In this document: positions 1 through 64,000 of the stretch, piece by piece | Numbering within the stretch: position 1 is the stretch's first letter | Layout: every line of letters begins with the position of its first letter | NCBI RefSeq assembly: GCF_017309385.1 | Contig: NZ_JAFJMJ010000003.1 | Location: 930,001-994,000, forward strand | Direction of reading: 5' to 3' | Source: Amycolatopsis sp. 195334CR | Lineage (GTDB): Bacteria > Actinomycetota > Actinomycetes > Mycobacteriales > Pseudonocardiaceae | DNA length: 64,000 bases | Notes under the pieces: model-generated | Told to the model about the DNA's origin: nothing | What the model saw: the letters and a program-made list of their open reading frames with translations, nothing else | Database searches by the model: none | Program-made: the position numbers and the translations under genes

Positions 1-138
1 CCCGGCCAGGATGAGGCAGGGGAACCGCAGCCCCATCATCAGCATGTACTTGCGCTTGCGGGCGCCGAGCTGTTCCTCGTAGGACGCCTGCGCCTCGGTG
101 ATCAGGACCGGCTCGGAAGTGCCTCGCGGCTCACTCAC
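1..138 (-). CDS. DUF3099 family small membrane protein (3' end outside window)
   Basis: The N-terminal 46 residues of a protein running off the left edge. It begins SEPRGTSEPVLITEAQAS, continues into a basic stretch (GARKRKY) and then the start of a hydrophobic helix (MLMMGLRFPCLILAG). This layout fits the actinobacterial DUF3099 family, short two-helix membrane proteins of unknown role. Two adjacent in-frame GTG codons (138 and 141) follow a GGAGG ribosome site; the downstream one has the better spacing. The family call comes from pattern memory of the ITEAQxSYxEQ start. Confidence 0.6.
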   Translation of the reverse strand, partial: MSEPRGTSEPVLITEAQASYEEQLGARKRKYMLMMGLRFPCLILAG

Positions 139-178
139 CACACCACCTCCAACCCACCCATGTTCCCACTCCGCCCGC

Positions 179-1438
179 TCATCCGACACCCGGGGGCGCG
201 AGCCGGTGCAGTGCGCCGACCACGAGCGTCTCCACCCCGGCGGACAGCGTCGGGTGCGGGACCGGGGCGAACCGCGGCGAATGGTTCGACGGCACGTCCG
301 CCTCGAACCGGCCGGCCGCCATCGCGGTCAGCACCAGCTCCGGGTCCAGACCGCCGACCAGCCAGTACACTGACGGCACCCCGGCCGCGGTGCCGAACTC
401 GCTGAAGTCCTCGCTGCCGGTCACCAGCGGTGCCTCCAGCACCCGGTCGGCGCCGAAGTGCGCGCGGAACGCCTCGGTCAGCTCGTCACTGGCGGCGGCG
501 TCGTTCCTGGTCACCGGGAAGCTGCCGATCTCGGTGATCTCCGGCGGCTTCGGCGCGCCCGCCACCGCGGCCTCGCCGTGCACGATGCGCTCGATCGCGG
601 CGAGCACCTTCTTCCGCACGGTTTCGTCGAACGTCCGCACGTTGACCTCGATCACCGCGTCGTCGGCGATCACGTTGTGCGTGGTGCCGACGTGCATCGA
701 ACCGACGGTGACCACCGCGGACTCGTTCGCCGAGATCTCGCGCGAGACGATCGTCTGCAACCGCATCACCACGGACGCCGCCAGCACGGCCGGGTCGACC
801 GTGGTCTCCGGCCGCGAACCGTGCCCGCCGCGGCCGTGCAGCACGATCCGCAGCGCGTCGGTGGCGGCCATGATCACGCCGGGCCGGGTGAGCACCCAGC
901 CCGCCGGTCCCGGCACCACGTGCTGCCCGAGCACCACGTCCGGCCGCCCGCCCAGGTCGAAGAGGCCGTCGGCGATCATGCCCTCGGCCCCGCCGCCGAC
1001 CTCCTCGGCGGGCTGGAAGACCACCTGCAGCGTGCCGGACCAGGCCTCCCGCCGCGCGGCCAGCAGTGCCGCCGCCCCGGTGAGCCAGGTGGCGTGCATG
1101 TCGTGCCCGCACGCGTGCATCACGGGCACCTCCTGCCCGTCGGCACCGGTGACGCGGGCCGTGCTCGCGTACTCCAGCCCGGTCTTCTCCTCGACCGGCA
1201 GCGCGTCGATGTCCGCGCGCAGCATGACCTTCGGGCCGGGTCCGTTGCGCAGCACGCCGAGCACGCCGGTCTGCCCGACGCCGCGGTGCACCTCGTACCC
1301 CGCCGCTTCGAGGCGGTCCGCCAGCAGTCCGGCGGTCCGGTGCTCGGCGAAGGCCAGTTCGGGGTGGCGGTGCAGGTCGAGGTAGAGCGCTTCCAGGTCC
1401 GGCAGCAGCCCGGCCAGCCCGGCCAGCACGTCGGTCAC
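179..1438 (-). CDS. M20 family amidohydrolase / metallopeptidase
   Basis: A 419-residue zinc amidohydrolase of the hippurate hydrolase/AmiA type, expected to cleave N-acyl amino acids or related amides in the cytoplasm. Metal-binding motifs are visible: HACGHDMHA, the catalytic pair in QPAEEVGGGAEGM, the His of LGQHVVPG, and GSEDFSEFG near the C-terminus. The central dimerisation domain carries GRGGHGSRPE. The GTG at 1438 is preferred because it overlaps the stop of the upstream gene by 4 bases (GTGA), implying translational coupling; an open frame continues upstream but would run through that gene. Substrate unknown. Confidence 0.85.
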   Translation of the reverse strand: MTDVLAGLAGLLPDLEALYLDLHRHPELAFAEHRTAGLLADRLEAAGYEVHRGVGQTGVLGVLRNGPGPKVMLRADIDALPVEEKTGLEYASTARVTGADGQEVPVMHACGHDMHATWLTGAAALLAARREAWSGTLQVVFQPAEEVGGGAEGMIADGLFDLGGRPDVVLGQHVVPGPAGWVLTRPGVIMAATDALRIVLHGRGGHGSRPETTVDPAVLAASVVMRLQTIVSREISANESAVVTVGSMHVGTTHNVIADDAVIEVNVRTFDETVRKKVLAAIERIVHGEAAVAGAPKPPEITEIGSFPVTRNDAAASDELTEAFRAHFGADRVLEAPLVTGSEDFSEFGTAAGVPSVYWLVGGLDPELVLTAMAAGRFEADVPSNHSPRFAPVPHPTLSAGVETLVVGALHRLAPPGVG

Positions 1439-1968
1439 TTCTCCTCCAGGTGGCTCAGGTCTTCGGCGTCCAGGCCGAGGTCGCGGCGCATCTCCGCGCG
1501 GAGCAGGCGGTACTCGCGCTGCCCCTTGTGCCACTTCCCCAGATCGTCGCCGCCCTTCTCCAGGAGCTTGGCGGCGAGATCGAAGCGCGGCAGCATCGAC
1601 TCCTTCAGCTTCACCCGGATCCGCTCGGGTGCGTGCAGGTTCACCGGTCCGAGGGCGTGCCGCGCCTTCGACACGACCTCGCGCAGGTCGTCCGCGAGCA
1701 CGACATCGTTCTCATCCCCCTTGCGAACCCGGTACAGCGCGAAGTCGAGGGCTTCCACCACGCCGATCAGTTCGGCGTAGGCCTCCGCCCGTGCCTCGTG
1801 CGTGCGTTCCTCCTTCTGCCGTTCCCAGCGCAGATCCTCCCGCTGCTGTTCACGACGCCAGCGCCGTTCCTCGCGGAAGGTGGTGATCACCTGCGCGGTG
1901 ACCACACCGGCGACACCGAGCACGCCGACCAGGATCGGCACCCAAAGTGGTACCTGTGCCGAAGACAT
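1435..1968 (-). CDS. Membrane-anchored coiled-coil protein, unknown function
   Basis: A 178-residue protein with one N-terminal transmembrane helix (about residues 5-27, VPLWVPILVGVLGVAGVVTA). A highly charged probable coiled coil follows (FREERRWRREQQREDLRWER), then a helical cytoplasmic domain. It resembles small actinobacterial proteins annotated only as hypothetical; I do not recognise a function. The ATG at 1968 puts the helix at the N-terminus; the frame stays open upstream into the inverted repeat but that is unlikely to be coding. It is the first gene of a two-gene operon with the downstream amidohydrolase (4-base overlap). Confidence 0.7.
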   Translation of the reverse strand: MSSAQVPLWVPILVGVLGVAGVVTAQVITTFREERRWRREQQREDLRWERQKEERTHEARAEAYAELIGVVEALDFALYRVRKGDENDVVLADDLREVVSKARHALGPVNLHAPERIRVKLKESMLPRFDLAAKLLEKGGDDLGKWHKGQREYRLLRAEMRRDLGLDAEDLSHLEEK

Positions 1969-1980
1969 GGCGACCAACCT

Positions 1981-2144
1981 AGTGGTCGCCCCCGGAAGTC
2001 CTTCGGGGTCTCGACGGCCCAGCTTCCCGCTGGACGCACCGCGCAAAGGCCCGAGTACGACTCGGTACGAGGACCTTCACGCGGCACGCCCAGCGGAAAC
2101 CTGGATCCGCCGATACCCACGAAGGGCTTCCGGGGGCAACCACT
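1981..2144. repeat. Long imperfect inverted repeat (hairpin element, copy 1)
   Basis: Two arms of about 80 bases pair to form a hairpin across nearly the whole gap between two divergent genes. The outer 24 bases (AGTGGTCGCCCCCGGAAG...) match the other arm at 22 positions, with both differences allowing G-U pairs. Overall about four of five positions pair, with a 2-base indel. The tip reads CCGAGTAC-GACTCG-GTACGAGG, in which GA faces GA. A second copy with the same tip and shared sub-motifs lies at 10567-10726. Function unknown; it could be a non-coding mobile repeat, a structured leader or a bidirectional terminator. Confidence 0.85.
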
Positions 2145-2175
2145 GGTGGTCGTCCCCGTGGGATCATGCGCACTC

Positions 2176-3660
2176 GTGAGCGATCTTCCTGAGTTCTCCC
2201 CCGACTTCCGCGCCCGCCTGCGCGACGCGCTGCGCGAAGCCCGCTACGACACCGACGGGGTGGTGGAGGCGCTCGGCGGTGCCGCGCACGCCGCGCTCGG
2301 CCGCGGTGAGCCGGAACTGGCGTTCCGCGCCAGCCGGGACGCGGGCTCGCTCGGCGTGCTGATCCGGCTGTTCCTGCTGGGGTCCACCGAAAGCGAGGCG
2401 GCCGTCGCGGACGCGCTGCCGCTGGACGGTTCGCTCGAAGCCGGGCTGGTGCGCCGCGCCGAGAACGGCATCCGCGCCGGGCTCGACCTCCGGCCGCACG
2501 GGGACGACGACACCTCGTGGTGGGTGCTCTCCGACCTCGACTCCGACGTGCTCGGCCACCCGGTCCCCGAGGACCACGTGCTCGGGGTCGGGCACGCCTC
2601 GCTCAGCCTCATCCGCGCGACCAGCCGCCGCCCGGTCGGCAGCCTGCTCGACCTCGGCACCGGCAACGGCGTGCAGGCGCTGCACGCGAGCCGCCACGCG
2701 AGCCGGATCACCGCCACCGACATCTCCGACCGCGCGCTGGCACTGGCCAAGGCCACCTTCGCGCTCAACGAGGTGGACGTGGAGCTGGCGCGCGGCGAGT
2801 GGTTCGCACCGGTGGCGCGCCGCCGGTTCGACCAGATCGTCTGCAATCCCCCGTTCGTGGTGGGCCCGCCGCGGGTGGACTACGTCTACCGCGATTCCGG
2901 CCTCGGCGGCGACGACGCCAGCGCGCTCGTGATCCGCCAGCTGCCCTCGTTCCTCAACGAGGGTGGCGTCGGCCAGCTGCTCGCCTCGTGGCTGCACGTG
3001 AAGGGCGAGGATTGGGCCGATCGGGTGCACCGCTGGCTGCCCGCGGGCACCGACGCCTGGTTCGTCCAGCGGGACGTGGCCGATCCCGGGCTGTACGTCG
3101 GCACCTGGCTGCGTGACGCCGGGCTGGACCCGAAGTCGCCGGAGGGCCGCGCCAAGGCGGGTGCCTGGCTCGACTGGTTCGCCGAGCACGACGTCGAGGG
3201 CATCGGGTTCGGTTTTGTCACCCTGCGCCGGACCGGCGGCACGCCCACGGTGGTCTGCGAGGACCTGCGCCAGGCGTTCGACGATCCGCTCGGCGCCGAG
3301 GCGGCGGGCTGGCTCGACCGGGTGGACTGGCTGCGCGAGCACCACACCGAGTTGTTGGAGACGCGGTTCACCGTGCCGGACACGGTCGTGCTCGAACGGG
3401 TCGACAACGCCACCGACGAGGGCTGGCAGACCGCGATCCGCCGCCTGCACCGCACCGACGGGCCCGGCTGGCAGCACGAACTGGACGAGCTGGCCACCGC
3501 GCTGCTGGCGGGCTGCCGCGGCGCGCTGCCGCTGGAGGACCTGCTGGAGCTGCTGGCCTTCGGGCACGGCCAGGAGGTCGAGGAGCTGACCGAGGCCGCG
3601 CTGCCGGTGGTCCGCGAACTGGTGCGGCACGGCATGCTGCTGCCGGTGACCGGGCGATGA
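2176..3660 (+). CDS. Class I SAM-dependent methyltransferase with N-terminal extension
   Basis: A 494-residue protein. A helical N-terminal domain (about 1-140) precedes a Rossmann methyltransferase core with motif I LLDLGTGNG (158-165) and the catalytic-type motif IVCNPPF (224-227). NPPF motifs are typical of enzymes that methylate amide or amino nitrogens, such as PrmC/HemK. A C-terminal helical region follows. It matches an actinobacterial family annotated as DUF7059/methyltransferase; the substrate is unknown. The GTG at 2176 lies just after the hairpin element. The stop overlaps the dtd start by 4 bases (ATGA), so the two genes are co-translated. Confidence 0.8.
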   Translation: MSDLPEFSPDFRARLRDALREARYDTDGVVEALGGAAHAALGRGEPELAFRASRDAGSLGVLIRLFLLGSTESEAAVADALPLDGSLEAGLVRRAENGIRAGLDLRPHGDDDTSWWVLSDLDSDVLGHPVPEDHVLGVGHASLSLIRATSRRPVGSLLDLGTGNGVQALHASRHASRITATDISDRALALAKATFALNEVDVELARGEWFAPVARRRFDQIVCNPPFVVGPPRVDYVYRDSGLGGDDASALVIRQLPSFLNEGGVGQLLASWLHVKGEDWADRVHRWLPAGTDAWFVQRDVADPGLYVGTWLRDAGLDPKSPEGRAKAGAWLDWFAEHDVEGIGFGFVTLRRTGGTPTVVCEDLRQAFDDPLGAEAAGWLDRVDWLREHHTELLETRFTVPDTVVLERVDNATDEGWQTAIRRLHRTDGPGWQHELDELATALLAGCRGALPLEDLLELLAFGHGQEVEELTEAALPVVRELVRHGMLLPVTGR

Positions 3661-4082
3661 GGGCCGTGGTCGCCAGGGTGACCGAGGCGAGTGTCACAGT
3701 CGACGGCGAGGTGGTGGGCTCCATCACCGAACCGGGACTGCTGGTACTGCTCGGCATCCGCACCGACGACACCGAGGAACAGGCCGCGACGATGGCCAGG
3801 AAACTGCACGAACTTCGCATTCTTCGCGAAGAACGTTCGTGTGCCGACACCGGCGCGCCGCTGCTGGTGGTCAGCCAGTTCACCCTCTACGGCGAGACCC
3901 GCAAGGGCAGGCGGCCGTCCTGGGGCAACGCCGCCCGTGGGGATATAGCGGAAAAACTGGTGGATTCCGTGGTTTCCGAACTGCGCGGGCGCGGTGCGCC
4001 GGTGGCCACCGGCCGCTTCGGCGCGATGATGTCGGTGCACAGCGTGAACGACGGCCCGTTCACCGTGCTGGTCGAGGTCTGA
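3657..4082 (+). CDS. dtd: D-aminoacyl-tRNA deacylase
   Basis: A 141-residue enzyme that hydrolyses D-amino acids mischarged onto tRNA, a cytoplasmic proofreading function. Both family signatures are present: SQFTLYG (the SQxTL motif, near residue 77) and the C-terminal NDGPFTV. Length and the MRAVVARVTEASVTVDG start match the DTD family. It starts on an ATG overlapping the stop of the preceding methyltransferase. A DasR-like palindrome begins only 3 bases after its stop. Confidence 0.95.
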   Translation: MRAVVARVTEASVTVDGEVVGSITEPGLLVLLGIRTDDTEEQAATMARKLHELRILREERSCADTGAPLLVVSQFTLYGETRKGRRPSWGNAARGDIAEKLVDSVVSELRGRGAPVATGRFGAMMSVHSVNDGPFTVLVEV

Positions 4083-4085
4083 CGG

Positions 4086-4099
4086 GTGGTCTAGACCAC
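4086..4099. promoter_or_regulatory. Perfect 14-bp palindrome resembling a DasR box
   Basis: GTGGTCTAGACCAC is a perfect palindrome whose core TGGTCTAGACCA equals the core of the DasR (GntR/HutC-family, GlcNAc-sensing) response element described in streptomycetes. It lies 3 bases after dtd and about 265 bases before the sigB-like start. The sequence is seen directly; the identity of the binding protein is inferred. Confidence 0.6.
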
Positions 4100-4215
4100 A
4101 AGACGACGCTGACTCCCCGCTGTCACACCGAAGCTACTGAGCCGTTCTCAGGAAAAGCTCAGGCTTGCTGGAGCAACTTCGGCCTCCCCGGAGCCGTCTT
4201 CTCTTCGACGACTCG

Positions 4216-4241
4216 GGAACGTTTCGAGACACCGAGGCGTT
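4216..4241 (+). promoter_or_regulatory. Candidate SigE/SigH-type promoter of the sigB-like gene
   Basis: GGAAC at 4216-4220 and GTT at 4239-4241 are separated by 18 bases, matching the ECF sigma (SigE/SigH/SigR) promoter form GGAAC-N17-19-GTT. The start codon is about 120 bases downstream. In mycobacteria sigB is transcribed from a promoter of this class, so position and sequence agree. Not experimentally shown here. Confidence 0.6.
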
Positions 4242-4363
4242 GAACCGAATGTCCGGCCAGCCAGCCGGACTCACGAGACGGGTTCCACAGGCCCGTCCCG
4301 TGACGCACAGCGTTGGCGTGTGACGCCAGCCACACACGTCAGCCCGTGACCGGGGAGGCAGAA

Positions 4364-5443
4364 ATGTCAGTCCAGACTCTTGAGCGCGAAGCCAGGGGCA
4401 TTCGCCGCCGCAAGATTCCCAAGTCCGTTTCCGACGATACGGGCACTTCCTCCTCGAGCGCCACCTCGCCGGGCGCGCAGAGCGTCCAGCCCACCGCGCT
4501 GGTCCCCGAAGGCGCCGACCTCGACGCCCAGAGCCCGGCCGCCGACCTGGTCCGCGTCTACCTGAACGGGATCGGCAAGACGGCCCTGCTCACCGCGGCC
4601 GACGAGGTCGAGATCGCCAAGCGCATCGAGGCGGGCGTGTTCGCCCAGCACATGCTGGACACCGCCGCGGACCTCACCCCGAAGCGCCGCGCCGAGCTGT
4701 CCGCGCTGGTCCGCGACGGGGGCGTGGCCAAGAACCACCTGCTCGAGGCCAACCTGCGCCTGGTCGTCTCGCTGGCCAAGCGCTACACCGGCCGGGGCAT
4801 GCCGCTGCTGGACCTGATCCAGGAGGGGAACCTGGGCCTGATCCGCGCGGTGGAGAAGTTCGACTACTCCAAGGGCTTCAAGTTCTCCACCTACGCCACC
4901 TGGTGGATCCGCCAGGCCATCACCAGGGGCATGGCCGACCAGGGCCGCACCATCCGGCTGCCGGTCCACCTGGTCGAGCAGGTGAACAAGCTGGCCAGGA
5001 TCAAGCGCGACCTGCACCAGCAGCTGGGCCGCGAGGCCACCAACGAGGAGCTGGCCGCGGAGTCGGGCATCGCCGAGCACAAGATCGCCGACCTGCTCGA
5101 CCACGCGCGTGACCCGGTAAGCCTGGACATGCCGGTGGGCACCGAGGAGGACGCCCCGCTGGGCGACTTCATCGAGGACTCCGAGGCCACCGACGCCGAG
5201 AGCGCGGTGATCTCCGGCCTGCTGCAGGACGACCTGCGGCGCGTGCTGGCCACCCTGGACGACCGGGAGCAGCACGTGATCCGGCTGCGCTACGGCCTCG
5301 ACGACGGCCAGCCGCGCACGCTCGACCAGATCGGCAAGCACTTCGGGCTCTCCCGCGAGCGCGTCCGCCAGATCGAGCGGGAGGTCATGTCCAAGCTGCG
5401 CCAGGGTGAGCGGGCCGACCGCCTGCGGGCCTACGCCAGCTGA
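4364..5443 (+). CDS. sigB: Group 2 RNA polymerase sigma factor, SigB-like
   Basis: A 359-residue sigma-70 protein that directs RNA polymerase to promoters, probably in stress or stationary phase. Region 1.2 lies at about 57-90 ([17 protein letters not shown]). Region 2 is at about 128-197, with [17 protein letters not shown] and the [13 protein letters not shown] recognition helix. Region 3 is at about 198-280. Region 4 is at about 295-359, with the helix [19 protein letters not shown]. The short low-complexity N-terminus lacks the long extension of the principal sigma factor, favouring SigB. The ATG at 4364 follows GGGGAGG. An ECF-type promoter and a hairpin terminator flank it, so it is probably monocistronic. 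Confidence 0.85.
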
Positions 5444-5606
5444 TCCACCTGGCGCAACACGCAGTGTGACCGTTGTGCACCCGTTCGGCCGCGTTGACTT
5501 ATGACGTGTGTCACGAGACGGTCGGGGGCAGGCCTCCCGATCGTCTCGGCTCGGGCCACACCATGAGTTTCGCGGTGGGTGCTCCTCGCACGGCACCGCT
5601 TTCCCC

Positions 5607-5642
5607 GGAAGGTCGGGTCCGTCGGGGTGGGCCCGGCCTTCC
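5607..5642 (+). terminator. Rho-independent-type terminator after the sigB-like gene
   Basis: Arms GGAAGGTCGGGTCC and GGGCCCGGCCTTCC form a 14-pair stem (one A-C mismatch-type position replaced by G-U pairing) over a short loop, followed by GTTTATT. It sits in the 268-base gap between the sigma factor and fumarase, so it can end sigB transcription and isolate the fumarase gene. The rest of the gap shows no clear motif. Confidence 0.65.
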
Positions 5643-5711
5643 GTTTATTCGCGCTCTCCCGGCTGAGGTACGGTGCCAGCACCGAAATCCGCGTGCAAGG
5701 GAGCCCGCGCA

Positions 5712-7385
<1,674 letters not shown>

Positions 7386-7394
7386 GCCCTTCGC

Positions 7395-7832
7395 TCAGCC
7401 CGGGAACATTTCGGACAGGCGGGCCAGTGACTTCTCGATGCCCGCCTTGTTCCGCTTCGGGAACGGGCTGAGCGAGATCAGCAGCGGCACGCGCGCGGTC
7501 GACCAGTCGAAGGTCTCGGTGACCTGGGTGCGGCCGCCGTCGAGCGGGGTGAGCGCCCAGCGCCAGCGGTGGCCGTTGAAGTGGCGCCAGGCGATCAGGC
7601 GCCCCTCCTCGAACTCGACCACGGTGTTGAGGATCTTGTACGAGGCGCCCATCTTCATGTCCATGCCGAACTTGGCGCCGAGTTCGAGGCGTTCCGGGCC
7701 GCCGGACTGCGGGGCGAGCACGGTACCGGAGCCGTCGAGCAGCGGGTGCTTGGCCGGGTCCGCGAGCAGCTCGAAGATCTTGTCCGGCGTGGTGTTGATC
7801 GTCCGCGTGGACGAGACCTGACGTTGTCCCAT
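7395..7832 (-). CDS. SRPBCC / polyketide cyclase-like ligand-binding protein
   Basis: A 145-residue single-domain protein with the START/Bet v 1-type helix-grip pattern: SSTRTINTTPDKIFELLADP at the start, a central beta meander (AWRHFNGHRWRWALTPLDGG) and a long C-terminal helix. Such proteins bind hydrophobic ligands; no catalytic residues identify a reaction. It is convergent with fumarase, 9 bases apart. A possible terminator hairpin lies between its start and the lipoprotein gene upstream. Confidence 0.75.
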   Translation of the reverse strand: MGQRQVSSTRTINTTPDKIFELLADPAKHPLLDGSGTVLAPQSGGPERLELGAKFGMDMKMGASYKILNTVVEFEEGRLIAWRHFNGHRWRWALTPLDGGRTQVTETFDWSTARVPLLISLSPFPKRNKAGIEKSLARLSEMFPG

Positions 7833-7871
7833 GGGGACACCCTAGGGCGGATCCGGGGCCGGAACGGGGTT

Positions 7872-7907
7872 GTGGCCGGGAACACGCCCCGACATGTTCC
7901 CGGCCAC
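7872..7907. terminator. Perfect 13-bp inverted repeat between two minus-strand genes
   Basis: GTGGCCGGGAACA (7872-7884) and TGTTCCCGGCCAC (7895-7907) pair perfectly over a 10-base loop. It lies just downstream of the lipoprotein gene and upstream of the SRPBCC gene. There is no T-run, so it could be a factor-assisted terminator or an operator. Confidence 0.5.
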
Positions 7908-7928
7908 CGGCACTGTGGTCTTTCCCCG

Positions 7929-8453
7929 TTACTGCTTGCGCTGCTCGTGCTCGAGCACCACGGTCCGCTCGCCGAGCGGCTGCTCCAGTTCGACGGTCAG
8001 CGTCGGGTAGCGAATGTCCATTGTGCACGCGACGTTGCCACCTGGCTCGGTCTCGACCACGTTGACCACGACCTTCTCCGCGCTCTGCTCCTTGATCTCC
8101 AGGCTGGCCTTGCCGCAGCCGCCCTCCTGGGCACCGATGGAGAGCACCTTGCCGTCGGCCACCATGGCGACCTTCTTCGGGAAGCCCTCCGGGAGCTTCG
8201 CCGCGTCGATCTTCTGCTCCGGGATCGTGGTGCCCGCCTCCGGATCGGCCGGATCCGCGGGTTCCGCCCCGCCGGGCACCTTGCTCACCGGCGGCGCGGG
8301 CTGCGGTTCACCGGGGGCGATCTGGTCGGCGGGCGCACTCGCGGCGGGCGGCGGCGGTGCGGCGGCGGGCTGACTGCCGTTCTGTGGGCTGGCGCAGGCC
8401 GTACCGGCGAGCAGGACGACACCGACGCCAACCATCTTCGCTGAGTACCTCAT
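7929..8453 (-). CDS. Secreted lipoprotein, unknown function
   Basis: A 174-residue protein with a clear lipoprotein signal: basic MRYSAK, a hydrophobic core and lipobox LAGTAC, so Cys20 would be lipidated and the protein held on the outer face of the membrane. Residues about 21-65 form a Pro/Ala-rich linker. The C-terminal domain (about 75-174) is mostly beta and has two cysteines (EGGCGK and VACTMD) that may form a disulfide. No family recognised. Confidence 0.75.
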   Translation of the reverse strand: MRYSAKMVGVGVVLLAGTACASPQNGSQPAAAPPPPAASAPADQIAPGEPQPAPPVSKVPGGAEPADPADPEAGTTIPEQKIDAAKLPEGFPKKVAMVADGKVLSIGAQEGGCGKASLEIKEQSAEKVVVNVVETEPGGNVACTMDIRYPTLTVELEQPLGERTVVLEHEQRKQ

Positions 8454-8551
8454 GCCCAGTAGACGGAACGGGTGCCGAACGGGGTTGCACGGTACCTACT
8501 TTCGTATTGCCACCACCACTCCGGCGATCTTCCGTGTCTACTTAGGACGTT

Positions 8552-9670
8552 TCAGAGGCCCACCTCGGCGGCGGTTTCCTCGGCGATCGCCGGGGAACAG
8601 GTCATGCCGCGGCCGCCGGGTCCGGTGATCAGCCAGGCGTTGCCGCCGACGCGGGCGCGGTGCACCACCCGGTCGCGGTCGGCGCACTGGGCGTAGACAC
8701 CCGCCCAGCGGCGCACGATGCGCGGCAGCGGGCGGCCGAGCAGGTCCAGCGCCACCGCGTTGAGGTGGTCGTAGGGCTCCTCGGTGACGTCGAAGGCGAA
8801 CGGTTCCTCGTACTCGTGCGTGTCACCGATGGTCAGCCCACCATCGCGACGCTGCACCATCAGCAGTTGCATCCCGTGCCCGGCGGCGATTTCGGCCTGG
8901 GGCTGGGTGCGGTTGAGCTGGTCGAGCGCGGGACCGCGGTAGGCCGGGTAGTAGCGGAGGCTGTCGCCGTCGGCCACCGAGGTGGTCAGCGGGGTGCCGA
9001 GCGGCGCGGTCTGCGCCATCTGCAGGCGGACGCGGCGCACCGGGATCTCCCCGGCCAGCTCGCGGACCAGGCCACCGAGCGCGGCACCGGTGCAGAACAG
9101 CACGAGGTCGCCGCCGTGCCACTGGCCGGTCTGGTCGACGACGCCGAGTTCGGCGAGCCCGCGAACCTCACGGCCGGGCAGCCAGGTGTAGCGGCCGGTC
9201 GCGGTGAGGTACTCGCGCAGCGCGGGCTGCGCGGTACGCGGCTCGACGGCCGCGTCCCGCTCGCACCACAACGCGCCGAGGTAGTCGCCGCCGAGCGCGG
9301 GGTTGATCGCACGCGTCTCCTGGGCGTCGACCAGCTTGTGGCCACGCTCCGCCGCCTCCTCGCCCTTGGCGACCTCGGCGGCGACGGCCAGCTCGGCTTC
9401 GGTGCGCAGGACGGTCAGCGAGCCGTTGGCGCGGAAACCCAGTTCGGGCACCTTGGCGCCGATCTGCTCCCAGAGCTCGCGGGCGCGCAGGGCCGTGGTC
9501 AGCTCGGGACCGGTCGCGCGGCCACCCACCCAGACCAGCCCGAAGTTGCGCACCGACGCGCCGCGGGCCTCCAGCTCGCGATCGAGCTGGATCACCTCGT
9601 GGCCGCGTTCGACGGCCTGCCAGGCGTGCATGGTGCCGAGCACCCCGCCACCGACGATCAGAATTCGCAT
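8552..9670 (-). CDS. FAD-dependent oxidoreductase of the TIGR03364 type
   Basis: A 372-residue D-amino-acid-oxidase/glycine-oxidase-fold flavoprotein. The N-terminus is a dinucleotide-binding motif (MRILIVGGGVLG) and the C-terminus has the second FAD contact (WLITGPGGRGMTCSPA). SVRNFGLVWVGGR after the first strand is typical of the subfamily I recall as TIGR03364, often associated with aminophosphonate (2-aminoethylphosphonate) use. That substrate is inferred and no other phosphonate gene is visible. The ATG at 9670 places the Rossmann motif at the N-terminus. It follows the GntR gene on the same strand. Confidence 0.75.
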   Translation of the reverse strand: MRILIVGGGVLGTMHAWQAVERGHEVIQLDRELEARGASVRNFGLVWVGGRATGPELTTALRARELWEQIGAKVPELGFRANGSLTVLRTEAELAVAAEVAKGEEAAERGHKLVDAQETRAINPALGGDYLGALWCERDAAVEPRTAQPALREYLTATGRYTWLPGREVRGLAELGVVDQTGQWHGGDLVLFCTGAALGGLVRELAGEIPVRRVRLQMAQTAPLGTPLTTSVADGDSLRYYPAYRGPALDQLNRTQPQAEIAAGHGMQLLMVQRRDGGLTIGDTHEYEEPFAFDVTEEPYDHLNAVALDLLGRPLPRIVRRWAGVYAQCADRDRVVHRARVGGNAWLITGPGGRGMTCSPAIAEETAAEVGL

Positions 9671-9743
9671 GCCGCCGACGGTCGCCGCCGCCGGTGAACG
9701 CTTCACGACCACCCGGCGAACCCGAGCCGAACCGGCCCGCAAC

Positions 9744-9759
9744 ATTGGACCGAACCAGT
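9744..9759. promoter_or_regulatory. Candidate GntR/HutC operator
   Basis: ATTGGACCGAACCAGT contains the imperfect palindrome TTGG-N5-ACCA, of the TGG-N-CCA form bound by many GntR/HutC regulators. It lies in the 108-base gap between the GntR gene and the flavoprotein gene it may control. Confidence 0.4.
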
Positions 9760-9778
9760 TACTTTTCCGTTATCTACT

Positions 9779-10552
9779 TCACGGTGTGAGGCGGGTCGAG
9801 AAGCTGAGCCGGTCGCCTCGGTAAAGCGAGCGCACCCGTTCGAACGGCCGCCCGTCCGTCCCCCACGAGACCCGGTGCAGGAGCAACATCGGCAACGCCG
9901 GGTTCGTGCCGATCAGCAGGGCCTCCCGCGGGGTGGTCAGCACCGTCTCCAGCCGTTCGTCCGCACCGCCGAAGCTCAGCCCGAAGTGGTTCCGGAGGCA
10001 CGCGTACAGCGACTCCGCCGGATCGAAGACGTCCAGCAGGCCGGGGAACCGCTCGGCCACCAGGTAGGTCGACTCCAGGCCGACGCGTTCCCCGTCGGCG
10101 AGCAGGACGCGTTCGAGGTGCACCACCGGCTCGTCGCGCGGGACGCGGAGGTCCGCGCCCAGCGCCGCCCCGGCGGGCACGGTCTCCAGGGTGATCAGCG
10201 CCCGCCCCGGTTCGATGCCCTGCTGCCGCAGTCCTTCGGTGTAGCTGACCAGTGCCAGCGGCTGCACCAGCTTCGGCCCGGCGACGAAGGTGCCGCTGCC
10301 CTGCCGCCTGCTCAGCCTGCCCTCCAGCACCAGCTCGCCCACCGCCTGCCGGATCGTCGCCCGTGAGACGTCGAACCGCTCGACGAGTTCGCGTTCGGTG
10401 GGCAGCGCGGCGCCCTCCCCCAGCTCGGCGATCAGGCCGAGCAGCTCGACCTTGATCGCGTAGTACCGCGGGATCCGGCCGTGCTCGGGAACGCCGTCCC
10501 GCACCGGCCCGCCGCCACTGGCCGGCGGCGGCGTGTTCGAAGTCTCAGGCAC
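9779..10552 (-). CDS. GntR family (HutC subfamily) transcriptional regulator
   Basis: A 257-residue regulator. The winged helix lies at about residues 30-95 (LPTERELVERFDVSRATIRQ followed by the wing RRQGSGTFV). A C-terminal UTRA/chorismate-lyase-like ligand domain (about 105-257) includes LERVLLADGERVGLESTYL, typical of the HutC subfamily. The GTG at 10552 follows AGGGTGG; a TTG two codons upstream is also possible. It is upstream of, and co-directional with, the flavoprotein gene, which it probably regulates. The effector is unknown. Confidence 0.85.
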   Translation of the reverse strand: MPETSNTPPPASGGGPVRDGVPEHGRIPRYYAIKVELLGLIAELGEGAALPTERELVERFDVSRATIRQAVGELVLEGRLSRRQGSGTFVAGPKLVQPLALVSYTEGLRQQGIEPGRALITLETVPAGAALGADLRVPRDEPVVHLERVLLADGERVGLESTYLVAERFPGLLDVFDPAESLYACLRNHFGLSFGGADERLETVLTTPREALLIGTNPALPMLLLHRVSWGTDGRPFERVRSLYRGDRLSFSTRLTP

Positions 10553-10566
10553 GAGCAACCACCCTA

Positions 10567-10726
10567 GGCGCTGTCCGGCGAGTCAAGCTCGCGGTCTTCG
10601 CGCCCAGCCGGCCCCTGGCGGCACGGGCGGATCGGCCGAGTACGGCCAGTACGAGGCCGACCCGCCCGCACCGCCAGGAACCACCTGGATCACGAAGCCC
10701 ATCGAGCAGACTCACCGGACAGCGCC
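10567..10726. repeat. Long imperfect inverted repeat (hairpin element, copy 2)
   Basis: The outer arms GGCGCTGTCCGGCGAGTC (10567-10584) and GACTCACCGGACAGCGCC (10709-10726) match at 17 of 18 positions. The inner arms at 10614-10643 and 10649-10678 pair over about 25 of 30. The tip is CCGAGTAC-GGCCA-GTACGAGG, the same 8-base stems as copy 1 at 1981-2144. Both copies also share CCTGGATC and CACGAAG in the right arm. Like copy 1 it lies between divergently transcribed genes. Confidence 0.85.
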
Positions 10727-10744
10727 TGCACTCGACCTCGTAGG

Positions 10745-11968
10745 GTGACCGCCGTGAGCGAAAGCCTCAAGCGACGGCTCGGCACCGGCGACGCGGTGTT
10801 CATCGGGCTCGGGTCCATGATCGGTGCGGGAGTCTTCGTCGCCTTCGCGCCGGCGGCGAGGGCCGCGGGGTCGGGGCTGCTGCTCGGTCTCGCCATCGCC
10901 GCCGTGGTCGCCTACTGCAACGCGACCTCCTCCGCCCGCCTCGCCGCGCTCTACCCGTCGTCCGGCGGCACCTACGTCTACGGGCGCGAGCGGCTCGGCG
11001 AGTTCTGGGGTTACCTGGCCGGCTGGGGCTTCATCATCGGCAAGACGGCCAGTTGCGCGGCGATGACGATCGCCGTGGTCAGCTACGCCGCACCCGGCCT
11101 CGGCCAGCCGTGGCGCGGGGCGTTCGCGGCCGCGGTGGTGCTGGCGGTGACCGCGTTGAACTACCGCGGTGTGCAACGGTCCACCTTGGCCATGCGGGTG
11201 ATCGTGTCGATCACGCTGACCGTGCTCGCCGCCGCCGTGGTCACCATCTTCGCCGCCGGCGACCCGCAACCGGCGAACCTCCGGCTGAGCACCGGCGGCG
11301 TGCTCGAAGCGGCCGGGCTGCTGTTCTTCGCCTTCGCCGGGTACGCGCGGATCGCCACGCTCGGCGAGGAGGTCCGCGACCCGGCGCGCACGCTGCCCAG
11401 GGCCGTGCCGCTGGCGCTGGGCATCACGCTGGTCGTCTACGCCGTGCTGGCCGTCGCGCTGCTCCTGCAGCTCGGGCCGGCCGCGCTCGCCGCCTCGACC
11501 GACCCGGTGGCGCAGGCCGTCCCGGCGTGGCTGTCCCCGGTCGTCCGGGTCAGCGCCGCACTGGCCGCGCTCGGCGCGCTGCTCGCGCTGGTGCTCGGCG
11601 TCTCGCGGACCACGCTGGCGATGGCCCGCGACGGCCACCTGCCGCGCGGGCTCGCCGCCGTGCACCCCCGTTTCGGCGTGCCACACCGCGCCGAGGTCAC
11701 CGTCGGCGTGGTCGTCGCCGCGCTCGCGGCGGTGGCCGATCTGCGCACGGCGATCGGGTTCTCGTCGTTCGCCGTGCTCGTCTACTACGCCATCGCGAAC
11801 GCGAGCGCGTTCACCCTCGGCCGCGTGGTCGGCGGCGTCGGCCTGGCGGGCTGCGTGGTGCTCGCGTTCAGCCTGCCGCTCGCGTCCGTGCTCGCCGGGG
11901 CCGGGGTGCTGGCCCTCGGCGCGCTCGCCTACCTCGTTTTGTCCAAACGCGACAGTGCGGCGGCGTAG
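10745..11968 (+). CDS. APC family amino acid/polyamine permease
   Basis: A 407-residue inner-membrane transporter with about 11-12 predicted helices. The first helix has the APC signature GLGSMIGAGVFVAFAPAA, which supplies substrate-binding backbone in this superfamily. EEVRDPARTLPRAV between helices 6 and 7 is also typical. The substrate cannot be read. GTG at 10745 or 10754 are alternative starts. The 3' end overlaps the convergent nitronate monooxygenase gene by 40 bases. Confidence 0.9.
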   Translation: MTAVSESLKRRLGTGDAVFIGLGSMIGAGVFVAFAPAARAAGSGLLLGLAIAAVVAYCNATSSARLAALYPSSGGTYVYGRERLGEFWGYLAGWGFIIGKTASCAAMTIAVVSYAAPGLGQPWRGAFAAAVVLAVTALNYRGVQRSTLAMRVIVSITLTVLAAAVVTIFAAGDPQPANLRLSTGGVLEAAGLLFFAFAGYARIATLGEEVRDPARTLPRAVPLALGITLVVYAVLAVALLLQLGPAALAASTDPVAQAVPAWLSPVVRVSAALAALGALLALVLGVSRTTLAMARDGHLPRGLAAVHPRFGVPHRAEVTVGVVVAALAAVADLRTAIGFSSFAVLVYYAIANASAFTLGRVVGGVGLAGCVVLAFSLPLASVLAGAGVLALGALAYLVLSKRDSAAA

Positions 11969-13035
11969 TCCCGGACCAGCTCGTCGATGACCTCGGCCAC
12001 CGGCCGCACCCGGTTCATCCGGCCGACGATCTGCCCCACCGGCATGGACACCACGGTCGGGTCACCCGCGGCGTGGATCCGGTTGTGCGCGTGGGAAACC
12101 AGCAGGTTCTGCAACGGCATAGGCAGCGGTGCCGGCGCGTCCTCCGCCGCCCACGCCTCGGTCCAGCGCGTCTTCAGCAGGCGGGCGGGCTTGCCGGTGT
12201 AGATCCGGGTCCGCACCGTGTCCGAGGACTTCGCCTCGACCAGGGCCCGTTGCATGGCCTCGGATTCCGACATGGTCTGGAGGTATTCCTCGGTGGTGAG
12301 CCAGATCGAGCCGGTCCACACCCCGGAGGCACCCAGCGCCAGTGCCGCGGCGACCTGCCGCCCGGAGCCGATGCCCCCGGCCGCGAGCACCGGCACCCGG
12401 TCACCGACCGCGTCGGCGATCTCCGGCAGCAACACCATCGAGGCGATCTCCCCGGTGTGCCCGCCCGCTTCGTAACCCTGCGCCACCACGATGTCCACGC
12501 CGTTGTCGACGTGGCGCACCGCGTGCTCGGCCTTGCCCGCCAGCGCCGCCACCGGCACCCCGTGCTCGTGGACCTGCTCGATCACGTCCACCGGGGGTGA
12601 GCCGAGCGCGTTGGCGATCAGCTTGATCGGGTGCTTGAGCGCCACCTCGACGTGCGACCGGGCCACCGAGTGCAGCCAGCCGAGCACGCCCTCGCGCTCG
12701 TCCGCGCCGCCGGGCAGCTCGGGCACCCCGAGCTGCGCCAGCGTGCGGTCGACGAACTCGCGGTGCTCCGGCGGGATGAGCTTGCCGAGGTCGACCGAGC
12801 TGCCCTCGTCCGGGATCTTGGCGGGCATCACGATGTCCACCCCGTACGGGCGGCCACCGGTGTTGGCGTCCATCCAGTCGAGCACCCGGTCCAGCTCGCC
12901 GGCGTCGTTGAACCGGACGCAGCCCAGCACCCCGAGCCCGCCCGCGTTGGTCACCGCGGCGGCCACGTGCTCCGACGGGGTGAACGCCACGATCGGGTGC
13001 TCGATGCCGAAGGTGTCGCAGAGTTCCGTGTGCAT
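11929..13035 (-). CDS. Nitronate monooxygenase / 2-nitropropane dioxygenase family flavoprotein
   Basis: A 368-residue FMN TIM-barrel protein. The family core is visible: AQGYEAGGHTGE, then VLAAGGIGSGRQVAAALALGA and WTGSIWLTTEE. True nitronate oxidation is uncertain: the family includes the steroid-pathway flavoprotein IpdC, of which a separate copy lies at 29531-30577. Its start immediately follows the fadD19 stop with no spacer, so it is probably the second gene of a KstR-controlled fadD19 operon and may act on a CoA thioester of the sterol side chain (inference). Confidence 0.8.
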   Translation of the reverse strand: MHTELCDTFGIEHPIVAFTPSEHVAAAVTNAGGLGVLGCVRFNDAGELDRVLDWMDANTGGRPYGVDIVMPAKIPDEGSSVDLGKLIPPEHREFVDRTLAQLGVPELPGGADEREGVLGWLHSVARSHVEVALKHPIKLIANALGSPPVDVIEQVHEHGVPVAALAGKAEHAVRHVDNGVDIVVAQGYEAGGHTGEIASMVLLPEIADAVGDRVPVLAAGGIGSGRQVAAALALGASGVWTGSIWLTTEEYLQTMSESEAMQRALVEAKSSDTVRTRIYTGKPARLLKTRWTEAWAAEDAPAPLPMPLQNLLVSHAHNRIHAAGDPTVVSMPVGQIVGRMNRVRPVAEVIDELVRDYAAALSRLDKTR

Positions 13036-14664
13036 TCAGCCCGCCTGTCCCGCTACCAGCCCGGTAGCCGGTTCGTGTTCCGCCGCGTACTTCTGGGCCC
13101 ACTGGTAGTCGGGCTTGCCGGTCGGCGTGCGCCCGACCTCGTCGGCCAGCCAGACCGTGCGCGGCACCTTGTAGCCCGCCACCTCCCGCCGGACGTGGGT
13201 CTCCAGCGCGACCAGGTCCAGCGCCCGGCCGGGCCGCACCTGCACCACCGCCGCCACCCGCTGGCCCAGCCGGTCGTCCGGCACGCCGATGACCAGTGCG
13301 TCGAAGACGTCGGGGTGCGATTTCAGCGCGCCCTCGACCTCCTCCGGGTACACCTTCTCGCCACCGGTGTTCACGCACTGCGAACCGCGGCCGAGCAGGG
13401 TCACCGTGCCGTCGCCCTCGTAGCGCGCGTAGTCGCCGGGGATGACGTACCGGGTGCCGTCGATCTCGGTGAAGATCGTCCGGCTCTTCTCCGGGTCGTT
13501 GTAGTAGCCGATCGGCACGTGGGCGCGCCGCGCGATCCGGCCGACCGCGCCCGGTTGCGGGTCGATCACCTGGTTGTCGTCGTCGAGCAGCACCGCCTGG
13601 CTGCCGAAGTTCACCCGCGGGCCGGCGCTGTGGTCGCTGCCCTTGGCCACCATGCCGATCCCGGTGAACCCGCTCTCCGAGGAGCCGATCGCGTCGGTGA
13701 CCACCAGGTTCGGGAAGGTGTCCAGGAACTCCTGCTTGACGCTCTGCGAGAACAGCGCCGCGTGGCTGGACAGGGCCACCAGCGAGGTGGCGTCGTAGTC
13801 GCCTTCGCGGTAGGCCTCGATCAGCGGGCGGGCCATCGCGTCCCCGACGATGGTGAGCACCTGGACGCGGTTGCGCTGCACCTCCTTCCAGACCTCGTGC
13901 GCGTCGAACTGCGGCACGAACACGACCGGGCTGCCGGTGAACAGCGCGCCGAAGGCGGCCCACTGCGCGGCGCCGTGGATCAGCGGCGCCGCCGGGAAGC
14001 GCACCAGGCCGCTCGCCTTGCCCTCTTCGGCGAGCTGCCACTCGTCCTTGACGTACTCGCCGGTGACGAAGTTGATGCCGCCGCCGAGCGCGCGCCAGAT
14101 GTCCTCGTGGCGCCACAGCACGCCCTTGGGGTAGCCGGTGGTGCCGCCGGTGTAGAGGATGTAGAGGTCGTCGGCACTGCGCTCGGGGAAGTCGCGTTCC
14201 GGGGAGCTGTCCGCCAGCGCCGTCTCGTAGGAAACGCCGCCGTAGGAAGAGAAGTCGGTGTCCGTCCCGTCCTCGACCACGACAACGTGTTGCAGTTTGG
14301 GACATTCCGGCAGAACCGCCGCCACCTTGTCGGCATACCGCCGTTCGTGTACGAGCGCCACCAGGTCGGCGTTGTCGAACAGGTACTTCAGTTCACTGTG
14401 GACGTAGCGGTAGTTGACGTTGACCGCGATCGCGCGCAGTTTGTAGGCGGCGATCATCGCTTCGAGTGTCTCGATGGAGTTTCGTGAATAGACGCCGATA
14501 TGGGAATTTCTTGCCACACCGCGCCCGGCGAGGTGGTGCGCCAACCGGTTGGCGCGCGCCTCTAGTTCGGCGAAGGTGACCTGTCGATCGCCGCAGATGA
14601 CCGCGGTGCGGTCCGGCACGGCGTCGACGGCGTGCTCGAGCAGATCTGCGATGTTGAGTGCCAC
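13036..14664 (-). CDS. fadD19: Steroid side-chain acyl-CoA synthetase FadD19
   Basis: A 542-residue ANL-superfamily ligase that adenylates a steroid side-chain carboxylate and transfers it to CoA. The P-loop YTGGTTGYPKG lies at 171-181, the adenylate region has SSESG, and the C-terminal lysine motif is TPTGKPDYQWAQKY. Length and divergence from an EchA19-type hydratase match M. tuberculosis Rv3515c/Rv3516; FadD19 is needed for C-24-branched sterols in rhodococci. The GTG at 14664 is 10 bases from a KstR box and has TAGTTT at -12 to -7 with no ribosome site, so a leaderless mRNA is likely. Confidence 0.85.
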   Translation of the reverse strand: MALNIADLLEHAVDAVPDRTAVICGDRQVTFAELEARANRLAHHLAGRGVARNSHIGVYSRNSIETLEAMIAAYKLRAIAVNVNYRYVHSELKYLFDNADLVALVHERRYADKVAAVLPECPKLQHVVVVEDGTDTDFSSYGGVSYETALADSSPERDFPERSADDLYILYTGGTTGYPKGVLWRHEDIWRALGGGINFVTGEYVKDEWQLAEEGKASGLVRFPAAPLIHGAAQWAAFGALFTGSPVVFVPQFDAHEVWKEVQRNRVQVLTIVGDAMARPLIEAYREGDYDATSLVALSSHAALFSQSVKQEFLDTFPNLVVTDAIGSSESGFTGIGMVAKGSDHSAGPRVNFGSQAVLLDDDNQVIDPQPGAVGRIARRAHVPIGYYNDPEKSRTIFTEIDGTRYVIPGDYARYEGDGTVTLLGRGSQCVNTGGEKVYPEEVEGALKSHPDVFDALVIGVPDDRLGQRVAAVVQVRPGRALDLVALETHVRREVAGYKVPRTVWLADEVGRTPTGKPDYQWAQKYAAEHEPATGLVAGQAG

Positions 14665-14674
14665 CAGGCCAAAC

Positions 14675-14688
14675 TAGAACATGTTATC
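14675..14688. promoter_or_regulatory. KstR-type operator (fadD19/echA19)
   Basis: TAGAAC-AT-GTTATC fits the KstR inverted repeat TAGAAC-NN-GTTCTA with two changes in the right half. It lies between divergent fadD19 and echA19. Its left end supplies the TA of the fadD19 -10 hexamer. Confidence 0.8.
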
Positions 14689-14728
14689 GTTTTGGGCAAT
14701 GGCCACGCCGCCGACTGGAGGACGCCGC

Positions 14729-15520
14729 ATGACCGAGACCCCCCACGCACTGGTCGAGCAGCACGACCACACGCTGGTCGTCACGATGAACCGCCCCGCC
14801 GCGCGCAACGCGATCACCGGCGAAATGATGGCGATCATGACCGAGGCCTGGGACCGGGTCGACGCCGACGAGAGCATCCGCTGCTGCGTGCTGACCGGGG
14901 CCGGCGGCGCGTTCTGCGCCGGGGCGGACCTCAAGTCGATGGCGCGCAACTCGCCGGGTGACGCCTACCAGCGCGGGACCTGGGACCCGAGCTCCATCCC
15001 CGGCCTGCTCAAGGGGCGGCGGCTGACCAAGCCCCTGATCGCCGCGGTGGAGGGGCCCGCGATCGCCGGCGGGACCGAGATCCTGCAGGCCACCGACATC
15101 CGGATCGCCGGGGAGAGCGCGAAGTTCGGCGTGTCCGAGGCGCGGTGGGGCCTGTTCCCGATGGGCGGTTCGGCCGTTCGGTTGCCGCGGCAGATCCCGT
15201 ACACCGTGGCGGCGGAGCTGTTGCTGACCGGACGGCACGTGCGCGCGGCGGAGGCCAAGGAGCTCGGCTTGATCGGCCGCGTGGTGCCGGACGGGACCGC
15301 GCTGGAAGCCGCACTGGAAACCGCCGCGGCGATCGCGGCGAACGGGCCGTTGGCCGTGCAGGCCATCCTGCGCACGATCCGCGAGACCGAAGGCATGCCG
15401 GAAGAAGAGGCGTTCAAGATCGAGGCGCAGCTGGGTGCCGCGGTCTTCACCAGCGAGGACGCGAAGGAAGGCCCCCGAGCCTTCGCGGAGAAGCGCCGCC
15501 CGAACTTCCGAGGCCGCTGA
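14729..15520 (+). CDS. echA19: Enoyl-CoA hydratase EchA19
   Basis: A 263-residue crotonase-fold enzyme, the same length as I recall for M. tuberculosis EchA19 (Rv3516), expected to hydrate the steroid enoyl-CoA formed after FadD19. The oxyanion-hole motifs are [10 protein letters not shown] and the [10 protein letters not shown] segment; the second catalytic region reads [15 protein letters not shown]. The ATG at 14729 follows GGAG with an 8-base gap. The KstR box in the divergent region serves both directions. Confidence 0.85.
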
Positions 15521-15713
15521 CTCGATCGGTTCAGTGTCGTGCCCTAATTCCATTGCTCACCGTGGTGTGCCCGTGCCAGGGTTTGGGCATGTGCATGGGC
15601 ATGGTCCTCGGTGACGTCCGGCTCCCACTTCGGCGCCGGAGCACCTGAACCCCGCTTGCTCCTCGCGTCGCAGTGATCCGCGTGTGGTCCACGTCCGATC
15701 ATGAGGAGCCGAA

Positions 15714-16676
15714 GTGCTTTCCGAACCTCCCGCGAGCGCGCTGCTCGCGGACGACACCCTGCGCGCCGACACCGCGCTGCGCCACTTCCGCCGCGGCCGC
15801 CCGGTGTTGTGGCAGGGCGACTTCCACGGCGCCCGCCAGCTGCTGACCGCGCTCGGCCGCCGCACCAACAGCGTGCCGTTGCTGAAAATGCTGCTCATCC
15901 CGCTCGACGCCGACTACACCGTGCCGCTGCGCCGCGCGCCCGACGTGCGCGCGGCGTGCACCGAGGCGTTCGGCCCGCCGACCAGTCCGAAAGCGCTCCC
16001 CCTGCGCGAACTGCTCGGCGTCATCGGCGCGCACGAATGGCGTGTCAAGGGCATCGAAGTCCCCGTCCTGGGCGCGAAGATCCACCCGCACTACGGGGTC
16101 TTCGCGCCGATCCGCCAGGAGTACCTGGAGCTGGCAGGCAGAGCACCCTTCCCGACCACAAACCCCACCGCGTTCGACATCGGCACCGGCACCGGCGTGC
16201 TCGCCGCGCTCCTCGCCCGCCGGGGTGCCACGAAGATCGTCGCCACCGACGTGAACCCGCGGGCCTGCGCGTGCGCCCGCGAGAACCTGGCCAGGCTCGG
16301 CCACGACGTCGAAGTGCAGCAGCGCGACCTCTTCCCACCGGGCCGCGCGGACCTGGTCGTGTGCAACCCGCCCTGGGTGCCCGGCCGCGCCCGTTCCGAC
16401 CTGGAGCTGGCGATCTTCGACACCGACATGCTCGACCGGTTCCTGGCGGACCTCGGAGACCACCTGACCCCGGCCGGCGAAGGCTGGCTCATCCTGTCCG
16501 ACCTCGCCGAGCACCTCGGCCTGCGCACCCGCGAAGACCTCGAACGCACCATCGCCAGAGCGGGCCTGCGCGTCACGCAGAGGCTGGACACGCGGCCCAG
16601 GCACAAACGGGCCAGGGCCGACGAGACCACCTCGCTCTGGCGGCTTCAGATGGCGCGTTCGCGACCGGCCCAGTAG
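15714..16676 (+). CDS. Class I SAM-dependent methyltransferase
   Basis: A 320-residue protein with an N-terminal domain of about 150 residues and then a methyltransferase core: FDIGTGTGVLAALLA (motif I), ATDVNPRA (motif II) and VVCNPPWVPG. NPPW points to nitrogen methylation of a protein or nucleic acid, but no target is evident. GTG at 15714 follows GAGGAG. It overlaps the convergent acyl-CoA synthetase gene by 31 bases and has no obvious link to steroid catabolism. The 193 bases upstream show only a short GGGCATG-rich stretch. Confidence 0.75.
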   Translation: MLSEPPASALLADDTLRADTALRHFRRGRPVLWQGDFHGARQLLTALGRRTNSVPLLKMLLIPLDADYTVPLRRAPDVRAACTEAFGPPTSPKALPLRELLGVIGAHEWRVKGIEVPVLGAKIHPHYGVFAPIRQEYLELAGRAPFPTTNPTAFDIGTGTGVLAALLARRGATKIVATDVNPRACACARENLARLGHDVEVQQRDLFPPGRADLVVCNPPWVPGRARSDLELAIFDTDMLDRFLADLGDHLTPAGEGWLILSDLAEHLGLRTREDLERTIARAGLRVTQRLDTRPRHKRARADETTSLWRLQMARSRPAQ

Positions 16677-18181
16677 GGATCGCGCAGCTTTCGCTTGTAC
16701 AGCTTGCCGTTCGGATCGCGGGGCAGCTCCGGCAGGTAGTCCACGCTCTTCGGCAGTTTGAACTTCGCCAGCCGGGAAGCGGCGAACTCCAGCAGCTCGG
16801 TGGTCAGCGCCGGATCGCCGGAAACACCCTCGGCGGGCTGCACGACGGCCTTGATCTCCTCGCCCCAGTCGTCGTGCGGCACGCCGAACACGGCCACGTC
16901 GGCCACCTTCGGGTGCATCACCAGCTCGCCCTCGATCTCGGCCGGGTAGATGTTCACCCCACCGGAGATGATCATGTCGTTGCGCCGGTCGTGCAGGTAC
17001 AGGTACCCGTCCTCATCCAGGTGCCCGACGTCGCCGAGGGTGAACAGGTCGCCGACCCGCGCGCGCTCGGTCTTCTCCTTGTCCTTGTGGTACTCGAACT
17101 TCGAGTCGCCCATGCGCATGTAGACGGTGCCGATCTCGCCGGCGGGCAGTTCCTCCCCGTCCTCGTCGAGCACCTTGATCGTCGAGCCCGGCCACGGCTT
17201 GCCGACCGAACCCGGTTTGCGCAGCCACTCCTCGCCGTTGATCGCGGTGCCGCCGCCCTCGGTGGCCGCGTAGTACTCGGTGACCACCGGACCCCACCAG
17301 TCCAGCATCTGCCGCTTGACCTCCGGCGGGCACGGCGCCGCGCCGTGGATCATGCACCGCAGCGAGGAGACGTCGTAGCGCTCGCGGTCCGGCAGCGCCA
17401 GCAGCCGCCGGAACTGGGTCGGCACCATGTGGCTGTGCGTCACCCGGTACCGCTCGATCAGGCGCAGCATCTCGGCCGGGTCCCACCGGTCCATCAGCAC
17501 CGCGGAATGGCCCAGCTGCAGGGAAATCGCCACGAAGTTGAGCACCGCGGTGTGGTACAGCGGCGAACCGCACAGGTGCACGTGCCCGTCCCCCGGCTTC
17601 AGCCCGAAGATGCCGAAGAACCAGGTGGACGCGGCGGGCACCTGGTCGGGGTCGGCGCCGGTCAGCGGACGGCGCACGCCCTTGGGCCGTCCGGTGGTGC
17701 CGGAGGTGTAGAGCATCGGCGAGCCGGAGGTGCGTTCCCCTGGCCGCTCGGTCGAGCCTGCCAGCTCCTCCATCGGGCGGAAGCCGTCGACCGCACCGAC
17801 GGCGAACCGCGCTTCGGCGGGAATGCCCGCTTCGTCGGCCGCCGCGATGGCCACGTCGGCGAACCGCTCGTGCGCGAGGAACGCCTTGGCCCCGCTGTCG
17901 TTGAGGATGTAGGCGATCTCGGGACCGACCAGGTGCCAGTTCACCACCACGATGTACAGGCCGGTCTGGATCGCGGCGAAGTAGGCGGCCACCAGCTCGG
18001 CGCCGTTGGGCTGCAGCACGACGACCACGTCGCCGGTGCGGAGCCCCCGGTCCCGCAGGCCGTTGGCGTAGGCGTTCGCCTTGGCGGCCAGCTCGCCGTA
18101 GGTGACTTCGGTGCCGTCCGGCTCGATCACCGCCGTGCGGTCACCCTCGGCGGCGGCGATCGTCCACAGACCCAGGCTCAT
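16646..18181 (-). CDS. Acyl-CoA synthetase of the steroid FadD type
   Basis: A 511-residue ANL ligase. The P-loop is LYTSGTTGRPKGV, the adenylate motif EYYAATEGGG, and the C-terminal lysine motif DPNGKLYKRKLRDPYW. The KstR box 10 bases upstream places it in the KstR regulon. It could correspond to FadD17, the C5 side-chain ligase, or to a FadD4-like enzyme; I cannot decide from sequence. The ATG at 18181 has TAGATT at -12 to -7, suggesting a leaderless transcript. Divergent from the DUF35-ltp4-ltp3 operon. Confidence 0.8.
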   Translation of the reverse strand: MSLGLWTIAAAEGDRTAVIEPDGTEVTYGELAAKANAYANGLRDRGLRTGDVVVVLQPNGAELVAAYFAAIQTGLYIVVVNWHLVGPEIAYILNDSGAKAFLAHERFADVAIAAADEAGIPAEARFAVGAVDGFRPMEELAGSTERPGERTSGSPMLYTSGTTGRPKGVRRPLTGADPDQVPAASTWFFGIFGLKPGDGHVHLCGSPLYHTAVLNFVAISLQLGHSAVLMDRWDPAEMLRLIERYRVTHSHMVPTQFRRLLALPDRERYDVSSLRCMIHGAAPCPPEVKRQMLDWWGPVVTEYYAATEGGGTAINGEEWLRKPGSVGKPWPGSTIKVLDEDGEELPAGEIGTVYMRMGDSKFEYHKDKEKTERARVGDLFTLGDVGHLDEDGYLYLHDRRNDMIISGGVNIYPAEIEGELVMHPKVADVAVFGVPHDDWGEEIKAVVQPAEGVSGDPALTTELLEFAASRLAKFKLPKSVDYLPELPRDPNGKLYKRKLRDPYWAGRERAI

Positions 18182-18191
18182 CCCCCAAATC

Positions 18192-18205
18192 TAGAACGTG
18201 TTCCA
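18192..18205. promoter_or_regulatory. KstR-type operator (acyl-CoA synthetase)
   Basis: TAGAAC-GT-GTTCCA matches the KstR consensus at 13 of 14 positions or so. It lies 10 bases before the acyl-CoA synthetase start, and its left end overlaps the proposed -10 hexamer. Confidence 0.85.
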
Positions 18206-18247
18206 CTTCTGGGCAAGTGGCAGCCGCCGTCCCATTGCCGAGATTTC

Positions 18248-18261
18248 GAGAACGTGTTTCA
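18248..18261. promoter_or_regulatory. KstR-type operator (DUF35-ltp4-ltp3 operon)
   Basis: GAGAAC-GT-GTTTCA, a second KstR-like box in the same divergent region, 9 bases before the GTG at 18271. The two boxes are 42 bases apart, one per promoter. Confidence 0.8.
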
Positions 18262-18270
18262 CTTCTGCTC

Positions 18271-19269
18271 GTGACTCCCCCGCACACGCAGGAAGCGCCG
18301 TTGTCGGCCCCGATGAACATCGGGTTCGACTACACCCGTTCGGTCGGCCCGGTGCTGGGCCGGTTCGTCAACGGCCTCGCCGCGCACCGGATCGAAGGCG
18401 TCCGGGGCAGCGACGGCCGCGTCCACGTGCCGCCGGTCGAGTACGACCCGGGGACCGCCGAGGCGCTGACCGAGTTCGTCGAGGTCGGCACCGAGGGCAC
18501 GGTCAGGTCGTGGACCTGGATGGCCGAACCGCTGGACGGACAGCCGTTGTCGCGCCCGTTCGCCTGGGCGCTGATCCAGCTCGACGGCGCCGACACCACG
18601 ATGTTGCACGCGGTGGACGTGCCCGGGCCGGAGCACATGAGCACCGGCATGCGGGTGGCGGTCCGCTGGGCCGACGAGACCGTCGGGCACATCCGCGACA
18701 TCGCCTACTTCCGCCCTGTCGACACCGAGGAAGCCGACGCCGGGCCGACGGCCGAGCCGCCGCCGGTGGCCGAGCGCGAGGAGGGCGACCCGGTCGGCGT
18801 GGTGATCACGCCCGTGCACCTGAAGTACCGGCACTCCGCCTCCCCCGAGGAGAGCCGGTACCTGCGCGGCCTCGCCAAGGGCAAGCTGCTCGGCCAGCGC
18901 TGCCCGGTGTGCCGCAAGGTCTACCTGCCACCGCGCGGCGCCTGCCCGACCGACGGCGTGCCGACCACCGACGAGGTGGAACTGCCCGACACCGGCATCA
19001 TCACCACCTTCTGCGTGGTGAACGTGCCGTTCCTCGGCCAGCGCATCAAACCGCCGTACGTCACCGCGTACATCCTCATCGACGGCGCCGACATCGCCTT
19101 CCTGCACCTGATCCTCGGCTGCGACGCGGCCGACGTGCGGATGGGCATGCGCGTGCGCGCGTCGTGGCGCCCGCGCGAGGAGTGGACCACCTCGCTGGAG
19201 AACATCGCGCACTTCGAGCCGACCGGGGAACCGGACGCGCCGTACGAATCCTTCGCCCACCACCTGTAG
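18271..19269 (+). CDS. Tandem DUF35 (OB-fold) protein, partner of Ltp aldolases
   Basis: A 332-residue protein that appears to hold two DUF35/OB-fold units: about residues 15-145 and 175-332. The second begins with a zinc-ribbon-like CPVC...C motif (GQRCPVCRKVYLPPRGAC); the first has the same GxxxVPP framing but no cysteines. DUF35 domains pair with thiolase-fold lipid-transfer proteins; ChsH2 does this with Ltp2. It is the likely orthologue of Rv3521, next to Ltp4 and Ltp3. The start is uncertain: GTG 18271 is 9 bases from a KstR box (leaderless spacing), but TTG 18301 follows AGGAAG and ATG 18313 is possible. Confidence 0.75.
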   Translation: MTPPHTQEAPLSAPMNIGFDYTRSVGPVLGRFVNGLAAHRIEGVRGSDGRVHVPPVEYDPGTAEALTEFVEVGTEGTVRSWTWMAEPLDGQPLSRPFAWALIQLDGADTTMLHAVDVPGPEHMSTGMRVAVRWADETVGHIRDIAYFRPVDTEEADAGPTAEPPPVAEREEGDPVGVVITPVHLKYRHSASPEESRYLRGLAKGKLLGQRCPVCRKVYLPPRGACPTDGVPTTDEVELPDTGIITTFCVVNVPFLGQRIKPPYVTAYILIDGADIAFLHLILGCDAADVRMGMRVRASWRPREEWTTSLENIAHFEPTGEPDAPYESFAHHL

Positions 19270-19279
19270 GGACGCACAA

Positions 19280-20334
19280 ATGCCAGATGTCGCCGTGATC
19301 GGCTTCGCCCAGGCGCCGAACGTGCGGGAGACGCCGGGCACCACCAACGGGGTGGAGATGCTGGTGCCCCTGCTCGCCGACGCCTACCAGCAGACCGGGT
19401 TGTCCAAACAGGACATCGGGTTCTGGTGCTCGGGATCCTCGGACTACCTGGCCGGGCGCGCGTTCTCGTTCATCGCCGCGGTGGACGCGATCGGCGCCTT
19501 CCCGCCGATCCACGAGTCCCACGTGGAGATGGACGCGGCGTGGGCGCTCTACGAGGCCTGGCTGAAGGTCCGGATGGGCGAGGTGGACACCGCGCTCGTC
19601 TACGGCTTCGGCAAGTCCTCGGCCGGGCAGCTGCGCCGGGTGCTCGCGCTCCAGCTCGACCCGTACTTCACCGCGCCGCTGTGGCCGGACTCGATCAGCA
19701 TCGCCGCGTTGCAGGCCAGAGCCGGGCTCGACGCGGGCCTCTGGTCCGAAAAGGACCTCGCGGAGGTCGCCGTGCGCAGCCGGGCGGACGCGGCGGACAA
19801 CCCGTTCGCCCAGTTCTCCGGTTCCGCCGGGGTGGGCGAGCTGCTGGACGCGCCGATGGTGGCGGATCCGTTGCGGCGCCACGACATCGCGCCGATCACC
19901 GACGGCGCCGCGGTGATCGTGCTGGCTTCCGAGGAACGCGCCCGCGACCTCGTCGAACGACCCGCCGTGATCACCGGCATCGAGCACCGGGTGGACTCGC
20001 CGGAGCTGGGCGGCCGCGACCTGACCCGCTCCCCCAGCACCGCGGCCGCCGGGAAGGCGGCGGGCGCCGACGGGATCGAGGTGGCCGAACTGCACGCGCC
20101 GTTCACCCACCAGGAACTCATCCTCCGCCGCGAACTGGGCCTGGGCGACGACGTCCGGATCAACCCGTCCGGCGGGGTGCTCACCGGGAACCCGATGTTC
20201 GCCGCCGGGCTGGCCAGGATCGGCGAAGCGGCCAAGCGCATCCTCGCCGGCACCGCCCGGCGCACCCTCGCGCACGCCACCAGCGGGCCCGCGCTCCAAC
20301 AGAACCTGGTCGCCGTGCTGGAGAGGCGGGACTG

Positions 20335-20335
<1 letters not shown>
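19280..20335 (+). CDS. ltp4: Thiolase-fold lipid-transfer protein / aldolase Ltp4
   Basis: A 351-residue thiolase-superfamily protein (MPDVAVIGFAQAPNV start; RINPSGGVLTGNP near the C-terminus) lacking the classical nucleophile Cys context. It corresponds to Rv3522. Ltp3 and Ltp4 are known in Rhodococcus to be required for side-chain cleavage of C-24-branched sterols, a retro-aldol reaction. It follows the DUF35 gene by 10 bases and overlaps ltp3 by one base (TGATG), so the three are one operon and probably one complex. Confidence 0.85.
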
Positions 20336-21504
<1,169 letters not shown>

Positions 21505-21513
21505 CCTGCCAAC

Positions 21514-22296
21514 GTGACCGAGGAGCACGACAACACGAGCAGCGCCGGCAGTCCCGGCAGTCCCGGCAGTCCCGGCAGTCCCGGCAGGATCGGCCGGGAA
21601 CCGCAGTACGAGGTGTTCGCGGACGCGTTCGCCGAGCACGCCGAAAGCGGCGCGTTCAACGCGCTCTACGACCGGCCGACGATGCTCGCCCTGCTCGGTG
21701 ACGTGCGCGGCGCCAAGGTGCTCGACGCGGCCTGCGGCCCCGGCCTCTACGCCAGCGAACTGGTCTCCCGCGGTGCCGAGGTGACCGGTATGGACCAGAG
21801 CCCGCGCATGGTGGAACTGGCGAAGGCCCGCGTGCCGGACGCGGAGTTCCGCGTGCACGACCTCCACGACCCGTTCGACTGGCTGCCCGGCGGCACGTTC
21901 GACGCGGCGTTGTTCGCGCTGGCCATCCACCACCTCGACGACCGCGTGCCCGCGCTGCGGGAACTGCACCGCGTGCTCAAGCCGGCGGGCAGGCTGCTGG
22001 TCTCCACCGGGCACCCCACCTGGGACTGGCTGCGCACCGGTGGTGACTACTTCCAGACCGAGCTGATCACCGAGACGTGGACGAAGGGCTGGCGCGTGAG
22101 TTACTGGCGCCAGCCCCTGTCCGCGGTCTGCGCGGAGTTCTCCGCGGCCGGTTTTGTCATCGACGAACTGGTGGAACCGAAGCCGGACGAGCAGATGGCG
22201 CAGCACTACCCGGAGAACTACGCGCAGCTGAGCGAGGCACCGGCGTTCCTCGCCTTCCGGCTGACCAAACGTGGTCAGTCGTACGCGACCTCGTAG
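21514..22296 (+). CDS. Class I SAM-dependent methyltransferase (UbiE/COQ5-like)
   Basis: A 260-residue methyltransferase with motif I VLDAACGPGLYASELV, motif II TGMDQSPRM and the post-motif FALAIHHLDDRV. Such enzymes methylate small molecules; the substrate is unknown. The N-terminus carries a (GSP)4 run encoded by a 9-base tandem repeat and is probably disordered. GTG at 21514 is used. Its end overlaps the convergent cyp125 gene by 22 bases. Inserted between steroid genes, but nothing in the sequence ties it to that pathway. Confidence 0.8.
   Translation: MTEEHDNTSSAGSPGSPGSPGSPGRIGREPQYEVFADAFAEHAESGAFNALYDRPTMLALLGDVRGAKVLDAACGPGLYASELVSRGAEVTGMDQSPRMVELAKARVPDAEFRVHDLHDPFDWLPGGTFDAALFALAIHHLDDRVPALRELHRVLKPAGRLLVSTGHPTWDWLRTGGDYFQTELITETWTKGWRVSYWRQPLSAVCAEFSAAGFVIDELVEPKPDEQMAQHYPENYAQLSEAPAFLAFRLTKRGQSYATS
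21545..21587 (+). repeat. 9-bp tandem repeat inside methyltransferase gene
   Basis: Unit CCGGCAGTC is repeated 4.8 times without mismatch and encodes Gly-Ser-Pro repeats near residue 12 of the methyltransferase. The unit length keeps the reading frame, so copy-number change would alter linker length only. Confidence 0.9.
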
Positions 22297-23501
22297 TGCT
22301 TGATGGCGTTCAGCCAGCCCGACCGCAACCGCACCGGCGGGGACAGTTCGCGGATGCCGGGCATCTCGTCGGCGATCGCCTTGAAGATCAGGTCGATCTC
22401 CAGCCGCGCCAGGTTGGCGCCGATGCAGTAGTGGGCCCCGGTGCCGCCGAAGCCGACGTGCGGGTTGTCCTGGCGCAGGATGTCGAACTTCTCCGGCTCG
22501 TCGAAGGCGTCGGGGTCGAAGTTCGCCGAACCGTAGAACAGGCCGACGCGATCGCCCTTGCGGATCTGCTGGCCGCCGAGCTCGGTGTCCTCCATCGCGG
22601 TCCGCTGGAACGCGGTCACCGGCGTCGCCCAGCGCACGATCTCGTCCGGCGCGGTGTTCGGCCGCTGCTCGCGGAAGATCTCCCACTGCTCGGGGTGGTC
22701 GAGGAAGGCCTTCATGCCGTGCGTGATGGCGTTGCGCGTGGTTTCGTTGCCCGCCACCGCGAGCAGCAGCACGAAGAAGCCGAACTCGTCGGACGCCAGC
22801 GCCTCACCGTCGACGTCGGCGTGGATGAGCTTGGTGACGATGTCGTCCATCGGGCACTTGCGCCGGTCCTCGGCCATGTTCCAGGCGTAGCCGATCAGCT
22901 CGGCGGAGGCGGCGATCGGCTCGATCTCGTACTCGGGGTCGTCGTAGGCGACCATCTGGTTGGACCAGTCGAAGATCTTGAGCCGGTCCTGCTGCGGGAT
23001 GCCGATCAGTTCGGCGATCGCCTGCAGCGGCAGCTCGCAGGCCACGTCGGTGACGAAGTCGCCGGAGCCCTTCTTCTTCGCCTCGGCCGCGATGCGCCCG
23101 GCGCGCTCGCGCAGCGCGTCCTCCAGCTTCGCGATCGACCGCGGGGTGAAGCCCTTCTGCACGATCCGCCGCAGCTTGGTGTGCTGCGGGGCGTCCATGT
23201 TGAGCAGCACCAGCCGGTTCGCTTCGATGGTCTCCTGGGTGATCGACTCGTCGAAGCGGATGATCGCGGTCTTCTCGCGCGAGGAGAACACCTTGTCGTT
23301 GCGGGAAACCGCCTTCACGTCCTCGAGCTTGCTCACCACCCAGTAGCCGTCGTCGGAGAAGCCGGCCAGGTTGTGGGGCTGCGCGTTCCACCAGACCGGC
23401 GCGGTCCGGCGGAGTGCCGCGAACTCCTCCAGTGGCACTCTCTCGGCGTACAGATCCGGATCCGTGAAATCGAAACCAGCGGGGATCCCGGGAGCGGCCA
23501 C
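22275..23501 (-). CDS. cyp125: Cytochrome P450 CYP125, steroid C26/C27-monooxygenase
   Basis: A 408-residue P450 that hydroxylates and oxidises the terminal side-chain methyl of cholest-4-en-3-one, starting side-chain degradation. The heme motif FGGTGAHYCIG places the ligand at Cys359; the I-helix oxygen-activation motif is AVAGNETTRN; the K-helix ExxR region lies before it. It corresponds to Rv3545c and is divergent from fadA5, as in M. tuberculosis. The GTG at 23501 follows GGAGGC with a 4-base gap. A KstR box lies 26 bases upstream. Confidence 0.9.
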   Translation of the reverse strand: MAAPGIPAGFDFTDPDLYAERVPLEEFAALRRTAPVWWNAQPHNLAGFSDDGYWVVSKLEDVKAVSRNDKVFSSREKTAIIRFDESITQETIEANRLVLLNMDAPQHTKLRRIVQKGFTPRSIAKLEDALRERAGRIAAEAKKKGSGDFVTDVACELPLQAIAELIGIPQQDRLKIFDWSNQMVAYDDPEYEIEPIAASAELIGYAWNMAEDRRKCPMDDIVTKLIHADVDGEALASDEFGFFVLLLAVAGNETTRNAITHGMKAFLDHPEQWEIFREQRPNTAPDEIVRWATPVTAFQRTAMEDTELGGQQIRKGDRVGLFYGSANFDPDAFDEPEKFDILRQDNPHVGFGGTGAHYCIGANLARLEIDLIFKAIADEMPGIRELSPPVRLRSGWLNAIKHYEVAYD

Positions 23502-23527
23502 GGTTGCCTCCAGCGCGAACTCGGCAG

Positions 23528-23541
23528 TGAAACGCGTTCTA
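23528..23541. promoter_or_regulatory. KstR-type operator (cyp125)
   Basis: TGAAAC-GC-GTTCTA, perfect in the right half. It lies upstream of cyp125 in the 237-base divergent region shared with fadA5. The rest of that region has no other clear motif. Confidence 0.85.
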
Positions 23542-23692
23542 TTTCGCGATTGAAGCACAGCTGTCCCGTCAGGTGAAGGGCTTCTAGTGAAACCCGTTAA
23601 CTCGCGCACCGAACTCCGCGAAGCACTGGTGGCCGACTTGGTGGCCGATTGACACCGATCGGCGGTTGACGCGCTGCCTGCTTGCCCTGAAT

Positions 23693-23706
23693 GAGAACGT
23701 GTTCTA
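23693..23706. promoter_or_regulatory. KstR-type operator (fadA5)
   Basis: GAGAAC-GT-GTTCTA, 32 bases upstream of the fadA5 start, perfect in the right half-site. Confidence 0.85.
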
Positions 23707-23723
23707 CTTTTGACCCCAGGTGA

Positions 23724-24869
<1,146 letters not shown>

Positions 24870-24881
24870 CCCGCCCGCGCG

Positions 24882-24938
24882 GTGCTGTGAATGTGGCTTT
24901 CACGGCGAATTCGGCAGTGAAAGCCACATTCACAGCAC
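24882..24938. terminator. Perfect 22-bp hairpin between convergent genes
   Basis: The arms at 24882-24903 and 24917-24938 (GTGCTGTGAATGTGGCTTTC...) are exact reverse complements around a 13-base loop containing GAATTC. It lies 13 bases after fadA5 and before the convergent PPOX gene, so it can act as a bidirectional terminator. It is followed by two near-identical 15-base direct repeats (CACAGCACGCGGGGT). I recall this AAAGCCACATTCAC motif as a common intergenic repeat in Amycolatopsis-type genomes. Confidence 0.75.
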
Positions 24939-24958
24939 GCGGGGTCACAGCACGCGGG

Positions 24959-25414
24959 TCACAGCTCGTAGCGGAGGGCCGGGCCGTTCTCCGGGCGTTC
25001 GAAGCGGACCCGGCGCCGACCCGGCCACCACGTCTCCACCTTCAGCGAGTTGCCCTCCACCCAGGTGAGCACCACATCGGTCAGCGCCACCCGGAACAGG
25101 TGCGAGTCCTCGCCGCCGGGGAGTTCCTCGGCCACGCCCGACACCTTCGCGTCGCCGCCGTTCTCCGGGTCGCCCGGGTAGGCGTGGATCGCGCACCGGC
25201 CGTCCCGCCGCAGGTCGCGGGCCTTCATCGCGTCCAGCATCGAGCCGAGCAGGAGTTCGCCGTCGCGGAACTCGACCTCGCTGCCGTTCACCCGCGGTGA
25301 GCCGTCGCGCCGCAGCGTGGCCAGCACGTGCGACTTCTCCGCGGTGAACCGGGCGTGCACCCGCGCGGCCAGCTCGGGCGCCTCGGTTTCGAACTGCTTC
25401 CAGGAACCTGTCAT
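24959..25414 (-). CDS. Pyridoxamine 5'-phosphate oxidase-like split-barrel protein
   Basis: A 151-residue FMN- or F420-binding split-barrel protein. ARFTAEKSHVLATLRRDGSP and the following strand GSEVEFRDGELLLGSM are typical of the PPOX class, which reduces or oxidises small molecules with flavin or deazaflavin. No substrate can be assigned. The start is ambiguous: MTGS is encoded twice, at 25414 and 25453, by a duplicated 12-base segment; I chose the downstream one. Convergent with fadA5. Confidence 0.75.
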   Translation of the reverse strand: MTGSWKQFETEAPELAARVHARFTAEKSHVLATLRRDGSPRVNGSEVEFRDGELLLGSMLDAMKARDLRRDGRCAIHAYPGDPENGGDAKVSGVAEELPGGEDSHLFRVALTDVVLTWVEGNSLKVETWWPGRRRVRFERPENGPALRYEL

Positions 25415-25472
25415 GCGCCCAGGGTCACCCCAAACCCCGACAGAACCTGTCATGGTTTCGGGCGCGGGTTTT

Positions 25473-26372
25473 TCAGACGCCGTAGACGGGCTCCGGTTCG
25501 GGTGCCTCGGCCAGCAGTTCGGCCACCACCGCGCCCAGTTCGGCGGGTTCCCAGCGCGCGCCCTTGTCGCGCTCCGGGCCGTGCCGCCAGCCGGTGGCCA
25601 GCGAGACCCTGCCACCGTCCACTTCGAACACCCGTCCGGTCACCCCGGCGGACTCCGCGCTGCCCAGCCAGACCACCAGCGGCGAGATGTTCTCCGGCGC
25701 CATCGCGTCGAACCCGTCCCCGGCCGCCATCATCTCGGCGAACACCTGCTCGGTCATCCGGGTCCGCGCGGCCGGGGCGATCGCGTTCACCGTGACGCCG
25801 TAGCGGGCGAGTTCGGCCGCCGCCACCACGGTCAGCCCGGCGATGCCCGCCTTGGCCGCGGAGTAGTTGCCCTGCCCGACGCTGCCGAGCAGCCCGGCGC
25901 CGGAACTGGTGTTGATCACCCGCGCCGACGACGGCGTCCGGCCCGCCTTGGCCTCGGCCCGCCAGTGCGCGGCGGCGTGGTGCAGGGGCGCGAAGTGGCC
26001 CTTGAGGTGCACGCGGATCACCGCGTCCCACTCCTGCTCGCTCAACGTCACCAGCATGCGGTCGCGGACGAAACCCGCGTTGTTCACCAGTACGTCCAGC
26101 TTGCCGAAGTTCTCCAGCGCGGTGCCGATCAGCCGGGCCGCACCGGCCCAGTCGGCCACGTCGTCGGTGTTCGCGACGGCCTTGCCGCCCCGCTCCTCGA
26201 TCTCGGCGACCACCTGCTCGGCGGGCCCGGCCGAGGTGCCGCTCCCGTCGGCGGCCACCCCGGCGTCGTTCACCACGACCGACGCGCCCTCGGCGGCGAA
26301 GGCCAGCGCGTGCGCGCGGCCGATCCCCCGGCCCGCCCCGGTCACCACGACCACCCGGCCGTCCATGATCAT
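25473..26372 (-). CDS. SDR family oxidoreductase (Rv3548c-like)
   Basis: A 299-residue short-chain dehydrogenase. Landmarks: VVTGAGRGIGRAHALAF (cofactor loop), LVNNAGFVRDRM, INTSSGAGL and the catalytic YSAAK. The family resembles 3-hydroxyacyl-CoA dehydrogenases of the multifunctional-enzyme-2 type. It is in the position of Rv3548c in the KstR2 regulon and overlaps the next SDR by 4 bases (ATGA). Role inferred: a beta-oxidation dehydrogenation in C/D-ring or side-chain breakdown. Confidence 0.8.
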   Translation of the reverse strand: MIMDGRVVVVTGAGRGIGRAHALAFAAEGASVVVNDAGVAADGSGTSAGPAEQVVAEIEERGGKAVANTDDVADWAGAARLIGTALENFGKLDVLVNNAGFVRDRMLVTLSEQEWDAVIRVHLKGHFAPLHHAAAHWRAEAKAGRTPSSARVINTSSGAGLLGSVGQGNYSAAKAGIAGLTVVAAAELARYGVTVNAIAPAARTRMTEQVFAEMMAAGDGFDAMAPENISPLVVWLGSAESAGVTGRVFEVDGGRVSLATGWRHGPERDKGARWEPAELGAVVAELLAEAPEPEPVYGV

Positions 26373-27145
26373 GCCCGCTCCTCGTGTTGTGCGTTGCTCG
26401 CCGCCAGGAAGGCGGGTACCTCACCGCCGCCGTGCACGGTCAGCGTGGTCCCGCTGACGTAGGCGGCCCTGGCCGAGGCGAGGAACACCGCGCAGGAACC
26501 GATTTCCGCCGGTTCCGCGAGCCGTCCCAGCGGGACCGTGCGGCCCGCCGCCGCCACGCCCGCCTCGTCGCCGTAGTGCAGGTGGGCCTGTTCGGTGCGC
26601 ACCATGCCCGCGGCGATCGCGACCACCCGCACCTTCGGCGCCCATTCCACGGCGAGGCTGGCGGTCAGGTTCGCCAGCCCGGCCTTGGCAGCACCGTAGG
26701 AAGCCGTGCCCGGGGACGCCCTGCCCCCGCTCACGCTGCCCACGTTGACGATCACCCCGCCGGTTTCCTGCTGCCGCATCACGGAATTCGCGCAGCGCGC
26801 GACGGTCAGCGGGGCCAGCAGGTTCAGCGCGACCACCTTCTCGTGGAATCGCGGTGAGGCCTCCGCCGCCTCGGCGAACGGTGCCCCACCGGCGTTGTTG
26901 ACCGCCACGTCCAGCCGCCCGTACTGCTCGGCGATCCGCGTGACGAGTGCCTCGACCTGCTCCGGCTCGCGCACGTCGCACGGCAGGAAGTCCGCGCCGG
27001 ACAAGCGATCCGGCGGCTTCCGGCCGCACACCACCACCCGCGCGCCGACCTCGGCGAAGGCCGCGGTGATCCCCGCGCCCACGCCGCGCGCGCCGCCGGT
27101 GACCAGCACGACGGCACCGTCGAGGCCGAGATCCCAGGTCGTCAT
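26369..27145 (-). CDS. SDR family oxidoreductase (Rv3549c-like)
   Basis: A 258-residue SDR (Rv3549c is about 259). The cofactor motif is VTGGARGVGAGITAAF; the active-site region is YGAAKAGLANL; AVNNAGGAPF is the structural motif. ATG at 27145 follows GGAAGGG. It is the first gene of a leftward two-SDR operon, divergent from echA20 with a KstR2-type box between them. The exact step is not known from sequence. Confidence 0.8.
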   Translation of the reverse strand: MTTWDLGLDGAVVLVTGGARGVGAGITAAFAEVGARVVVCGRKPPDRLSGADFLPCDVREPEQVEALVTRIAEQYGRLDVAVNNAGGAPFAEAAEASPRFHEKVVALNLLAPLTVARCANSVMRQQETGGVIVNVGSVSGGRASPGTASYGAAKAGLANLTASLAVEWAPKVRVVAIAAGMVRTEQAHLHYGDEAGVAAAGRTVPLGRLAEPAEIGSCAVFLASARAAYVSGTTLTVHGGGEVPAFLAASNAQHEERA

Positions 27146-27182
27146 GGCCTGCCCTTCCGACGGCTGCCCTGCTAACGTACCA

Positions 27183-27196
27183 AGCAAGTGCTAGGT
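27183..27196. promoter_or_regulatory. KstR2-type operator (SDR operon / echA20-ipdABC)
   Basis: AGCAAG-TG-CTAGGT fits the KstR2 form AnCAAG-NN-CTTGnT with changes in the outer and right positions; the extended sequence ACCAAGCAAGTGCTAGGT is similar to the box at 35652. It lies between divergent operons expected in the KstR2 regulon. Confidence 0.75.
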
Positions 27197-27212
27197 TTGG
27201 CGAGAGGCCCAC

Positions 27213-27968
27213 ATGCCCATCACCACCGAACAACCAGAGCCGGGCGTCACCGTGGTCACGGTGAACGCGCCCCCGGTCAACGCCCTCACCGTGCGGGGCT
27301 GGTTCGACCTCGCGGACGCGGTCCGCGCCGCCGGCGAGGACCCCGGCTGCCACGTCGTGGTGCTGCGCGCCGAAGGCCGCGGCTTCAACGCCGGGGTCGA
27401 CATCAAGGAGATCCAGGCCGATTCCGGCTACTCCGCGCTCATCGGCGCCAACCAGGGCTGCGCGGCGGCCTTCGCCGCGGTCTACGACTGCGCCGTCCCG
27501 GTCATCGCCGCCGTGCAGGGCTTCTGCCTCGGCGGCGGCATCGGCCTCGTCGGCAACGCGGACGTGGTGATCGCCAGCGAGGACGCCAGTTTTGGACTGC
27601 CCGAAGTGGACCGCGGCGCACTGGGCGCGGCCACGCACCTCGCGCGACTGGTGCCGCAGCACCTGATGCGCACGCTCTACTTCACCGCGAGCACCATCGA
27701 CGCGCACCAGCTCCACCACCACGGTTCGGTGTATTCCGTGGTGCCGCGCGAAGAACTGGACAAGACCGCGCTGGCGCTCGCCCGCACGATCGCGGAGAAG
27801 GACACCCGGGTGATCCGCGCGGCGAAGCAGGCGATCAACGGGATCGACCCGCAGAACGTGCACCGCAGCTACCGCTTCGAGCAGGGCTTCACCTTCGAGC
27901 TGAACCTCTCCGGGGTGTCGGACGAGGCACGGCAGCAGTTCCTGGACAGGGGGAAGAATGGCGGATAA
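27213..27968 (+). CDS. echA20: EchA20, ring-opening hydrolase of HIEC-CoA (ring D)
   Basis: A 251-residue crotonase-fold protein corresponding to Rv3550. In the HIP pathway EchA20 hydrolyses ring D of the bicyclic CoA thioester, producing the IpdAB substrate. The oxyanion hole is seen as FNAGVDIKEIQ and GFCLGGGIGL; FGLPEVDRGALGAA is the second catalytic region. ATG follows GAGAGG. Its 3' end overlaps ipdA by 11 bases. Order echA20-ipdA-ipdB-ipdC is as in M. tuberculosis. Confidence 0.9.
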   Translation: MPITTEQPEPGVTVVTVNAPPVNALTVRGWFDLADAVRAAGEDPGCHVVVLRAEGRGFNAGVDIKEIQADSGYSALIGANQGCAAAFAAVYDCAVPVIAAVQGFCLGGGIGLVGNADVVIASEDASFGLPEVDRGALGAATHLARLVPQHLMRTLYFTASTIDAHQLHHHGSVYSVVPREELDKTALALARTIAEKDTRVIRAAKQAINGIDPQNVHRSYRFEQGFTFELNLSGVSDEARQQFLDRGKNGG

Positions 27969-28821
27969 GCGAACCACGCCGGACGAGATCGTCGCGGAAC
28001 TGCGCGACGGCATGACCGTCGGCATCGGCGGCTGGGGGTCCCGCCGCAAGCCGATGGCGCTGGTCCGGGCGCTGCTGCGGTCGCCGGTCAAGGACCTGAC
28101 CGTGGTCTCCTACGGTGGTCCCGACGTGGGCCTGCTCGCGTCGGCGGGCAAGATCCGGCGGCTGGTGTTCGGCTTCGTCACGCTCGACTCGATCCCGTTC
28201 GACCCGTGGTTCAACCGCGTGCGCGAGCAGGGCTCGATCGAGGTGACCGAGTACGACGAGGGCGTGTTCGGCACCGCGCTTTCCGCTGCCGCGCAACGAC
28301 TTCCGTTCCTGCCGACGCGGGCGGGGCTGGGTTCGGCGGTGCTGGACCTCAACCGGCACCTGCGCACCGTCCGCTCCCCCTACGACGACGGCGAGGAATT
28401 GCTCGCCGTGCCCGCGTTGAAACTGGACGCCGCGCTCGTCCACCTGAACCGCGCCGACGCCCGCGGCAACGCCCAGTACCTCGGCCCCGATCCGTACTTC
28501 GACGAACTCTTCGCGCTCGCCGCCGAACGCACCTTCGTCAGCGTGGAGAAGGTGGTCGACACCGCGGAGCTGACCGCGGGCGGGCCGGTGCAGAGCCTGC
28601 TGCTGAACCGGAGTTCGGTCGACGGCGTGGCGGAAACGCCGAACGGCGCGCACTTCACCACGGCCGCGCCCGACTACGGCCGCGACGAGAAGTTCCAGCG
28701 CCACTACGCCGAATCCGCCAAGGACCCGGACAAGTGGCCTGCCTTCGCCGATCGCTTCCTCGGCGGCGACGAACAGCAGTACCAGGACCAGGTCGCGAAG
28801 TTCCACGAGGAGGCCGCATGA
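27958..28821 (+). CDS. ipdA: COCHEA-CoA hydrolase subunit IpdA
   Basis: A 287-residue CoA-transferase-fold subunit (GMTVGIGGWGSRRKPMALVR start; Rv3551-like). IpdA with IpdB opens ring C of COCHEA-CoA by hydrolysis rather than CoA transfer. A glutamate pair at 98/101 (VTEYDEGVFG) lies where the catalytic region of the family is expected; I have not aligned it. Coupled by ATGA overlap to ipdB. Confidence 0.9.
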   Translation: MADKRTTPDEIVAELRDGMTVGIGGWGSRRKPMALVRALLRSPVKDLTVVSYGGPDVGLLASAGKIRRLVFGFVTLDSIPFDPWFNRVREQGSIEVTEYDEGVFGTALSAAAQRLPFLPTRAGLGSAVLDLNRHLRTVRSPYDDGEELLAVPALKLDAALVHLNRADARGNAQYLGPDPYFDELFALAAERTFVSVEKVVDTAELTAGGPVQSLLLNRSSVDGVAETPNGAHFTTAAPDYGRDEKFQRHYAESAKDPDKWPAFADRFLGGDEQQYQDQVAKFHEEAA

Positions 28822-29534
28822 GCACCACCCGCGCCGACGTCGCCGCGGTCGCCTGCGCGGAGTTGTTCCGCGGCGACGGGGAGATCCTGGTCAGCCCGAT
28901 GGGCCTGCTGCCGTCCATCGGCGCGCGGCTGGCCCGGCTCACCTTCGAACCGGATCTGCTGCTCTCCAACGGCGAGGCGTACCTGGTCGACGCCGAGGGC
29001 ACGATCGAGGGCTGGCAGCCGTTCCGCAAGGTGCTCGACACCGTGGTGCCGCACGGCAAGCGCCACGTGGTGATGGGCGCGAACCAGATCGGCCGCCACG
29101 GGGACCAGAACATCTCGGCGATCGGTGCGCACGCCCGGCCGGTGAAGCAGCTGCTCGGGGTGCGCGGCGGGCCGGGCAACACGGTCAACCACCGCACCAG
29201 CTACTGGGTGCCCCGGCACGGCAAGCGCGTCTTCGTGTCCGAAGTGGACATCGTATCCGGGGTGGGTTACCAGCGCGCCAAGGGTTTCCCGTACCACGAC
29301 GTGCACCGCGTGGTGACCAACCTGGCCGTGCTCGACTTCGGCGGGCCGGACCACACCATGCGGCTGGTGTCCACGCACCCGGGGGTGTCCGTGGCCGAGG
29401 TGTGCGCGAACACCTCCTTCGAGCTCGACACCAGCGAGGTCACCGAAACCCGGCAGCCCACCGACGAGGAACTGCGCCTGCTGCGGGAGGTCGTCGACCC
29501 GAAGGGGCACCGCGAGCGCGAGGTGCCGTCGTGA
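28818..29534 (+). CDS. ipdB: COCHEA-CoA hydrolase subunit IpdB
   Basis: A 238-residue second subunit of the ring-C hydrolase (Rv3552-like), with the CoA-transferase beta-type pattern SPMGLLPSIGARLARLTFEP and RGGPGNTVNH. The start overlaps the ipdA stop and the stop overlaps the ipdC start (both 4 bases), consistent with stoichiometric assembly. Confidence 0.9.
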   Translation: MSTTRADVAAVACAELFRGDGEILVSPMGLLPSIGARLARLTFEPDLLLSNGEAYLVDAEGTIEGWQPFRKVLDTVVPHGKRHVVMGANQIGRHGDQNISAIGAHARPVKQLLGVRGGPGNTVNHRTSYWVPRHGKRVFVSEVDIVSGVGYQRAKGFPYHDVHRVVTNLAVLDFGGPDHTMRLVSTHPGVSVAEVCANTSFELDTSEVTETRQPTDEELRLLREVVDPKGHREREVPS

Positions 29535-30577
29535 AGACCGCGCTGACCGAGCTGACCGGGGTCGAGCACCCGGTGGTGCAGACCGGGATGGGCTGGGTGG
29601 CCGGGCCGCGGCTGGTGTCCGCCACCGCCGAGGGCGGCGGGCTCGGCATCCTCGCCTCGGCGACGATGACCTACGAGGAACTCGCCACCGCGATCAAGGA
29701 AACCCGGCTGCGCACGGCGAAACCGTTCGGCGTGAACCTCCGCGCCGACGCCGAGGACGCCGGCCGCCGGGTCGACCTGCTCATTTCCGAGGGCGTCAAG
29801 GTCGCCTCCTTCGCGCTCGCCCCGAAACCGGACATGATCGCCAAGCTCAAGGACCACGGCGTGGTGGTCGTCCCGTCGGTCGGGGCCGCGCGGCACGCGG
29901 AGAAGGTCGCGGGCTGGGGCGCCGACGCGGTGATCGTGCAGGGTGGCGAGGGCGGCGGGCACACCGGTGGCGTGGCCACCACACTGCTGCTGCCGTCCGT
30001 GCTGGACGTGGTGGACATCCCGGTGGTGGCCGCCGGCGGCTTCTACGACGGTCGCGGCCTGGCCGCCGCGCTGGCCTACGGCGCGGCCGGGGTGGCGATG
30101 GGCACGCGGTTCCTGCTGACCCGCGAAAGCACCGTGCCGGACGCGGTCAAACGCGCCTACCTGGACCGCGGGCTCGGCGACACCGTGGTGACGCGCAAGG
30201 TCGACGGCATGCCGCACCGCGTGCTGCGCACCGAACTGGTCGACTCGCTGGAGCGGTCCGGGCGGCTCACCGGGTTCGCGCGGGCCGTCGCCAACGCCGC
30301 GCGGTTCCGCCGGATCACCGGGCTGAGCTGGCGGGCGATGCTGCGCGAGGGCGTGGCGATGAAGCGCGGCGGCGACCGCGACTGGGCGCAGGTGCTGATG
30401 GCGGCGAACACGCCGATGCTGTTGCGCGCCGGGCTGGTCGGCGGCGATCCGGACGCCGGGGTGCTGGCGTCCGGGCAGGTGGTGGGCGTGCTGGCGGACC
30501 TGCCGCCGGTGGCGGAGCTGATCGAGAGCATCGTCACCGACGCCGAGCAGATCCTTCGGCGCCTCGGCACCGGTTGA
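29531..30577 (+). CDS. ipdC: IpdC flavoprotein of the HIP pathway
   Basis: A 348-residue nitronate-monooxygenase-family FMN protein, corresponding to Rv3553. It acts on a hydroxylated HIP-CoA intermediate to introduce unsaturation before EchA20, per the published pathway. The FMN/phosphate motifs are VQGGEGGGHTGG and AAGGFYDGRGLAAALAYGA. The GTG start overlaps the ipdB stop. A rightward unrelated hydrolase gene follows after 18 bases. Confidence 0.9.
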   Translation: MKTALTELTGVEHPVVQTGMGWVAGPRLVSATAEGGGLGILASATMTYEELATAIKETRLRTAKPFGVNLRADAEDAGRRVDLLISEGVKVASFALAPKPDMIAKLKDHGVVVVPSVGAARHAEKVAGWGADAVIVQGGEGGGHTGGVATTLLLPSVLDVVDIPVVAAGGFYDGRGLAAALAYGAAGVAMGTRFLLTRESTVPDAVKRAYLDRGLGDTVVTRKVDGMPHRVLRTELVDSLERSGRLTGFARAVANAARFRRITGLSWRAMLREGVAMKRGGDRDWAQVLMAANTPMLLRAGLVGGDPDAGVLASGQVVGVLADLPPVAELIESIVTDAEQILRRLGTG

Positions 30578-30595
30578 TGTGCTTGACTTCCCGGC

Positions 30596-31393
30596 ATGAT
30601 CTCGGAGCGCTGCCCGGTCGTCGACGGTGAGCTGCACGTCGAATCCACCGGGGACGGGCCGCCGCTGCTGATGATCGCGGGCGGGCTGGGCGCGGCGAAC
30701 AGCTATCGGGCCATCGGCAAGCGGCTGAGCAGCGACTACACCGTGATCACCTACGACAGACGCGGGCACTTCCGCAGCACGGACGAGACCACCGGAGCAG
30801 TCCCGGTGAGCCTGCAGGCCGACGACGCGCGGGCGGTGATCGAGCACGCCGGACTGGGCAAGGCCACCGTGTTCGGCACCAGCGCGGGCGCGCTGATCGG
30901 GCTGGACCTGGCCGCGCGGCACCCCGACGTGCTGACCGGGCTGATCGCGCACGAGCCGCCGGTGGTGCACCTGCTGCCGGACGCCGAGGAGTGGCTGGCC
31001 TTCGCCGAGGCGCAGGTCGTCGCGTGCGAGCGGGGTGACCTGGTCGGGGCGTTCAGGCAGTTCGTCGGCTCGCTGGCCGGGGCGGGGCTGCCGGAGCTGA
31101 AGATGGTGCGCCTGCCGAACGAGCAGGAGTGGATCCGGCTGTTCACCAGGGAGATCCGCGAGTTCTACGGGTACGAACCGGACCTGGTGGCGCTGCGGCG
31201 GTCGCGGGTGGAGATCACCCCGACCGCGGGCCGGGACAGCCGGGGGTACTACCACTACCGGCCGGCGAAAACGCTGGCGCTGGAGCTGGGGCAGCCGTTC
31301 GCCGAGGTGCCGGGCGCGCACCTGGCCCCGCAGCGCAACCCGAAGGGCTTCGAAGCCGCCCTACGGGAGCTACTGGCGGACCTGCCCGGCTGA
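30596..31393 (+). CDS. Alpha/beta hydrolase
   Basis: A 265-residue alpha/beta-hydrolase. The nucleophile elbow is GTSAG, the oxyanion region is MIAGGLGAANSY, YDRRGHFRST follows strand 4, and the catalytic His is probably in GAHLAPQ near the C-terminus. No substrate can be read; related proteins are annotated as epoxide hydrolase-like or esterases. It follows ipdC by 18 bases and may be co-transcribed, but it is absent from the M. tuberculosis order here, so a steroid role is unproven. Confidence 0.8.
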   Translation: MISERCPVVDGELHVESTGDGPPLLMIAGGLGAANSYRAIGKRLSSDYTVITYDRRGHFRSTDETTGAVPVSLQADDARAVIEHAGLGKATVFGTSAGALIGLDLAARHPDVLTGLIAHEPPVVHLLPDAEEWLAFAEAQVVACERGDLVGAFRQFVGSLAGAGLPELKMVRLPNEQEWIRLFTREIREFYGYEPDLVALRRSRVEITPTAGRDSRGYYHYRPAKTLALELGQPFAEVPGAHLAPQRNPKGFEAALRELLADLPG

Positions 31394-31951
31394 TCAGAGC
31401 GGCCGGATCACCCGCGCCGGGTTGCCCGCGGCGAACACCCGGTCCGGCAGGTCCCTGGTGACCACGCTCCCGGCACCGACCACGGTGTAGTCGCCGACGG
31501 TCACGCCGGCGCACACGGTGACCCCGCCGCCGAACCAGACGTTGTTCCCGATGGTGATCGGCGCCGCGCTCTCCCACCGCTGGCGGCGCGCCTCGTGGTC
31601 CTCCATCGGGTGCAGCGCGGTCAGCAGCTGCGCCCGAGGCCCGATCGAGACGTCGTCACCGATCCGGATCGGGGCGCAGTCCAGCAGGATCGCGTCGTAG
31701 TTGAGGAACGAGTTGGCGCCGATCTCGATGAGGTAGCCGTAGTCGCACTGGAAGCGCGGCATGATCCACGAGCCCTCACCGAACTTGCCGAGCAACTCGC
31801 GCAGCAACTCGTCCCGGCGGACGGTCGCGTCCGGTTCGGTCGCGTTGAACTCACCGCACAGCCGCTGCGCCCGGTGCCGCTCGGCGACCAGCTCGGGATC
31901 GTTGTCGCGGTACAGCTCGCCGCGCAGCATGCGCTCCTTGTGCTCACCCAT
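31394..31951 (-). CDS. Sugar O-acetyltransferase (maltose/galactoside acetyltransferase type)
   Basis: A 185-residue NodL/LacA/Maa acetyltransferase. The N-terminal MLRGELYRDNDPEL segment is the maltose-acetyltransferase motif, and the rest is a left-handed beta helix of hexapeptide repeats (IGANSF, IRIGDD, ITIGNNVWFGG, VTVGDY). The catalytic His is in LTALHPME. Stops of this gene and the convergent hydrolase abut. No visible link to sterols. Confidence 0.85.
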   Translation of the reverse strand: MGEHKERMLRGELYRDNDPELVAERHRAQRLCGEFNATEPDATVRRDELLRELLGKFGEGSWIMPRFQCDYGYLIEIGANSFLNYDAILLDCAPIRIGDDVSIGPRAQLLTALHPMEDHEARRQRWESAAPITIGNNVWFGGGVTVCAGVTVGDYTVVGAGSVVTRDLPDRVFAAGNPARVIRPL

Positions 31952-31965
31952 GCCACGAGGCTAGA

Positions 31966-33117
31966 TCACACTCGCTCGACGATGGTGACGTTGGCGGTGC
32001 CGCCGCCTTCGCACATGGTCTGGAGGCCGTATCGGCCCCCGCGTCGCTCGAGTTCGTGCAGCAGGGTGGCGAAGAGCTTCGTCCCGGTCGCGCCGATCGG
32101 GTGCCCCAGTGCGATACCGCCGCCGTTGACGTTGACCCGCGCCGGGTCGGCGCCGGTTTCGTCGAGCCACGCCAGCACCACCGGCGCGAACGCCTCGTTC
32201 ACCTCGAACAGGTCGATGTCCCCGATCGACAACCCGGTACGCCGCAACGCGTGCGCGGTCGCCGGGATCGGGCCCGTCAGCATCCACACCGGGTCCGCGG
32301 CGCGCACCGACAGGTGGTGGATGCGGGCCCGCGGTCGAAGGCCGTGCTCATTCACGAACTCCGACGACGCGATCAGCGTCGCCGAGGCGCCGTCCGAGAT
32401 CTGGCTGGCCACCGCGGCGGTCAGCACCGAACCCGGGCTCAGCGGCTTCAACGAGGCCATCCGCTCCAGCGTGGTGTCCCGCCGCGGCCCCTCGTCGTGG
32501 CGGAACTCGCCGACCGGCGCGATCTCCGCGTCGAAGCGACCGGAATCGATGGCCGCCAGCGCGCGCTGGTGGCTCGCGAACGCGTACTCCTCCAGCTGCG
32601 CTCGCGGGAAACCCCAGTGCGAAGCGATCATCTCGGCCGCGTGGAACTGCGAGATCTCGGCCGCGCCGTACCGCTCCTGCCAGCCCTTCGACCCCGAGAA
32701 CGGGTCGTCGAAGCCGTACTCGCGCCCGGCCAGCATGGCCGCGCTGATCGGGATCTGGCTCATGTTCTGCACCCCACCGGCCAGCACCAGGTCCATCGTG
32801 CCGCTGAGCACCGCCTGCGCGGCGAAGTGCACCGCCTGCTGGCTCGACCCGCACTGCCGGTCCACCGTCACCCCCGGCACGTGGTGCGGGAACCCGGCGG
32901 CCAGCCACGCCGTCCTGGCGATGTTGCCCGCCTGCGGCCCGAGCGTGTCCGTGCAGCCGAGGATCACGTCGTCGACCAGCGCCGGGTCGACCCCGGTCCG
33001 CTCGACCACCGCCTCGATCACGTGGGCGCCGAGATCGGCGGAGTGCAGCGCGCTGAGCGCACCACCGCGCCTGCCCACCGGGGTGCGCACGGCGTCGAGC
33101 ACGTAGGCCTCGGCCAT
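31966..33117 (-). CDS. fadA6: Thiolase FadA6
   Basis: A 383-residue acetyl-CoA acyltransferase corresponding to Rv3556c, which thiolytically cleaves a linear product of IpdAB-opened rings. Catalytic residues can be placed at Cys89 (DRQCGSSQQ), His339 (GIALGHPIG) and Cys369 (TMCEGGG). The ATG at 33117 shares one base with the kstR2 stop (TGATG), making fadE30-ipdF-kstR2-fadA6 a tightly coupled leftward operon. Confidence 0.9.
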   Translation of the reverse strand: MAEAYVLDAVRTPVGRRGGALSALHSADLGAHVIEAVVERTGVDPALVDDVILGCTDTLGPQAGNIARTAWLAAGFPHHVPGVTVDRQCGSSQQAVHFAAQAVLSGTMDLVLAGGVQNMSQIPISAAMLAGREYGFDDPFSGSKGWQERYGAAEISQFHAAEMIASHWGFPRAQLEEYAFASHQRALAAIDSGRFDAEIAPVGEFRHDEGPRRDTTLERMASLKPLSPGSVLTAAVASQISDGASATLIASSEFVNEHGLRPRARIHHLSVRAADPVWMLTGPIPATAHALRRTGLSIGDIDLFEVNEAFAPVVLAWLDETGADPARVNVNGGGIALGHPIGATGTKLFATLLHELERRGGRYGLQTMCEGGGTANVTIVERV

Positions 33118-33734
33118 CAGGTCTCCTTCTTGACGCGGCGCCGCTTCGTCGCGATGCCGTCGAGCAGGATGCCGAGGTACTGCGCGGCCACGTCGGCCGC
33201 GGACAGCGTGCCCTCGGGGTTGTACCACCGCACGGCCACCCAGACGGTGTCGCGGACGAACCGGTAGACCAGTTCGATGTCCAGGTCCGCGCGGAACTCA
33301 CCGGTGGTGATGCCCTCGGCGAGCAGGTCGTGCCACAGCTTGCGGAACTCGGCGTTGCGCGTGCCGAGGTAGGCGAACCTCGGGAACTTCGCCAGGTGCT
33401 TGGCCTCGTTCTGGTAGATCTCCACCTCGGCGGGCCGCCGGTGGATCGAGTCGAACGAGGCGGACACCACCGCCTCCAGCGTCTTGCGCGGCCCCAGCTT
33501 GGACTCGACGATCTCGGCGTAGGTGCCGAACAGCTCGTCGAGGAACCCGGTGAGGATCTCGTCGGCGATCTGCTCCTTGGAGTCGAAGTGGTGGTACAGG
33601 CTGCCGGAGAGGATGCCCGCCGCGTCGGCGATGTCCCGCACGGTGGTGGAGACGAACCCGCGCTCGGCGAACAGGCCGGCCGCGATGCCCAGCAGTTCGG
33701 CCCGGCGGCCCGAGTTCGTTCCTGGCTTGCTCAT
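33117..33734 (-). CDS. kstR2: TetR family repressor KstR2
   Basis: A 205-residue TetR regulator. The N-terminal HTH reads TTVRDIADAAGILSGSLYHH, very close to M. tuberculosis KstR2 (Rv3557c) as I recall it, and the ligand domain has the matching LDIELVYRFVRDTVWVAVRW. KstR2 represses the HIP genes and is released by HIP-CoA. Here it is embedded in the operon it would control (boxes at 27183 and 35652), giving autoregulation. The start is uncertain: ATG 33734 follows AGGA, whereas GTG 33746 overlaps the ipdF stop. Confidence 0.92.
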   Translation of the reverse strand: MSKPGTNSGRRAELLGIAAGLFAERGFVSTTVRDIADAAGILSGSLYHHFDSKEQIADEILTGFLDELFGTYAEIVESKLGPRKTLEAVVSASFDSIHRRPAEVEIYQNEAKHLAKFPRFAYLGTRNAEFRKLWHDLLAEGITTGEFRADLDIELVYRFVRDTVWVAVRWYNPEGTLSAADVAAQYLGILLDGIATKRRRVKKET

Positions 33735-33742
33735 CGGCTTCC

Positions 33743-34510
33743 TCACGCGTGCTGACTGGAAACGGAGACCACCTCGCCGGTCAGGTACGAGGCGTAGTCA
33801 CTGGCGAGGAACACCATCACATTCGCCACCTCCCACGGTTCGGCCGCCCTGCCGGAAACCTCGCGCGCGGTCAGCTCGGCCAGCACCTCCTCGCTGGTCA
33901 CCTTGGCCAGGAACGGGTGCATCGCCAGGCTCGGCGCGACCGCGTTGACCCGGATGCCGTGCTCGGCGACGTCGACCGCGGCGCAGCGGGTCAGCGCCAT
34001 CACCCCGGCCTTCGCCGCGGCGTAGTGCGCCTGCCCGCCCTGCGCCCGCCAGCCGAGCACGGAGGCGTTGTTCACCACCGCTCCCCCGTCGCCCTGCGCG
34101 ATGAACTGCCGCAGCGCCGCTCTCGTCACCCGGAACGTGCTGTTCAGCGTCACGTCCATCACCGTGGACCACTCGTCGTCCGTCATGTCCACAATGGACT
34201 TCTGGCCGCCGAGCCCGGCGTTGTTGATCAGCACGTCGATCCGGCCGTGGTGCGCGACGGCCCCGTCGATCAGCGCCCGCACCTGGTCGCCGTCGGTGAC
34301 GTCGCACGGGATCGCGGGCACCCCGCCGAGCTCGGCCGCCTTCTCGGCCAGCCTGCGCTCGTGCCGGTCGCTGAGCACCACCCGCGCGCCCTCCTCCTGG
34401 CAGCGCCTGGCCACCGCGGAGCCGATCCCGGTGCCCGCCGCCGCGGTGATCACCACGACCTTGTCCCGCAGCAGATCGCGGCCTTCCGGGTACTTCGGCA
34501 CGGGAATCAC
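33743..34510 (-). CDS. ipdF: IpdF, SDR dehydrogenase of the HIP pathway
   Basis: A 255-residue short-chain dehydrogenase (Rv3559c-like). Motifs: VVITAAAGTGIGSAVARRC (cofactor loop), LINNAGLGGQ, NNASVLGWRAQ and the catalytic YAAAK. In the published pathway IpdF oxidises the hydroxyl of a HIP-CoA intermediate. GTG at 34510 overlaps the fadE30 stop by 4 bases. In M. tuberculosis a PPE gene separates kstR2 and ipdF; here they are adjacent. Confidence 0.88.
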   Translation of the reverse strand: MIPVPKYPEGRDLLRDKVVVITAAAGTGIGSAVARRCQEEGARVVLSDRHERRLAEKAAELGGVPAIPCDVTDGDQVRALIDGAVAHHGRIDVLINNAGLGGQKSIVDMTDDEWSTVMDVTLNSTFRVTRAALRQFIAQGDGGAVVNNASVLGWRAQGGQAHYAAAKAGVMALTRCAAVDVAEHGIRVNAVAPSLAMHPFLAKVTSEEVLAELTAREVSGRAAEPWEVANVMVFLASDYASYLTGEVVSVSSQHA

Positions 34511-35640
34511 GGGCGGGCCTCCCTTGGCAGGCCGAGCACGCGCTCGGCGATGACGTTGCGCTGGATCTCGTTGGACCCGCCGTAGATGGTGTCGGCGCGG
34601 GTGAACAGGTAGAGCCGCTGCCACTCGTCCAGTTCCGCCGCCAGGAGGGATTCCCGGCCGCGCACCAGCATCGCCAGCTCACCGAGCGAGCGGTGCCAGT
34701 TCGCCCAGACCAGTTTGGACACTTCGGCCACGCCGGGCGCGGTGTCCCCGAGCGTGCGGCGCGCGTGCGCGTTCATCACTTCGAGGCCGACCCGGGCCCG
34801 CGCCAGCTTTTCCGCGATGTGCGGGTCGGCGGCGGCGCCGGTGCGCTCGGCGAGTTCGGTCAGCGCGTCGAGTTCACGCCGGAAGCCGACCTGCTGGCCG
34901 AGGGTGGCGACCCCGCGTTCGAAGCCGAGCGTGCCCATCGCCACCCGCCAGCCGTCACCCGGTTCGCCGACCACCAGGTCACGGGCGGTGCGGGCACCGT
35001 CGAAGAACACCTCGTTGAACTCCGAGGTGCCGGTCAGCTGCACGATCGGCCGGATCTCGATGCCGGGCTGGCGCATCGGCACCAGCAGGTAGGACAGCCC
35101 GTGGTGGCGCTTCGAGCCGGGTTCGGTGCGCGCCAGCACGAAGCACCAGTCGGCCTGCTGCGCCAGCGAGGTCCACACCTTCTGCCCGTGCAGCACCCAT
35201 TCGTCACCGTCGAGCGTGGCCGTGGTCGACACCGCGGCCAGGTCCGAGCCGGCGCCCGGCTCGGAATAGCCCTGACACCACAGCTCCTCGACGGCCGCGA
35301 TCTTCGGCAGGAACCGCCGCTGCTGCTCCGGCGTGCCGAAGGCGATCAGCGTCGGTCCGAGCAGCTGCTCACCCAGGTGCCCGACCTTCGCCGGCGCGTT
35401 CGCCCTGGCGTACTCCTCGTGGAAGATCACCTGTTCGCCGAGGCTCGCCCCGCGGCCGCCGTGCTCCTCCGGCCAGCCGAGGCAGGTCCAGCCACCGTCG
35501 GCGAGCCGCCGTTCCCAGGCGAGCCGCTCCTCGAACGCCTCGTGCTCGCGGCCGGGGCCGCCGAGGCCACGCAGCGCGGCGAACTCACCGGCCAGATTCT
35601 CGGCCAGCCAGTCGCGCACCCGTTCCCGGAACTCGGTCAC
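34507..35640 (-). CDS. fadE30: Acyl-CoA dehydrogenase FadE30
   Basis: A 377-residue flavin acyl-CoA dehydrogenase (Rv3560c-like), acting on HIP-CoA after FadD3. Family motifs are GWPEEHGGRG, the FAD-contact CQGYSEPGAGSDLAA, HGQKVWTSLAQQAD and the C-terminal TIYGGSNEIQRNVIAERVLGLPRE. The GTG start is 11 bases from a KstR2 box and has TAGGGT at -12 to -7 but no ribosome site, so the mRNA is probably leaderless. First gene of fadE30-ipdF-kstR2-fadA6. Confidence 0.9.
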   Translation of the reverse strand: MTEFRERVRDWLAENLAGEFAALRGLGGPGREHEAFEERLAWERRLADGGWTCLGWPEEHGGRGASLGEQVIFHEEYARANAPAKVGHLGEQLLGPTLIAFGTPEQQRRFLPKIAAVEELWCQGYSEPGAGSDLAAVSTTATLDGDEWVLHGQKVWTSLAQQADWCFVLARTEPGSKRHHGLSYLLVPMRQPGIEIRPIVQLTGTSEFNEVFFDGARTARDLVVGEPGDGWRVAMGTLGFERGVATLGQQVGFRRELDALTELAERTGAAADPHIAEKLARARVGLEVMNAHARRTLGDTAPGVAEVSKLVWANWHRSLGELAMLVRGRESLLAAELDEWQRLYLFTRADTIYGGSNEIQRNVIAERVLGLPREARP

Positions 35641-35651
35641 GCTGCTACCCT

Positions 35652-35665
35652 ACCAAGCACTTGCT
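35652..35665. promoter_or_regulatory. KstR2-type operator (fadE30 / fadD3)
   Basis: ACCAAG-CA-CTTGCT matches AnCAAG-NN-CTTGnT at every defined position. It lies in the 39-base gap between divergent fadE30 and fadD3 and can control both. Confidence 0.92.
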
Positions 35666-35679
35666 AGGGAGCGAAGACC

Positions 35680-37158
35680 TTGAACACTTCGGACACGATT
35701 CCCGCCGCACTGGCCGCGACGGCGGCCCGCCTGCCGCACGGTGAAGCGCTCGTGGACGGTCCGGCGCGGCTCAGCTGGCCGGAGTTGCACGAGCAGGTAC
35801 TCGGGCGCGCCGCCTGGTTCGCCGAACGGGGCGTCCACCGCGGCGACCGCGTGGCGATCTGCGCGCCGAACACGCACCAGTGGGTGATCGCCGCACTGGG
35901 CGCGCTGACCGCGGGCGCGGTGCTGGTCCCGATCAACACCCGGTTCACCGGCCCGGAGATGCGGGACGTGATCACCCGCAGCCGGGCCAAGGCGCTGGTG
36001 GTCGCGGACGACTTCCTCGGCGTGGACCGGCTCGCCCAGATCGGGGACGCCGCGCCGGGCGTGGTGCTGCGCCTGCCCACCGACTGGACCGACGTCCCCG
36101 GCACGTTCGACCCGGTCGTCGAACCCGACGACCTCGCCGACATCCTGTTCACCTCGGGCACCACCGGCCGCAGCAAGGGCGCGATGACCAGCCACCGGCG
36201 CTCGCTCGGCGTCGCCGCCGCCTGGGCCGAGCGCGCCGCGCTCACCGCCGACGACCGGTACCTGGTGCTCAACCCGTTCTTCCACACCTTCGGCTACAAG
36301 GCGGGCATTCTCGCCGCGGTCCTGCGCGGCAGCACCATCGTGCCGCAGGCCACCTTCGACCCGGTGCGCACGATGGAGCTGATCGAGGCGGAGCGGATCA
36401 CCGTGCTGCCCGGCGCGCCGACCGTCTTCCAGGTGCTGCTCGACCACCCGGACCGCCCGGCGCACGACCTGTCGTCGCTGCGGATCGCGGTGACCGGCGC
36501 GGCCATCGTGCCGGTCCCCCTGATCGAACGCATGCAGACCGATCTCGGCCTGGACACCGTGCTGACCGCCTACGGGCTGACCGAAGCCGTGGTGGCGACC
36601 ATGTGCCACGCGGGCGACGACCCGGTCACCGTGGCCACCACCTGCGGTCCCGGGGTGGCGGGCTTCGAGGTGCGGATCGCCGAGTCCGGCGAGGTCCTGC
36701 TGCGCGGTCCGAACACCATGCTCGGCTACCTCGACGATCCGGAGGCCACCGCCGAGGCCATCGACGCCGACGGCTGGCTGCACACCGGGGACGCCGGTGA
36801 GCTGGACGAACGCGGTTACCTCCGGATCACCGACCGCATCAAGGACATGTACATCTGCGGTGGGTTCAACGTCTACCCGGCCGAGGTGGAGCAGGTGCTC
36901 GCGCGGCTCGACGGGGTCACCGAATCGGCGGTGATCGGGGTGCCGGACGCCCGGCTCGGCGAGGTCGGCGCGGCCTTCGTGGTGCGCTCCGGTAGCGGTT
37001 CCGCACTGTCCGAAGAGGACGTTCTCGCGCACTGCACGGCGAACCTGGCCAACTACAAGCGCCCGCGCCGGGTGGAGTTCGTCGACGCCCTGCCGCGCAA
37101 CGCGTCCGGGAAAGTACTCAAGCGAACACTCCGTGTCGACGGCGAGGAGGCCCCATGA
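35680..37158 (+). CDS. fadD3: HIP-CoA synthetase FadD3
   Basis: A 492-residue ANL ligase that activates HIP (the C/D-ring propanoate left after ring A/B removal) with CoA, committing it to the KstR2 pathway. The P-loop is LFTSGTTGRSKGAM, the adenylate motif YGLTEAV, and the C-terminal lysine motif NASGKVLKRTLR. The start is TTG at 35680, following AGGGAG with an 8-base gap. Divergent from fadE30, as Rv3561/Rv3560c. First gene of a five-gene overlapping operon. Confidence 0.9.
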   Translation: MNTSDTIPAALAATAARLPHGEALVDGPARLSWPELHEQVLGRAAWFAERGVHRGDRVAICAPNTHQWVIAALGALTAGAVLVPINTRFTGPEMRDVITRSRAKALVVADDFLGVDRLAQIGDAAPGVVLRLPTDWTDVPGTFDPVVEPDDLADILFTSGTTGRSKGAMTSHRRSLGVAAAWAERAALTADDRYLVLNPFFHTFGYKAGILAAVLRGSTIVPQATFDPVRTMELIEAERITVLPGAPTVFQVLLDHPDRPAHDLSSLRIAVTGAAIVPVPLIERMQTDLGLDTVLTAYGLTEAVVATMCHAGDDPVTVATTCGPGVAGFEVRIAESGEVLLRGPNTMLGYLDDPEATAEAIDADGWLHTGDAGELDERGYLRITDRIKDMYICGGFNVYPAEVEQVLARLDGVTESAVIGVPDARLGEVGAAFVVRSGSGSALSEEDVLAHCTANLANYKRPRRVEFVDALPRNASGKVLKRTLRVDGEEAP

Positions 37159-37994
37159 CGGTGCGGTACGAGCAGCGGGACGCGGTCGCGGTGGTGACGA
37201 TGGACCGGCCCGACTACCGCAACGCGCAGAACTCGGCGATGACCTACGCGCTGGACGACGCGTTCTCGCGGGCGGTCGACGACGACTCGGTGAAGGTGAT
37301 CGTGCTGGCCGGGGCGGGCAAGCACTTCTCCGCCGGGCACGACATCGGCTCGCCGGAACGGGACGCGGACACCTCCTTCGACCGCCGTGCGGTGCTGTGG
37401 TGGGACCACACCCGCCGCGAGGGCGGCGACCGGCGGTTCGCCCGTGAGTCCGAGGTGTACCTGGGCATGTGCCGCCGCTGGCGGGAGCTGCCGAAGCCGA
37501 TGATCGCCAGCGTCCAGGGCGCGTGCATCGCCGGTGGGCTGATGCTGGCGTGGTCGTGCGACCTGATCGTCGCCTCGGAGGACGCCTTCTTCGCGGATCC
37601 CGTGGTGCGCATGGGTATTCCCGGGGTCGAGTACTTCGCGCACCCGTGGGTGCTCGGGCCGCGCGCGGCCAAGGAGGTGCTGTTCACCGGCGAGCGGTTC
37701 ACCGCCGCGCAGGCCAAGGAGTGGGGCATGCTCAACCGCGTCGTGCCGCGCGAGGAACTGGAGTCGGCGACGCTGGAACTGGCCGGGAAGATCGCCGCCA
37801 TGCCCGGGTTCGGGCTCGCGCTGGCGAAGAAGGCGGTCAACCAGGCCGAGGACCTGATGGGCCTGCGCGCGGGCATGGACTCGGTGTTCGGGTTGCACCA
37901 CTTCGCGCACGCGCACAACGCCGAGGTCGCCGGCGGTGACTCGCTCGGCGGGCAGGACGCCCGGTCGATGCGGGACGCCGGGAAGCAGTCCTGA
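37155..37994 (+). CDS. Enoyl-CoA hydratase/isomerase family protein in the FadD3 operon
   Basis: A 279-residue crotonase-fold protein. The oxyanion-hole motifs are FSAGHDIGSP and GACIAGGLMLAW, with the second catalytic region FADPVVRMGIPGVEYFAHPW. It overlaps fadD3 by 4 bases and fadE31 by 1 base, so it belongs to this operon; in M. tuberculosis fadD3 is directly followed by fadE31. The step is unassigned; hydration of a HIP-CoA-derived enoyl-CoA is the obvious inference. The long insert before the catalytic loop (DADTSFDRRAVLWWDHTRRE) is unusual. Confidence 0.8.
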   Translation: MTVRYEQRDAVAVVTMDRPDYRNAQNSAMTYALDDAFSRAVDDDSVKVIVLAGAGKHFSAGHDIGSPERDADTSFDRRAVLWWDHTRREGGDRRFARESEVYLGMCRRWRELPKPMIASVQGACIAGGLMLAWSCDLIVASEDAFFADPVVRMGIPGVEYFAHPWVLGPRAAKEVLFTGERFTAAQAKEWGMLNRVVPREELESATLELAGKIAAMPGFGLALAKKAVNQAEDLMGLRAGMDSVFGLHHFAHAHNAEVAGGDSLGGQDARSMRDAGKQS

Positions 37995-39118
37995 TGGACC
38001 TCGACCTCCCCGAATCGACGCTGGCCTTCCGGGCCGAAGTGCGCGAGTGGCTGGCCGAGAACGTCGTCAAACTGCCCTCGTTCGACACCGCCGAAGGGTT
38101 CACGCGGCACCGCGAATGGGAGGCCAAGCTGGCCGACGCGCGGTTGTCGGTGGTCTCGTGGCCGGTCGAGTTCGGTGGCCGTGACGTGTCCCTTTTGGAC
38201 TGGCTGATCTTCGAAGAGGAGTACTACGCGGCCGCCGCGCCCGGCCGGGTCAACCAGAACGGCCTGTTCATGCTGGCGCCCACGCTGTTCTCCCACGGCA
38301 CGCCCGAGCAACAGGCCCGCATCCTGCCGAAGATGGCGCGCTCCGAGGAGGTCTGGGCGCAGGCGTGGTCCGAACCCGAGGCGGGCAGCGACATCGCGGC
38401 CCTCCGGAGCACCGCGACACCCACCTCGGGTGGCTGGCTGTTGTCCGGCCAGAAGACGTGGAGTTCGCGGGCCGCCTTCGCGGACAAGGCCTTCGGCCTC
38501 TTCCGGAGCGATCCGGGCTCGGAGCGGCACCGCGGGCTGACCTACTTCATGATCGACCTGCGGGCCGAGGGCGTGCAGGTGCGGCCGATCAACCAGCTCG
38601 ACGGTGAACCGGGTTTCGCGGAGCTGTTCTTCGACGAGGTCTTCGTACCGGACGAGGACGTGATCGGCACGCCGGGTGAAGGCTGGCGGGTCGCGATGAC
38701 CACGGCGAACAACGAGCGCGGGCTGTCGCTGCGCAGCCCCGGCCGGTTCCTGGCCACCGCCGACCGGCTCGTCCGGTTGTGGTCGGAGAGCCGGGATCCG
38801 GCGCTGGCCGACCGGGTGGCCGACGCGTGGATCGGGGCGCGCGCCTACCAGCTGTACACCTTCGGCACGGCCACCCGGCTCGCCGAAGGCGCGTCGCTCG
38901 GGCCGGAATCCAGTGTGAACAAGCTGTTCTGGTCGCAGCTGGACGTCTCCATGCACGAAACCGCGCTGGACCTGCTGGGCCCGGCGGCCGAGGTGGACGA
39001 CACGTGGCCGGACGGCTGGCTGTTCTCCCTGGCCGGGCCGATCTACGGCGGTACCGACCAGATCCAGCGCAACATCGTCGCCGAGCGGTTGCTCGGCCTC
39101 CCGCGAGGTGATCGATGA
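37994..39118 (+). CDS. fadE31: Acyl-CoA dehydrogenase FadE31
   Basis: A 374-residue acyl-CoA dehydrogenase (Rv3562-like). WAQAWSEPEAGSDIAAL and SGQKTWSSRA are the FAD and substrate regions; the C-terminal GPIYGGTDQIQRNIVAERLLGLP is the family ending. It resembles the FadE30 paralogue across the operator. It overlaps fadE32 by 4 bases. Steroid FadE proteins commonly form heteromers, and FadE31 with FadE32 or FadE33 is a plausible pairing. Confidence 0.88.
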   Translation: MDLDLPESTLAFRAEVREWLAENVVKLPSFDTAEGFTRHREWEAKLADARLSVVSWPVEFGGRDVSLLDWLIFEEEYYAAAAPGRVNQNGLFMLAPTLFSHGTPEQQARILPKMARSEEVWAQAWSEPEAGSDIAALRSTATPTSGGWLLSGQKTWSSRAAFADKAFGLFRSDPGSERHRGLTYFMIDLRAEGVQVRPINQLDGEPGFAELFFDEVFVPDEDVIGTPGEGWRVAMTTANNERGLSLRSPGRFLATADRLVRLWSESRDPALADRVADAWIGARAYQLYTFGTATRLAEGASLGPESSVNKLFWSQLDVSMHETALDLLGPAAEVDDTWPDGWLFSLAGPIYGGTDQIQRNIVAERLLGLPRGDR

Positions 39119-39999
39119 GGTTCGCCCTTTCCGCGGAACAGCAGGACTTCGCCGCCGCGATCGACGCGTATCTGTCCACAGCGGACTGCGACGCGGCCGC
39201 CCGGTCGTGGGCCGAGGACGATCTCGGGCCGGGCATGAAGCTCTGGCACGGGCTCACCGATCTCGGCCTGCTCGACCTGCTGGACGCCGGTGGCTCGCTG
39301 GTCGACCTGGTGGTGGCCGTCGAACGCCTCGGGTACCACGCGGTGCCGGGGCCGTGGGTCGACACGGCCGCCGTGCTGCCCGCGCTGTCGATCGAATCGG
39401 GCGGGCGGCTGGCGTCGGTGGTGGCGCCGCCGCACGTGCCGTACGGGCTGGACGCCGATGTCGCGGACGTGCGTCTGATGCTCACGCCCGACGGGACGTA
39501 CGATTTCGCCGCCGGTGAGCGCCTGTCCTCTGTGGACCGGGTGCGCCGGTTGTTCGAGCCGGAACGCGGTAATCGGGTCGGCGACGCGGTAGCGCTGGCG
39601 TTCGAGCACGGCGCACTGGCCACGGCCGCGCAACTGCTCGGTGCCGGTCAGTGGCTGCTGGACACCTCGGTGACCTACGCCAAGCAGCGCAAGCAGTACG
39701 GCCGGGAGATCGGCGGTTACCAGGCCATCAAGCACCTGCTCGCGGACGCCGTCACCGCATTGGAACTCGCCCGTCCGCTGCTCCACGCGGCCGCGCTGAC
39801 CGCGGCACCCCGGGACGTCTCCGCGGCGAAGGTCGCGGCGGGACAGGCCGCCGCGCTCGCCGCGAAGACCGGTCTCCAGGTGCACGGCGCCATCGGCTAC
39901 ACCGCCGAGCACGGGCTCGGCCTGCGGTTGACGAAGGTGCGCGCCCTGGCCGCGGCGTGGGGAACGCCTGCCTTCCACCGAGGGCGGGTGCTGGCGTGA
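39115..39999 (+). CDS. fadE32: Acyl-CoA dehydrogenase-like subunit FadE32
   Basis: A 294-residue, short, divergent acyl-CoA dehydrogenase subunit (Rv3563-like). The N-terminal half is degenerate, while the C-terminal helical domain is conserved (VTYAKQRKQYGREIGGYQAIKH and the LQVHGAIGYTAEHGL FAD-contact segment). That pattern is typical of the non-catalytic or complementary chain in heteromeric steroid FadE complexes. Coupled by 4-base overlaps on both sides. Confidence 0.88.
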   Translation: MRFALSAEQQDFAAAIDAYLSTADCDAAARSWAEDDLGPGMKLWHGLTDLGLLDLLDAGGSLVDLVVAVERLGYHAVPGPWVDTAAVLPALSIESGGRLASVVAPPHVPYGLDADVADVRLMLTPDGTYDFAAGERLSSVDRVRRLFEPERGNRVGDAVALAFEHGALATAAQLLGAGQWLLDTSVTYAKQRKQYGREIGGYQAIKHLLADAVTALELARPLLHAAALTAAPRDVSAAKVAAGQAAALAAKTGLQVHGAIGYTAEHGLGLRLTKVRALAAAWGTPAFHRGRVLA

Positions 40000-40892
40000 G
40001 TACGGCGGAGGAGCTGGACGCGCTGCGCTCGTCGGTCCGCACCGCGTTGTCCCGCGACGCTTCCTGGGACGTGCTGTGCTCGCAGATCGGGGTCGCCGCG
40101 CTCGCGGTGCCGGAGGAACACGGCGGTTTGGGGGCCGGACTGCCCGAACTGGCCGTGGTCGCGGCGGAGTTCGGCCGGGTGCTGTCGCCGCTGCCGTTCC
40201 TGTCCACGTCCATCACCGCGCTGGCGCTGGCGGACTCACCGCTGGCAGCCAAGCTGACCACCGGAACCGTGGCGTGGTCGGGCTTCTCCGCTGATGAGTC
40301 CACTGTGGATGGCACCGACCGCTTCGTGCTCGACGGCGACACGGCGGATCTGCTGCTCGTGGTGGCGGATTCCCTGTACGCCGTACCGACCGATCAGGAC
40401 GGCGTCCGGCGCACCCACTCCCCCACCATGGACGAAACGCGGCGGCTCGCGACCGTGGAACTCCGCGGGGTGCGGGCTTCGCGGGTGGGGGACGTCGATC
40501 CTTCGCTGCGGGACCAGGCGTGCGTGCTGCTGGCCGCCGAGCAGACCGGCGCGATGGCCCGCGCGTTCGAGATCACCCTGGACTACGCCAAACAGCGCAA
40601 GCAGTTCGGCCGGGCGATCGGGAGCTTCCAGGCGATCAAGCACCGGCTGGCCGAGCTGTACGTGCTGGTGGAAACCGCGCGCTCGTGCGTTGCGGAAGCC
40701 GCGGAAGACCCGTCGCTCGCCTGGGTGGCGAAGGTGCACTGCTCGGAGGCGTTCACCACGGTCGCCGCGGAGATGATCCAGCTGCACGGCGGGATCGGCA
40801 TCACCTGGGAACACCCGGCGCACCGGTACTTCAAGCGCGCGCACGGCAGCAGCCTGCTCTTCGGCGCACCGCACGAACATCTCCGCCGGTAG
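39996..40892 (+). CDS. fadE33: Acyl-CoA dehydrogenase-like subunit FadE33
   Basis: A 298-residue acyl-CoA dehydrogenase subunit (Rv3564-like). LDYAKQRKQFGRAIGSFQAIKH and MIQLHGGIGITWEHPAHRY are the conserved C-terminal regions, and it is clearly paralogous to FadE32. GTG overlaps the FadE32 stop. It ends the fadD3-echA-fadE31-fadE32-fadE33 operon; steroid genes stop here and resume at hsaB. Confidence 0.88.
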   Translation: MSTAEELDALRSSVRTALSRDASWDVLCSQIGVAALAVPEEHGGLGAGLPELAVVAAEFGRVLSPLPFLSTSITALALADSPLAAKLTTGTVAWSGFSADESTVDGTDRFVLDGDTADLLLVVADSLYAVPTDQDGVRRTHSPTMDETRRLATVELRGVRASRVGDVDPSLRDQACVLLAAEQTGAMARAFEITLDYAKQRKQFGRAIGSFQAIKHRLAELYVLVETARSCVAEAAEDPSLAWVAKVHCSEAFTTVAAEMIQLHGGIGITWEHPAHRYFKRAHGSSLLFGAPHEHLRR

Positions 40893-40903
40893 GGGCAGCC
40901 CTA

Positions 40904-40915
40904 CCCCGATCGGGG
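40904..40915. promoter_or_regulatory. 12-bp palindrome upstream of desaturase gene
   Basis: CCCCGATCGGGG is a perfect palindrome in the 70-base gap between fadE33 and the desaturase gene. It could be an operator for the desaturase or a weak terminator stem after fadE33. Confidence 0.35.
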
Positions 40916-40962
40916 GTGTGCACCGGCTACCGGCTCGCCCACGCGATCAAGAGACTCGACGC

Positions 40963-41982
40963 GTGACCACACAGCCTCTCATCGCCGCGGAGACCGGAAG
41001 CGATTTCGCCCGGCTGTCACGGCGGATCAACCAGGCCGGCCTGCTGGACCGGCGTCCTGGCTACTACGCACTGCGCATCGGCACGGTGACCGCGCTGTTC
41101 GCCGGCGCGTGGGCCGCTTTCGCCTGGGTCGGCGACTCCTGGGCGACGCTGGTCGTCGCCGTGGCGCTGGCCGTGTTGTTCGGGCAGATCGCCCTGCTGT
41201 CGCACGATCTCGCGCACCGGCAGGTGTTCCGCACCCGGCGGCCGAGCGAGATCGCCGGGCGGCTGGCGGGCAATCTCGGCATCGGCATGAGCTACGGCTG
41301 GTGGATGGACAAGCACACCCGCCACCACGCCAACCCGAACCACGAGGAACTCGATCCCGACGTCGACCCGGACGTCCTGGTGTGGTCGAAGGACCAGGCA
41401 AGGGCCAGCCGCGGGGTGCCGCGGTTCATCGGCCGGTACCAGGCCTTCCTGTTCTTCCCGCTGCTCACCCTGGAGGGCCTGAACCTGCACTGGTCGGGCA
41501 TCCGGGCGGTGCTGAAGCCGGGCCTCAAGCGCCGCGGCCTGGAGGCCGGGCTGCTGCTGGCGCACTTCGCGCTGTACCTCGGCGCGGTGTTCCTGGTGCT
41601 GTCGCCGGCCAAGGCGCTGGTGTTCATCGCCGTGCACCAGGGGCTCTGGGGTGTCTACATGGGATCGATCTTCGCGCCGAACCACAAGGGCATGCCGACG
41701 CTGACCGGGAACGACCGGCCGGACTTCCTGCGCCGCCAGGTGCTCACCTCGCGCAACGTGCGCGGCGGCTGGTTCGTCGACACCGCGATGGGCGGGCTGA
41801 ACTACCAGATCGAGCACCACCTGTTCCCCAGCATGCCCACCCCGCACCTGCGGCGCGCCCAGCCCATCGTGCGGGACTACTGCGCGGAAATCGGCGTCCC
41901 GTACCACGAAACCGGCCTCGTCGACTCGTACGCGCAAGCCCTGCGCCACCTCCACGAGGCCGGTTCACCGCTACGGCACTAG
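40963..41982 (+). CDS. Membrane fatty acid desaturase
   Basis: A 339-residue integral membrane di-iron desaturase. The three histidine boxes are SHDLAHRQ, HTRHHANPNH and NYQIEHHLFP; the QxxHH form of the third box suggests a front-end or linoleoyl-CoA-type (DesA3-like) enzyme. Four or so hydrophobic helices flank the boxes. Electron donors are not encoded nearby. GTG at 40963 is chosen; GTG at 40918 in the same frame is possible. It overlaps the convergent SnoaL-like gene by 4 bases, stop to stop. Confidence 0.85.
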   Translation: MTTQPLIAAETGSDFARLSRRINQAGLLDRRPGYYALRIGTVTALFAGAWAAFAWVGDSWATLVVAVALAVLFGQIALLSHDLAHRQVFRTRRPSEIAGRLAGNLGIGMSYGWWMDKHTRHHANPNHEELDPDVDPDVLVWSKDQARASRGVPRFIGRYQAFLFFPLLTLEGLNLHWSGIRAVLKPGLKRRGLEAGLLLAHFALYLGAVFLVLSPAKALVFIAVHQGLWGVYMGSIFAPNHKGMPTLTGNDRPDFLRRQVLTSRNVRGGWFVDTAMGGLNYQIEHHLFPSMPTPHLRRAQPIVRDYCAEIGVPYHETGLVDSYAQALRHLHEAGSPLRH

Positions 41983-42923
41983 CCGAAGATCCGCTGGCGG
42001 AGCACCGCGACCGTCTCCCGGGAGGCGACCAGGTCCAGCGTGTCGAAGTACAGCGACCACCGCTGCGGTTCGATGCGCTCGACCAGGGAGAACGGGACCG
42101 GCCTGGCGTCACCACCGCCGTGTGCGGTGGTGGTGCCGAGCCATTCCTGGTACGTCGTGCCACCGGAGCGCACGGTGGTCCCCGGCTCCAGGCGCAGGTC
42201 GCTCACCGTGCCGAAGAACCGGTCCAGGTACGCCGTCACCGCCTTCCGGCCGGTGAGCGGCGTCGCGAGACCGGGACCGCTCAGGCTCGCCGTGCCCGGG
42301 TGACCGGCCACCAGCGCGTCGCTCTTCTCGTGCCGCCAGAGCTTTTCCCGGAGGTACACGGGCAGGTCGATGCCGGGCAGCGAGTCGACCGGTGTCGAGG
42401 TGATGCCCTCGAAGAGGTTCGGCAGGGGGTGCTGCGCGTCGGCCACCGGCGCGAACAGGTTCACCTGGTCCCAGGACCGCCTGCCGTCCTGCACCCTGGT
42501 CGTCTCCGGATCACCGAAGACCAGGCGGTGCATGGTCGTGAAGGCGACCGGCTTCCCGTTGATGGTCCCGGTGTTGGTCGCTTCGACGAAGGCGACCTTG
42601 CCGTCCGGGCTCGCCGTGGCTCGTTCCGGGACGAACCGGTAGTCCGGCACCAGCCGGTTGACCCCTTCGATCTGCGCGCGGATGCCCGCCGTGGTGTCGA
42701 TCGGCTTCGCCAGCCCGCTGTCCCACAAGCGTGCCGAACCGTCCGAAACGAACAGGTCCAGGTACGCGTCCACGTCCCGCGGGTTGTCGCCCCAGGCCGT
42801 GTACGCGGTCATGAACGTGCGGACGTTCTCGGGCAGTTCCTCGAACCGGCTCGACGCCCCGGCCGGCGTCGCCAGAACGGCGAGTGCGGCGGTCGCGGCG
42901 AACGCACTGACCCATGCGCGCAA
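41979..42923 (-). CDS. Secreted protein with two SnoaL/NTF2-like domains
   Basis: A 314-residue exported protein. The signal peptide is MRAWVSAFAATAALAVLA with cleavage near TPAGAS. Two NTF2/SnoaL-like units are suggested: about 35-165 (FMTAYTAWGDNPRDVDAYLD) and 180-314 (YLDRFFGTVSDLRL). SnoaL folds bind or isomerise small hydrophobic molecules; no catalytic residues are assignable. The start is TTG at 42923 after GGGAG. It might supply or sequester a ligand outside the cell (inference). Confidence 0.7.
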   Translation of the reverse strand: MRAWVSAFAATAALAVLATPAGASSRFEELPENVRTFMTAYTAWGDNPRDVDAYLDLFVSDGSARLWDSGLAKPIDTTAGIRAQIEGVNRLVPDYRFVPERATASPDGKVAFVEATNTGTINGKPVAFTTMHRLVFGDPETTRVQDGRRSWDQVNLFAPVADAQHPLPNLFEGITSTPVDSLPGIDLPVYLREKLWRHEKSDALVAGHPGTASLSGPGLATPLTGRKAVTAYLDRFFGTVSDLRLEPGTTVRSGGTTYQEWLGTTTAHGGGDARPVPFSLVERIEPQRWSLYFDTLDLVASRETVAVLRQRIFG

Positions 42924-42998
42924 GGTGTTCTCCCAGTTGCCGGGGCAGTGGTCCTGCCCGTTGGGCGAAAGCCTCGCAACGATCGGTCACCCCGTCGA

Positions 42999-44351
42999 TT
43001 ACCCCCGGGGTAAGCGATCGCCGGGGATGTCCTCGGCTCGCAGCAAGGGGGTGCCCGCGGTCTCCCGCAGCGAGAAGGCGGCGACCAGGCCGACCACGGC
43101 CGCCACCATCAGGTACGGCCCGGGCACCAGCGTGCTGCCGGTGGCCGAGATCAGCACCGTCATCAGGTACGGCACGGTCCCGGCGAACAACGCGGCGGTC
43201 ACGTTGTACGCGATGGACAGACCGCCCTGGCGGGTCCTGGTCGGGAAGATCTCGGCCGACCACACCGCGTACGTGCCCAGGATCGCCGACAGCACCACAC
43301 CGAGCGCGAGCCCGCCGATCCACGTGCCGACCACGCCCGTGCGCATCAGCAGGTAGGCCGGGACCGCGAGCACGAACAACGCGAGGCCCGCGCCGATCAG
43401 CACCGGCCGCCTGCCGACGCGGTCGGACAGCCGCCCGAACGCCGGGACGAAGACCAGCCCGACCAACGAGATGACCGTGGACAGCAACGCGGCGTTTCCG
43501 GCGGAGTGACCGAGGTAGTCGGTCTGGTAGGTGACCAGGTAGGTGAGCACGGCGTAGAACGGCACGTGCATCATGGTCATCAGCCCGGCCGCCTGGAACA
43601 GCTGCTTCTTGTTGTGCCGGAACAGTTCCCGCACCGGGCTGCGGGGCACGTTGTCGGTGGCCTCCAGCGCGCGGTACTCCGGCGTGTCCTCGATCTTGTT
43701 GCGGATGACGAAGCCGACGATGCCCAGCGGCGCGGCGATGAGGAACGGGATGCGCCAGCCCCACGAGCTGAGCTGCTCCTCGGTCAAGCCAACCGACAGC
43801 AGGAAGAACACGAACGAACCGGCCAGGAAGCCCAGCAGGGAACCGACTTCGAGCCAGCTGACCCCGAACCCGCGGCGGCGGCGCGGCGCGTACTCGGCGA
43901 GGAAGCTCGCCGCGCTGCCGAACTCACCACCCGCCGCGAACCCCTGCAGCAGCCGCAGGAAGACCAGCAGCAGCGGGGCCGCGATCCCGATCTGCGAGTA
44001 CCCTGGCAGCAACCCGATCACCAGCGTGGCACCGGTCATCATGAAGATGACGATCGACAGCGTGCGCTTGCGCCCGATCCGGTCCCCGAGCGGGCCGAAC
44101 ACCAGTGCGCCGACCGGCCGGATCCCGAACGACACGGCGAAGACGCCGAACACCGCGAGCAGCCCGGCGGTGGCGTCACCGTCCGGGAAGAACACCGTCG
44201 CGATGGTGCTCGCGAGGTACGCGTACGCGGCCCAGTCGAACCAGTGCACAAAAACACCGACCGCGCCGGCGGTGATGCTCCGGCGCAACGTCCGGGGATC
44301 GACTTCCGTCTCGGGGAACTCCCCGGCGGGAGCGGAGTCAGTGGCGGTCAT
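42999..44351 (-). CDS. MFS transporter, metabolite:H+ symporter (MHS) family
   Basis: A 450-residue 12-helix permease. MHS features are FVHWFDWAAYAYLAS in helix 1, GPLGDRIGRKRTL between helices 2 and 3, LRLLQGFAAGGEFGSAASFLAEYAP, and the repeat loop GRLSDRVGRRPVL. This family imports carboxylates, betaines and similar compounds. ATG follows GAGGAGG. It lies 46 bases downstream of the M20 gene and is last in the RidA-DUF1028-M20-MFS operon, so it probably imports the operon substrate. Confidence 0.88.
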   Translation of the reverse strand: MTATDSAPAGEFPETEVDPRTLRRSITAGAVGVFVHWFDWAAYAYLASTIATVFFPDGDATAGLLAVFGVFAVSFGIRPVGALVFGPLGDRIGRKRTLSIVIFMMTGATLVIGLLPGYSQIGIAAPLLLVFLRLLQGFAAGGEFGSAASFLAEYAPRRRRGFGVSWLEVGSLLGFLAGSFVFFLLSVGLTEEQLSSWGWRIPFLIAAPLGIVGFVIRNKIEDTPEYRALEATDNVPRSPVRELFRHNKKQLFQAAGLMTMMHVPFYAVLTYLVTYQTDYLGHSAGNAALLSTVISLVGLVFVPAFGRLSDRVGRRPVLIGAGLALFVLAVPAYLLMRTGVVGTWIGGLALGVVLSAILGTYAVWSAEIFPTRTRQGGLSIAYNVTAALFAGTVPYLMTVLISATGSTLVPGPYLMVAAVVGLVAAFSLRETAGTPLLRAEDIPGDRLPRG

Positions 44352-44397
44352 GATGGCCTCCTCGGGCCGTGGGACGTCGTTGTCCTCGCGGAAGGGG

Positions 44398-45513
44398 TCA
44401 GCGGGCGCGGTCCACGCCGGTCCACGCCAGCGCGATCGCCCCGTCGAGCAGGGCCCGCTGGGCGGTGCCGCCGACGCAGTGCGCGGCGAACTCGCGCTGG
44501 TGGTTGAGCGCCGGCAGCGACCCGATGCCGATGTAGGGGTGGATGGCGGGCACGACCTTGGAGACGTTGCCCATGTCGGTGGAGGCGCGGTTCATCCGGG
44601 ACGCGGTGGCGTCCCGGCCGAACTCGCGGCCGAGTTCGACGGCGTTGGCGCGGTAGGCCGCCAGTGCCGTCTCGTCCGCGCGGAACTCCGCGTACGGCTT
44701 GCTCTCCGGTTCCACGGTCAGCTCGCAGCCGGTGGCCAGCGCCCCGGCTTCGAAGGCACGCATCACCCGCGGTTCCAGCTCGGCCAGTTCCGCGAGGGTT
44801 TCCGCACGCACGTACCAGCGGCCCGTGGCGTGCTCGGGGATCGCGTTGGGTGCGTCACCCGCGTGCGTCACGACGCCGTGCACCCGCGCCGACGCGGGGA
44901 TGTGCTGGCGCAGCAGGCCGATGGCGACCTGGGCGACGGTGAACGCGTCGGCGGCGTTGACCCCGGCTTCGGGGTAGGCGGCCGCGTGCGCGGACTTGCC
45001 GGTGTAGGAGATCTTCGAGTGGCTGACCGCGAACGGCCGCGCTTCGGCCACGTCCACCGGGGCCGGGTGCACCATCATCGCGAGGTCCACCCCGGTGAAC
45101 GCACCGCGGTCGAGCAGTTCGATCTTGCCGCCGCCGCCTTCCTCCGCCGGGGTGCCGTAGACCTCGACGGTCACCCCGGCGTCGTCGGCGACCGCGGCCA
45201 GCCCCAGCGCTGCGCCGATGGAACTGGCCGCGATCAGATTGTGGCCGCAGGCGTGACCGAGCCCGGGCAGCGCGTCGTACTCGGCGCACACCGCGATCCG
45301 CGTCGGCCCGGAACCGAAGCTCGCGTGGAACGCCGTGTCCAGGCCGAGGTGGTTCGAGGTGACGGCGAACCCGGCGCGGTCGAGCAGGTCCGGTACTGCC
45401 GCGGCGGCGCGGTGTTCCTCCCACGCGGTCTCCGGATCGGCGTGCAGCCGTTCGGACAACGCGATCAGCTCGTCGGCGTGCCGGTCGATCACGGCACGGG
45501 CGGCGGCCTTCAC
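44398..45513 (-). CDS. M20 family amidohydrolase (AbgB-like)
   Basis: A 371-residue zinc amidohydrolase. Metal and catalytic motifs: VCAEYDALPGLGHACGHN, GTPAEEGGGGKIELL, MMVHPAP and a late His in LNHQREFAAHCVGGTA. This pattern is nearer to the AbgA/AbgB and peptidase M20D group than to the enzyme at 179-1438. GTG overlaps the DUF1028 stop by 4 bases. Expected to cleave an amide of the imported compound. Confidence 0.88.
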   Translation of the reverse strand: MKAAARAVIDRHADELIALSERLHADPETAWEEHRAAAAVPDLLDRAGFAVTSNHLGLDTAFHASFGSGPTRIAVCAEYDALPGLGHACGHNLIAASSIGAALGLAAVADDAGVTVEVYGTPAEEGGGGKIELLDRGAFTGVDLAMMVHPAPVDVAEARPFAVSHSKISYTGKSAHAAAYPEAGVNAADAFTVAQVAIGLLRQHIPASARVHGVVTHAGDAPNAIPEHATGRWYVRAETLAELAELEPRVMRAFEAGALATGCELTVEPESKPYAEFRADETALAAYRANAVELGREFGRDATASRMNRASTDMGNVSKVVPAIHPYIGIGSLPALNHQREFAAHCVGGTAQRALLDGAIALAWTGVDRAR

Positions 45514-46187
45514 TCGTCCCCCGGCACGCCGTAGGACGGCGCCGACGCGGGGTCGAGCCCACGGGCGACGTAGGTGTCCCGCTGCGGCAGCCACACGTCG
45601 AGCAGTTCGGCGAGCCGGTCGATCGGGTCGTCCGCCCAGTCCACCCGGAGGTCGGTGACCGGCCAGTCCACATCGGACACCACGACGAGCCCGGCGGAGT
45701 GGACCGGCCCCTCCTCGCCGCCCGCGTCGAGCCCGGCGCGCATGGCGGCGACGAGCCGTTGCTCCAGTTCGCCGGTGGCGGTGGTGAAGGCGTCCACAAT
45801 GGCCTGGGGAAGGTGCTCGCCCGCCAGCATGTTGCCCGCGACGACCACGCCGTCCGCGGTCGCCGACGCGTGCTTGCCCAGCGTCCCCGCGCCGCTGTAG
45901 GCGAAACCGGGGCCGGTCGCGCCGAGCACGGTGAGCTGCCGGTACTCGATGTGGTCCGCGGCGGCGGTGACCTCGGCGAGCGCGCGTTCGGGATCGCCGT
46001 GCGCACCGAGCCGGTCGAGCAGGCGACCGCCGAGGCGCGGGTCGGTGACGTTCTGCGAGGCCGCGGCGCCGACGCCCGGCCGCAGGTGCGCGACGCGGGC
46101 GACCACCGCGGGGCTCGACGAGCTGGCCGCGATGCCGAAGCGGGTGGTACCGCCCTCGACCGCACGGGCCACGATCGAAAAGGTCAC
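45510..46187 (-). CDS. DUF1028 family Ntn-hydrolase-like protein
   Basis: A 225-residue protein. The N-terminus TFSIVARAVEGGTTRFGIAA followed by QNVTDPRLG is the DUF1028 signature; the family is thought to have an Ntn-hydrolase fold with a Thr/Ser near the N-terminus, but its reactions are poorly known. GTG overlaps the RidA stop and its stop overlaps the M20 start, a strict co-translation chain. It is repeatedly found beside RidA and M20 genes (recalled), suggesting a shared catabolic task. Confidence 0.85.
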   Translation of the reverse strand: MTFSIVARAVEGGTTRFGIAASSSSPAVVARVAHLRPGVGAAASQNVTDPRLGGRLLDRLGAHGDPERALAEVTAAADHIEYRQLTVLGATGPGFAYSGAGTLGKHASATADGVVVAGNMLAGEHLPQAIVDAFTTATGELEQRLVAAMRAGLDAGGEEGPVHSAGLVVVSDVDWPVTDLRVDWADDPIDRLAELLDVWLPQRDTYVARGLDPASAPSYGVPGDE

Positions 46188-46606
46188 TTCTCCTCCTCCG
46201 GGATCACGGCGATGGCGTCGATCTCGCACAGCCACTCCGGCCGCGCGAGCGCCGAGACCACCACGCCGGTCGAGATCGGGTGCACACCCTTGGTCCAGCG
46301 CCCGACCACTCGGTAGACCTCCTCGCGGTAGCGCGGGTCGATCAGGTAGATGGTGAGCTTGACCAGGTGCTCCATCCTGCTGCCCGCCTCCGTCAGCAGC
46401 AGCTCGATGTTCGCCATCGCCCGCTCGGCCTGCGCGGCGGCGTCGCCGATGCCGACCGACTCGCTGGTGTCGAGGTCCTGCCCGATCTGGCCGCGGACGT
46501 AGACCGTGCCGTTGGCCACCACGGCCTGGCAGAGGTCGTTGTCCAGGTTCTGCTCGGGATAGGTGTCCCGGGTGTTGAACGGGCGGATGCGGCGGTGGAC
46601 AGTCAC
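46184..46606 (-). CDS. RidA/YjgF family enamine/imine deaminase
   Basis: A 140-residue RidA-like protein that would hydrolyse reactive enamines or imines arising from amine oxidation. The family C-terminal block STGVVVSALARPEWLCEIDA and the central SRMEHLVKLTIYLIDPR are clear. GTG at 46606 follows GGGAAGG. It is the first gene of the leftward operon, so an imine-releasing step may come early in the pathway. The diverging flavin monooxygenase could produce such a species (inference). Confidence 0.88.
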   Translation of the reverse strand: MTVHRRIRPFNTRDTYPEQNLDNDLCQAVVANGTVYVRGQIGQDLDTSESVGIGDAAAQAERAMANIELLLTEAGSRMEHLVKLTIYLIDPRYREEVYRVVGRWTKGVHPISTGVVVSALARPEWLCEIDAIAVIPEEEK

Positions 46607-46671
46607 GGCGTGGCCTTCCCTGACGTGGGCTTCCGGCGGTTCGCCCCAGCCTGAACTCGGCCCGAGCCTCT

Positions 46672-46765
46672 GTCCAACAGATGTTTCAGTACCAATGAAT
46701 CGAAAAAACTGATGCAACCTTGCATCGGAAAATCAGATCTTGTGTGCCGGAAACATCTGTTGGAC
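46672..46765. promoter_or_regulatory. Concentric palindromes: candidate multi-site operator
   Basis: A 16-base perfect inverted repeat (GTCCAACAGATGTTTC at 46672-46687; GAAACATCTGTTGGAC at 46750-46765) flanks a second palindrome GATGCAA-CC-TTGCATC at 46711-46726. Both share exactly the same centre, 46718.5, and each outer arm holds a small palindrome AACA-NN-TGTT. It lies between divergent ridA and monooxygenase genes in an AT-richer patch. The nearby LysR protein is the obvious candidate binder. Confidence 0.8.
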
Positions 46766-46824
46766 ACGAGCAAAACCGGCGGTGAGGATCCGGAGGACAA
46801 GCACCGAGGCGCAAGGGAGGCCGG

Positions 46825-48111
46825 ATGTCGAGCCGAGAGGTGGAGGCCGCGGGAGCCGTGGGGGCCGTGGAAGCTGTGGCGGCCGTGGAAGCCGTGGAGG
46901 CTGTCGTGGTCGGCGGGGGCCAGGCCGGGCTGGCGATGAGCGAGCACCTTGGCGAGGCGGGCGTGCCGCACCTGGTCCTCGAACGGCACCGGATCGCCGA
47001 GCGCTGGCGGTCCGAGCGGTGGGACTCGCTGGTGGCGAACGGGCCCGCGTGGCACGACCGCTTCCCCGGCCTGGAGTTCGTCGACCTGGACCCCGGCGCG
47101 TTCGCGTCGAAGGAGCGGGTCGCGGCCTACTTCGAGGCGTACGCGGAGAAGATCGCCGCGCCGATCCGGACCGGGGTCGAGGTGACCTCGGTCCGCAGGC
47201 ACGAGGGCCGCCCCGGGTTCCGCGTGGAGACCTCCGACGGCCCCATCGACGCGCGGTACGTCGTCGCTGCGACCGGGCCGTTCCAGCGGCCGGTGATCCC
47301 GCCGATCGTGCCCGCCGACGCCGGTCCGGTGCAGCTCCACTCCAGCTCCTACCGCAACCCGGAGCAACTGCCCGAGGGCGCGGTGCTGGTGGTCGGTGCC
47401 GGGTCGTCGGGGGTGCAGATCGCCGAGGAACTCCGCCGATCCGGCCGGTCGGTGTACCTCTCCGTTGGCCCCCACGACCGTCCCCCGCGCCGGTACCGCG
47501 ACCGCGACTTCTGCTGGTGGCTCGGGGTGCTCGGCAAGTGGGACGCGGAAACCCCGCCCGCCGGGGCGGAACACGTCACCATCGCGGTCAGCGGGGCCCG
47601 CGGCGGGCACACGGTCGACTTCCGCGACCTCGCCGGCCTCGGCATCACCCTGGTCGGCATGACCAGTTCGCACGACAACGGCACCCTCCGCTTCGCGCCG
47701 GACCTCGGCACCAACATCGCCAACGGGGACGCGAACTACCTCGCGCTGCTCGACGAAGCCGACGCCTACGTCACGCGCAACGGCCTGGACCTCCCGGAGG
47801 AACCGGCTGCCCGCGCGCTGGGGCCGGACCCCGCGTGCGTGACCGACCCGATCCTCGAACTCGACCTCGACGGCATCGGCTCGATCGTCTGGGCGACCGG
47901 GTACGCCGTCAACTACAGCTGGCTCCAAGTCGACGCGCTCGACGAGAACGGCAGGCCGAAGCACCGCCGCGGTATTTCGGCCGAGCCGGGCGTGTACTTC
48001 CTCGGCCTGCCCTGGTTGGCGCGCCGTGGTTCGAGCTTCATCTGGGGCGTGTGGCACGACGCCAAGTTCGTCGCCGACCACATCGCCATCCAGCGCGGCT
48101 ACCTCGCGTAG
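46825..48111 (+). CDS. Flavin-containing monooxygenase-like oxidoreductase
   Basis: A 428-residue class B flavoprotein with two dinucleotide motifs, VVVGGGQAGLAMSEHL (about 27-42) and LVVGAGSSGVQIAEEL (about 188-203), plus the ATGY-type motif IVWATGYAVNYSWL. Such enzymes oxygenate amines, sulfides or ketones using NADPH. The N-terminal 25 residues are an Ala/Val/Glu repeat from a GTGGAAGCC-like tandem array. ATG follows GGGAGG. Divergent from the RidA operon and overlapping the convergent LysR gene by 13 bases. Confidence 0.85.
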   Translation: MSSREVEAAGAVGAVEAVAAVEAVEAVVVGGGQAGLAMSEHLGEAGVPHLVLERHRIAERWRSERWDSLVANGPAWHDRFPGLEFVDLDPGAFASKERVAAYFEAYAEKIAAPIRTGVEVTSVRRHEGRPGFRVETSDGPIDARYVVAATGPFQRPVIPPIVPADAGPVQLHSSSYRNPEQLPEGAVLVVGAGSSGVQIAEELRRSGRSVYLSVGPHDRPPRRYRDRDFCWWLGVLGKWDAETPPAGAEHVTIAVSGARGGHTVDFRDLAGLGITLVGMTSSHDNGTLRFAPDLGTNIANGDANYLALLDEADAYVTRNGLDLPEEPAARALGPDPACVTDPILELDLDGIGSIVWATGYAVNYSWLQVDALDENGRPKHRRGISAEPGVYFLGLPWLARRGSSFIWGVWHDAKFVADHIAIQRGYLA

Positions 48112-49010
48112 CGCGCCCGGCACAGCTCCCGGAACTCCTGCGCGCGCCGGGTGAGGCGGGCTCCGCGCATCGACGTGACCACGACGTCGAGCGATGGGAC
48201 TTCGTCGGTCAGCGTGAGCGCCACCGCCCGCGCGCCCGAGTAGGTGGTCTCGGCGGACGGGCGCTGGTTGAGCAGGGCGAAGCCGTGGCCGTGGGCGACC
48301 AGCGCTCGCACGGTCTCGTACCCGGTGGTCCGGTGGCGGACCCGGGGTTCCACGCCCGCGTCGCTGAGGATCGACTGCAGGTACTCGCGGCTGTGCGGCA
48401 GGTCGAGCAGCACCATCGGCTCCTCGGCCAGTTCCGCCAGCGACACCTTGCGGTGCTTGCGCTTGGCGAAGCGGTGGTCCTCGGCGACCAGGGCGTACGG
48501 CGGTGCCGTGCCCACGACCTCACGGTCGATGTCGTCGTCGAGGTCGTAGCCGTAGAGCAGGGCGAGCTCGGTCTCCCCCGAGCGCAGCGCCGACTTGAGC
48601 GCGTGGTGTTCGCCTTCGCGCAGGGACACGTGGACCCGCGTGTGCCGCGCCTCGAACTCCGCCAGCAGGCTCGGCAGCCGGAAGGGCGCGAGTGTGGCGA
48701 AGCAGCCGACGGTCAGCGTGCCGACCAGCTCGGTCCCGGACTGCCGGGCGGTCTCGACCAGTTCGGCGCCGTGGGCGAGGAAGTCCAGCACGCGCTTGTA
48801 GAACGTCTCACCGGCGGTGGTCAGGCTGAGCCCGCGGGCGTGGTGACGCAGCAGGAACTGCACCCCCATCTCCTTCTCCAGCTGCGCGATCGCGGTCGAC
48901 ACCGCCGACTGCGACACCAGCAGTTCCTTCGACGCGGCGGTCATGCTGAGGTGCCGGGCCGCCGCCTCGAAGTACCGCAGCTGCACGAGGGTGAAGGAGG
49001 GCTCGCTCAT
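48099..49010 (-). CDS. LysR family transcriptional regulator
   Basis: A 303-residue LysR regulator. The N-terminal HTH reads LVQLRYFEAAARHLSMTAAS then SQSAVSTAIAQLEKE, and the effector domain (about 90-303) includes GTLTVGCFATLAPFRLP. Unusually for LysR it is convergent with, not divergent from, the nearest structural gene, but the concentric palindromes 1.3 kb away are the only operator-like sites nearby. Control of the RidA operon and monooxygenase is inferred. Confidence 0.85.
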   Translation of the reverse strand: MSEPSFTLVQLRYFEAAARHLSMTAASKELLVSQSAVSTAIAQLEKEMGVQFLLRHHARGLSLTTAGETFYKRVLDFLAHGAELVETARQSGTELVGTLTVGCFATLAPFRLPSLLAEFEARHTRVHVSLREGEHHALKSALRSGETELALLYGYDLDDDIDREVVGTAPPYALVAEDHRFAKRKHRKVSLAELAEEPMVLLDLPHSREYLQSILSDAGVEPRVRHRTTGYETVRALVAHGHGFALLNQRPSAETTYSGARAVALTLTDEVPSLDVVVTSMRGARLTRRAQEFRELCRARYAR

Positions 49011-49047
49011 GGCGACATCCTGCCCTGTGCCCGGAACCCCCGCCGGA

Positions 49048-52525
<3,478 letters not shown>

Positions 52526-52535
52526 AGCGCCAAGA

Positions 52536-54128
52536 CTAGAACACGTTCTCGTTTTTGTCGAGTTCCCGCAGCGTCCGCCCACTGTGGTTCCCAGCACGGC
52601 GGCCGGAGAACACGCAGTCCGCCAGCGAGAGCCCGCTGACGTAGGAACGAGAACAGATTCCTACCGCGGTCCGGCCCGCGGCGTACAGGCCGGGGATCGG
52701 GCGCCGGTCGCCGCCGAGCACCAGTCCGCTGTCCTCGTCCACCACCAGCCCGCCGAGGGTGAGCATCGGGCACGGGAAGGCCAGACTCGGCCGGATCGAC
52801 ACGTCGACCAGCGAGTACGGCGGCTGCCCGAGCCGGTGCGCGAAGTCGGCCGGCTTGCCCGTCGGATCGGGTATCGCGGCCGCGGCGGCCACCGTTTCGG
52901 CCAGCCCGTCCGGATCGATCCCGGCCCGGCACGCGACCTCGGCGAGCGAGCCACCGGTCACCCGCCCGCGCTTGAGCAGGTAGAGCGTCTGCAGCCGCTG
53001 GAACCACTGGACGTCACCCTGCGCGCGTGCCCGCCGGATCAGCTCTTCGTCCAGCAGCAGCCAGCCCTTGCCGCCGTGGCGGGTGATCAGCTCCTCCCCC
53101 ACCGCCGCGCCGTACCGTGACTCGTCGATGACCCGCTGCCCGCGCTCGTTGACCAGCAGTCCGCCGAGGAACGCGCTCGGCGGGGTCAGGAAGCGCCACG
53201 CCGAGACGCGCCCCAGTTCGGCGGTCGCGCCCCCGGCCGACCGGCCCAGCTCGATGCCCGAACCGTCGTCACCCGCGGTGCCGAGTTGCAGGCCGCCCCG
53301 GTAGGCGGGCGCGTGCTCGCGCACCCAGTCGCGGTTGGCGATGAAGCCACCCGCGGTGAGGATCACGCTGCGTGCGGAGATCTCGATCTCGCGCGCGAAC
53401 CGACTTTCGATCGCGTTCACCCGGCGGTTCAGCAGTTTCCGCAGCGCGGGCACATAGATCCCGGGTTTCGCGGACCACTGGCCGAGCACCCGGTGGAGCG
53501 CCCTCGCCCAGCCGGGCGCGTCACGCAGGGTCGTCGCGATCAGCCCGGTCACCGTGCCGTCGGCCGACTGGAGCACGCGCTGGACGCGGGTCTGCGGCAG
53601 CACCTCCGCACGCCTGCGCACCGCCGCCGCGAGCGGCTTGAACAGGGCTTTTCCGGAGGTCCCGCGTCCTCGCGCGCGATGTCCGCGCGGCGCGGGCGCG
53701 GCGACGTCGCGGAACGCGCCGGAGGCCTCGCTGCCCGAGTAGTAGAGGTAGTGCTTGTTGCCCGGGTACGAGGTCTTCTGCGGGCACAAGCTGCCTTCGA
53801 ACGGCACGCCGTGACCCTCCAGCCAGCGGATCATCTCCACGCTGCCCTCGCAGAAAGCACGCAGGGTCCGCTCGCTCACCACGTCCCCGGCCTCCAGCCG
53901 GAGGTAGGCGTACATGGCGTCCACCGAATCGGTGACCCCGGCGTCCCGCTGCTGCGCGGTGCCACCACCCGCGTAGACCACGCCGCCGCTGATGGCGGTC
54001 GCGCCGCCGCCCTGGAAGCGGTCGAGCACCAGCACGTCGGCACCGGCTTCGGCGGCCGACAGCGCGGCGCAGGCGCCCGCGGCTCCGAATCCCACCACCA
54101 CGACATCGGTTTGCAGAGGTCCGGTCAC
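52536..54128 (-). CDS. KstD-family FAD-binding dehydrogenase (second paralogue)
   Basis: A 530-residue flavoprotein of the fumarate reductase/3-ketosteroid dehydrogenase superfamily. FAD binding is shown by VVVGFGAAGACAALSAAEAG and the C-terminal GLYAAGRTAVGICSRSYVSG. It lacks the HTYAGPGATIGP ending of true Delta1-KstD, so the substrate differs; a Rv0785-like steroid dehydrogenase is the likeliest relative. A KstR box lies 17 bases upstream and TAGGCT sits at -13 to -8 of the GTG start. Its 3' end contains the hsaA operator. Confidence 0.8.
   Translation of the reverse strand: MTGPLQTDVVVVGFGAAGACAALSAAEAGADVLVLDRFQGGGATAISGGVVYAGGGTAQQRDAGVTDSVDAMYAYLRLEAGDVVSERTLRAFCEGSVEMIRWLEGHGVPFEGSLCPQKTSYPGNKHYLYYSGSEASGAFRDVAAPAPRGHRARGRGTSGKALFKPLAAAVRRRAEVLPQTRVQRVLQSADGTVTGLIATTLRDAPGWARALHRVLGQWSAKPGIYVPALRKLLNRRVNAIESRFAREIEISARSVILTAGGFIANRDWVREHAPAYRGGLQLGTAGDDGSGIELGRSAGGATAELGRVSAWRFLTPPSAFLGGLLVNERGQRVIDESRYGAAVGEELITRHGGKGWLLLDEELIRRARAQGDVQWFQRLQTLYLLKRGRVTGGSLAEVACRAGIDPDGLAETVAAAAAIPDPTGKPADFAHRLGQPPYSLVDVSIRPSLAFPCPMLTLGGLVVDEDSGLVLGGDRRPIPGLYAAGRTAVGICSRSYVSGLSLADCVFSGRRAGNHSGRTLRELDKNENVF
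52537..52550. promoter_or_regulatory. KstR-type operator (hsaADCB) inside a coding end
   Basis: TAGAAC-AC-GTTCTC is a near-perfect KstR box. It overlaps the last codons and stop of the flavoprotein gene at 52536-54128: read on the minus strand, the operator is that protein's final Glu-Asn-Val-Phe and part of its TAG stop. Confidence 0.88.
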
Positions 54129-54145
54129 CCTCGGCAGCCTAGAAC

Positions 54146-54159
54146 TGAAACACGTTCTC
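54146..54159. promoter_or_regulatory. KstR-type operator (KstD-like flavoprotein)
   Basis: TGAAAC-AC-GTTCTC, 17 bases from the flavoprotein start, one of two boxes in the 106-base divergent region with kstD. Confidence 0.82.
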
Positions 54160-54202
54160 GTCTATGGTGACCGATAGTGCAGCCACCAGCTGTCTGCATT
54201 TC

Positions 54203-54216
54203 TATAACGCGTTCCA
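54203..54216. promoter_or_regulatory. KstR-type operator (kstD-kshA-kshB operon)
   Basis: TATAAC-GC-GTTCCA, 18 bases upstream of the kstD ATG, which has its own CGGGAGG ribosome site. Confidence 0.82.
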
Positions 54217-54234
54217 GTAACACGGGAGGCTCGA

Positions 54235-55908
54235 ATGCCCGACGAGTTCGACGTCGTGGTGGTCGGCAGCGGTGCCGCCGGCATGACCGCCGCACTCGCC
54301 GCGGCCCGGCACGGACTGAGCGTGGTGGTGCTGGAGAAGGCCGCCAAGTACGGCGGTTCCACCGCCCGGTCCGGTGGTGGGGTGTGGATCCCCGGCAACG
54401 AGGCGCTGCGCGCGGCCGGGATCGACGAACCCCCCGAGCCGGCGCGCGACTACCTCGAAGCCATCGTCGGGGACGTGGTGCCCGCCGAGCGGCGGAACAC
54501 CTACCTGGACCGCGGTCCCGAGGTGATCGAGTTCCTGCACCGCGAGACACCGCTGCGGTTGTGCTGGGTGCCGGGGTACTCCGACTACCACCCGGAAGCC
54601 CCGGGTGGCCGGCCCGGCGGGCGGTCCGCCGAGCCGAAACCGCTGGACGCCAGGGTGCTGGGGGACGAGCTCAAGAACCTCGAACCGCCGTACAGCGCCC
54701 CGCCCGCCGGTGTGCCGCTGATGCAGGCCGACTACCGCTGGTTGAGCCTGCTCGCCCGGCACCCGCGCGGCCTGCTGCGCGTGTTCCGCCTCGGTGCGCG
54801 CTGGCTGGCGGGAAGGCTGACCGGCAAGCGCCAGCTCGCCATGGGCCAGGCGCTCTCCGCCGGGTTGCGCGCCGGACTGCTGCGCGCCGACGTGCCGGTC
54901 CGGCTCGACACCCCGCTGGTGGACCTGTGCACCGAGGGCGATCGCGTGACCGGCGTGGTGGTCGGTGGCGGCACCGAGATCCGGGCCAGGCTCGGCGTGG
55001 TGCTGGCGTGCGGCGGGTTCGAGCGCAACGCCGAGATGCGGGCCAAGTACCAGCGCGCGCCGATCGGTACCGAGTGGACGGTCGGCGCCGAGGCGAACAC
55101 CGGTGACGGCATTCTCGCCGGCCTCAAACTGGGCGCCACCACGGAGCTGATGGACGACGCGTGGTGGGGCCCGTCCATCCCGCTCACCGGCGGGCCGTGG
55201 TTCGCCCTCGCCGAGCGCTCCCGGCCGGGCTGCCTGCTGGTCAACGAGCGCGGTGAACGGTTCGTCAACGAATCCGCGCCCTACGTCGAAGCCGTGCACG
55301 CGATGTACGGCGGTGAGCACGGCCAGGGCGAGGGCCCCGGCGAGAACGTGCCCTGCTGGCTGATCTTCGACCAGCGCAACCGCAACCGGTACATGTTCAC
55401 CGGGCTCGGCCCGCGCCAGCCGCTGCCCGGCCGCTGGTACAAGGCGGGTATCGCGGCGAAGGCCGCCACCCTGCGCGAACTGGCCGAAGCGACCGGGCTG
55501 CCCGCCGACCGCCTCGAAGCCACCGTGGCCCGGTTCAACGGTTTCGCCCGCGACGGCGTGGACCAGGACTTCGGCCGTGGCAAGAGCGCCTACGACCACT
55601 ACTACGGCGACCCGCTCAACAAGCCCAACCCGAGCCTCGGCCCGGTGGACAAGGCGCCGTACTACGCGGTGCGCGTGGTGCCCGGCGACCTGGGCACCAA
55701 GGGCGGGCTGCTGACCGACACCCGCGCCAGGGTGCTGCGCGCGGACGGCTCGGTGATCGACGGGCTGTACGCGGCGGGCAACACCAGCGCCGCGGTGATG
55801 GGCCACACCTACGCGGGGCCCGGCGCGACCATCGGGCCGGCGATGGTCTTCGGCTACCTTGCGGCCGAGGACCTCGCGGCCAAGAATCGAACCGGAGGTA
55901 CGCGATGA
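54235..55908 (+). CDS. kstD: 3-ketosteroid Delta1-dehydrogenase KstD
   Basis: A 557-residue FAD enzyme that introduces the C1-C2 double bond of ring A (4-androstenedione to androstadienedione). FAD motif VVVVGSGAAGMTAALAAARH is at the N-terminus. Candidate catalytic residues are Tyr115/118 (GYSDYHPE), Tyr350 (NESAPYVE), Tyr526 and Gly530 (HTYAGPG); the 4-residue Tyr-Gly spacing matches Tyr487/Gly491 of the Rhodococcus enzyme. Comparable to Rv3537. It overlaps kshA by 4 bases, coupling the two reactions that open ring B. Confidence 0.93.
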   Translation: MPDEFDVVVVGSGAAGMTAALAAARHGLSVVVLEKAAKYGGSTARSGGGVWIPGNEALRAAGIDEPPEPARDYLEAIVGDVVPAERRNTYLDRGPEVIEFLHRETPLRLCWVPGYSDYHPEAPGGRPGGRSAEPKPLDARVLGDELKNLEPPYSAPPAGVPLMQADYRWLSLLARHPRGLLRVFRLGARWLAGRLTGKRQLAMGQALSAGLRAGLLRADVPVRLDTPLVDLCTEGDRVTGVVVGGGTEIRARLGVVLACGGFERNAEMRAKYQRAPIGTEWTVGAEANTGDGILAGLKLGATTELMDDAWWGPSIPLTGGPWFALAERSRPGCLLVNERGERFVNESAPYVEAVHAMYGGEHGQGEGPGENVPCWLIFDQRNRNRYMFTGLGPRQPLPGRWYKAGIAAKAATLRELAEATGLPADRLEATVARFNGFARDGVDQDFGRGKSAYDHYYGDPLNKPNPSLGPVDKAPYYAVRVVPGDLGTKGGLLTDTRARVLRADGSVIDGLYAAGNTSAAVMGHTYAGPGATIGPAMVFGYLAAEDLAAKNRTGGTR

Positions 55909-57038
55909 CCGAGAGCTTTCGCACGATCGACGCCGGGACCCCGCCGAGCCGGTTCGCCAGGGGCTGGCACTGCCTCGGCCTCGCCGAGACCTTCCGCGAC
56001 GGGAAACCCCACGCCATCAACGCCTTCGGCACCAAGCTGGTGGTGTTCCAGTCCAGCGACGGCAAGCTGAACGTGCTCGACGGCTACTGCAGGCACATGG
56101 GCGGCGACCTGACCCAGGGCACGGTCAAGGGCGACCAGATCGCCTGCCCGTTCCACGACTGGCGCTGGGGCGGCGACGGGAAGTGCAAGTCGATCCCCTA
56201 CGCCAAAAGGGTTCCGCTGCGGGCGCGCACCCGGTCGTGGACCACGGTCGAGGAGAACAAGCAGCTGTTCGTCTGGCACGACCCGGAGGGCAACCCGCCG
56301 CCGCCGGAGCTGGCGATCCCGCGCATCGACGGCATCTTCAGCGGCGAGTGGAGCAACTGGACCTGGGACTCGGTGCTGATCGAGAACTCCAACTGCCGCG
56401 AGATCATCGACAACATGGTCGACATGGCCCACTTCTTCTACATCCACTACGCGTTCCCGACCTACTTCAAGAACGTGTTCGAAGGCCACATCGCCACCCA
56501 GTACCTGAACACCAAGGGCCGCCCGGACATGGGCATGGCCTCGAACTACGGCGGCGAGGAGAACCTGCTCCGCTCGGAGGCCTCCTACTACGGCCCGTCC
56601 TACATGATCAACACGCTGCTCAACACCTACAAGGGCTTCGAGATCGAGAACGTGCTGATCAACTGCCACTACCCGGTCTCGGAGAACTCCTTCGTGCTGC
56701 AGTGGGGCGTCAGCGTGAAGAAGCTGCCCGGGGTCAGCGACGAGCAGGCGGACAAGATCGCCGGCAAGTTCGCCAAGAGCATCGGCGTCGGTTTCCTGCA
56801 GGACGTGGAGATCTGGCGGAACAAGTCGCGCATCGACAACCCGCTGCTGTGCGAAGAGGACGGTCCGGTCTACCAGCTCCGCCGGTGGTACGAGCAGTTC
56901 TACGTGGACGTCGCCGACGTCACCCCGGAGATGACCCAGCGGTTCGAGTTCGAAGTGGACACCACAAGGGCCAACGAGGTGTGGGCGGTGGAGGTACAGG
57001 AGAACCTGGCCAGGCAGGCCGCCGAGGCGGAGGTCTGA
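55905..57038 (+). CDS. kshA: 3-ketosteroid 9-alpha-hydroxylase oxygenase KshA
   Basis: A 377-residue Rieske non-heme iron oxygenase that hydroxylates C9; with KstD this opens ring B to 3-HSA. The Rieske ligands are Cys62/His64 (YCRHMGG) and Cys81/His84 (ACPFHDW). The mononuclear iron ligands are His176 and His181 (DMAHFFYIHY) and probably Asp300 (GFLQD), a constant offset of about 5 from M. tuberculosis KshA (Rv3526). ATGA overlap with kstD. Confidence 0.95.
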   Translation: MTESFRTIDAGTPPSRFARGWHCLGLAETFRDGKPHAINAFGTKLVVFQSSDGKLNVLDGYCRHMGGDLTQGTVKGDQIACPFHDWRWGGDGKCKSIPYAKRVPLRARTRSWTTVEENKQLFVWHDPEGNPPPPELAIPRIDGIFSGEWSNWTWDSVLIENSNCREIIDNMVDMAHFFYIHYAFPTYFKNVFEGHIATQYLNTKGRPDMGMASNYGGEENLLRSEASYYGPSYMINTLLNTYKGFEIENVLINCHYPVSENSFVLQWGVSVKKLPGVSDEQADKIAGKFAKSIGVGFLQDVEIWRNKSRIDNPLLCEEDGPVYQLRRWYEQFYVDVADVTPEMTQRFEFEVDTTRANEVWAVEVQENLARQAAEAEV

Positions 57039-57039
57039 G

Positions 57040-57330
57040 GTGGCCCCGCCCTACACGGCCTTCGGTTCGCCGGTCGCCTCCGCCGAAGAGACCAGGGAGT
57101 TCCTCAGCGGCGGGCTGGCGCCGGTCGGTTGCCGGACCTGCGCGGTCCGGGTGCTGGTGAAGAAGAACAGCCCCAAGCACACCAGCATCCAGTGGACCAC
57201 GGACAGCTCGGCGTGCCCGGTGTACGCGGCCTCGGACCGGCCCGCCGCGCTCCAGGACACCTGCGCGGAACTCCAGCGCAGCATCGACGAGGACGTCCGG
57301 GCCGGCGCGCTGGGAGTGGCCGGTGAGTGA
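57040..57330 (+). CDS. Small cysteine-containing protein between kshA and kshB
   Basis: A 96-residue protein of unknown function. It has a CxxC motif (VGCRTCAVRVLVKKNS), a further pair of cysteines (SSACPVY and LQDTCAEL) and an acidic helical C-terminus. GTG follows the kshA stop by one base and its end overlaps kshB by 8 bases, so it is translated with the hydroxylase. Four Cys could bind a metal or act in redox. I recall similar short ORFs beside steroid genes only vaguely; Rv3527 follows kshA in M. tuberculosis but is longer. Confidence 0.7.
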   Translation: MAPPYTAFGSPVASAEETREFLSGGLAPVGCRTCAVRVLVKKNSPKHTSIQWTTDSSACPVYAASDRPAALQDTCAELQRSIDEDVRAGALGVAGE

Positions 57331-58336
57331 GGTCCGGCGCCTGCGGGTGGCGGACGTGATCGCCGAGACCGCCGAGGCGCATTCGCTGGTGTTCGAATCG
57401 GCCCCCGGCATGGACTACCGGCCCGGCCAGTTCCTCACCCTGCGCGTGCCCAGCGACCGCTGCGGTTCGGTGGCGCGCTGCTACTCACTGTCCAGTTCAC
57501 CGCACACCGGTGATCCGCTGACGGTCACGGTGAAGCGCACCGGGTACGCGTCGAACTGGATCTGCGACAACGTCCGGCCGGGCGCGGAGATCGAGGTGCT
57601 GCCGCCATCGGGCCTGTTCAGCCCGCCGGACCTGGACGCCGACCTGCTGCTGTTCGCCGCGGGCAGCGGCATCACCCCGGTGATGTCCATCGTGAAGTCC
57701 GTGCTGGCCAAGGGAACCGGCAGGCTGCTGCTGGTGTACGCCAACCGCGACGAGCAGTCGGTGATCTTCGCGCGGGAGCTGCGCGAGCTGTCCGCCGCCA
57801 TGCCGGACCGGCTCACCGTGGTGCACTGGCTCGAATCCGTGCAGGGCCTGCCGTCGGTGGAACAGCTGCAGGCGCTGGCCGCGCCCTTCCCCGGCCGTCC
57901 CGCGTTCCTCTGTGGACCGAAGCCGTTCATGGAGGCCGCGCAGACCGGGCTGAAGGCGCTGGGCTGGGACCGCAAGCTGATCCACGTCGAGAAGTTCCTG
58001 TCCTTGGACGGCAACCCGTTCGAGGAGGTGGCCGAGGAGCTCGCCGAACCGTCGGACGAGCCGGACGCCACGGTGCACGTCGACCTCGACGGCGAGCAGC
58101 GGTCCCTGGCCTGGCCACGGGAACGCAAGCTGCTCGACCTGCTGCTGGACGCCGGGCTCGACGCGCCCTACTCCTGCCGTGCCGGGCAGTGCAGCGCGTG
58201 CGCCTGCCGCCTGGTCTCGGGCAAGGTGAAGATGCTCAACAACGAAGTACTCGATTCCGACGACCTCGACGAGGGCATCGTACTGGCGTGCCAGTCGGTT
58301 CCGCTCACGGATGAGGTTTCGGTCAGCTACCAATAG
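57323..58336 (+). CDS. kshB: 3-ketosteroid 9-alpha-hydroxylase reductase KshB
   Basis: A 337-residue electron-transfer flavoprotein feeding KshA from NADH. The FAD motif RCYSLSS is at 52-58; the nucleotide region includes FAAGSGITPVMSIV and FLCGPKPFME; the C-terminal plant-type [2Fe-2S] ferredoxin has Cys285, Cys290, Cys293 (CRAGQCSAC) and Cys323. Equivalent to Rv3571. In M. tuberculosis kshA and kshB are apart; here they share an operon with kstD. Confidence 0.94.
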   Translation: MSEVRRLRVADVIAETAEAHSLVFESAPGMDYRPGQFLTLRVPSDRCGSVARCYSLSSSPHTGDPLTVTVKRTGYASNWICDNVRPGAEIEVLPPSGLFSPPDLDADLLLFAAGSGITPVMSIVKSVLAKGTGRLLLVYANRDEQSVIFARELRELSAAMPDRLTVVHWLESVQGLPSVEQLQALAAPFPGRPAFLCGPKPFMEAAQTGLKALGWDRKLIHVEKFLSLDGNPFEEVAEELAEPSDEPDATVHVDLDGEQRSLAWPRERKLLDLLLDAGLDAPYSCRAGQCSACACRLVSGKVKMLNNEVLDSDDLDEGIVLACQSVPLTDEVSVSYQ

Positions 58337-58389
58337 TAGTTCGGGGGTCCGGGGGTCGTCCCCCGAGCAGACAACAGAGAGTGGTGCGC

Positions 58390-59253
58390 ATGCCCATCGA
58401 CCCGGCTGTCGCGATCGGCGCGGAACTCGGCGAGGAGCAGTTCTCCTGGACCGCCTCCGACGTCCAGCTCTACCACCTCGCGCTCGGCGCGGGCGCCGAC
58501 CCGGCCGACCCGCGTGAACTGCGGTACGTGCTGGAGGACGACCTCCGGGTGCTGCCCACCTTCGCCACCGTAGCCGCCTCCTTCCACTGGACCGAGCCGC
58601 CGACGGTGGTCTTCCCCGGGGTGTCGATCGATCTGACCAAGGTGGTGCACGGCACCCAGGAGGTGATCGCGCACCGGCCGCTGCCAGTGGCGGGCAAGGC
58701 CACCTCGCGGACGAAGGTGGTCGACGTGCTGGACAAGGGCAAGGCCGCGGTGATCCTCCGCGAGACGGTCACCCTGGACGAGCGCGGCAGTCCGTTGTGG
58801 ACGGCCCGGTCGAGCATCTTCGCCAAGGGCGAGGGCGGGTTCGGCGGGCACCGGGGCAGCACGGAGAAGGTCCTGGCCCCGGAGCGCGAGCCGGATCTCG
58901 TTGTCGACACGGCGACACTGCCGCAGCAGGCGCTGCTGTACCGGCTGTGCGGAGACCGCAACCCGTTGCACGCCGACCCGGCGTTCGCCGCCCGTGCCGG
59001 GTTCGACCGGCCGATCCTGCACGGCCTGTGCACCTACGGGATCGTGGCGAAGGTGGTCACCGACGCCGTGCTCGACGGCGACCCGGCGGCCGTCGGCTCG
59101 TGGTCGGCGAAGTTCGCCGGGGTGGTGTTCCCCGGCGAAACCCTGCGCACCTCGATCTGGCGTGAGGACGGCCGGTTCGTCGTGGTGGCCACGGTTCCCG
59201 AACGGGACGACGCGGTGGTGCTGTCGGAAGGCGCGCTGAGCGCTACGACGTGA
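58390..59253 (+). CDS. chsH3: MaoC-like enoyl-CoA hydratase (ChsH3/Hsd4B type)
   Basis: A 287-residue double-hotdog hydratase, comparable to Rv3538 next to kstD. The active-site motif is GDRNPLHADPAFAARAGFDR followed by PILHGLCTYG in the C-terminal hotdog, as in MFE-2 hydratase-2 domains. It would hydrate a steroid side-chain enoyl-CoA. ATG 58390 is chosen; a GTG three codons earlier is possible. The 53-base gap after kshB holds a G-rich hairpin. It overlaps convergent ltp2 by 11 bases. Confidence 0.85.
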   Translation: MPIDPAVAIGAELGEEQFSWTASDVQLYHLALGAGADPADPRELRYVLEDDLRVLPTFATVAASFHWTEPPTVVFPGVSIDLTKVVHGTQEVIAHRPLPVAGKATSRTKVVDVLDKGKAAVILRETVTLDERGSPLWTARSSIFAKGEGGFGGHRGSTEKVLAPEREPDLVVDTATLPQQALLYRLCGDRNPLHADPAFAARAGFDRPILHGLCTYGIVAKVVTDAVLDGDPAAVGSWSAKFAGVVFPGETLRTSIWREDGRFVVVATVPERDDAVVLSEGALSATT

Positions 59254-60409
59254 GCACGAGGGCGCTGGTCGGCACGCCGGTGCCCGCCGTGACCAGCACT
59301 CGCTCGGCGCCGTCGACCTGGTTGACCGCGGTGCCGCGCAGCTGGCGCACGCCCTCGGCGATGCCGTTCATCCCGTGGATGTAGGCCTCGCCGAGCTGCC
59401 CGCCGTGCGGGTTGAGCGGGAGCGAGCCGTCCAGTTCCAGGTTGCCGTCGGCGATGAAGTCCTTCGCCTCGCCCCGGCCGCAGAAACCCAGCTGCTCCAA
59501 CTGCATCAGCACGTACGGGGTGAAGTGGTCGTAGAGCACCCCGACGTCCATTTCGGACGGTGAGAGCCCGGACTGGGCCCACAGCTGCCGCGCCACCACG
59601 CCCATCTCCGGCAGGGCGGCGAGGTCGTCGCGGTAGTAGCTGGTCATCACGTACTGGCCGGTCCCGCTGCCCTGGGCCGCCGCGGCGATCAACGCGGGCT
59701 TGTGCGGCAGGTCGCGGGCGCGCTCGGCGCTGGTGATCACCAGTGCTACTCCGCCGTCGCTCTCCTGGCAGCAGTCGAGCAACCGCAGCGGTTCGGCGAT
59801 CCAGCGGGACGACTGGTGCTGTTCCAGGGTGATCGGCTTGCCGTGGAACCAGGCGTGCGGATTGGTCGCCGCGTGCTTGCGGTCCACCACCGCCACCCGG
59901 CCGAAGTCCTCGCTGGTGGCGCCGTACTCGTGCTGGTAGCGCCTGGCCAGCATGGCCACCGTGGCGGCGGGCGTGGCGATGCCCATCGGGTAGTGGAAGC
60001 TGTTGTCCACCCCGGACGAGTTCACCTGCTGCGCGGCTCCCGCGGACACCTGGCCGAAGCGGTGCCCCGAGCGCTCGTTGAACGCGCGGTAGGCCACCAC
60101 GACCTCGGCCACCCCGGACGCCACGGCCAGTGCCGCCTGCTGCACGGTCGCCGCCGCGGCACCACCGCCGTAGTGGATCCGGCTGAAGAAGGTCAGCTCG
60201 CCGATGCCCAGCTCCCTGGCCACCGAGATCTCGCTGTTGGCGTCCATGGTGAAGCTGACCAGACCATCCACATCGGACAGCTGAAGCCCGGCGTCGGCGA
60301 CCGCGGCGCGCACGCATTCGGCCGCCAGCCGCAGTTCGCTGCGGCCGGAGTCCTTGGAGAACTCGGTGGCGCCGATCCCGGCGATGGCGGTGGTGCGCGA
60401 GAACGTCAT
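59243..60409 (-). CDS. ltp2: Steroid side-chain aldolase Ltp2
   Basis: A 388-residue thiolase-fold aldolase that releases propionyl-CoA and androstenedione from 17-hydroxy-3-oxo-4-pregnene carboxyl-CoA (Rv3540c-like). It starts TTAIAGIGATEFSKDSGRSE and ends with LPLNPHGGQLGEAYIHGMNG. The classical thiolase nucleophile is absent, as expected for the Ltp2 group, which needs the DUF35 domain of ChsH2. Last gene of the chsE1-chsE2-chsH2-chsH1-ltp2 operon; 4-base overlap with chsH1. Confidence 0.92.
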   Translation of the reverse strand: MTFSRTTAIAGIGATEFSKDSGRSELRLAAECVRAAVADAGLQLSDVDGLVSFTMDANSEISVARELGIGELTFFSRIHYGGGAAAATVQQAALAVASGVAEVVVAYRAFNERSGHRFGQVSAGAAQQVNSSGVDNSFHYPMGIATPAATVAMLARRYQHEYGATSEDFGRVAVVDRKHAATNPHAWFHGKPITLEQHQSSRWIAEPLRLLDCCQESDGGVALVITSAERARDLPHKPALIAAAAQGSGTGQYVMTSYYRDDLAALPEMGVVARQLWAQSGLSPSEMDVGVLYDHFTPYVLMQLEQLGFCGRGEAKDFIADGNLELDGSLPLNPHGGQLGEAYIHGMNGIAEGVRQLRGTAVNQVDGAERVLVTAGTGVPTSALVLTS

Positions 60410-60804
60410 GCCCTCTCCCCTGGTAGCACGACCCGCACGGTGCCGCTGAGGTGGTCGCCCAGCGCCCCGCGGCCGGTCACCTCGACGACCACCTCGTCAC
60501 CGTCCCGTTCGGCCACCCGGCCGGAGAGCACGAGCGTGTCGTAGGCGTAGCACGGCACCCCGAGGCGGATGCTGATCGAGCGGATCAGCGCCTCCGGCCC
60601 GGCCCACTCGGAGACGAACCGCTGCACGAGTCCGTTGTCGGTGAGGATGTTGATGAAGATGTCCTGGGAGCCGCGGGTGATCGCCGCGTCCCGGTCGTGG
60701 TGCACGTCCTGGAAGTCGCGGGTGGCGATGGCCGTGCTGATCACGAAGGTCGGGGTGAGCTCGATCTTCAGCTCGGGCAGCTCGGTGCCCACCACGGCGG
60801 TCAC
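60406..60804 (-). CDS. chsH1: MaoC-like hydratase subunit ChsH1
   Basis: A 132-residue single-hotdog protein (Rv3541c, 129 residues). With ChsH2 it hydrates 3-oxo-pregna-4,17-diene carboxyl-CoA. The hydratase-like segment is TRDFQDVHHDRDAAITRGSQ. GTG overlaps the chsH2 stop by 4 bases. Confidence 0.92.
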   Translation of the reverse strand: MTAVVGTELPELKIELTPTFVISTAIATRDFQDVHHDRDAAITRGSQDIFINILTDNGLVQRFVSEWAGPEALIRSISIRLGVPCYAYDTLVLSGRVAERDGDEVVVEVTGRGALGDHLSGTVRVVLPGERA

Positions 60805-61742
60805 CGGGCCACCCGCCAGGCGGGCAGGGTGAGCTCGTCGTCGATCCGGAGGAACGCCGCCTCGACCGCCAGTCCGATGTGGACTTCCTCGGGCTTCGCC
60901 TCCAGCAGTTCCCCGAGCACCCGCACGCCTTCCTCCAGTTCGACGAGCGCGACCACGAACGGCAGCTCCTTGCCCGGCACGGGCGGGTGGTGGTGCACCA
61001 CGTAGCTGTAGACCGTGCCGCGACCGCAGGCGACCACGTAGTCCGGTACGGCGTCCAGGTCGCCGTCCGGCGGCATCGGGCCCGGCGGGTGGCGAAGCAC
61101 GTCACCCCAGCGCTGGATGCGCAGTTCCCCGGCCTTGGTGCCCTCCCAGAAGAACTCGGTGTCCTGGCTGATCACCGGCCGCAGCACGGCGGCCCCCGGC
61201 GCGTCGACCACCTTCGGCCGCGGCTGCTCGCGCGGGCGGAACTTGAGCACGCGGAACACCATGTCCGCCACCAGTTCCTCGCCCACGTACCAGTTCGTCC
61301 TGGTGGTGACGAACCAGCCTTCGCCGAGCGCGGTCTTCTTCGGCCCCTTGACCCCTTCGAGCAGCGTGGTGGCCGAGACGTGCTCACCGGGGCGCAGGTA
61401 GCGGTGGTAGGTCTGGTCGGAGTTGGTGGCCACCACCGAGGTGAACCCCGCCTCGTCCAAAATGGACATCATCGCGCCGAGCGGGTCGTCGCTGGCGCGC
61501 TTGCCGTGCAGGCCGCCCATCGTCCACGCCTGCGCCATCGCCGGTGGTGCCACGATCCCGCCGTGCACGGACTTCGCGGCGAACTCCTCGTCCACGTACA
61601 CCGGGTTCGTGTCGCCGATGGCTTCGACCCAGTTGTTCACCATGCCCTGGTTCACCGGGTCGCGGGCGAACCGCCGGGCGGATTCGCCACCCGCCGCGAT
61701 GCGCTCGGCCGCCGCCTCGATCTCCACACTCGCTCCCGTCAT
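60801..61742 (-). CDS. chsH2: MaoC-like hydratase subunit ChsH2 with C-terminal DUF35
   Basis: A 313-residue two-domain protein (Rv3542c, 311). Residues about 1-175 are a MaoC hotdog (AIGDTNPVYVDEEFAAKS, GGIVAPPAMAQAW) pairing with ChsH1. Residues about 195-313 are a DUF35/OB unit (FFWEGTKAGELRIQRWG ... GTVYSYVVHHHPP) that docks and activates Ltp2. The DUF35 part lacks zinc-ribbon cysteines. ATG overlaps the chsE2 stop by 4 bases. Confidence 0.92.
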   Translation of the reverse strand: MTGASVEIEAAAERIAAGGESARRFARDPVNQGMVNNWVEAIGDTNPVYVDEEFAAKSVHGGIVAPPAMAQAWTMGGLHGKRASDDPLGAMMSILDEAGFTSVVATNSDQTYHRYLRPGEHVSATTLLEGVKGPKKTALGEGWFVTTRTNWYVGEELVADMVFRVLKFRPREQPRPKVVDAPGAAVLRPVISQDTEFFWEGTKAGELRIQRWGDVLRHPPGPMPPDGDLDAVPDYVVACGRGTVYSYVVHHHPPVPGKELPFVVALVELEEGVRVLGELLEAKPEEVHIGLAVEAAFLRIDDELTLPAWRVAR

Positions 61743-62893
61743 CGCGGCACCCTCGGCAACCCCAGTCCGGCGGTGGCGATCAGCTCGCGCTGGACCTCGT
61801 TGACCCCGCCGCCGAAGGTCAGCACCAGGTTGCGCTTGGCCAGCCGGTCGAGCAGTTCGGCCAGTTCGGCGGTCTCCGGATCGGCGAGGTCCCCGTGCCG
61901 CCCGACCACCTCCTCGCACAGCCTGCCGATCCGCTGCACCCGCTCCGAGCCGAGCACCTTGGTCGCCGAGGCGTCCGCGATGTCCACACCGGACGGTTTG
62001 GCCACCGAGGCCACCTGCCAGTTGAGCAGTTCGTTCACCCTGGTCACCGCGCGCGTCTCGGCCAGCACGGCCCGCACGTCGGGCAGGTCCAGCAGCGAGT
62101 TCGCCGCCGCCCACGCCCGCACGCGGTCGTACAGGCCGCCGATGCGCCCGGCCGGGCCGAGCATCACGCGCTCGTGGTTGAGCTGCGTGGTGATCAGCCG
62201 CCAGCCCCGGTTCTCCTCGCCCACCAGCCGGTTCACCGGCACGCGCACGTCGGAGAAGTAGGTGGCGTTGGTGTGGTGGGCACCGTCACAGGTGATGATC
62301 GGCGTCCAGCTGTAGCCGGGATCGGTGGTGTCCACGATCAGGATCGAGATGCCCTTGTGCTTGGGCGCGTCCGGATCGGTGCGCACGGCGAGCCAGACGT
62401 AGTCGGCGTCGTGGCCGCCGGTGGTGAAGATCTTCTGGCCGTTGACCACGTACTCGTCACCGTCGCGGACCGCGGTGGTGCGCAACGAGGCGAGGTCGGT
62501 GCCCGCCTCCGGTTCGGTGTAGCCGATCGCGAAGTGCAGTTCGCCGTCGAGGATCTTCGGCAGGAAGAACTCCTTCTGCTCGTCGGTGCCGAACGCCTGC
62601 AGGGTGGGGCCGACGGTCTGGAGCGTCACCGAAGGCAGCTGCACTTCGGCGCGCGCCGCCTCGTCGGCGAAGATGTGCTGCTCCAGCTCGCCGAAGCCGC
62701 GGCCGCCGTACTCCTTCGGCCAGCCGACGCCGAGCCAGCGGTCGCGGCCCATGCGCCGCACGATCTCCCGGAACACCTTGCCGTGGCGCTCGCGCACCAT
62801 CGCCCGGCGTTCCTCCGGTGAGACCAGGCCGGCGAAGTACGCCCGCAGTTCGTCGCGGAGCTGCTGTTGTTCCGCGGTGAGTTCGAGGTGCAT
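61739..62893 (-). CDS. chsE2: Acyl-CoA dehydrogenase subunit ChsE2 (FadE29)
   Basis: A 384-residue acyl-CoA dehydrogenase subunit (Rv3543c). FAIGYTEPEAGTDLASL and NGQKIFTTGGHDADYVW are FAD/substrate regions; the end has TFGGGVNEVQRELIAT. With ChsE1 it forms the alpha2beta2 enzyme that dehydrogenates 3-oxo-4-pregnene-20-carboxyl-CoA. One-base overlap (TGATG) with chsE1. Confidence 0.92.
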   Translation of the reverse strand: MHLELTAEQQQLRDELRAYFAGLVSPEERRAMVRERHGKVFREIVRRMGRDRWLGVGWPKEYGGRGFGELEQHIFADEAARAEVQLPSVTLQTVGPTLQAFGTDEQKEFFLPKILDGELHFAIGYTEPEAGTDLASLRTTAVRDGDEYVVNGQKIFTTGGHDADYVWLAVRTDPDAPKHKGISILIVDTTDPGYSWTPIITCDGAHHTNATYFSDVRVPVNRLVGEENRGWRLITTQLNHERVMLGPAGRIGGLYDRVRAWAAANSLLDLPDVRAVLAETRAVTRVNELLNWQVASVAKPSGVDIADASATKVLGSERVQRIGRLCEEVVGRHGDLADPETAELAELLDRLAKRNLVLTFGGGVNEVQRELIATAGLGLPRVPR

Positions 62894-63930
62894 CAGGCCC
62901 TCCCCGCCAGCTCGCCGAGCCGGTGTGCGTGGCCGCCGAGGAACCGCACGAGATCCTTGGCGGCGGCCGAATAGCGGTGCATCGGATAGCTCGTGTCCAC
63001 GCCGAGGCCGCCGTGGAGGTGGTGGCAGATGCCCATGGCCAGCGGCACCTGCTCGGTGGCCCAGTACGCGGCGACGTCGAGTTCCTCGTCGGCGTCGCGG
63101 CCGGTCGCCAGCCGCCAGATCGCCGAGGTGGTGCTCAGGTGCACGGTCCGCGAAGCGATGTAGACGTCGGCGATCTGCTGGGCGACGGCTTGGAAGGCGG
63201 CCAGCGGCCTGCCGAACTGCACCCGCTCCCCGATGTGCTGGGTGGTCAGCTCCAGCGCGCCGGCGAGCAGGCCGTCGAGCGTGGCGAGCGTGCCGGCGAT
63301 GGCGAACCGGTGCACGCCGTCGAGCGTGCCGCCGAGCAGGTTCCGTTCGTCCAGCGGGACTTCCGCGAAGGTCAGCCGGTGCTCGGGGGTGCCACCGGAG
63401 TGGTACGACTCCTCGACGGTCACCCCGGGTGCCTTCGGATCCACCAGGAACACGCCGGTGCCGACCGGCAGCGAGGCGGGCACGAGGATCCGCGTGGCTT
63501 CGGCGGCGCGGGGTACCGCGGTTTTCATGCCGTTGAGCAGCCAGCCGCCGTTCGCCTGCGACGCCGTGGTCGACGGTCGCGACGGGAACGGTGCCGACGG
63601 CTCGTGCAGCGCGGCGGTAAGCACTTCGGTGCCGTCACCCACGCCGGGCAGGAACGCGGCGCGTTGTTCGGGGGTGCCGAAGGCGTCGAGCGGCAACGCG
63701 CCCAGGGCGAGCGCGGGCAGGGCCGGGACGTCCGCGGCGGCGCGGCCGATCTCGGTGAGCAGGGCGCAGACTTCGGCGACACCGAGCCCGTCCCCGCCGA
63801 GGTCGGCGGGCAGCGAGAGGGCGAGCAGGCCGGACTTGGCCAGCGCGGGCCAGGAATCGGCTTCACCACGCAGGATCTGCGCCGCCAGTTCGGTGACCGC
63901 GGCCTCGTGCGCACCGGGGGTGAAGTCCAC
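62893..63930 (-). CDS. chsE1: Acyl-CoA dehydrogenase subunit ChsE1 (FadE28)
   Basis: A 345-residue shorter partner subunit (Rv3544c, 339). The N-terminal half is divergent; the C-terminal helical domain is conserved (HIGERVQFGRPLAAFQAVAQ; HHLHGGLGVDTSYPMHRY). GTG at 63930 follows AAGGAGG. First gene of the propionyl side-chain operon, 34 bases from a KstR box. In M. tuberculosis cyp125 adjoins this operon; here cyp125 is about 40 kb away. Confidence 0.92.
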   Translation of the reverse strand: MDFTPGAHEAAVTELAAQILRGEADSWPALAKSGLLALSLPADLGGDGLGVAEVCALLTEIGRAAADVPALPALALGALPLDAFGTPEQRAAFLPGVGDGTEVLTAALHEPSAPFPSRPSTTASQANGGWLLNGMKTAVPRAAEATRILVPASLPVGTGVFLVDPKAPGVTVEESYHSGGTPEHRLTFAEVPLDERNLLGGTLDGVHRFAIAGTLATLDGLLAGALELTTQHIGERVQFGRPLAAFQAVAQQIADVYIASRTVHLSTTSAIWRLATGRDADEELDVAAYWATEQVPLAMGICHHLHGGLGVDTSYPMHRYSAAAKDLVRFLGGHAHRLGELAGRA

Positions 63931-63964
63931 TCGGGCCTCCTTGCTCCTTGCGCCGGGATCAAAC

Positions 63965-63978
63965 TGAAACCTGTTCTA
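63965..63978. promoter_or_regulatory. KstR-type operator (chsE1 operon)
   Basis: TGAAAC-CT-GTTCTA, upstream of chsE1 and perfect in the right half. The sequence to the right edge of the window (22 bases) shows nothing further and may belong to a divergent gene outside. Confidence 0.85.
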
Positions 63979-64000
63979 GTTCTAGCCCGGATCCGGTGCT

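What the first reader, a model, noticed from the sequence alone, without database searches (positions are those of the whole stretch)
1981..10726. Two-copy family of about 160-bp hairpin elements with an identical GA-mismatch tip
Seen directly: copy 1 (1981-2144) and copy 2 (10567-10726) are long imperfect inverted repeats lying between divergently transcribed genes. Both end in CCGAGTAC-loop-GTACGAGG, where GA faces GA inside an otherwise paired stem, and both share CCTGGATC and CACGAAG in the right arm. Arms differ mostly by changes that keep G-C or G-U pairing, and the loop differs (GACTCG versus GGCCA). Tandem G-A pairs are a known RNA structural motif, so a conserved tip suggests selection on an RNA fold rather than on a DNA palindrome alone. 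I do not recognise a named family; it could be an undescribed structured RNA or non-autonomous repeat.
Basis: seen in the sequence. Interest (0 to 1): 0.78.

Follow-up and report, generated by a model that had tools for sequence, protein, structure and literature searches.

The report
Mobile RNA-like hairpin repeat in actinobacteria
The two hairpins are copies of a small mobile repeat that sits in CTAG sites of actinobacterial genomes, and evolution has kept one of its two strands foldable like an RNA, which suggests that the repeat carries or moves as a structured RNA (or single-stranded DNA) rather than being just a DNA palindrome.

Summary
A covariance model from copies of the window's order finds Streptomyces and Embleya plasmid copies (E down to 2e-15). 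Elements run 165-178 bp between CTAG ends. Copy 1's site is empty in three relatives, with one CTAG or ATAG left, and three copies in one relative are 97.8-99.4% alike in unrelated flanks. So it is mobile. The decisive result concerns strand. Changes that break a Watson-Crick pair make G-U on that strand 253 times and A-C 67 times (112:11 in the inner stem); unpaired columns show no comparable bias, so this looks like selection, not mutation. The GA-GA tip is UC-UC on the selected strand. Outer arms pair with less strand bias, like DNA terminal repeats. IS5-type elements in the same genome have similar ends, but no IS-length pair with the end patterns tried was found in eight other genomes. 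Mobiliser and transcription are unproven.

The parts
1979..2146 (-). Element copy 1 (subfamily A), CTAG...CTGG; hairpin favoured on the minus strand
   Evidence: CM R1 match 1996-2127 on the minus strand, 111.7 bits (training member)
1979..1982 (.). left terminal CTAG of copy 1; at the empty site CTAG in G054, ATAG in G003 and G027
2143..2146 (.). right terminal CTGG of copy 1 (degenerate CTAG)
2051..2072 (.). apical motif of copy 1, CCGAGTAC-loop-GTACGAGG (CCUCGUAC...GUACUCGG on the minus strand)
10564..10729 (-). Element copy 2 (subfamily B), CTAG...CTGC; hairpin favoured on the minus strand
   Evidence: CM R1 match 10581-10711 on the minus strand, 117.4 bits (training member)
10564..10567 (.). 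left terminal CTAG of copy 2
10636..10656 (.). apical motif of copy 2
10564..10585 (.). outer arm (terminal-inverted-repeat-like) of copy 2, CTAGGCGCTGTCCGGCGAGTCA; 11 of its first 15 bp equal the IS5-type end CTAGGGCGTGTCCTG
   Evidence: match counted by eye

Best explanation
A non-autonomous mobile element of about 165 bp with two modules. The outer ~20-25 bp on each side act as DNA ends (terminal inverted repeats) and the element sits in CTAG, often the stop codon of a gene. Shown: dispersal, CTAG ends, strand-specific selection on pairing. Inferred: that the folded strand is RNA (about 65:35 over single-stranded DNA); that it is needed for the element's own mobilisation or persistence rather than for the host; that a transposase acting in trans (IS5-type or unknown) moves it.
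For: Copies: 24 in this genome; 304 pattern hits (my sum) in 36 of 80 congeneric genomes, own included, against 2 for the reversed-pattern control. Mobility: copy 1 absent at the orthologous site in three relatives; of four G072 copies compared, three are 97.8-99.4% identical and the fourth 94.4-96.4%, with no match in 400-bp flanks. Target: CTAG at the left end in 78, right in 90, both in 59 of 149 elements, against 29 of 9164 flank windows; stop codon at the element edge in 77 of 118 sides with a gene pointing in (heuristic gene calls). Pairing: 32 sequences, 37 pairs, 96.9% paired, covariation 0.564 against shuffled 0.180 and slid 0.083-0.117; 201 WC-to-WC double changes against 2-27 slid. 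Strand: complement more stable in 119 of 119, G-U 9.7 against 0.6 per element; 253 G-U against 67 A-C events, 49 against 3 column pairs; inner pairs 112:11, slid controls between 30:33 and 61:16; unpaired columns C>T 104, G>A 80, A>G 45, T>C 59 but WC pairs C>T 136, G>A 35, A>G 117, T>C 32. Two modules: G-U:A-C 38:25, 23:10, 47:18 near the foot, then 33:3 to 37:1 towards the tip. Homology to Streptomyces/Embleya copies by CM.
Against: No transcript seen. A full-length RNA cannot start from a promoter inside the element, and neighbours do not preferentially read the favoured strand: 68 sides would give the other strand and 50 this one. The slid control is not flat: with partners moved by -1 the inner ratio is still 61:16. 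Two of 11 Streptomycetaceae plasmid loci fold better on the other strand. No mobiliser is fixed: PF13340 is absent in 3 of 11 element-bearing genomes, including the richest, G072; no IS-length pair with the tried end patterns in six genomes or in two distant ones. RVT_1 is absent in G000, G027 and G072. Only one locus has an examined empty site.
Confidence: 0.6

Rival explanations
1. The favoured strand folds as single-stranded DNA: a strand-specific hairpin substrate for a tyrosine (HUH) transposase or another single-strand recombinase, as in REP/RAYT, IS200/IS605 ends or integron attC sites (recalled comparisons). CTAG would be both target and cleavage site.
For: Needs no promoter and no orientation relative to genes. 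Single CTAG or ATAG at the empty site. Conserved tip and fixed internal mismatches are what such enzymes recognise (general knowledge; RAYT on single-stranded REP in PMC3733652, passages).
Against: G-T and A-C differ less in DNA than in RNA stability (general knowledge), whereas the inner bias is 112:11. Strand bias is weakest at the foot, next to the presumed cleavage sites.
Confidence: 0.22
2. An ordinary MITE moved by IS5-type DDE transposases. Its two arms are kept alike by hairpin-templated repair of an imperfect palindrome; no RNA or single-strand function.
For: IS5-family elements of 948-949 bp sit in the same genome with CTAGGGCGTGTCCTG ends (NF033580); one B copy (L013) shares 14 bp of that end. 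CTAG ends. Arms of one element match while sequences differ between elements.
Against: Does not explain the strand-specific G-U excess; the same strand preference is seen in 24 of 24 similar hairpins folded from three distant genomes. Fixed internal mismatches persist. The inner core is more conserved than the ends. No matching IS found in the richest genome for the end pattern tried.
Confidence: 0.12
3. A host-useful 3'-end element (terminator, RNA stabiliser or RNase III site), as proposed for NEMIS/ERIC-like repeats.
For: 77 of 118 gene-facing sides abut a stop codon. Stable hairpins. NEMIS and ERIC are described as co-transcribed hairpins (PMC1590033, passages).
Against: No preferred orientation to the upstream gene (68:50 towards the wrong strand). 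Patchy presence (36 of 80). Both window copies lie between divergent ORFs.
Confidence: 0.06

Closest known systems
NEMIS/Correia and ERIC palindromic MITEs
   Same: dispersed imperfect palindromes of similar size (size recalled), near genes, co-transcribed and able to fold as RNA hairpins (passages of PMC1590033)
   Different: no sequence relation known to me; here CTAG ends, many end types on one core, strand-specific covariation measured, actinobacterial host range
GTAG/CGTC REP elements and RAYT transposases
   Same: extragenic hairpins, often downstream of genes, G-T pairs noted in stems (PMC3733652, passages)
   Different: REPs are 20-40 bp with one tagged end; these are 165-178 bp with CTAG-like ends on both sides; the paper's main text has 0 occurrences of 'actinobacteria' and 'Streptomyces'
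IS5 family insertion sequences
   Same: CTAG-bounded ends; CTAGGGCGTGTCCTG shares 14 bp with one B copy and 11 of 15 with window copy 2
   Different: hairpins have no transposase; for the other end types tried, no IS-length partner was found
Structured RNA families in Rfam
   Same: covarying stem with conserved apical motif
   Different: no Rfam 15 match at gathering in the window; in 9 element-bearing loci scanned permissively no match overlaps the element

Membership tests
MITE (non-autonomous DDE element) | dispersed copies with empty sites | tested here: met
   empty site examined at one locus only
MITE (non-autonomous DDE element) | short terminal inverted repeats and target duplication | tested here: met
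   paired ends; CTAG at both ends in 59 of 149, one CTAG or ATAG when empty at one locus; 2-bp TA and 4-bp CTAG duplication cannot be told apart
MITE (non-autonomous DDE element) | ends shared with an autonomous IS in the genome | tested here: inconclusive
   similar ends on IS5-type elements in G000; none for pattern TARGNCGTGTYTSA in G003, G035, G038, G070, G072, G327 or TCCATARRTACGG in G453, G495; other end types not tried there
REP/RAYT | 20-40 bp hairpin with a GTAG or CGTC tag at one end | tested here: not met
   165-178 bp with CTAG-like ends on both sides
REP/RAYT | associated Y1 transposase | not tested
   The genome search cap reached
Described Rfam family | match above gathering score | tested here: not met
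Structured RNA | covariation beyond controls | tested here: met
Structured RNA | transcript from the predicted strand | not testable with these tools
   no transcriptome data
NEMIS/ERIC-like repeat | co-transcription with neighbour genes | not testable with these tools
   no transcriptome data; gene orientation 68:50 against the favoured strand

The most novel reading that the evidence does not exclude
The folded strand itself is what a still unknown actinobacterial mobiliser recognises: the apical motif and internal loop identify it, the arms only need to pair, and the element spreads into CTAG as a bacterial counterpart of a SINE (RNA) or of a single-strand transposon (DNA). This would explain hypervariable but paired arms, the autonomous partner not found, and copies of different subfamily or orientation at one site.
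Probability: 0.25. Interest if true: 0.85.

Novelty: new variant of a known kind. Interest (0 to 1): 0.62.

Why it matters
A repeat family found in Pseudonocardiaceae and Streptomycetaceae, with no Rfam match and no description in the paper listings searched here, shows strong strand-specific selection on folding while behaving as a mobile element. It makes an open question testable: whether bacterial palindromic repeats move or persist through a folded RNA or single strand. It also gives a covariance model to annotate intergenic regions in antibiotic producers; 125 places in plasmid records alone match one Streptomyces copy.

Tried and rejected
Viral origin: a 22-letter pattern gave 0 viral contigs; a looser pattern gave 72 stretches, of which 71 were folded; I saw the 14 best folds, none the full hairpin, and the rest have fewer spanning pairs. 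Phage and plasmid BLAST with window copy 2 gave nothing; copy 1 gave one Azospirillum plasmid hit that does not fold as this hairpin. Plasmid BLAST with L310 and with a stretch of L302 gave nothing. Reverse transcriptase partner: RVT_1 in 53 of 80 genomes but absent in G000, G027, G072. Strand-biased deamination as cause of the G-U excess: rejected by the unpaired-column control. Order-level hits: of the 20 new loci L059-L078 only L063 and L076 were hairpins. Distant hairpins: of 26 loci L309-L335 (L312 left out; genomes G396, G453, G495) tried, 24 gave a fold, all more stable on the predicted strand, though four have only 22-40 pairs spanning the tip; the model gives E 0.06-0.26 for 4 of the 15 of them searched and nothing for the rest, so homology is not claimed. 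Dropped rows: of 139 loci collected, 11 (coding, truncated, irregular or duplicate) were left out before extraction, giving 128; 9 more irregular ones were left out of the fold statistics (119), and 149 (119 plus 30 from G072) entered the alignment. The tip pattern used for collecting makes the tip look invariant; that conservation is ascertained, not measured. I planned a joined-flank query for more empty sites and did not run it.
Full report
Observation. The two hairpins are present at the stated places, far more stable than shuffled sequence (z -12.0 and -11.7), and the tip pattern does not arise in 100 shuffles of the window. Bounded by CTAG-like ends, copy 1 is 1979-2146 and copy 2 is 10564-10729. 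Both lie between divergent ORFs by my reading. No third copy in the window was found by the covariance model (next best E 0.33).

Copies. In the window's genome (9.93 Mb, 7 contigs) the pattern GAGTAC-N3-10-GTACGAG has 27 hits; I judge 24 to fold as full hairpins and 3 to be coding chance matches. I sort them into two subfamilies, A (11, including window copy 1) and B (13, including copy 2). In the genus, 36 of 80 genomes (own included) have the longer pattern, 304 hits by my addition of the table, against 2 for the reversed-pattern control; the richest have 37 (G072) and 32 (G070). Not every hit is an element: of 30 loci returned there, 4 are coding and 3 truncated or irregular by my reading of the folds. 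In an order-wide draw 35 of 298 genomes have a hit; of its 20 newly fetched loci two proved to be hairpins, L063 from another family and L076 from another genus. G327 in another genus of the same family has 14 hits, of which I fetched 12 and left out three as irregular (L189, L194, L196). In named genomes an exact pattern gave 17 stretches, of which I judge five to be the hairpin: Labedaea rhizosphaerae, Amycolatopsis suaedae (two), Prauserella flavalba and Streptomyces sp. NBRC 110028.

Ends, target and movement. Terminal sequences are CTAG or variants of it, followed by arms that match each other within an element but differ between elements: for example CTAGTGGTCACC, CTAGGCGCTGTCC, CTAGGGCGTGTTTCAC, CTAGTGTCCTGCG. 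CTAG stands at the left end in 78, the right in 90 and both in 59 of 149 elements, against 29 of 9164 flank windows of 20 nt; the 59 measure 165-178 bp, median 167. Copy 1 is missing at the orthologous site in G054, G003 and G027, where one CTAG (G054) or ATAG remains. Where a neighbour gene points at the element, its stop codon falls at the element's edge in 77 of 118 sides (genes called by open frame and GC position, not by annotation), as expected if CTAG insertions survive mainly at stop codons. In the annotated plasmid record L408 a gene ends at 1453 and the element's CTAG is 1450-1453. Of four G072 copies compared, three are 97.8-99.4% identical over 169-179 bp and the fourth is 94.4-96.4% identical to them; 400-bp flanks give no match beyond the element. 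At orthologous sites, L023/L160, L202/L214/L227/L237, L036/L228 and L213/L224 look like one element inherited, and L054/L211 is a further shared site. L009 against L168/L179 is one site with subfamily A in one species and B in two others, and L006/L177 is one site with opposite orientation.

Pairing. On 32 diverse inner regions, 37 consensus pairs are 96.9% paired; covariation is 0.564 against 0.180 shuffled (0 of 500 reach it) and 0.083-0.117 with partners slid; 27 of 37 pairs have compensating changes. On 149 elements and 76 pairs with a tree, Watson-Crick to Watson-Crick double changes number 201, against 2-27 when partners are slid by 1 to 3 columns. In the inherited pair L023/L160 I read two such double changes by eye.

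Strand. Because copies share ancestry I counted events on the tree: breaks of a Watson-Crick pair give G-U 253 times and A-C 67 times; 49 column pairs lean to G-U and 3 to A-C. For inner pairs the ratio is 112:11; with partners slid by -3 to +3 it is 33:43, 30:33, 61:16, 32:45, 43:39 and 54:31, so one slide (-1) also leans to G-U, though less. For outer pairs it is 141:56, against 61:40, 59:34, 74:34, 64:47, 68:57 and 72:48 slid, so the outer excess is only modestly above control. Mutation bias does not explain the inner excess: unpaired columns show C>T 104 to G>A 80 and A>G 45 to T>C 59, while paired columns show C>T 136 to G>A 35 and A>G 117 to T>C 32, both directions leading to G-U. Palindrome repair has no reason to prefer one strand. 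The bias is weak near the foot (38:25, 23:10, 47:18) and strong from there to the tip (33:3, 21:2, 12:2, 30:2, 12:4, 37:1). I read this as two modules: DNA ends outside, a folded single strand inside. Limits: parsimony counts, a sequence alignment not made with structure, and some outer columns poorly aligned.

Wider family. A model from 32 sequences of the window's order (31 from its family, L063 from another) matches full length, outside its training set, Streptomyces and Embleya plasmid loci: L415 2e-15, L416 1.5e-12, L414 2.4e-12, L408 4e-9, L409 5e-9, L413 6e-9, L412 2.5e-8, L418 3.4e-8, and the Streptomyces contig L302 2.5e-12; partial matches in L410, L411, L417. L408 had been reached by BLAST from a G072 element, and BLAST with L408 finds 70 plasmid records (66 Streptomyces, 2 Embleya, 2 Streptantibioticus) with 125 places, 40 records listed; I fetched 10 of these hits. 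Five measured CTAG to CTAG are 164-225 bp. These share an internal motif GCAAGGCGGAG...GACAACGC with several subfamilies of the window's order. In folds of 11 plasmid loci the predicted strand is the more stable in 9; L412 and L417 go the other way. Three distant genomes, G396, G453 and G495, hold hairpins of like architecture, again more stable on the predicted strand in 24 of 24 folded, but the model does not reach significance for them.

What moves it. IS5-family elements in the same genome, 948-949 bp, have CTAGGGCGTGTCCTG ends. On one of them (L110) the first ORF passes the NF033580 cut-off (124.4 against 110 bits) and the second falls below it (99.9). One B copy (L013) shares 14 bp of that end; window copy 2 shares 11 of 15 (counted by eye). 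Short palindromes of 60-64 bp with B-type ends (L111, L112) and shortened forms (L115, L120) also occur. Yet PF13340 is found in 8 of 11 element-bearing genomes and not in G072, G024 or G327. IS-length pairs with the end pattern TARGNCGTGTYTSA are absent in G003, G035, G038, G070, G072, G327, and the unpaired hits fetched there show no distal end either (16 of 20 regions were long enough to tell). The pattern TCCATARRTACGG gives none in G453 and G495, though it caught only 5 and 17 sites there. Other end types were not tried in those genomes. RVT_1 is absent in G000, G027 and G072. HUH transposases were not searched. The mobiliser is open.

How it likely works. A trans-acting transposase takes the element by its DNA ends and inserts it at CTAG; the inner hairpin is kept because it acts as a folded strand, by RNA-like G-U tolerance most likely RNA. 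Since nothing seen here ties it to host genes (patchy, no favourable orientation: 68 sides would read the other strand, 50 this one), the fold probably serves the element. This last step is inference.

Known relatives. Ten paper searches in the open library: in the titles and abstract starts listed (four lists were cut at 15 or 20 rows) I saw no description of this family. I read passages, not whole texts, of PMC4681348, PMC1590033, PMC11109978 and PMC3733652. My recollection that such palindromes are common in Streptomyces chromosomes comes from no call.

Noticed in passing
L009, L168, L179 (one orthologous site) and L006, L177: Same insertion site carries a different subfamily in one species, or the element in the opposite orientation: repeated insertion, replacement or inversion.
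   Followed up: partly
L109, L110 (also L114, L117): IS5-family elements in the window's genome with two ORFs (seen in L109, L110) and CTAGGGCGTGTCCTGCGGATCTT ends.
   Followed up: partly
L131, L137: Other IS5-type ends in relatives: CTAGCGCGTGTTTCAAAGG (G027) and CTAGGGCCCGTCCTCAAAGC (G054).
   Followed up: no
L111:238-297, L112:306-369, L115, L120: 60-64 bp palindromes with B-type ends and other shortened forms that lack the tip.
   Followed up: partly
L239-L245 (G327): Hairpins or short palindromes, and some single ends, sharing CTARGNCGTGTCTGA but with different or missing inner parts.
   Followed up: no
window 24882-24938: A 25-bp, 96% complementary inverted repeat with a 7-nt loop, perhaps a terminator.
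   Followed up: no
L309-L335 (G453, G495, G396): Hairpins with TTCCATAAATACGGT-like arms and GTACTCGG tips in distant Actinobacteriota; homology unproven.
   Followed up: partly
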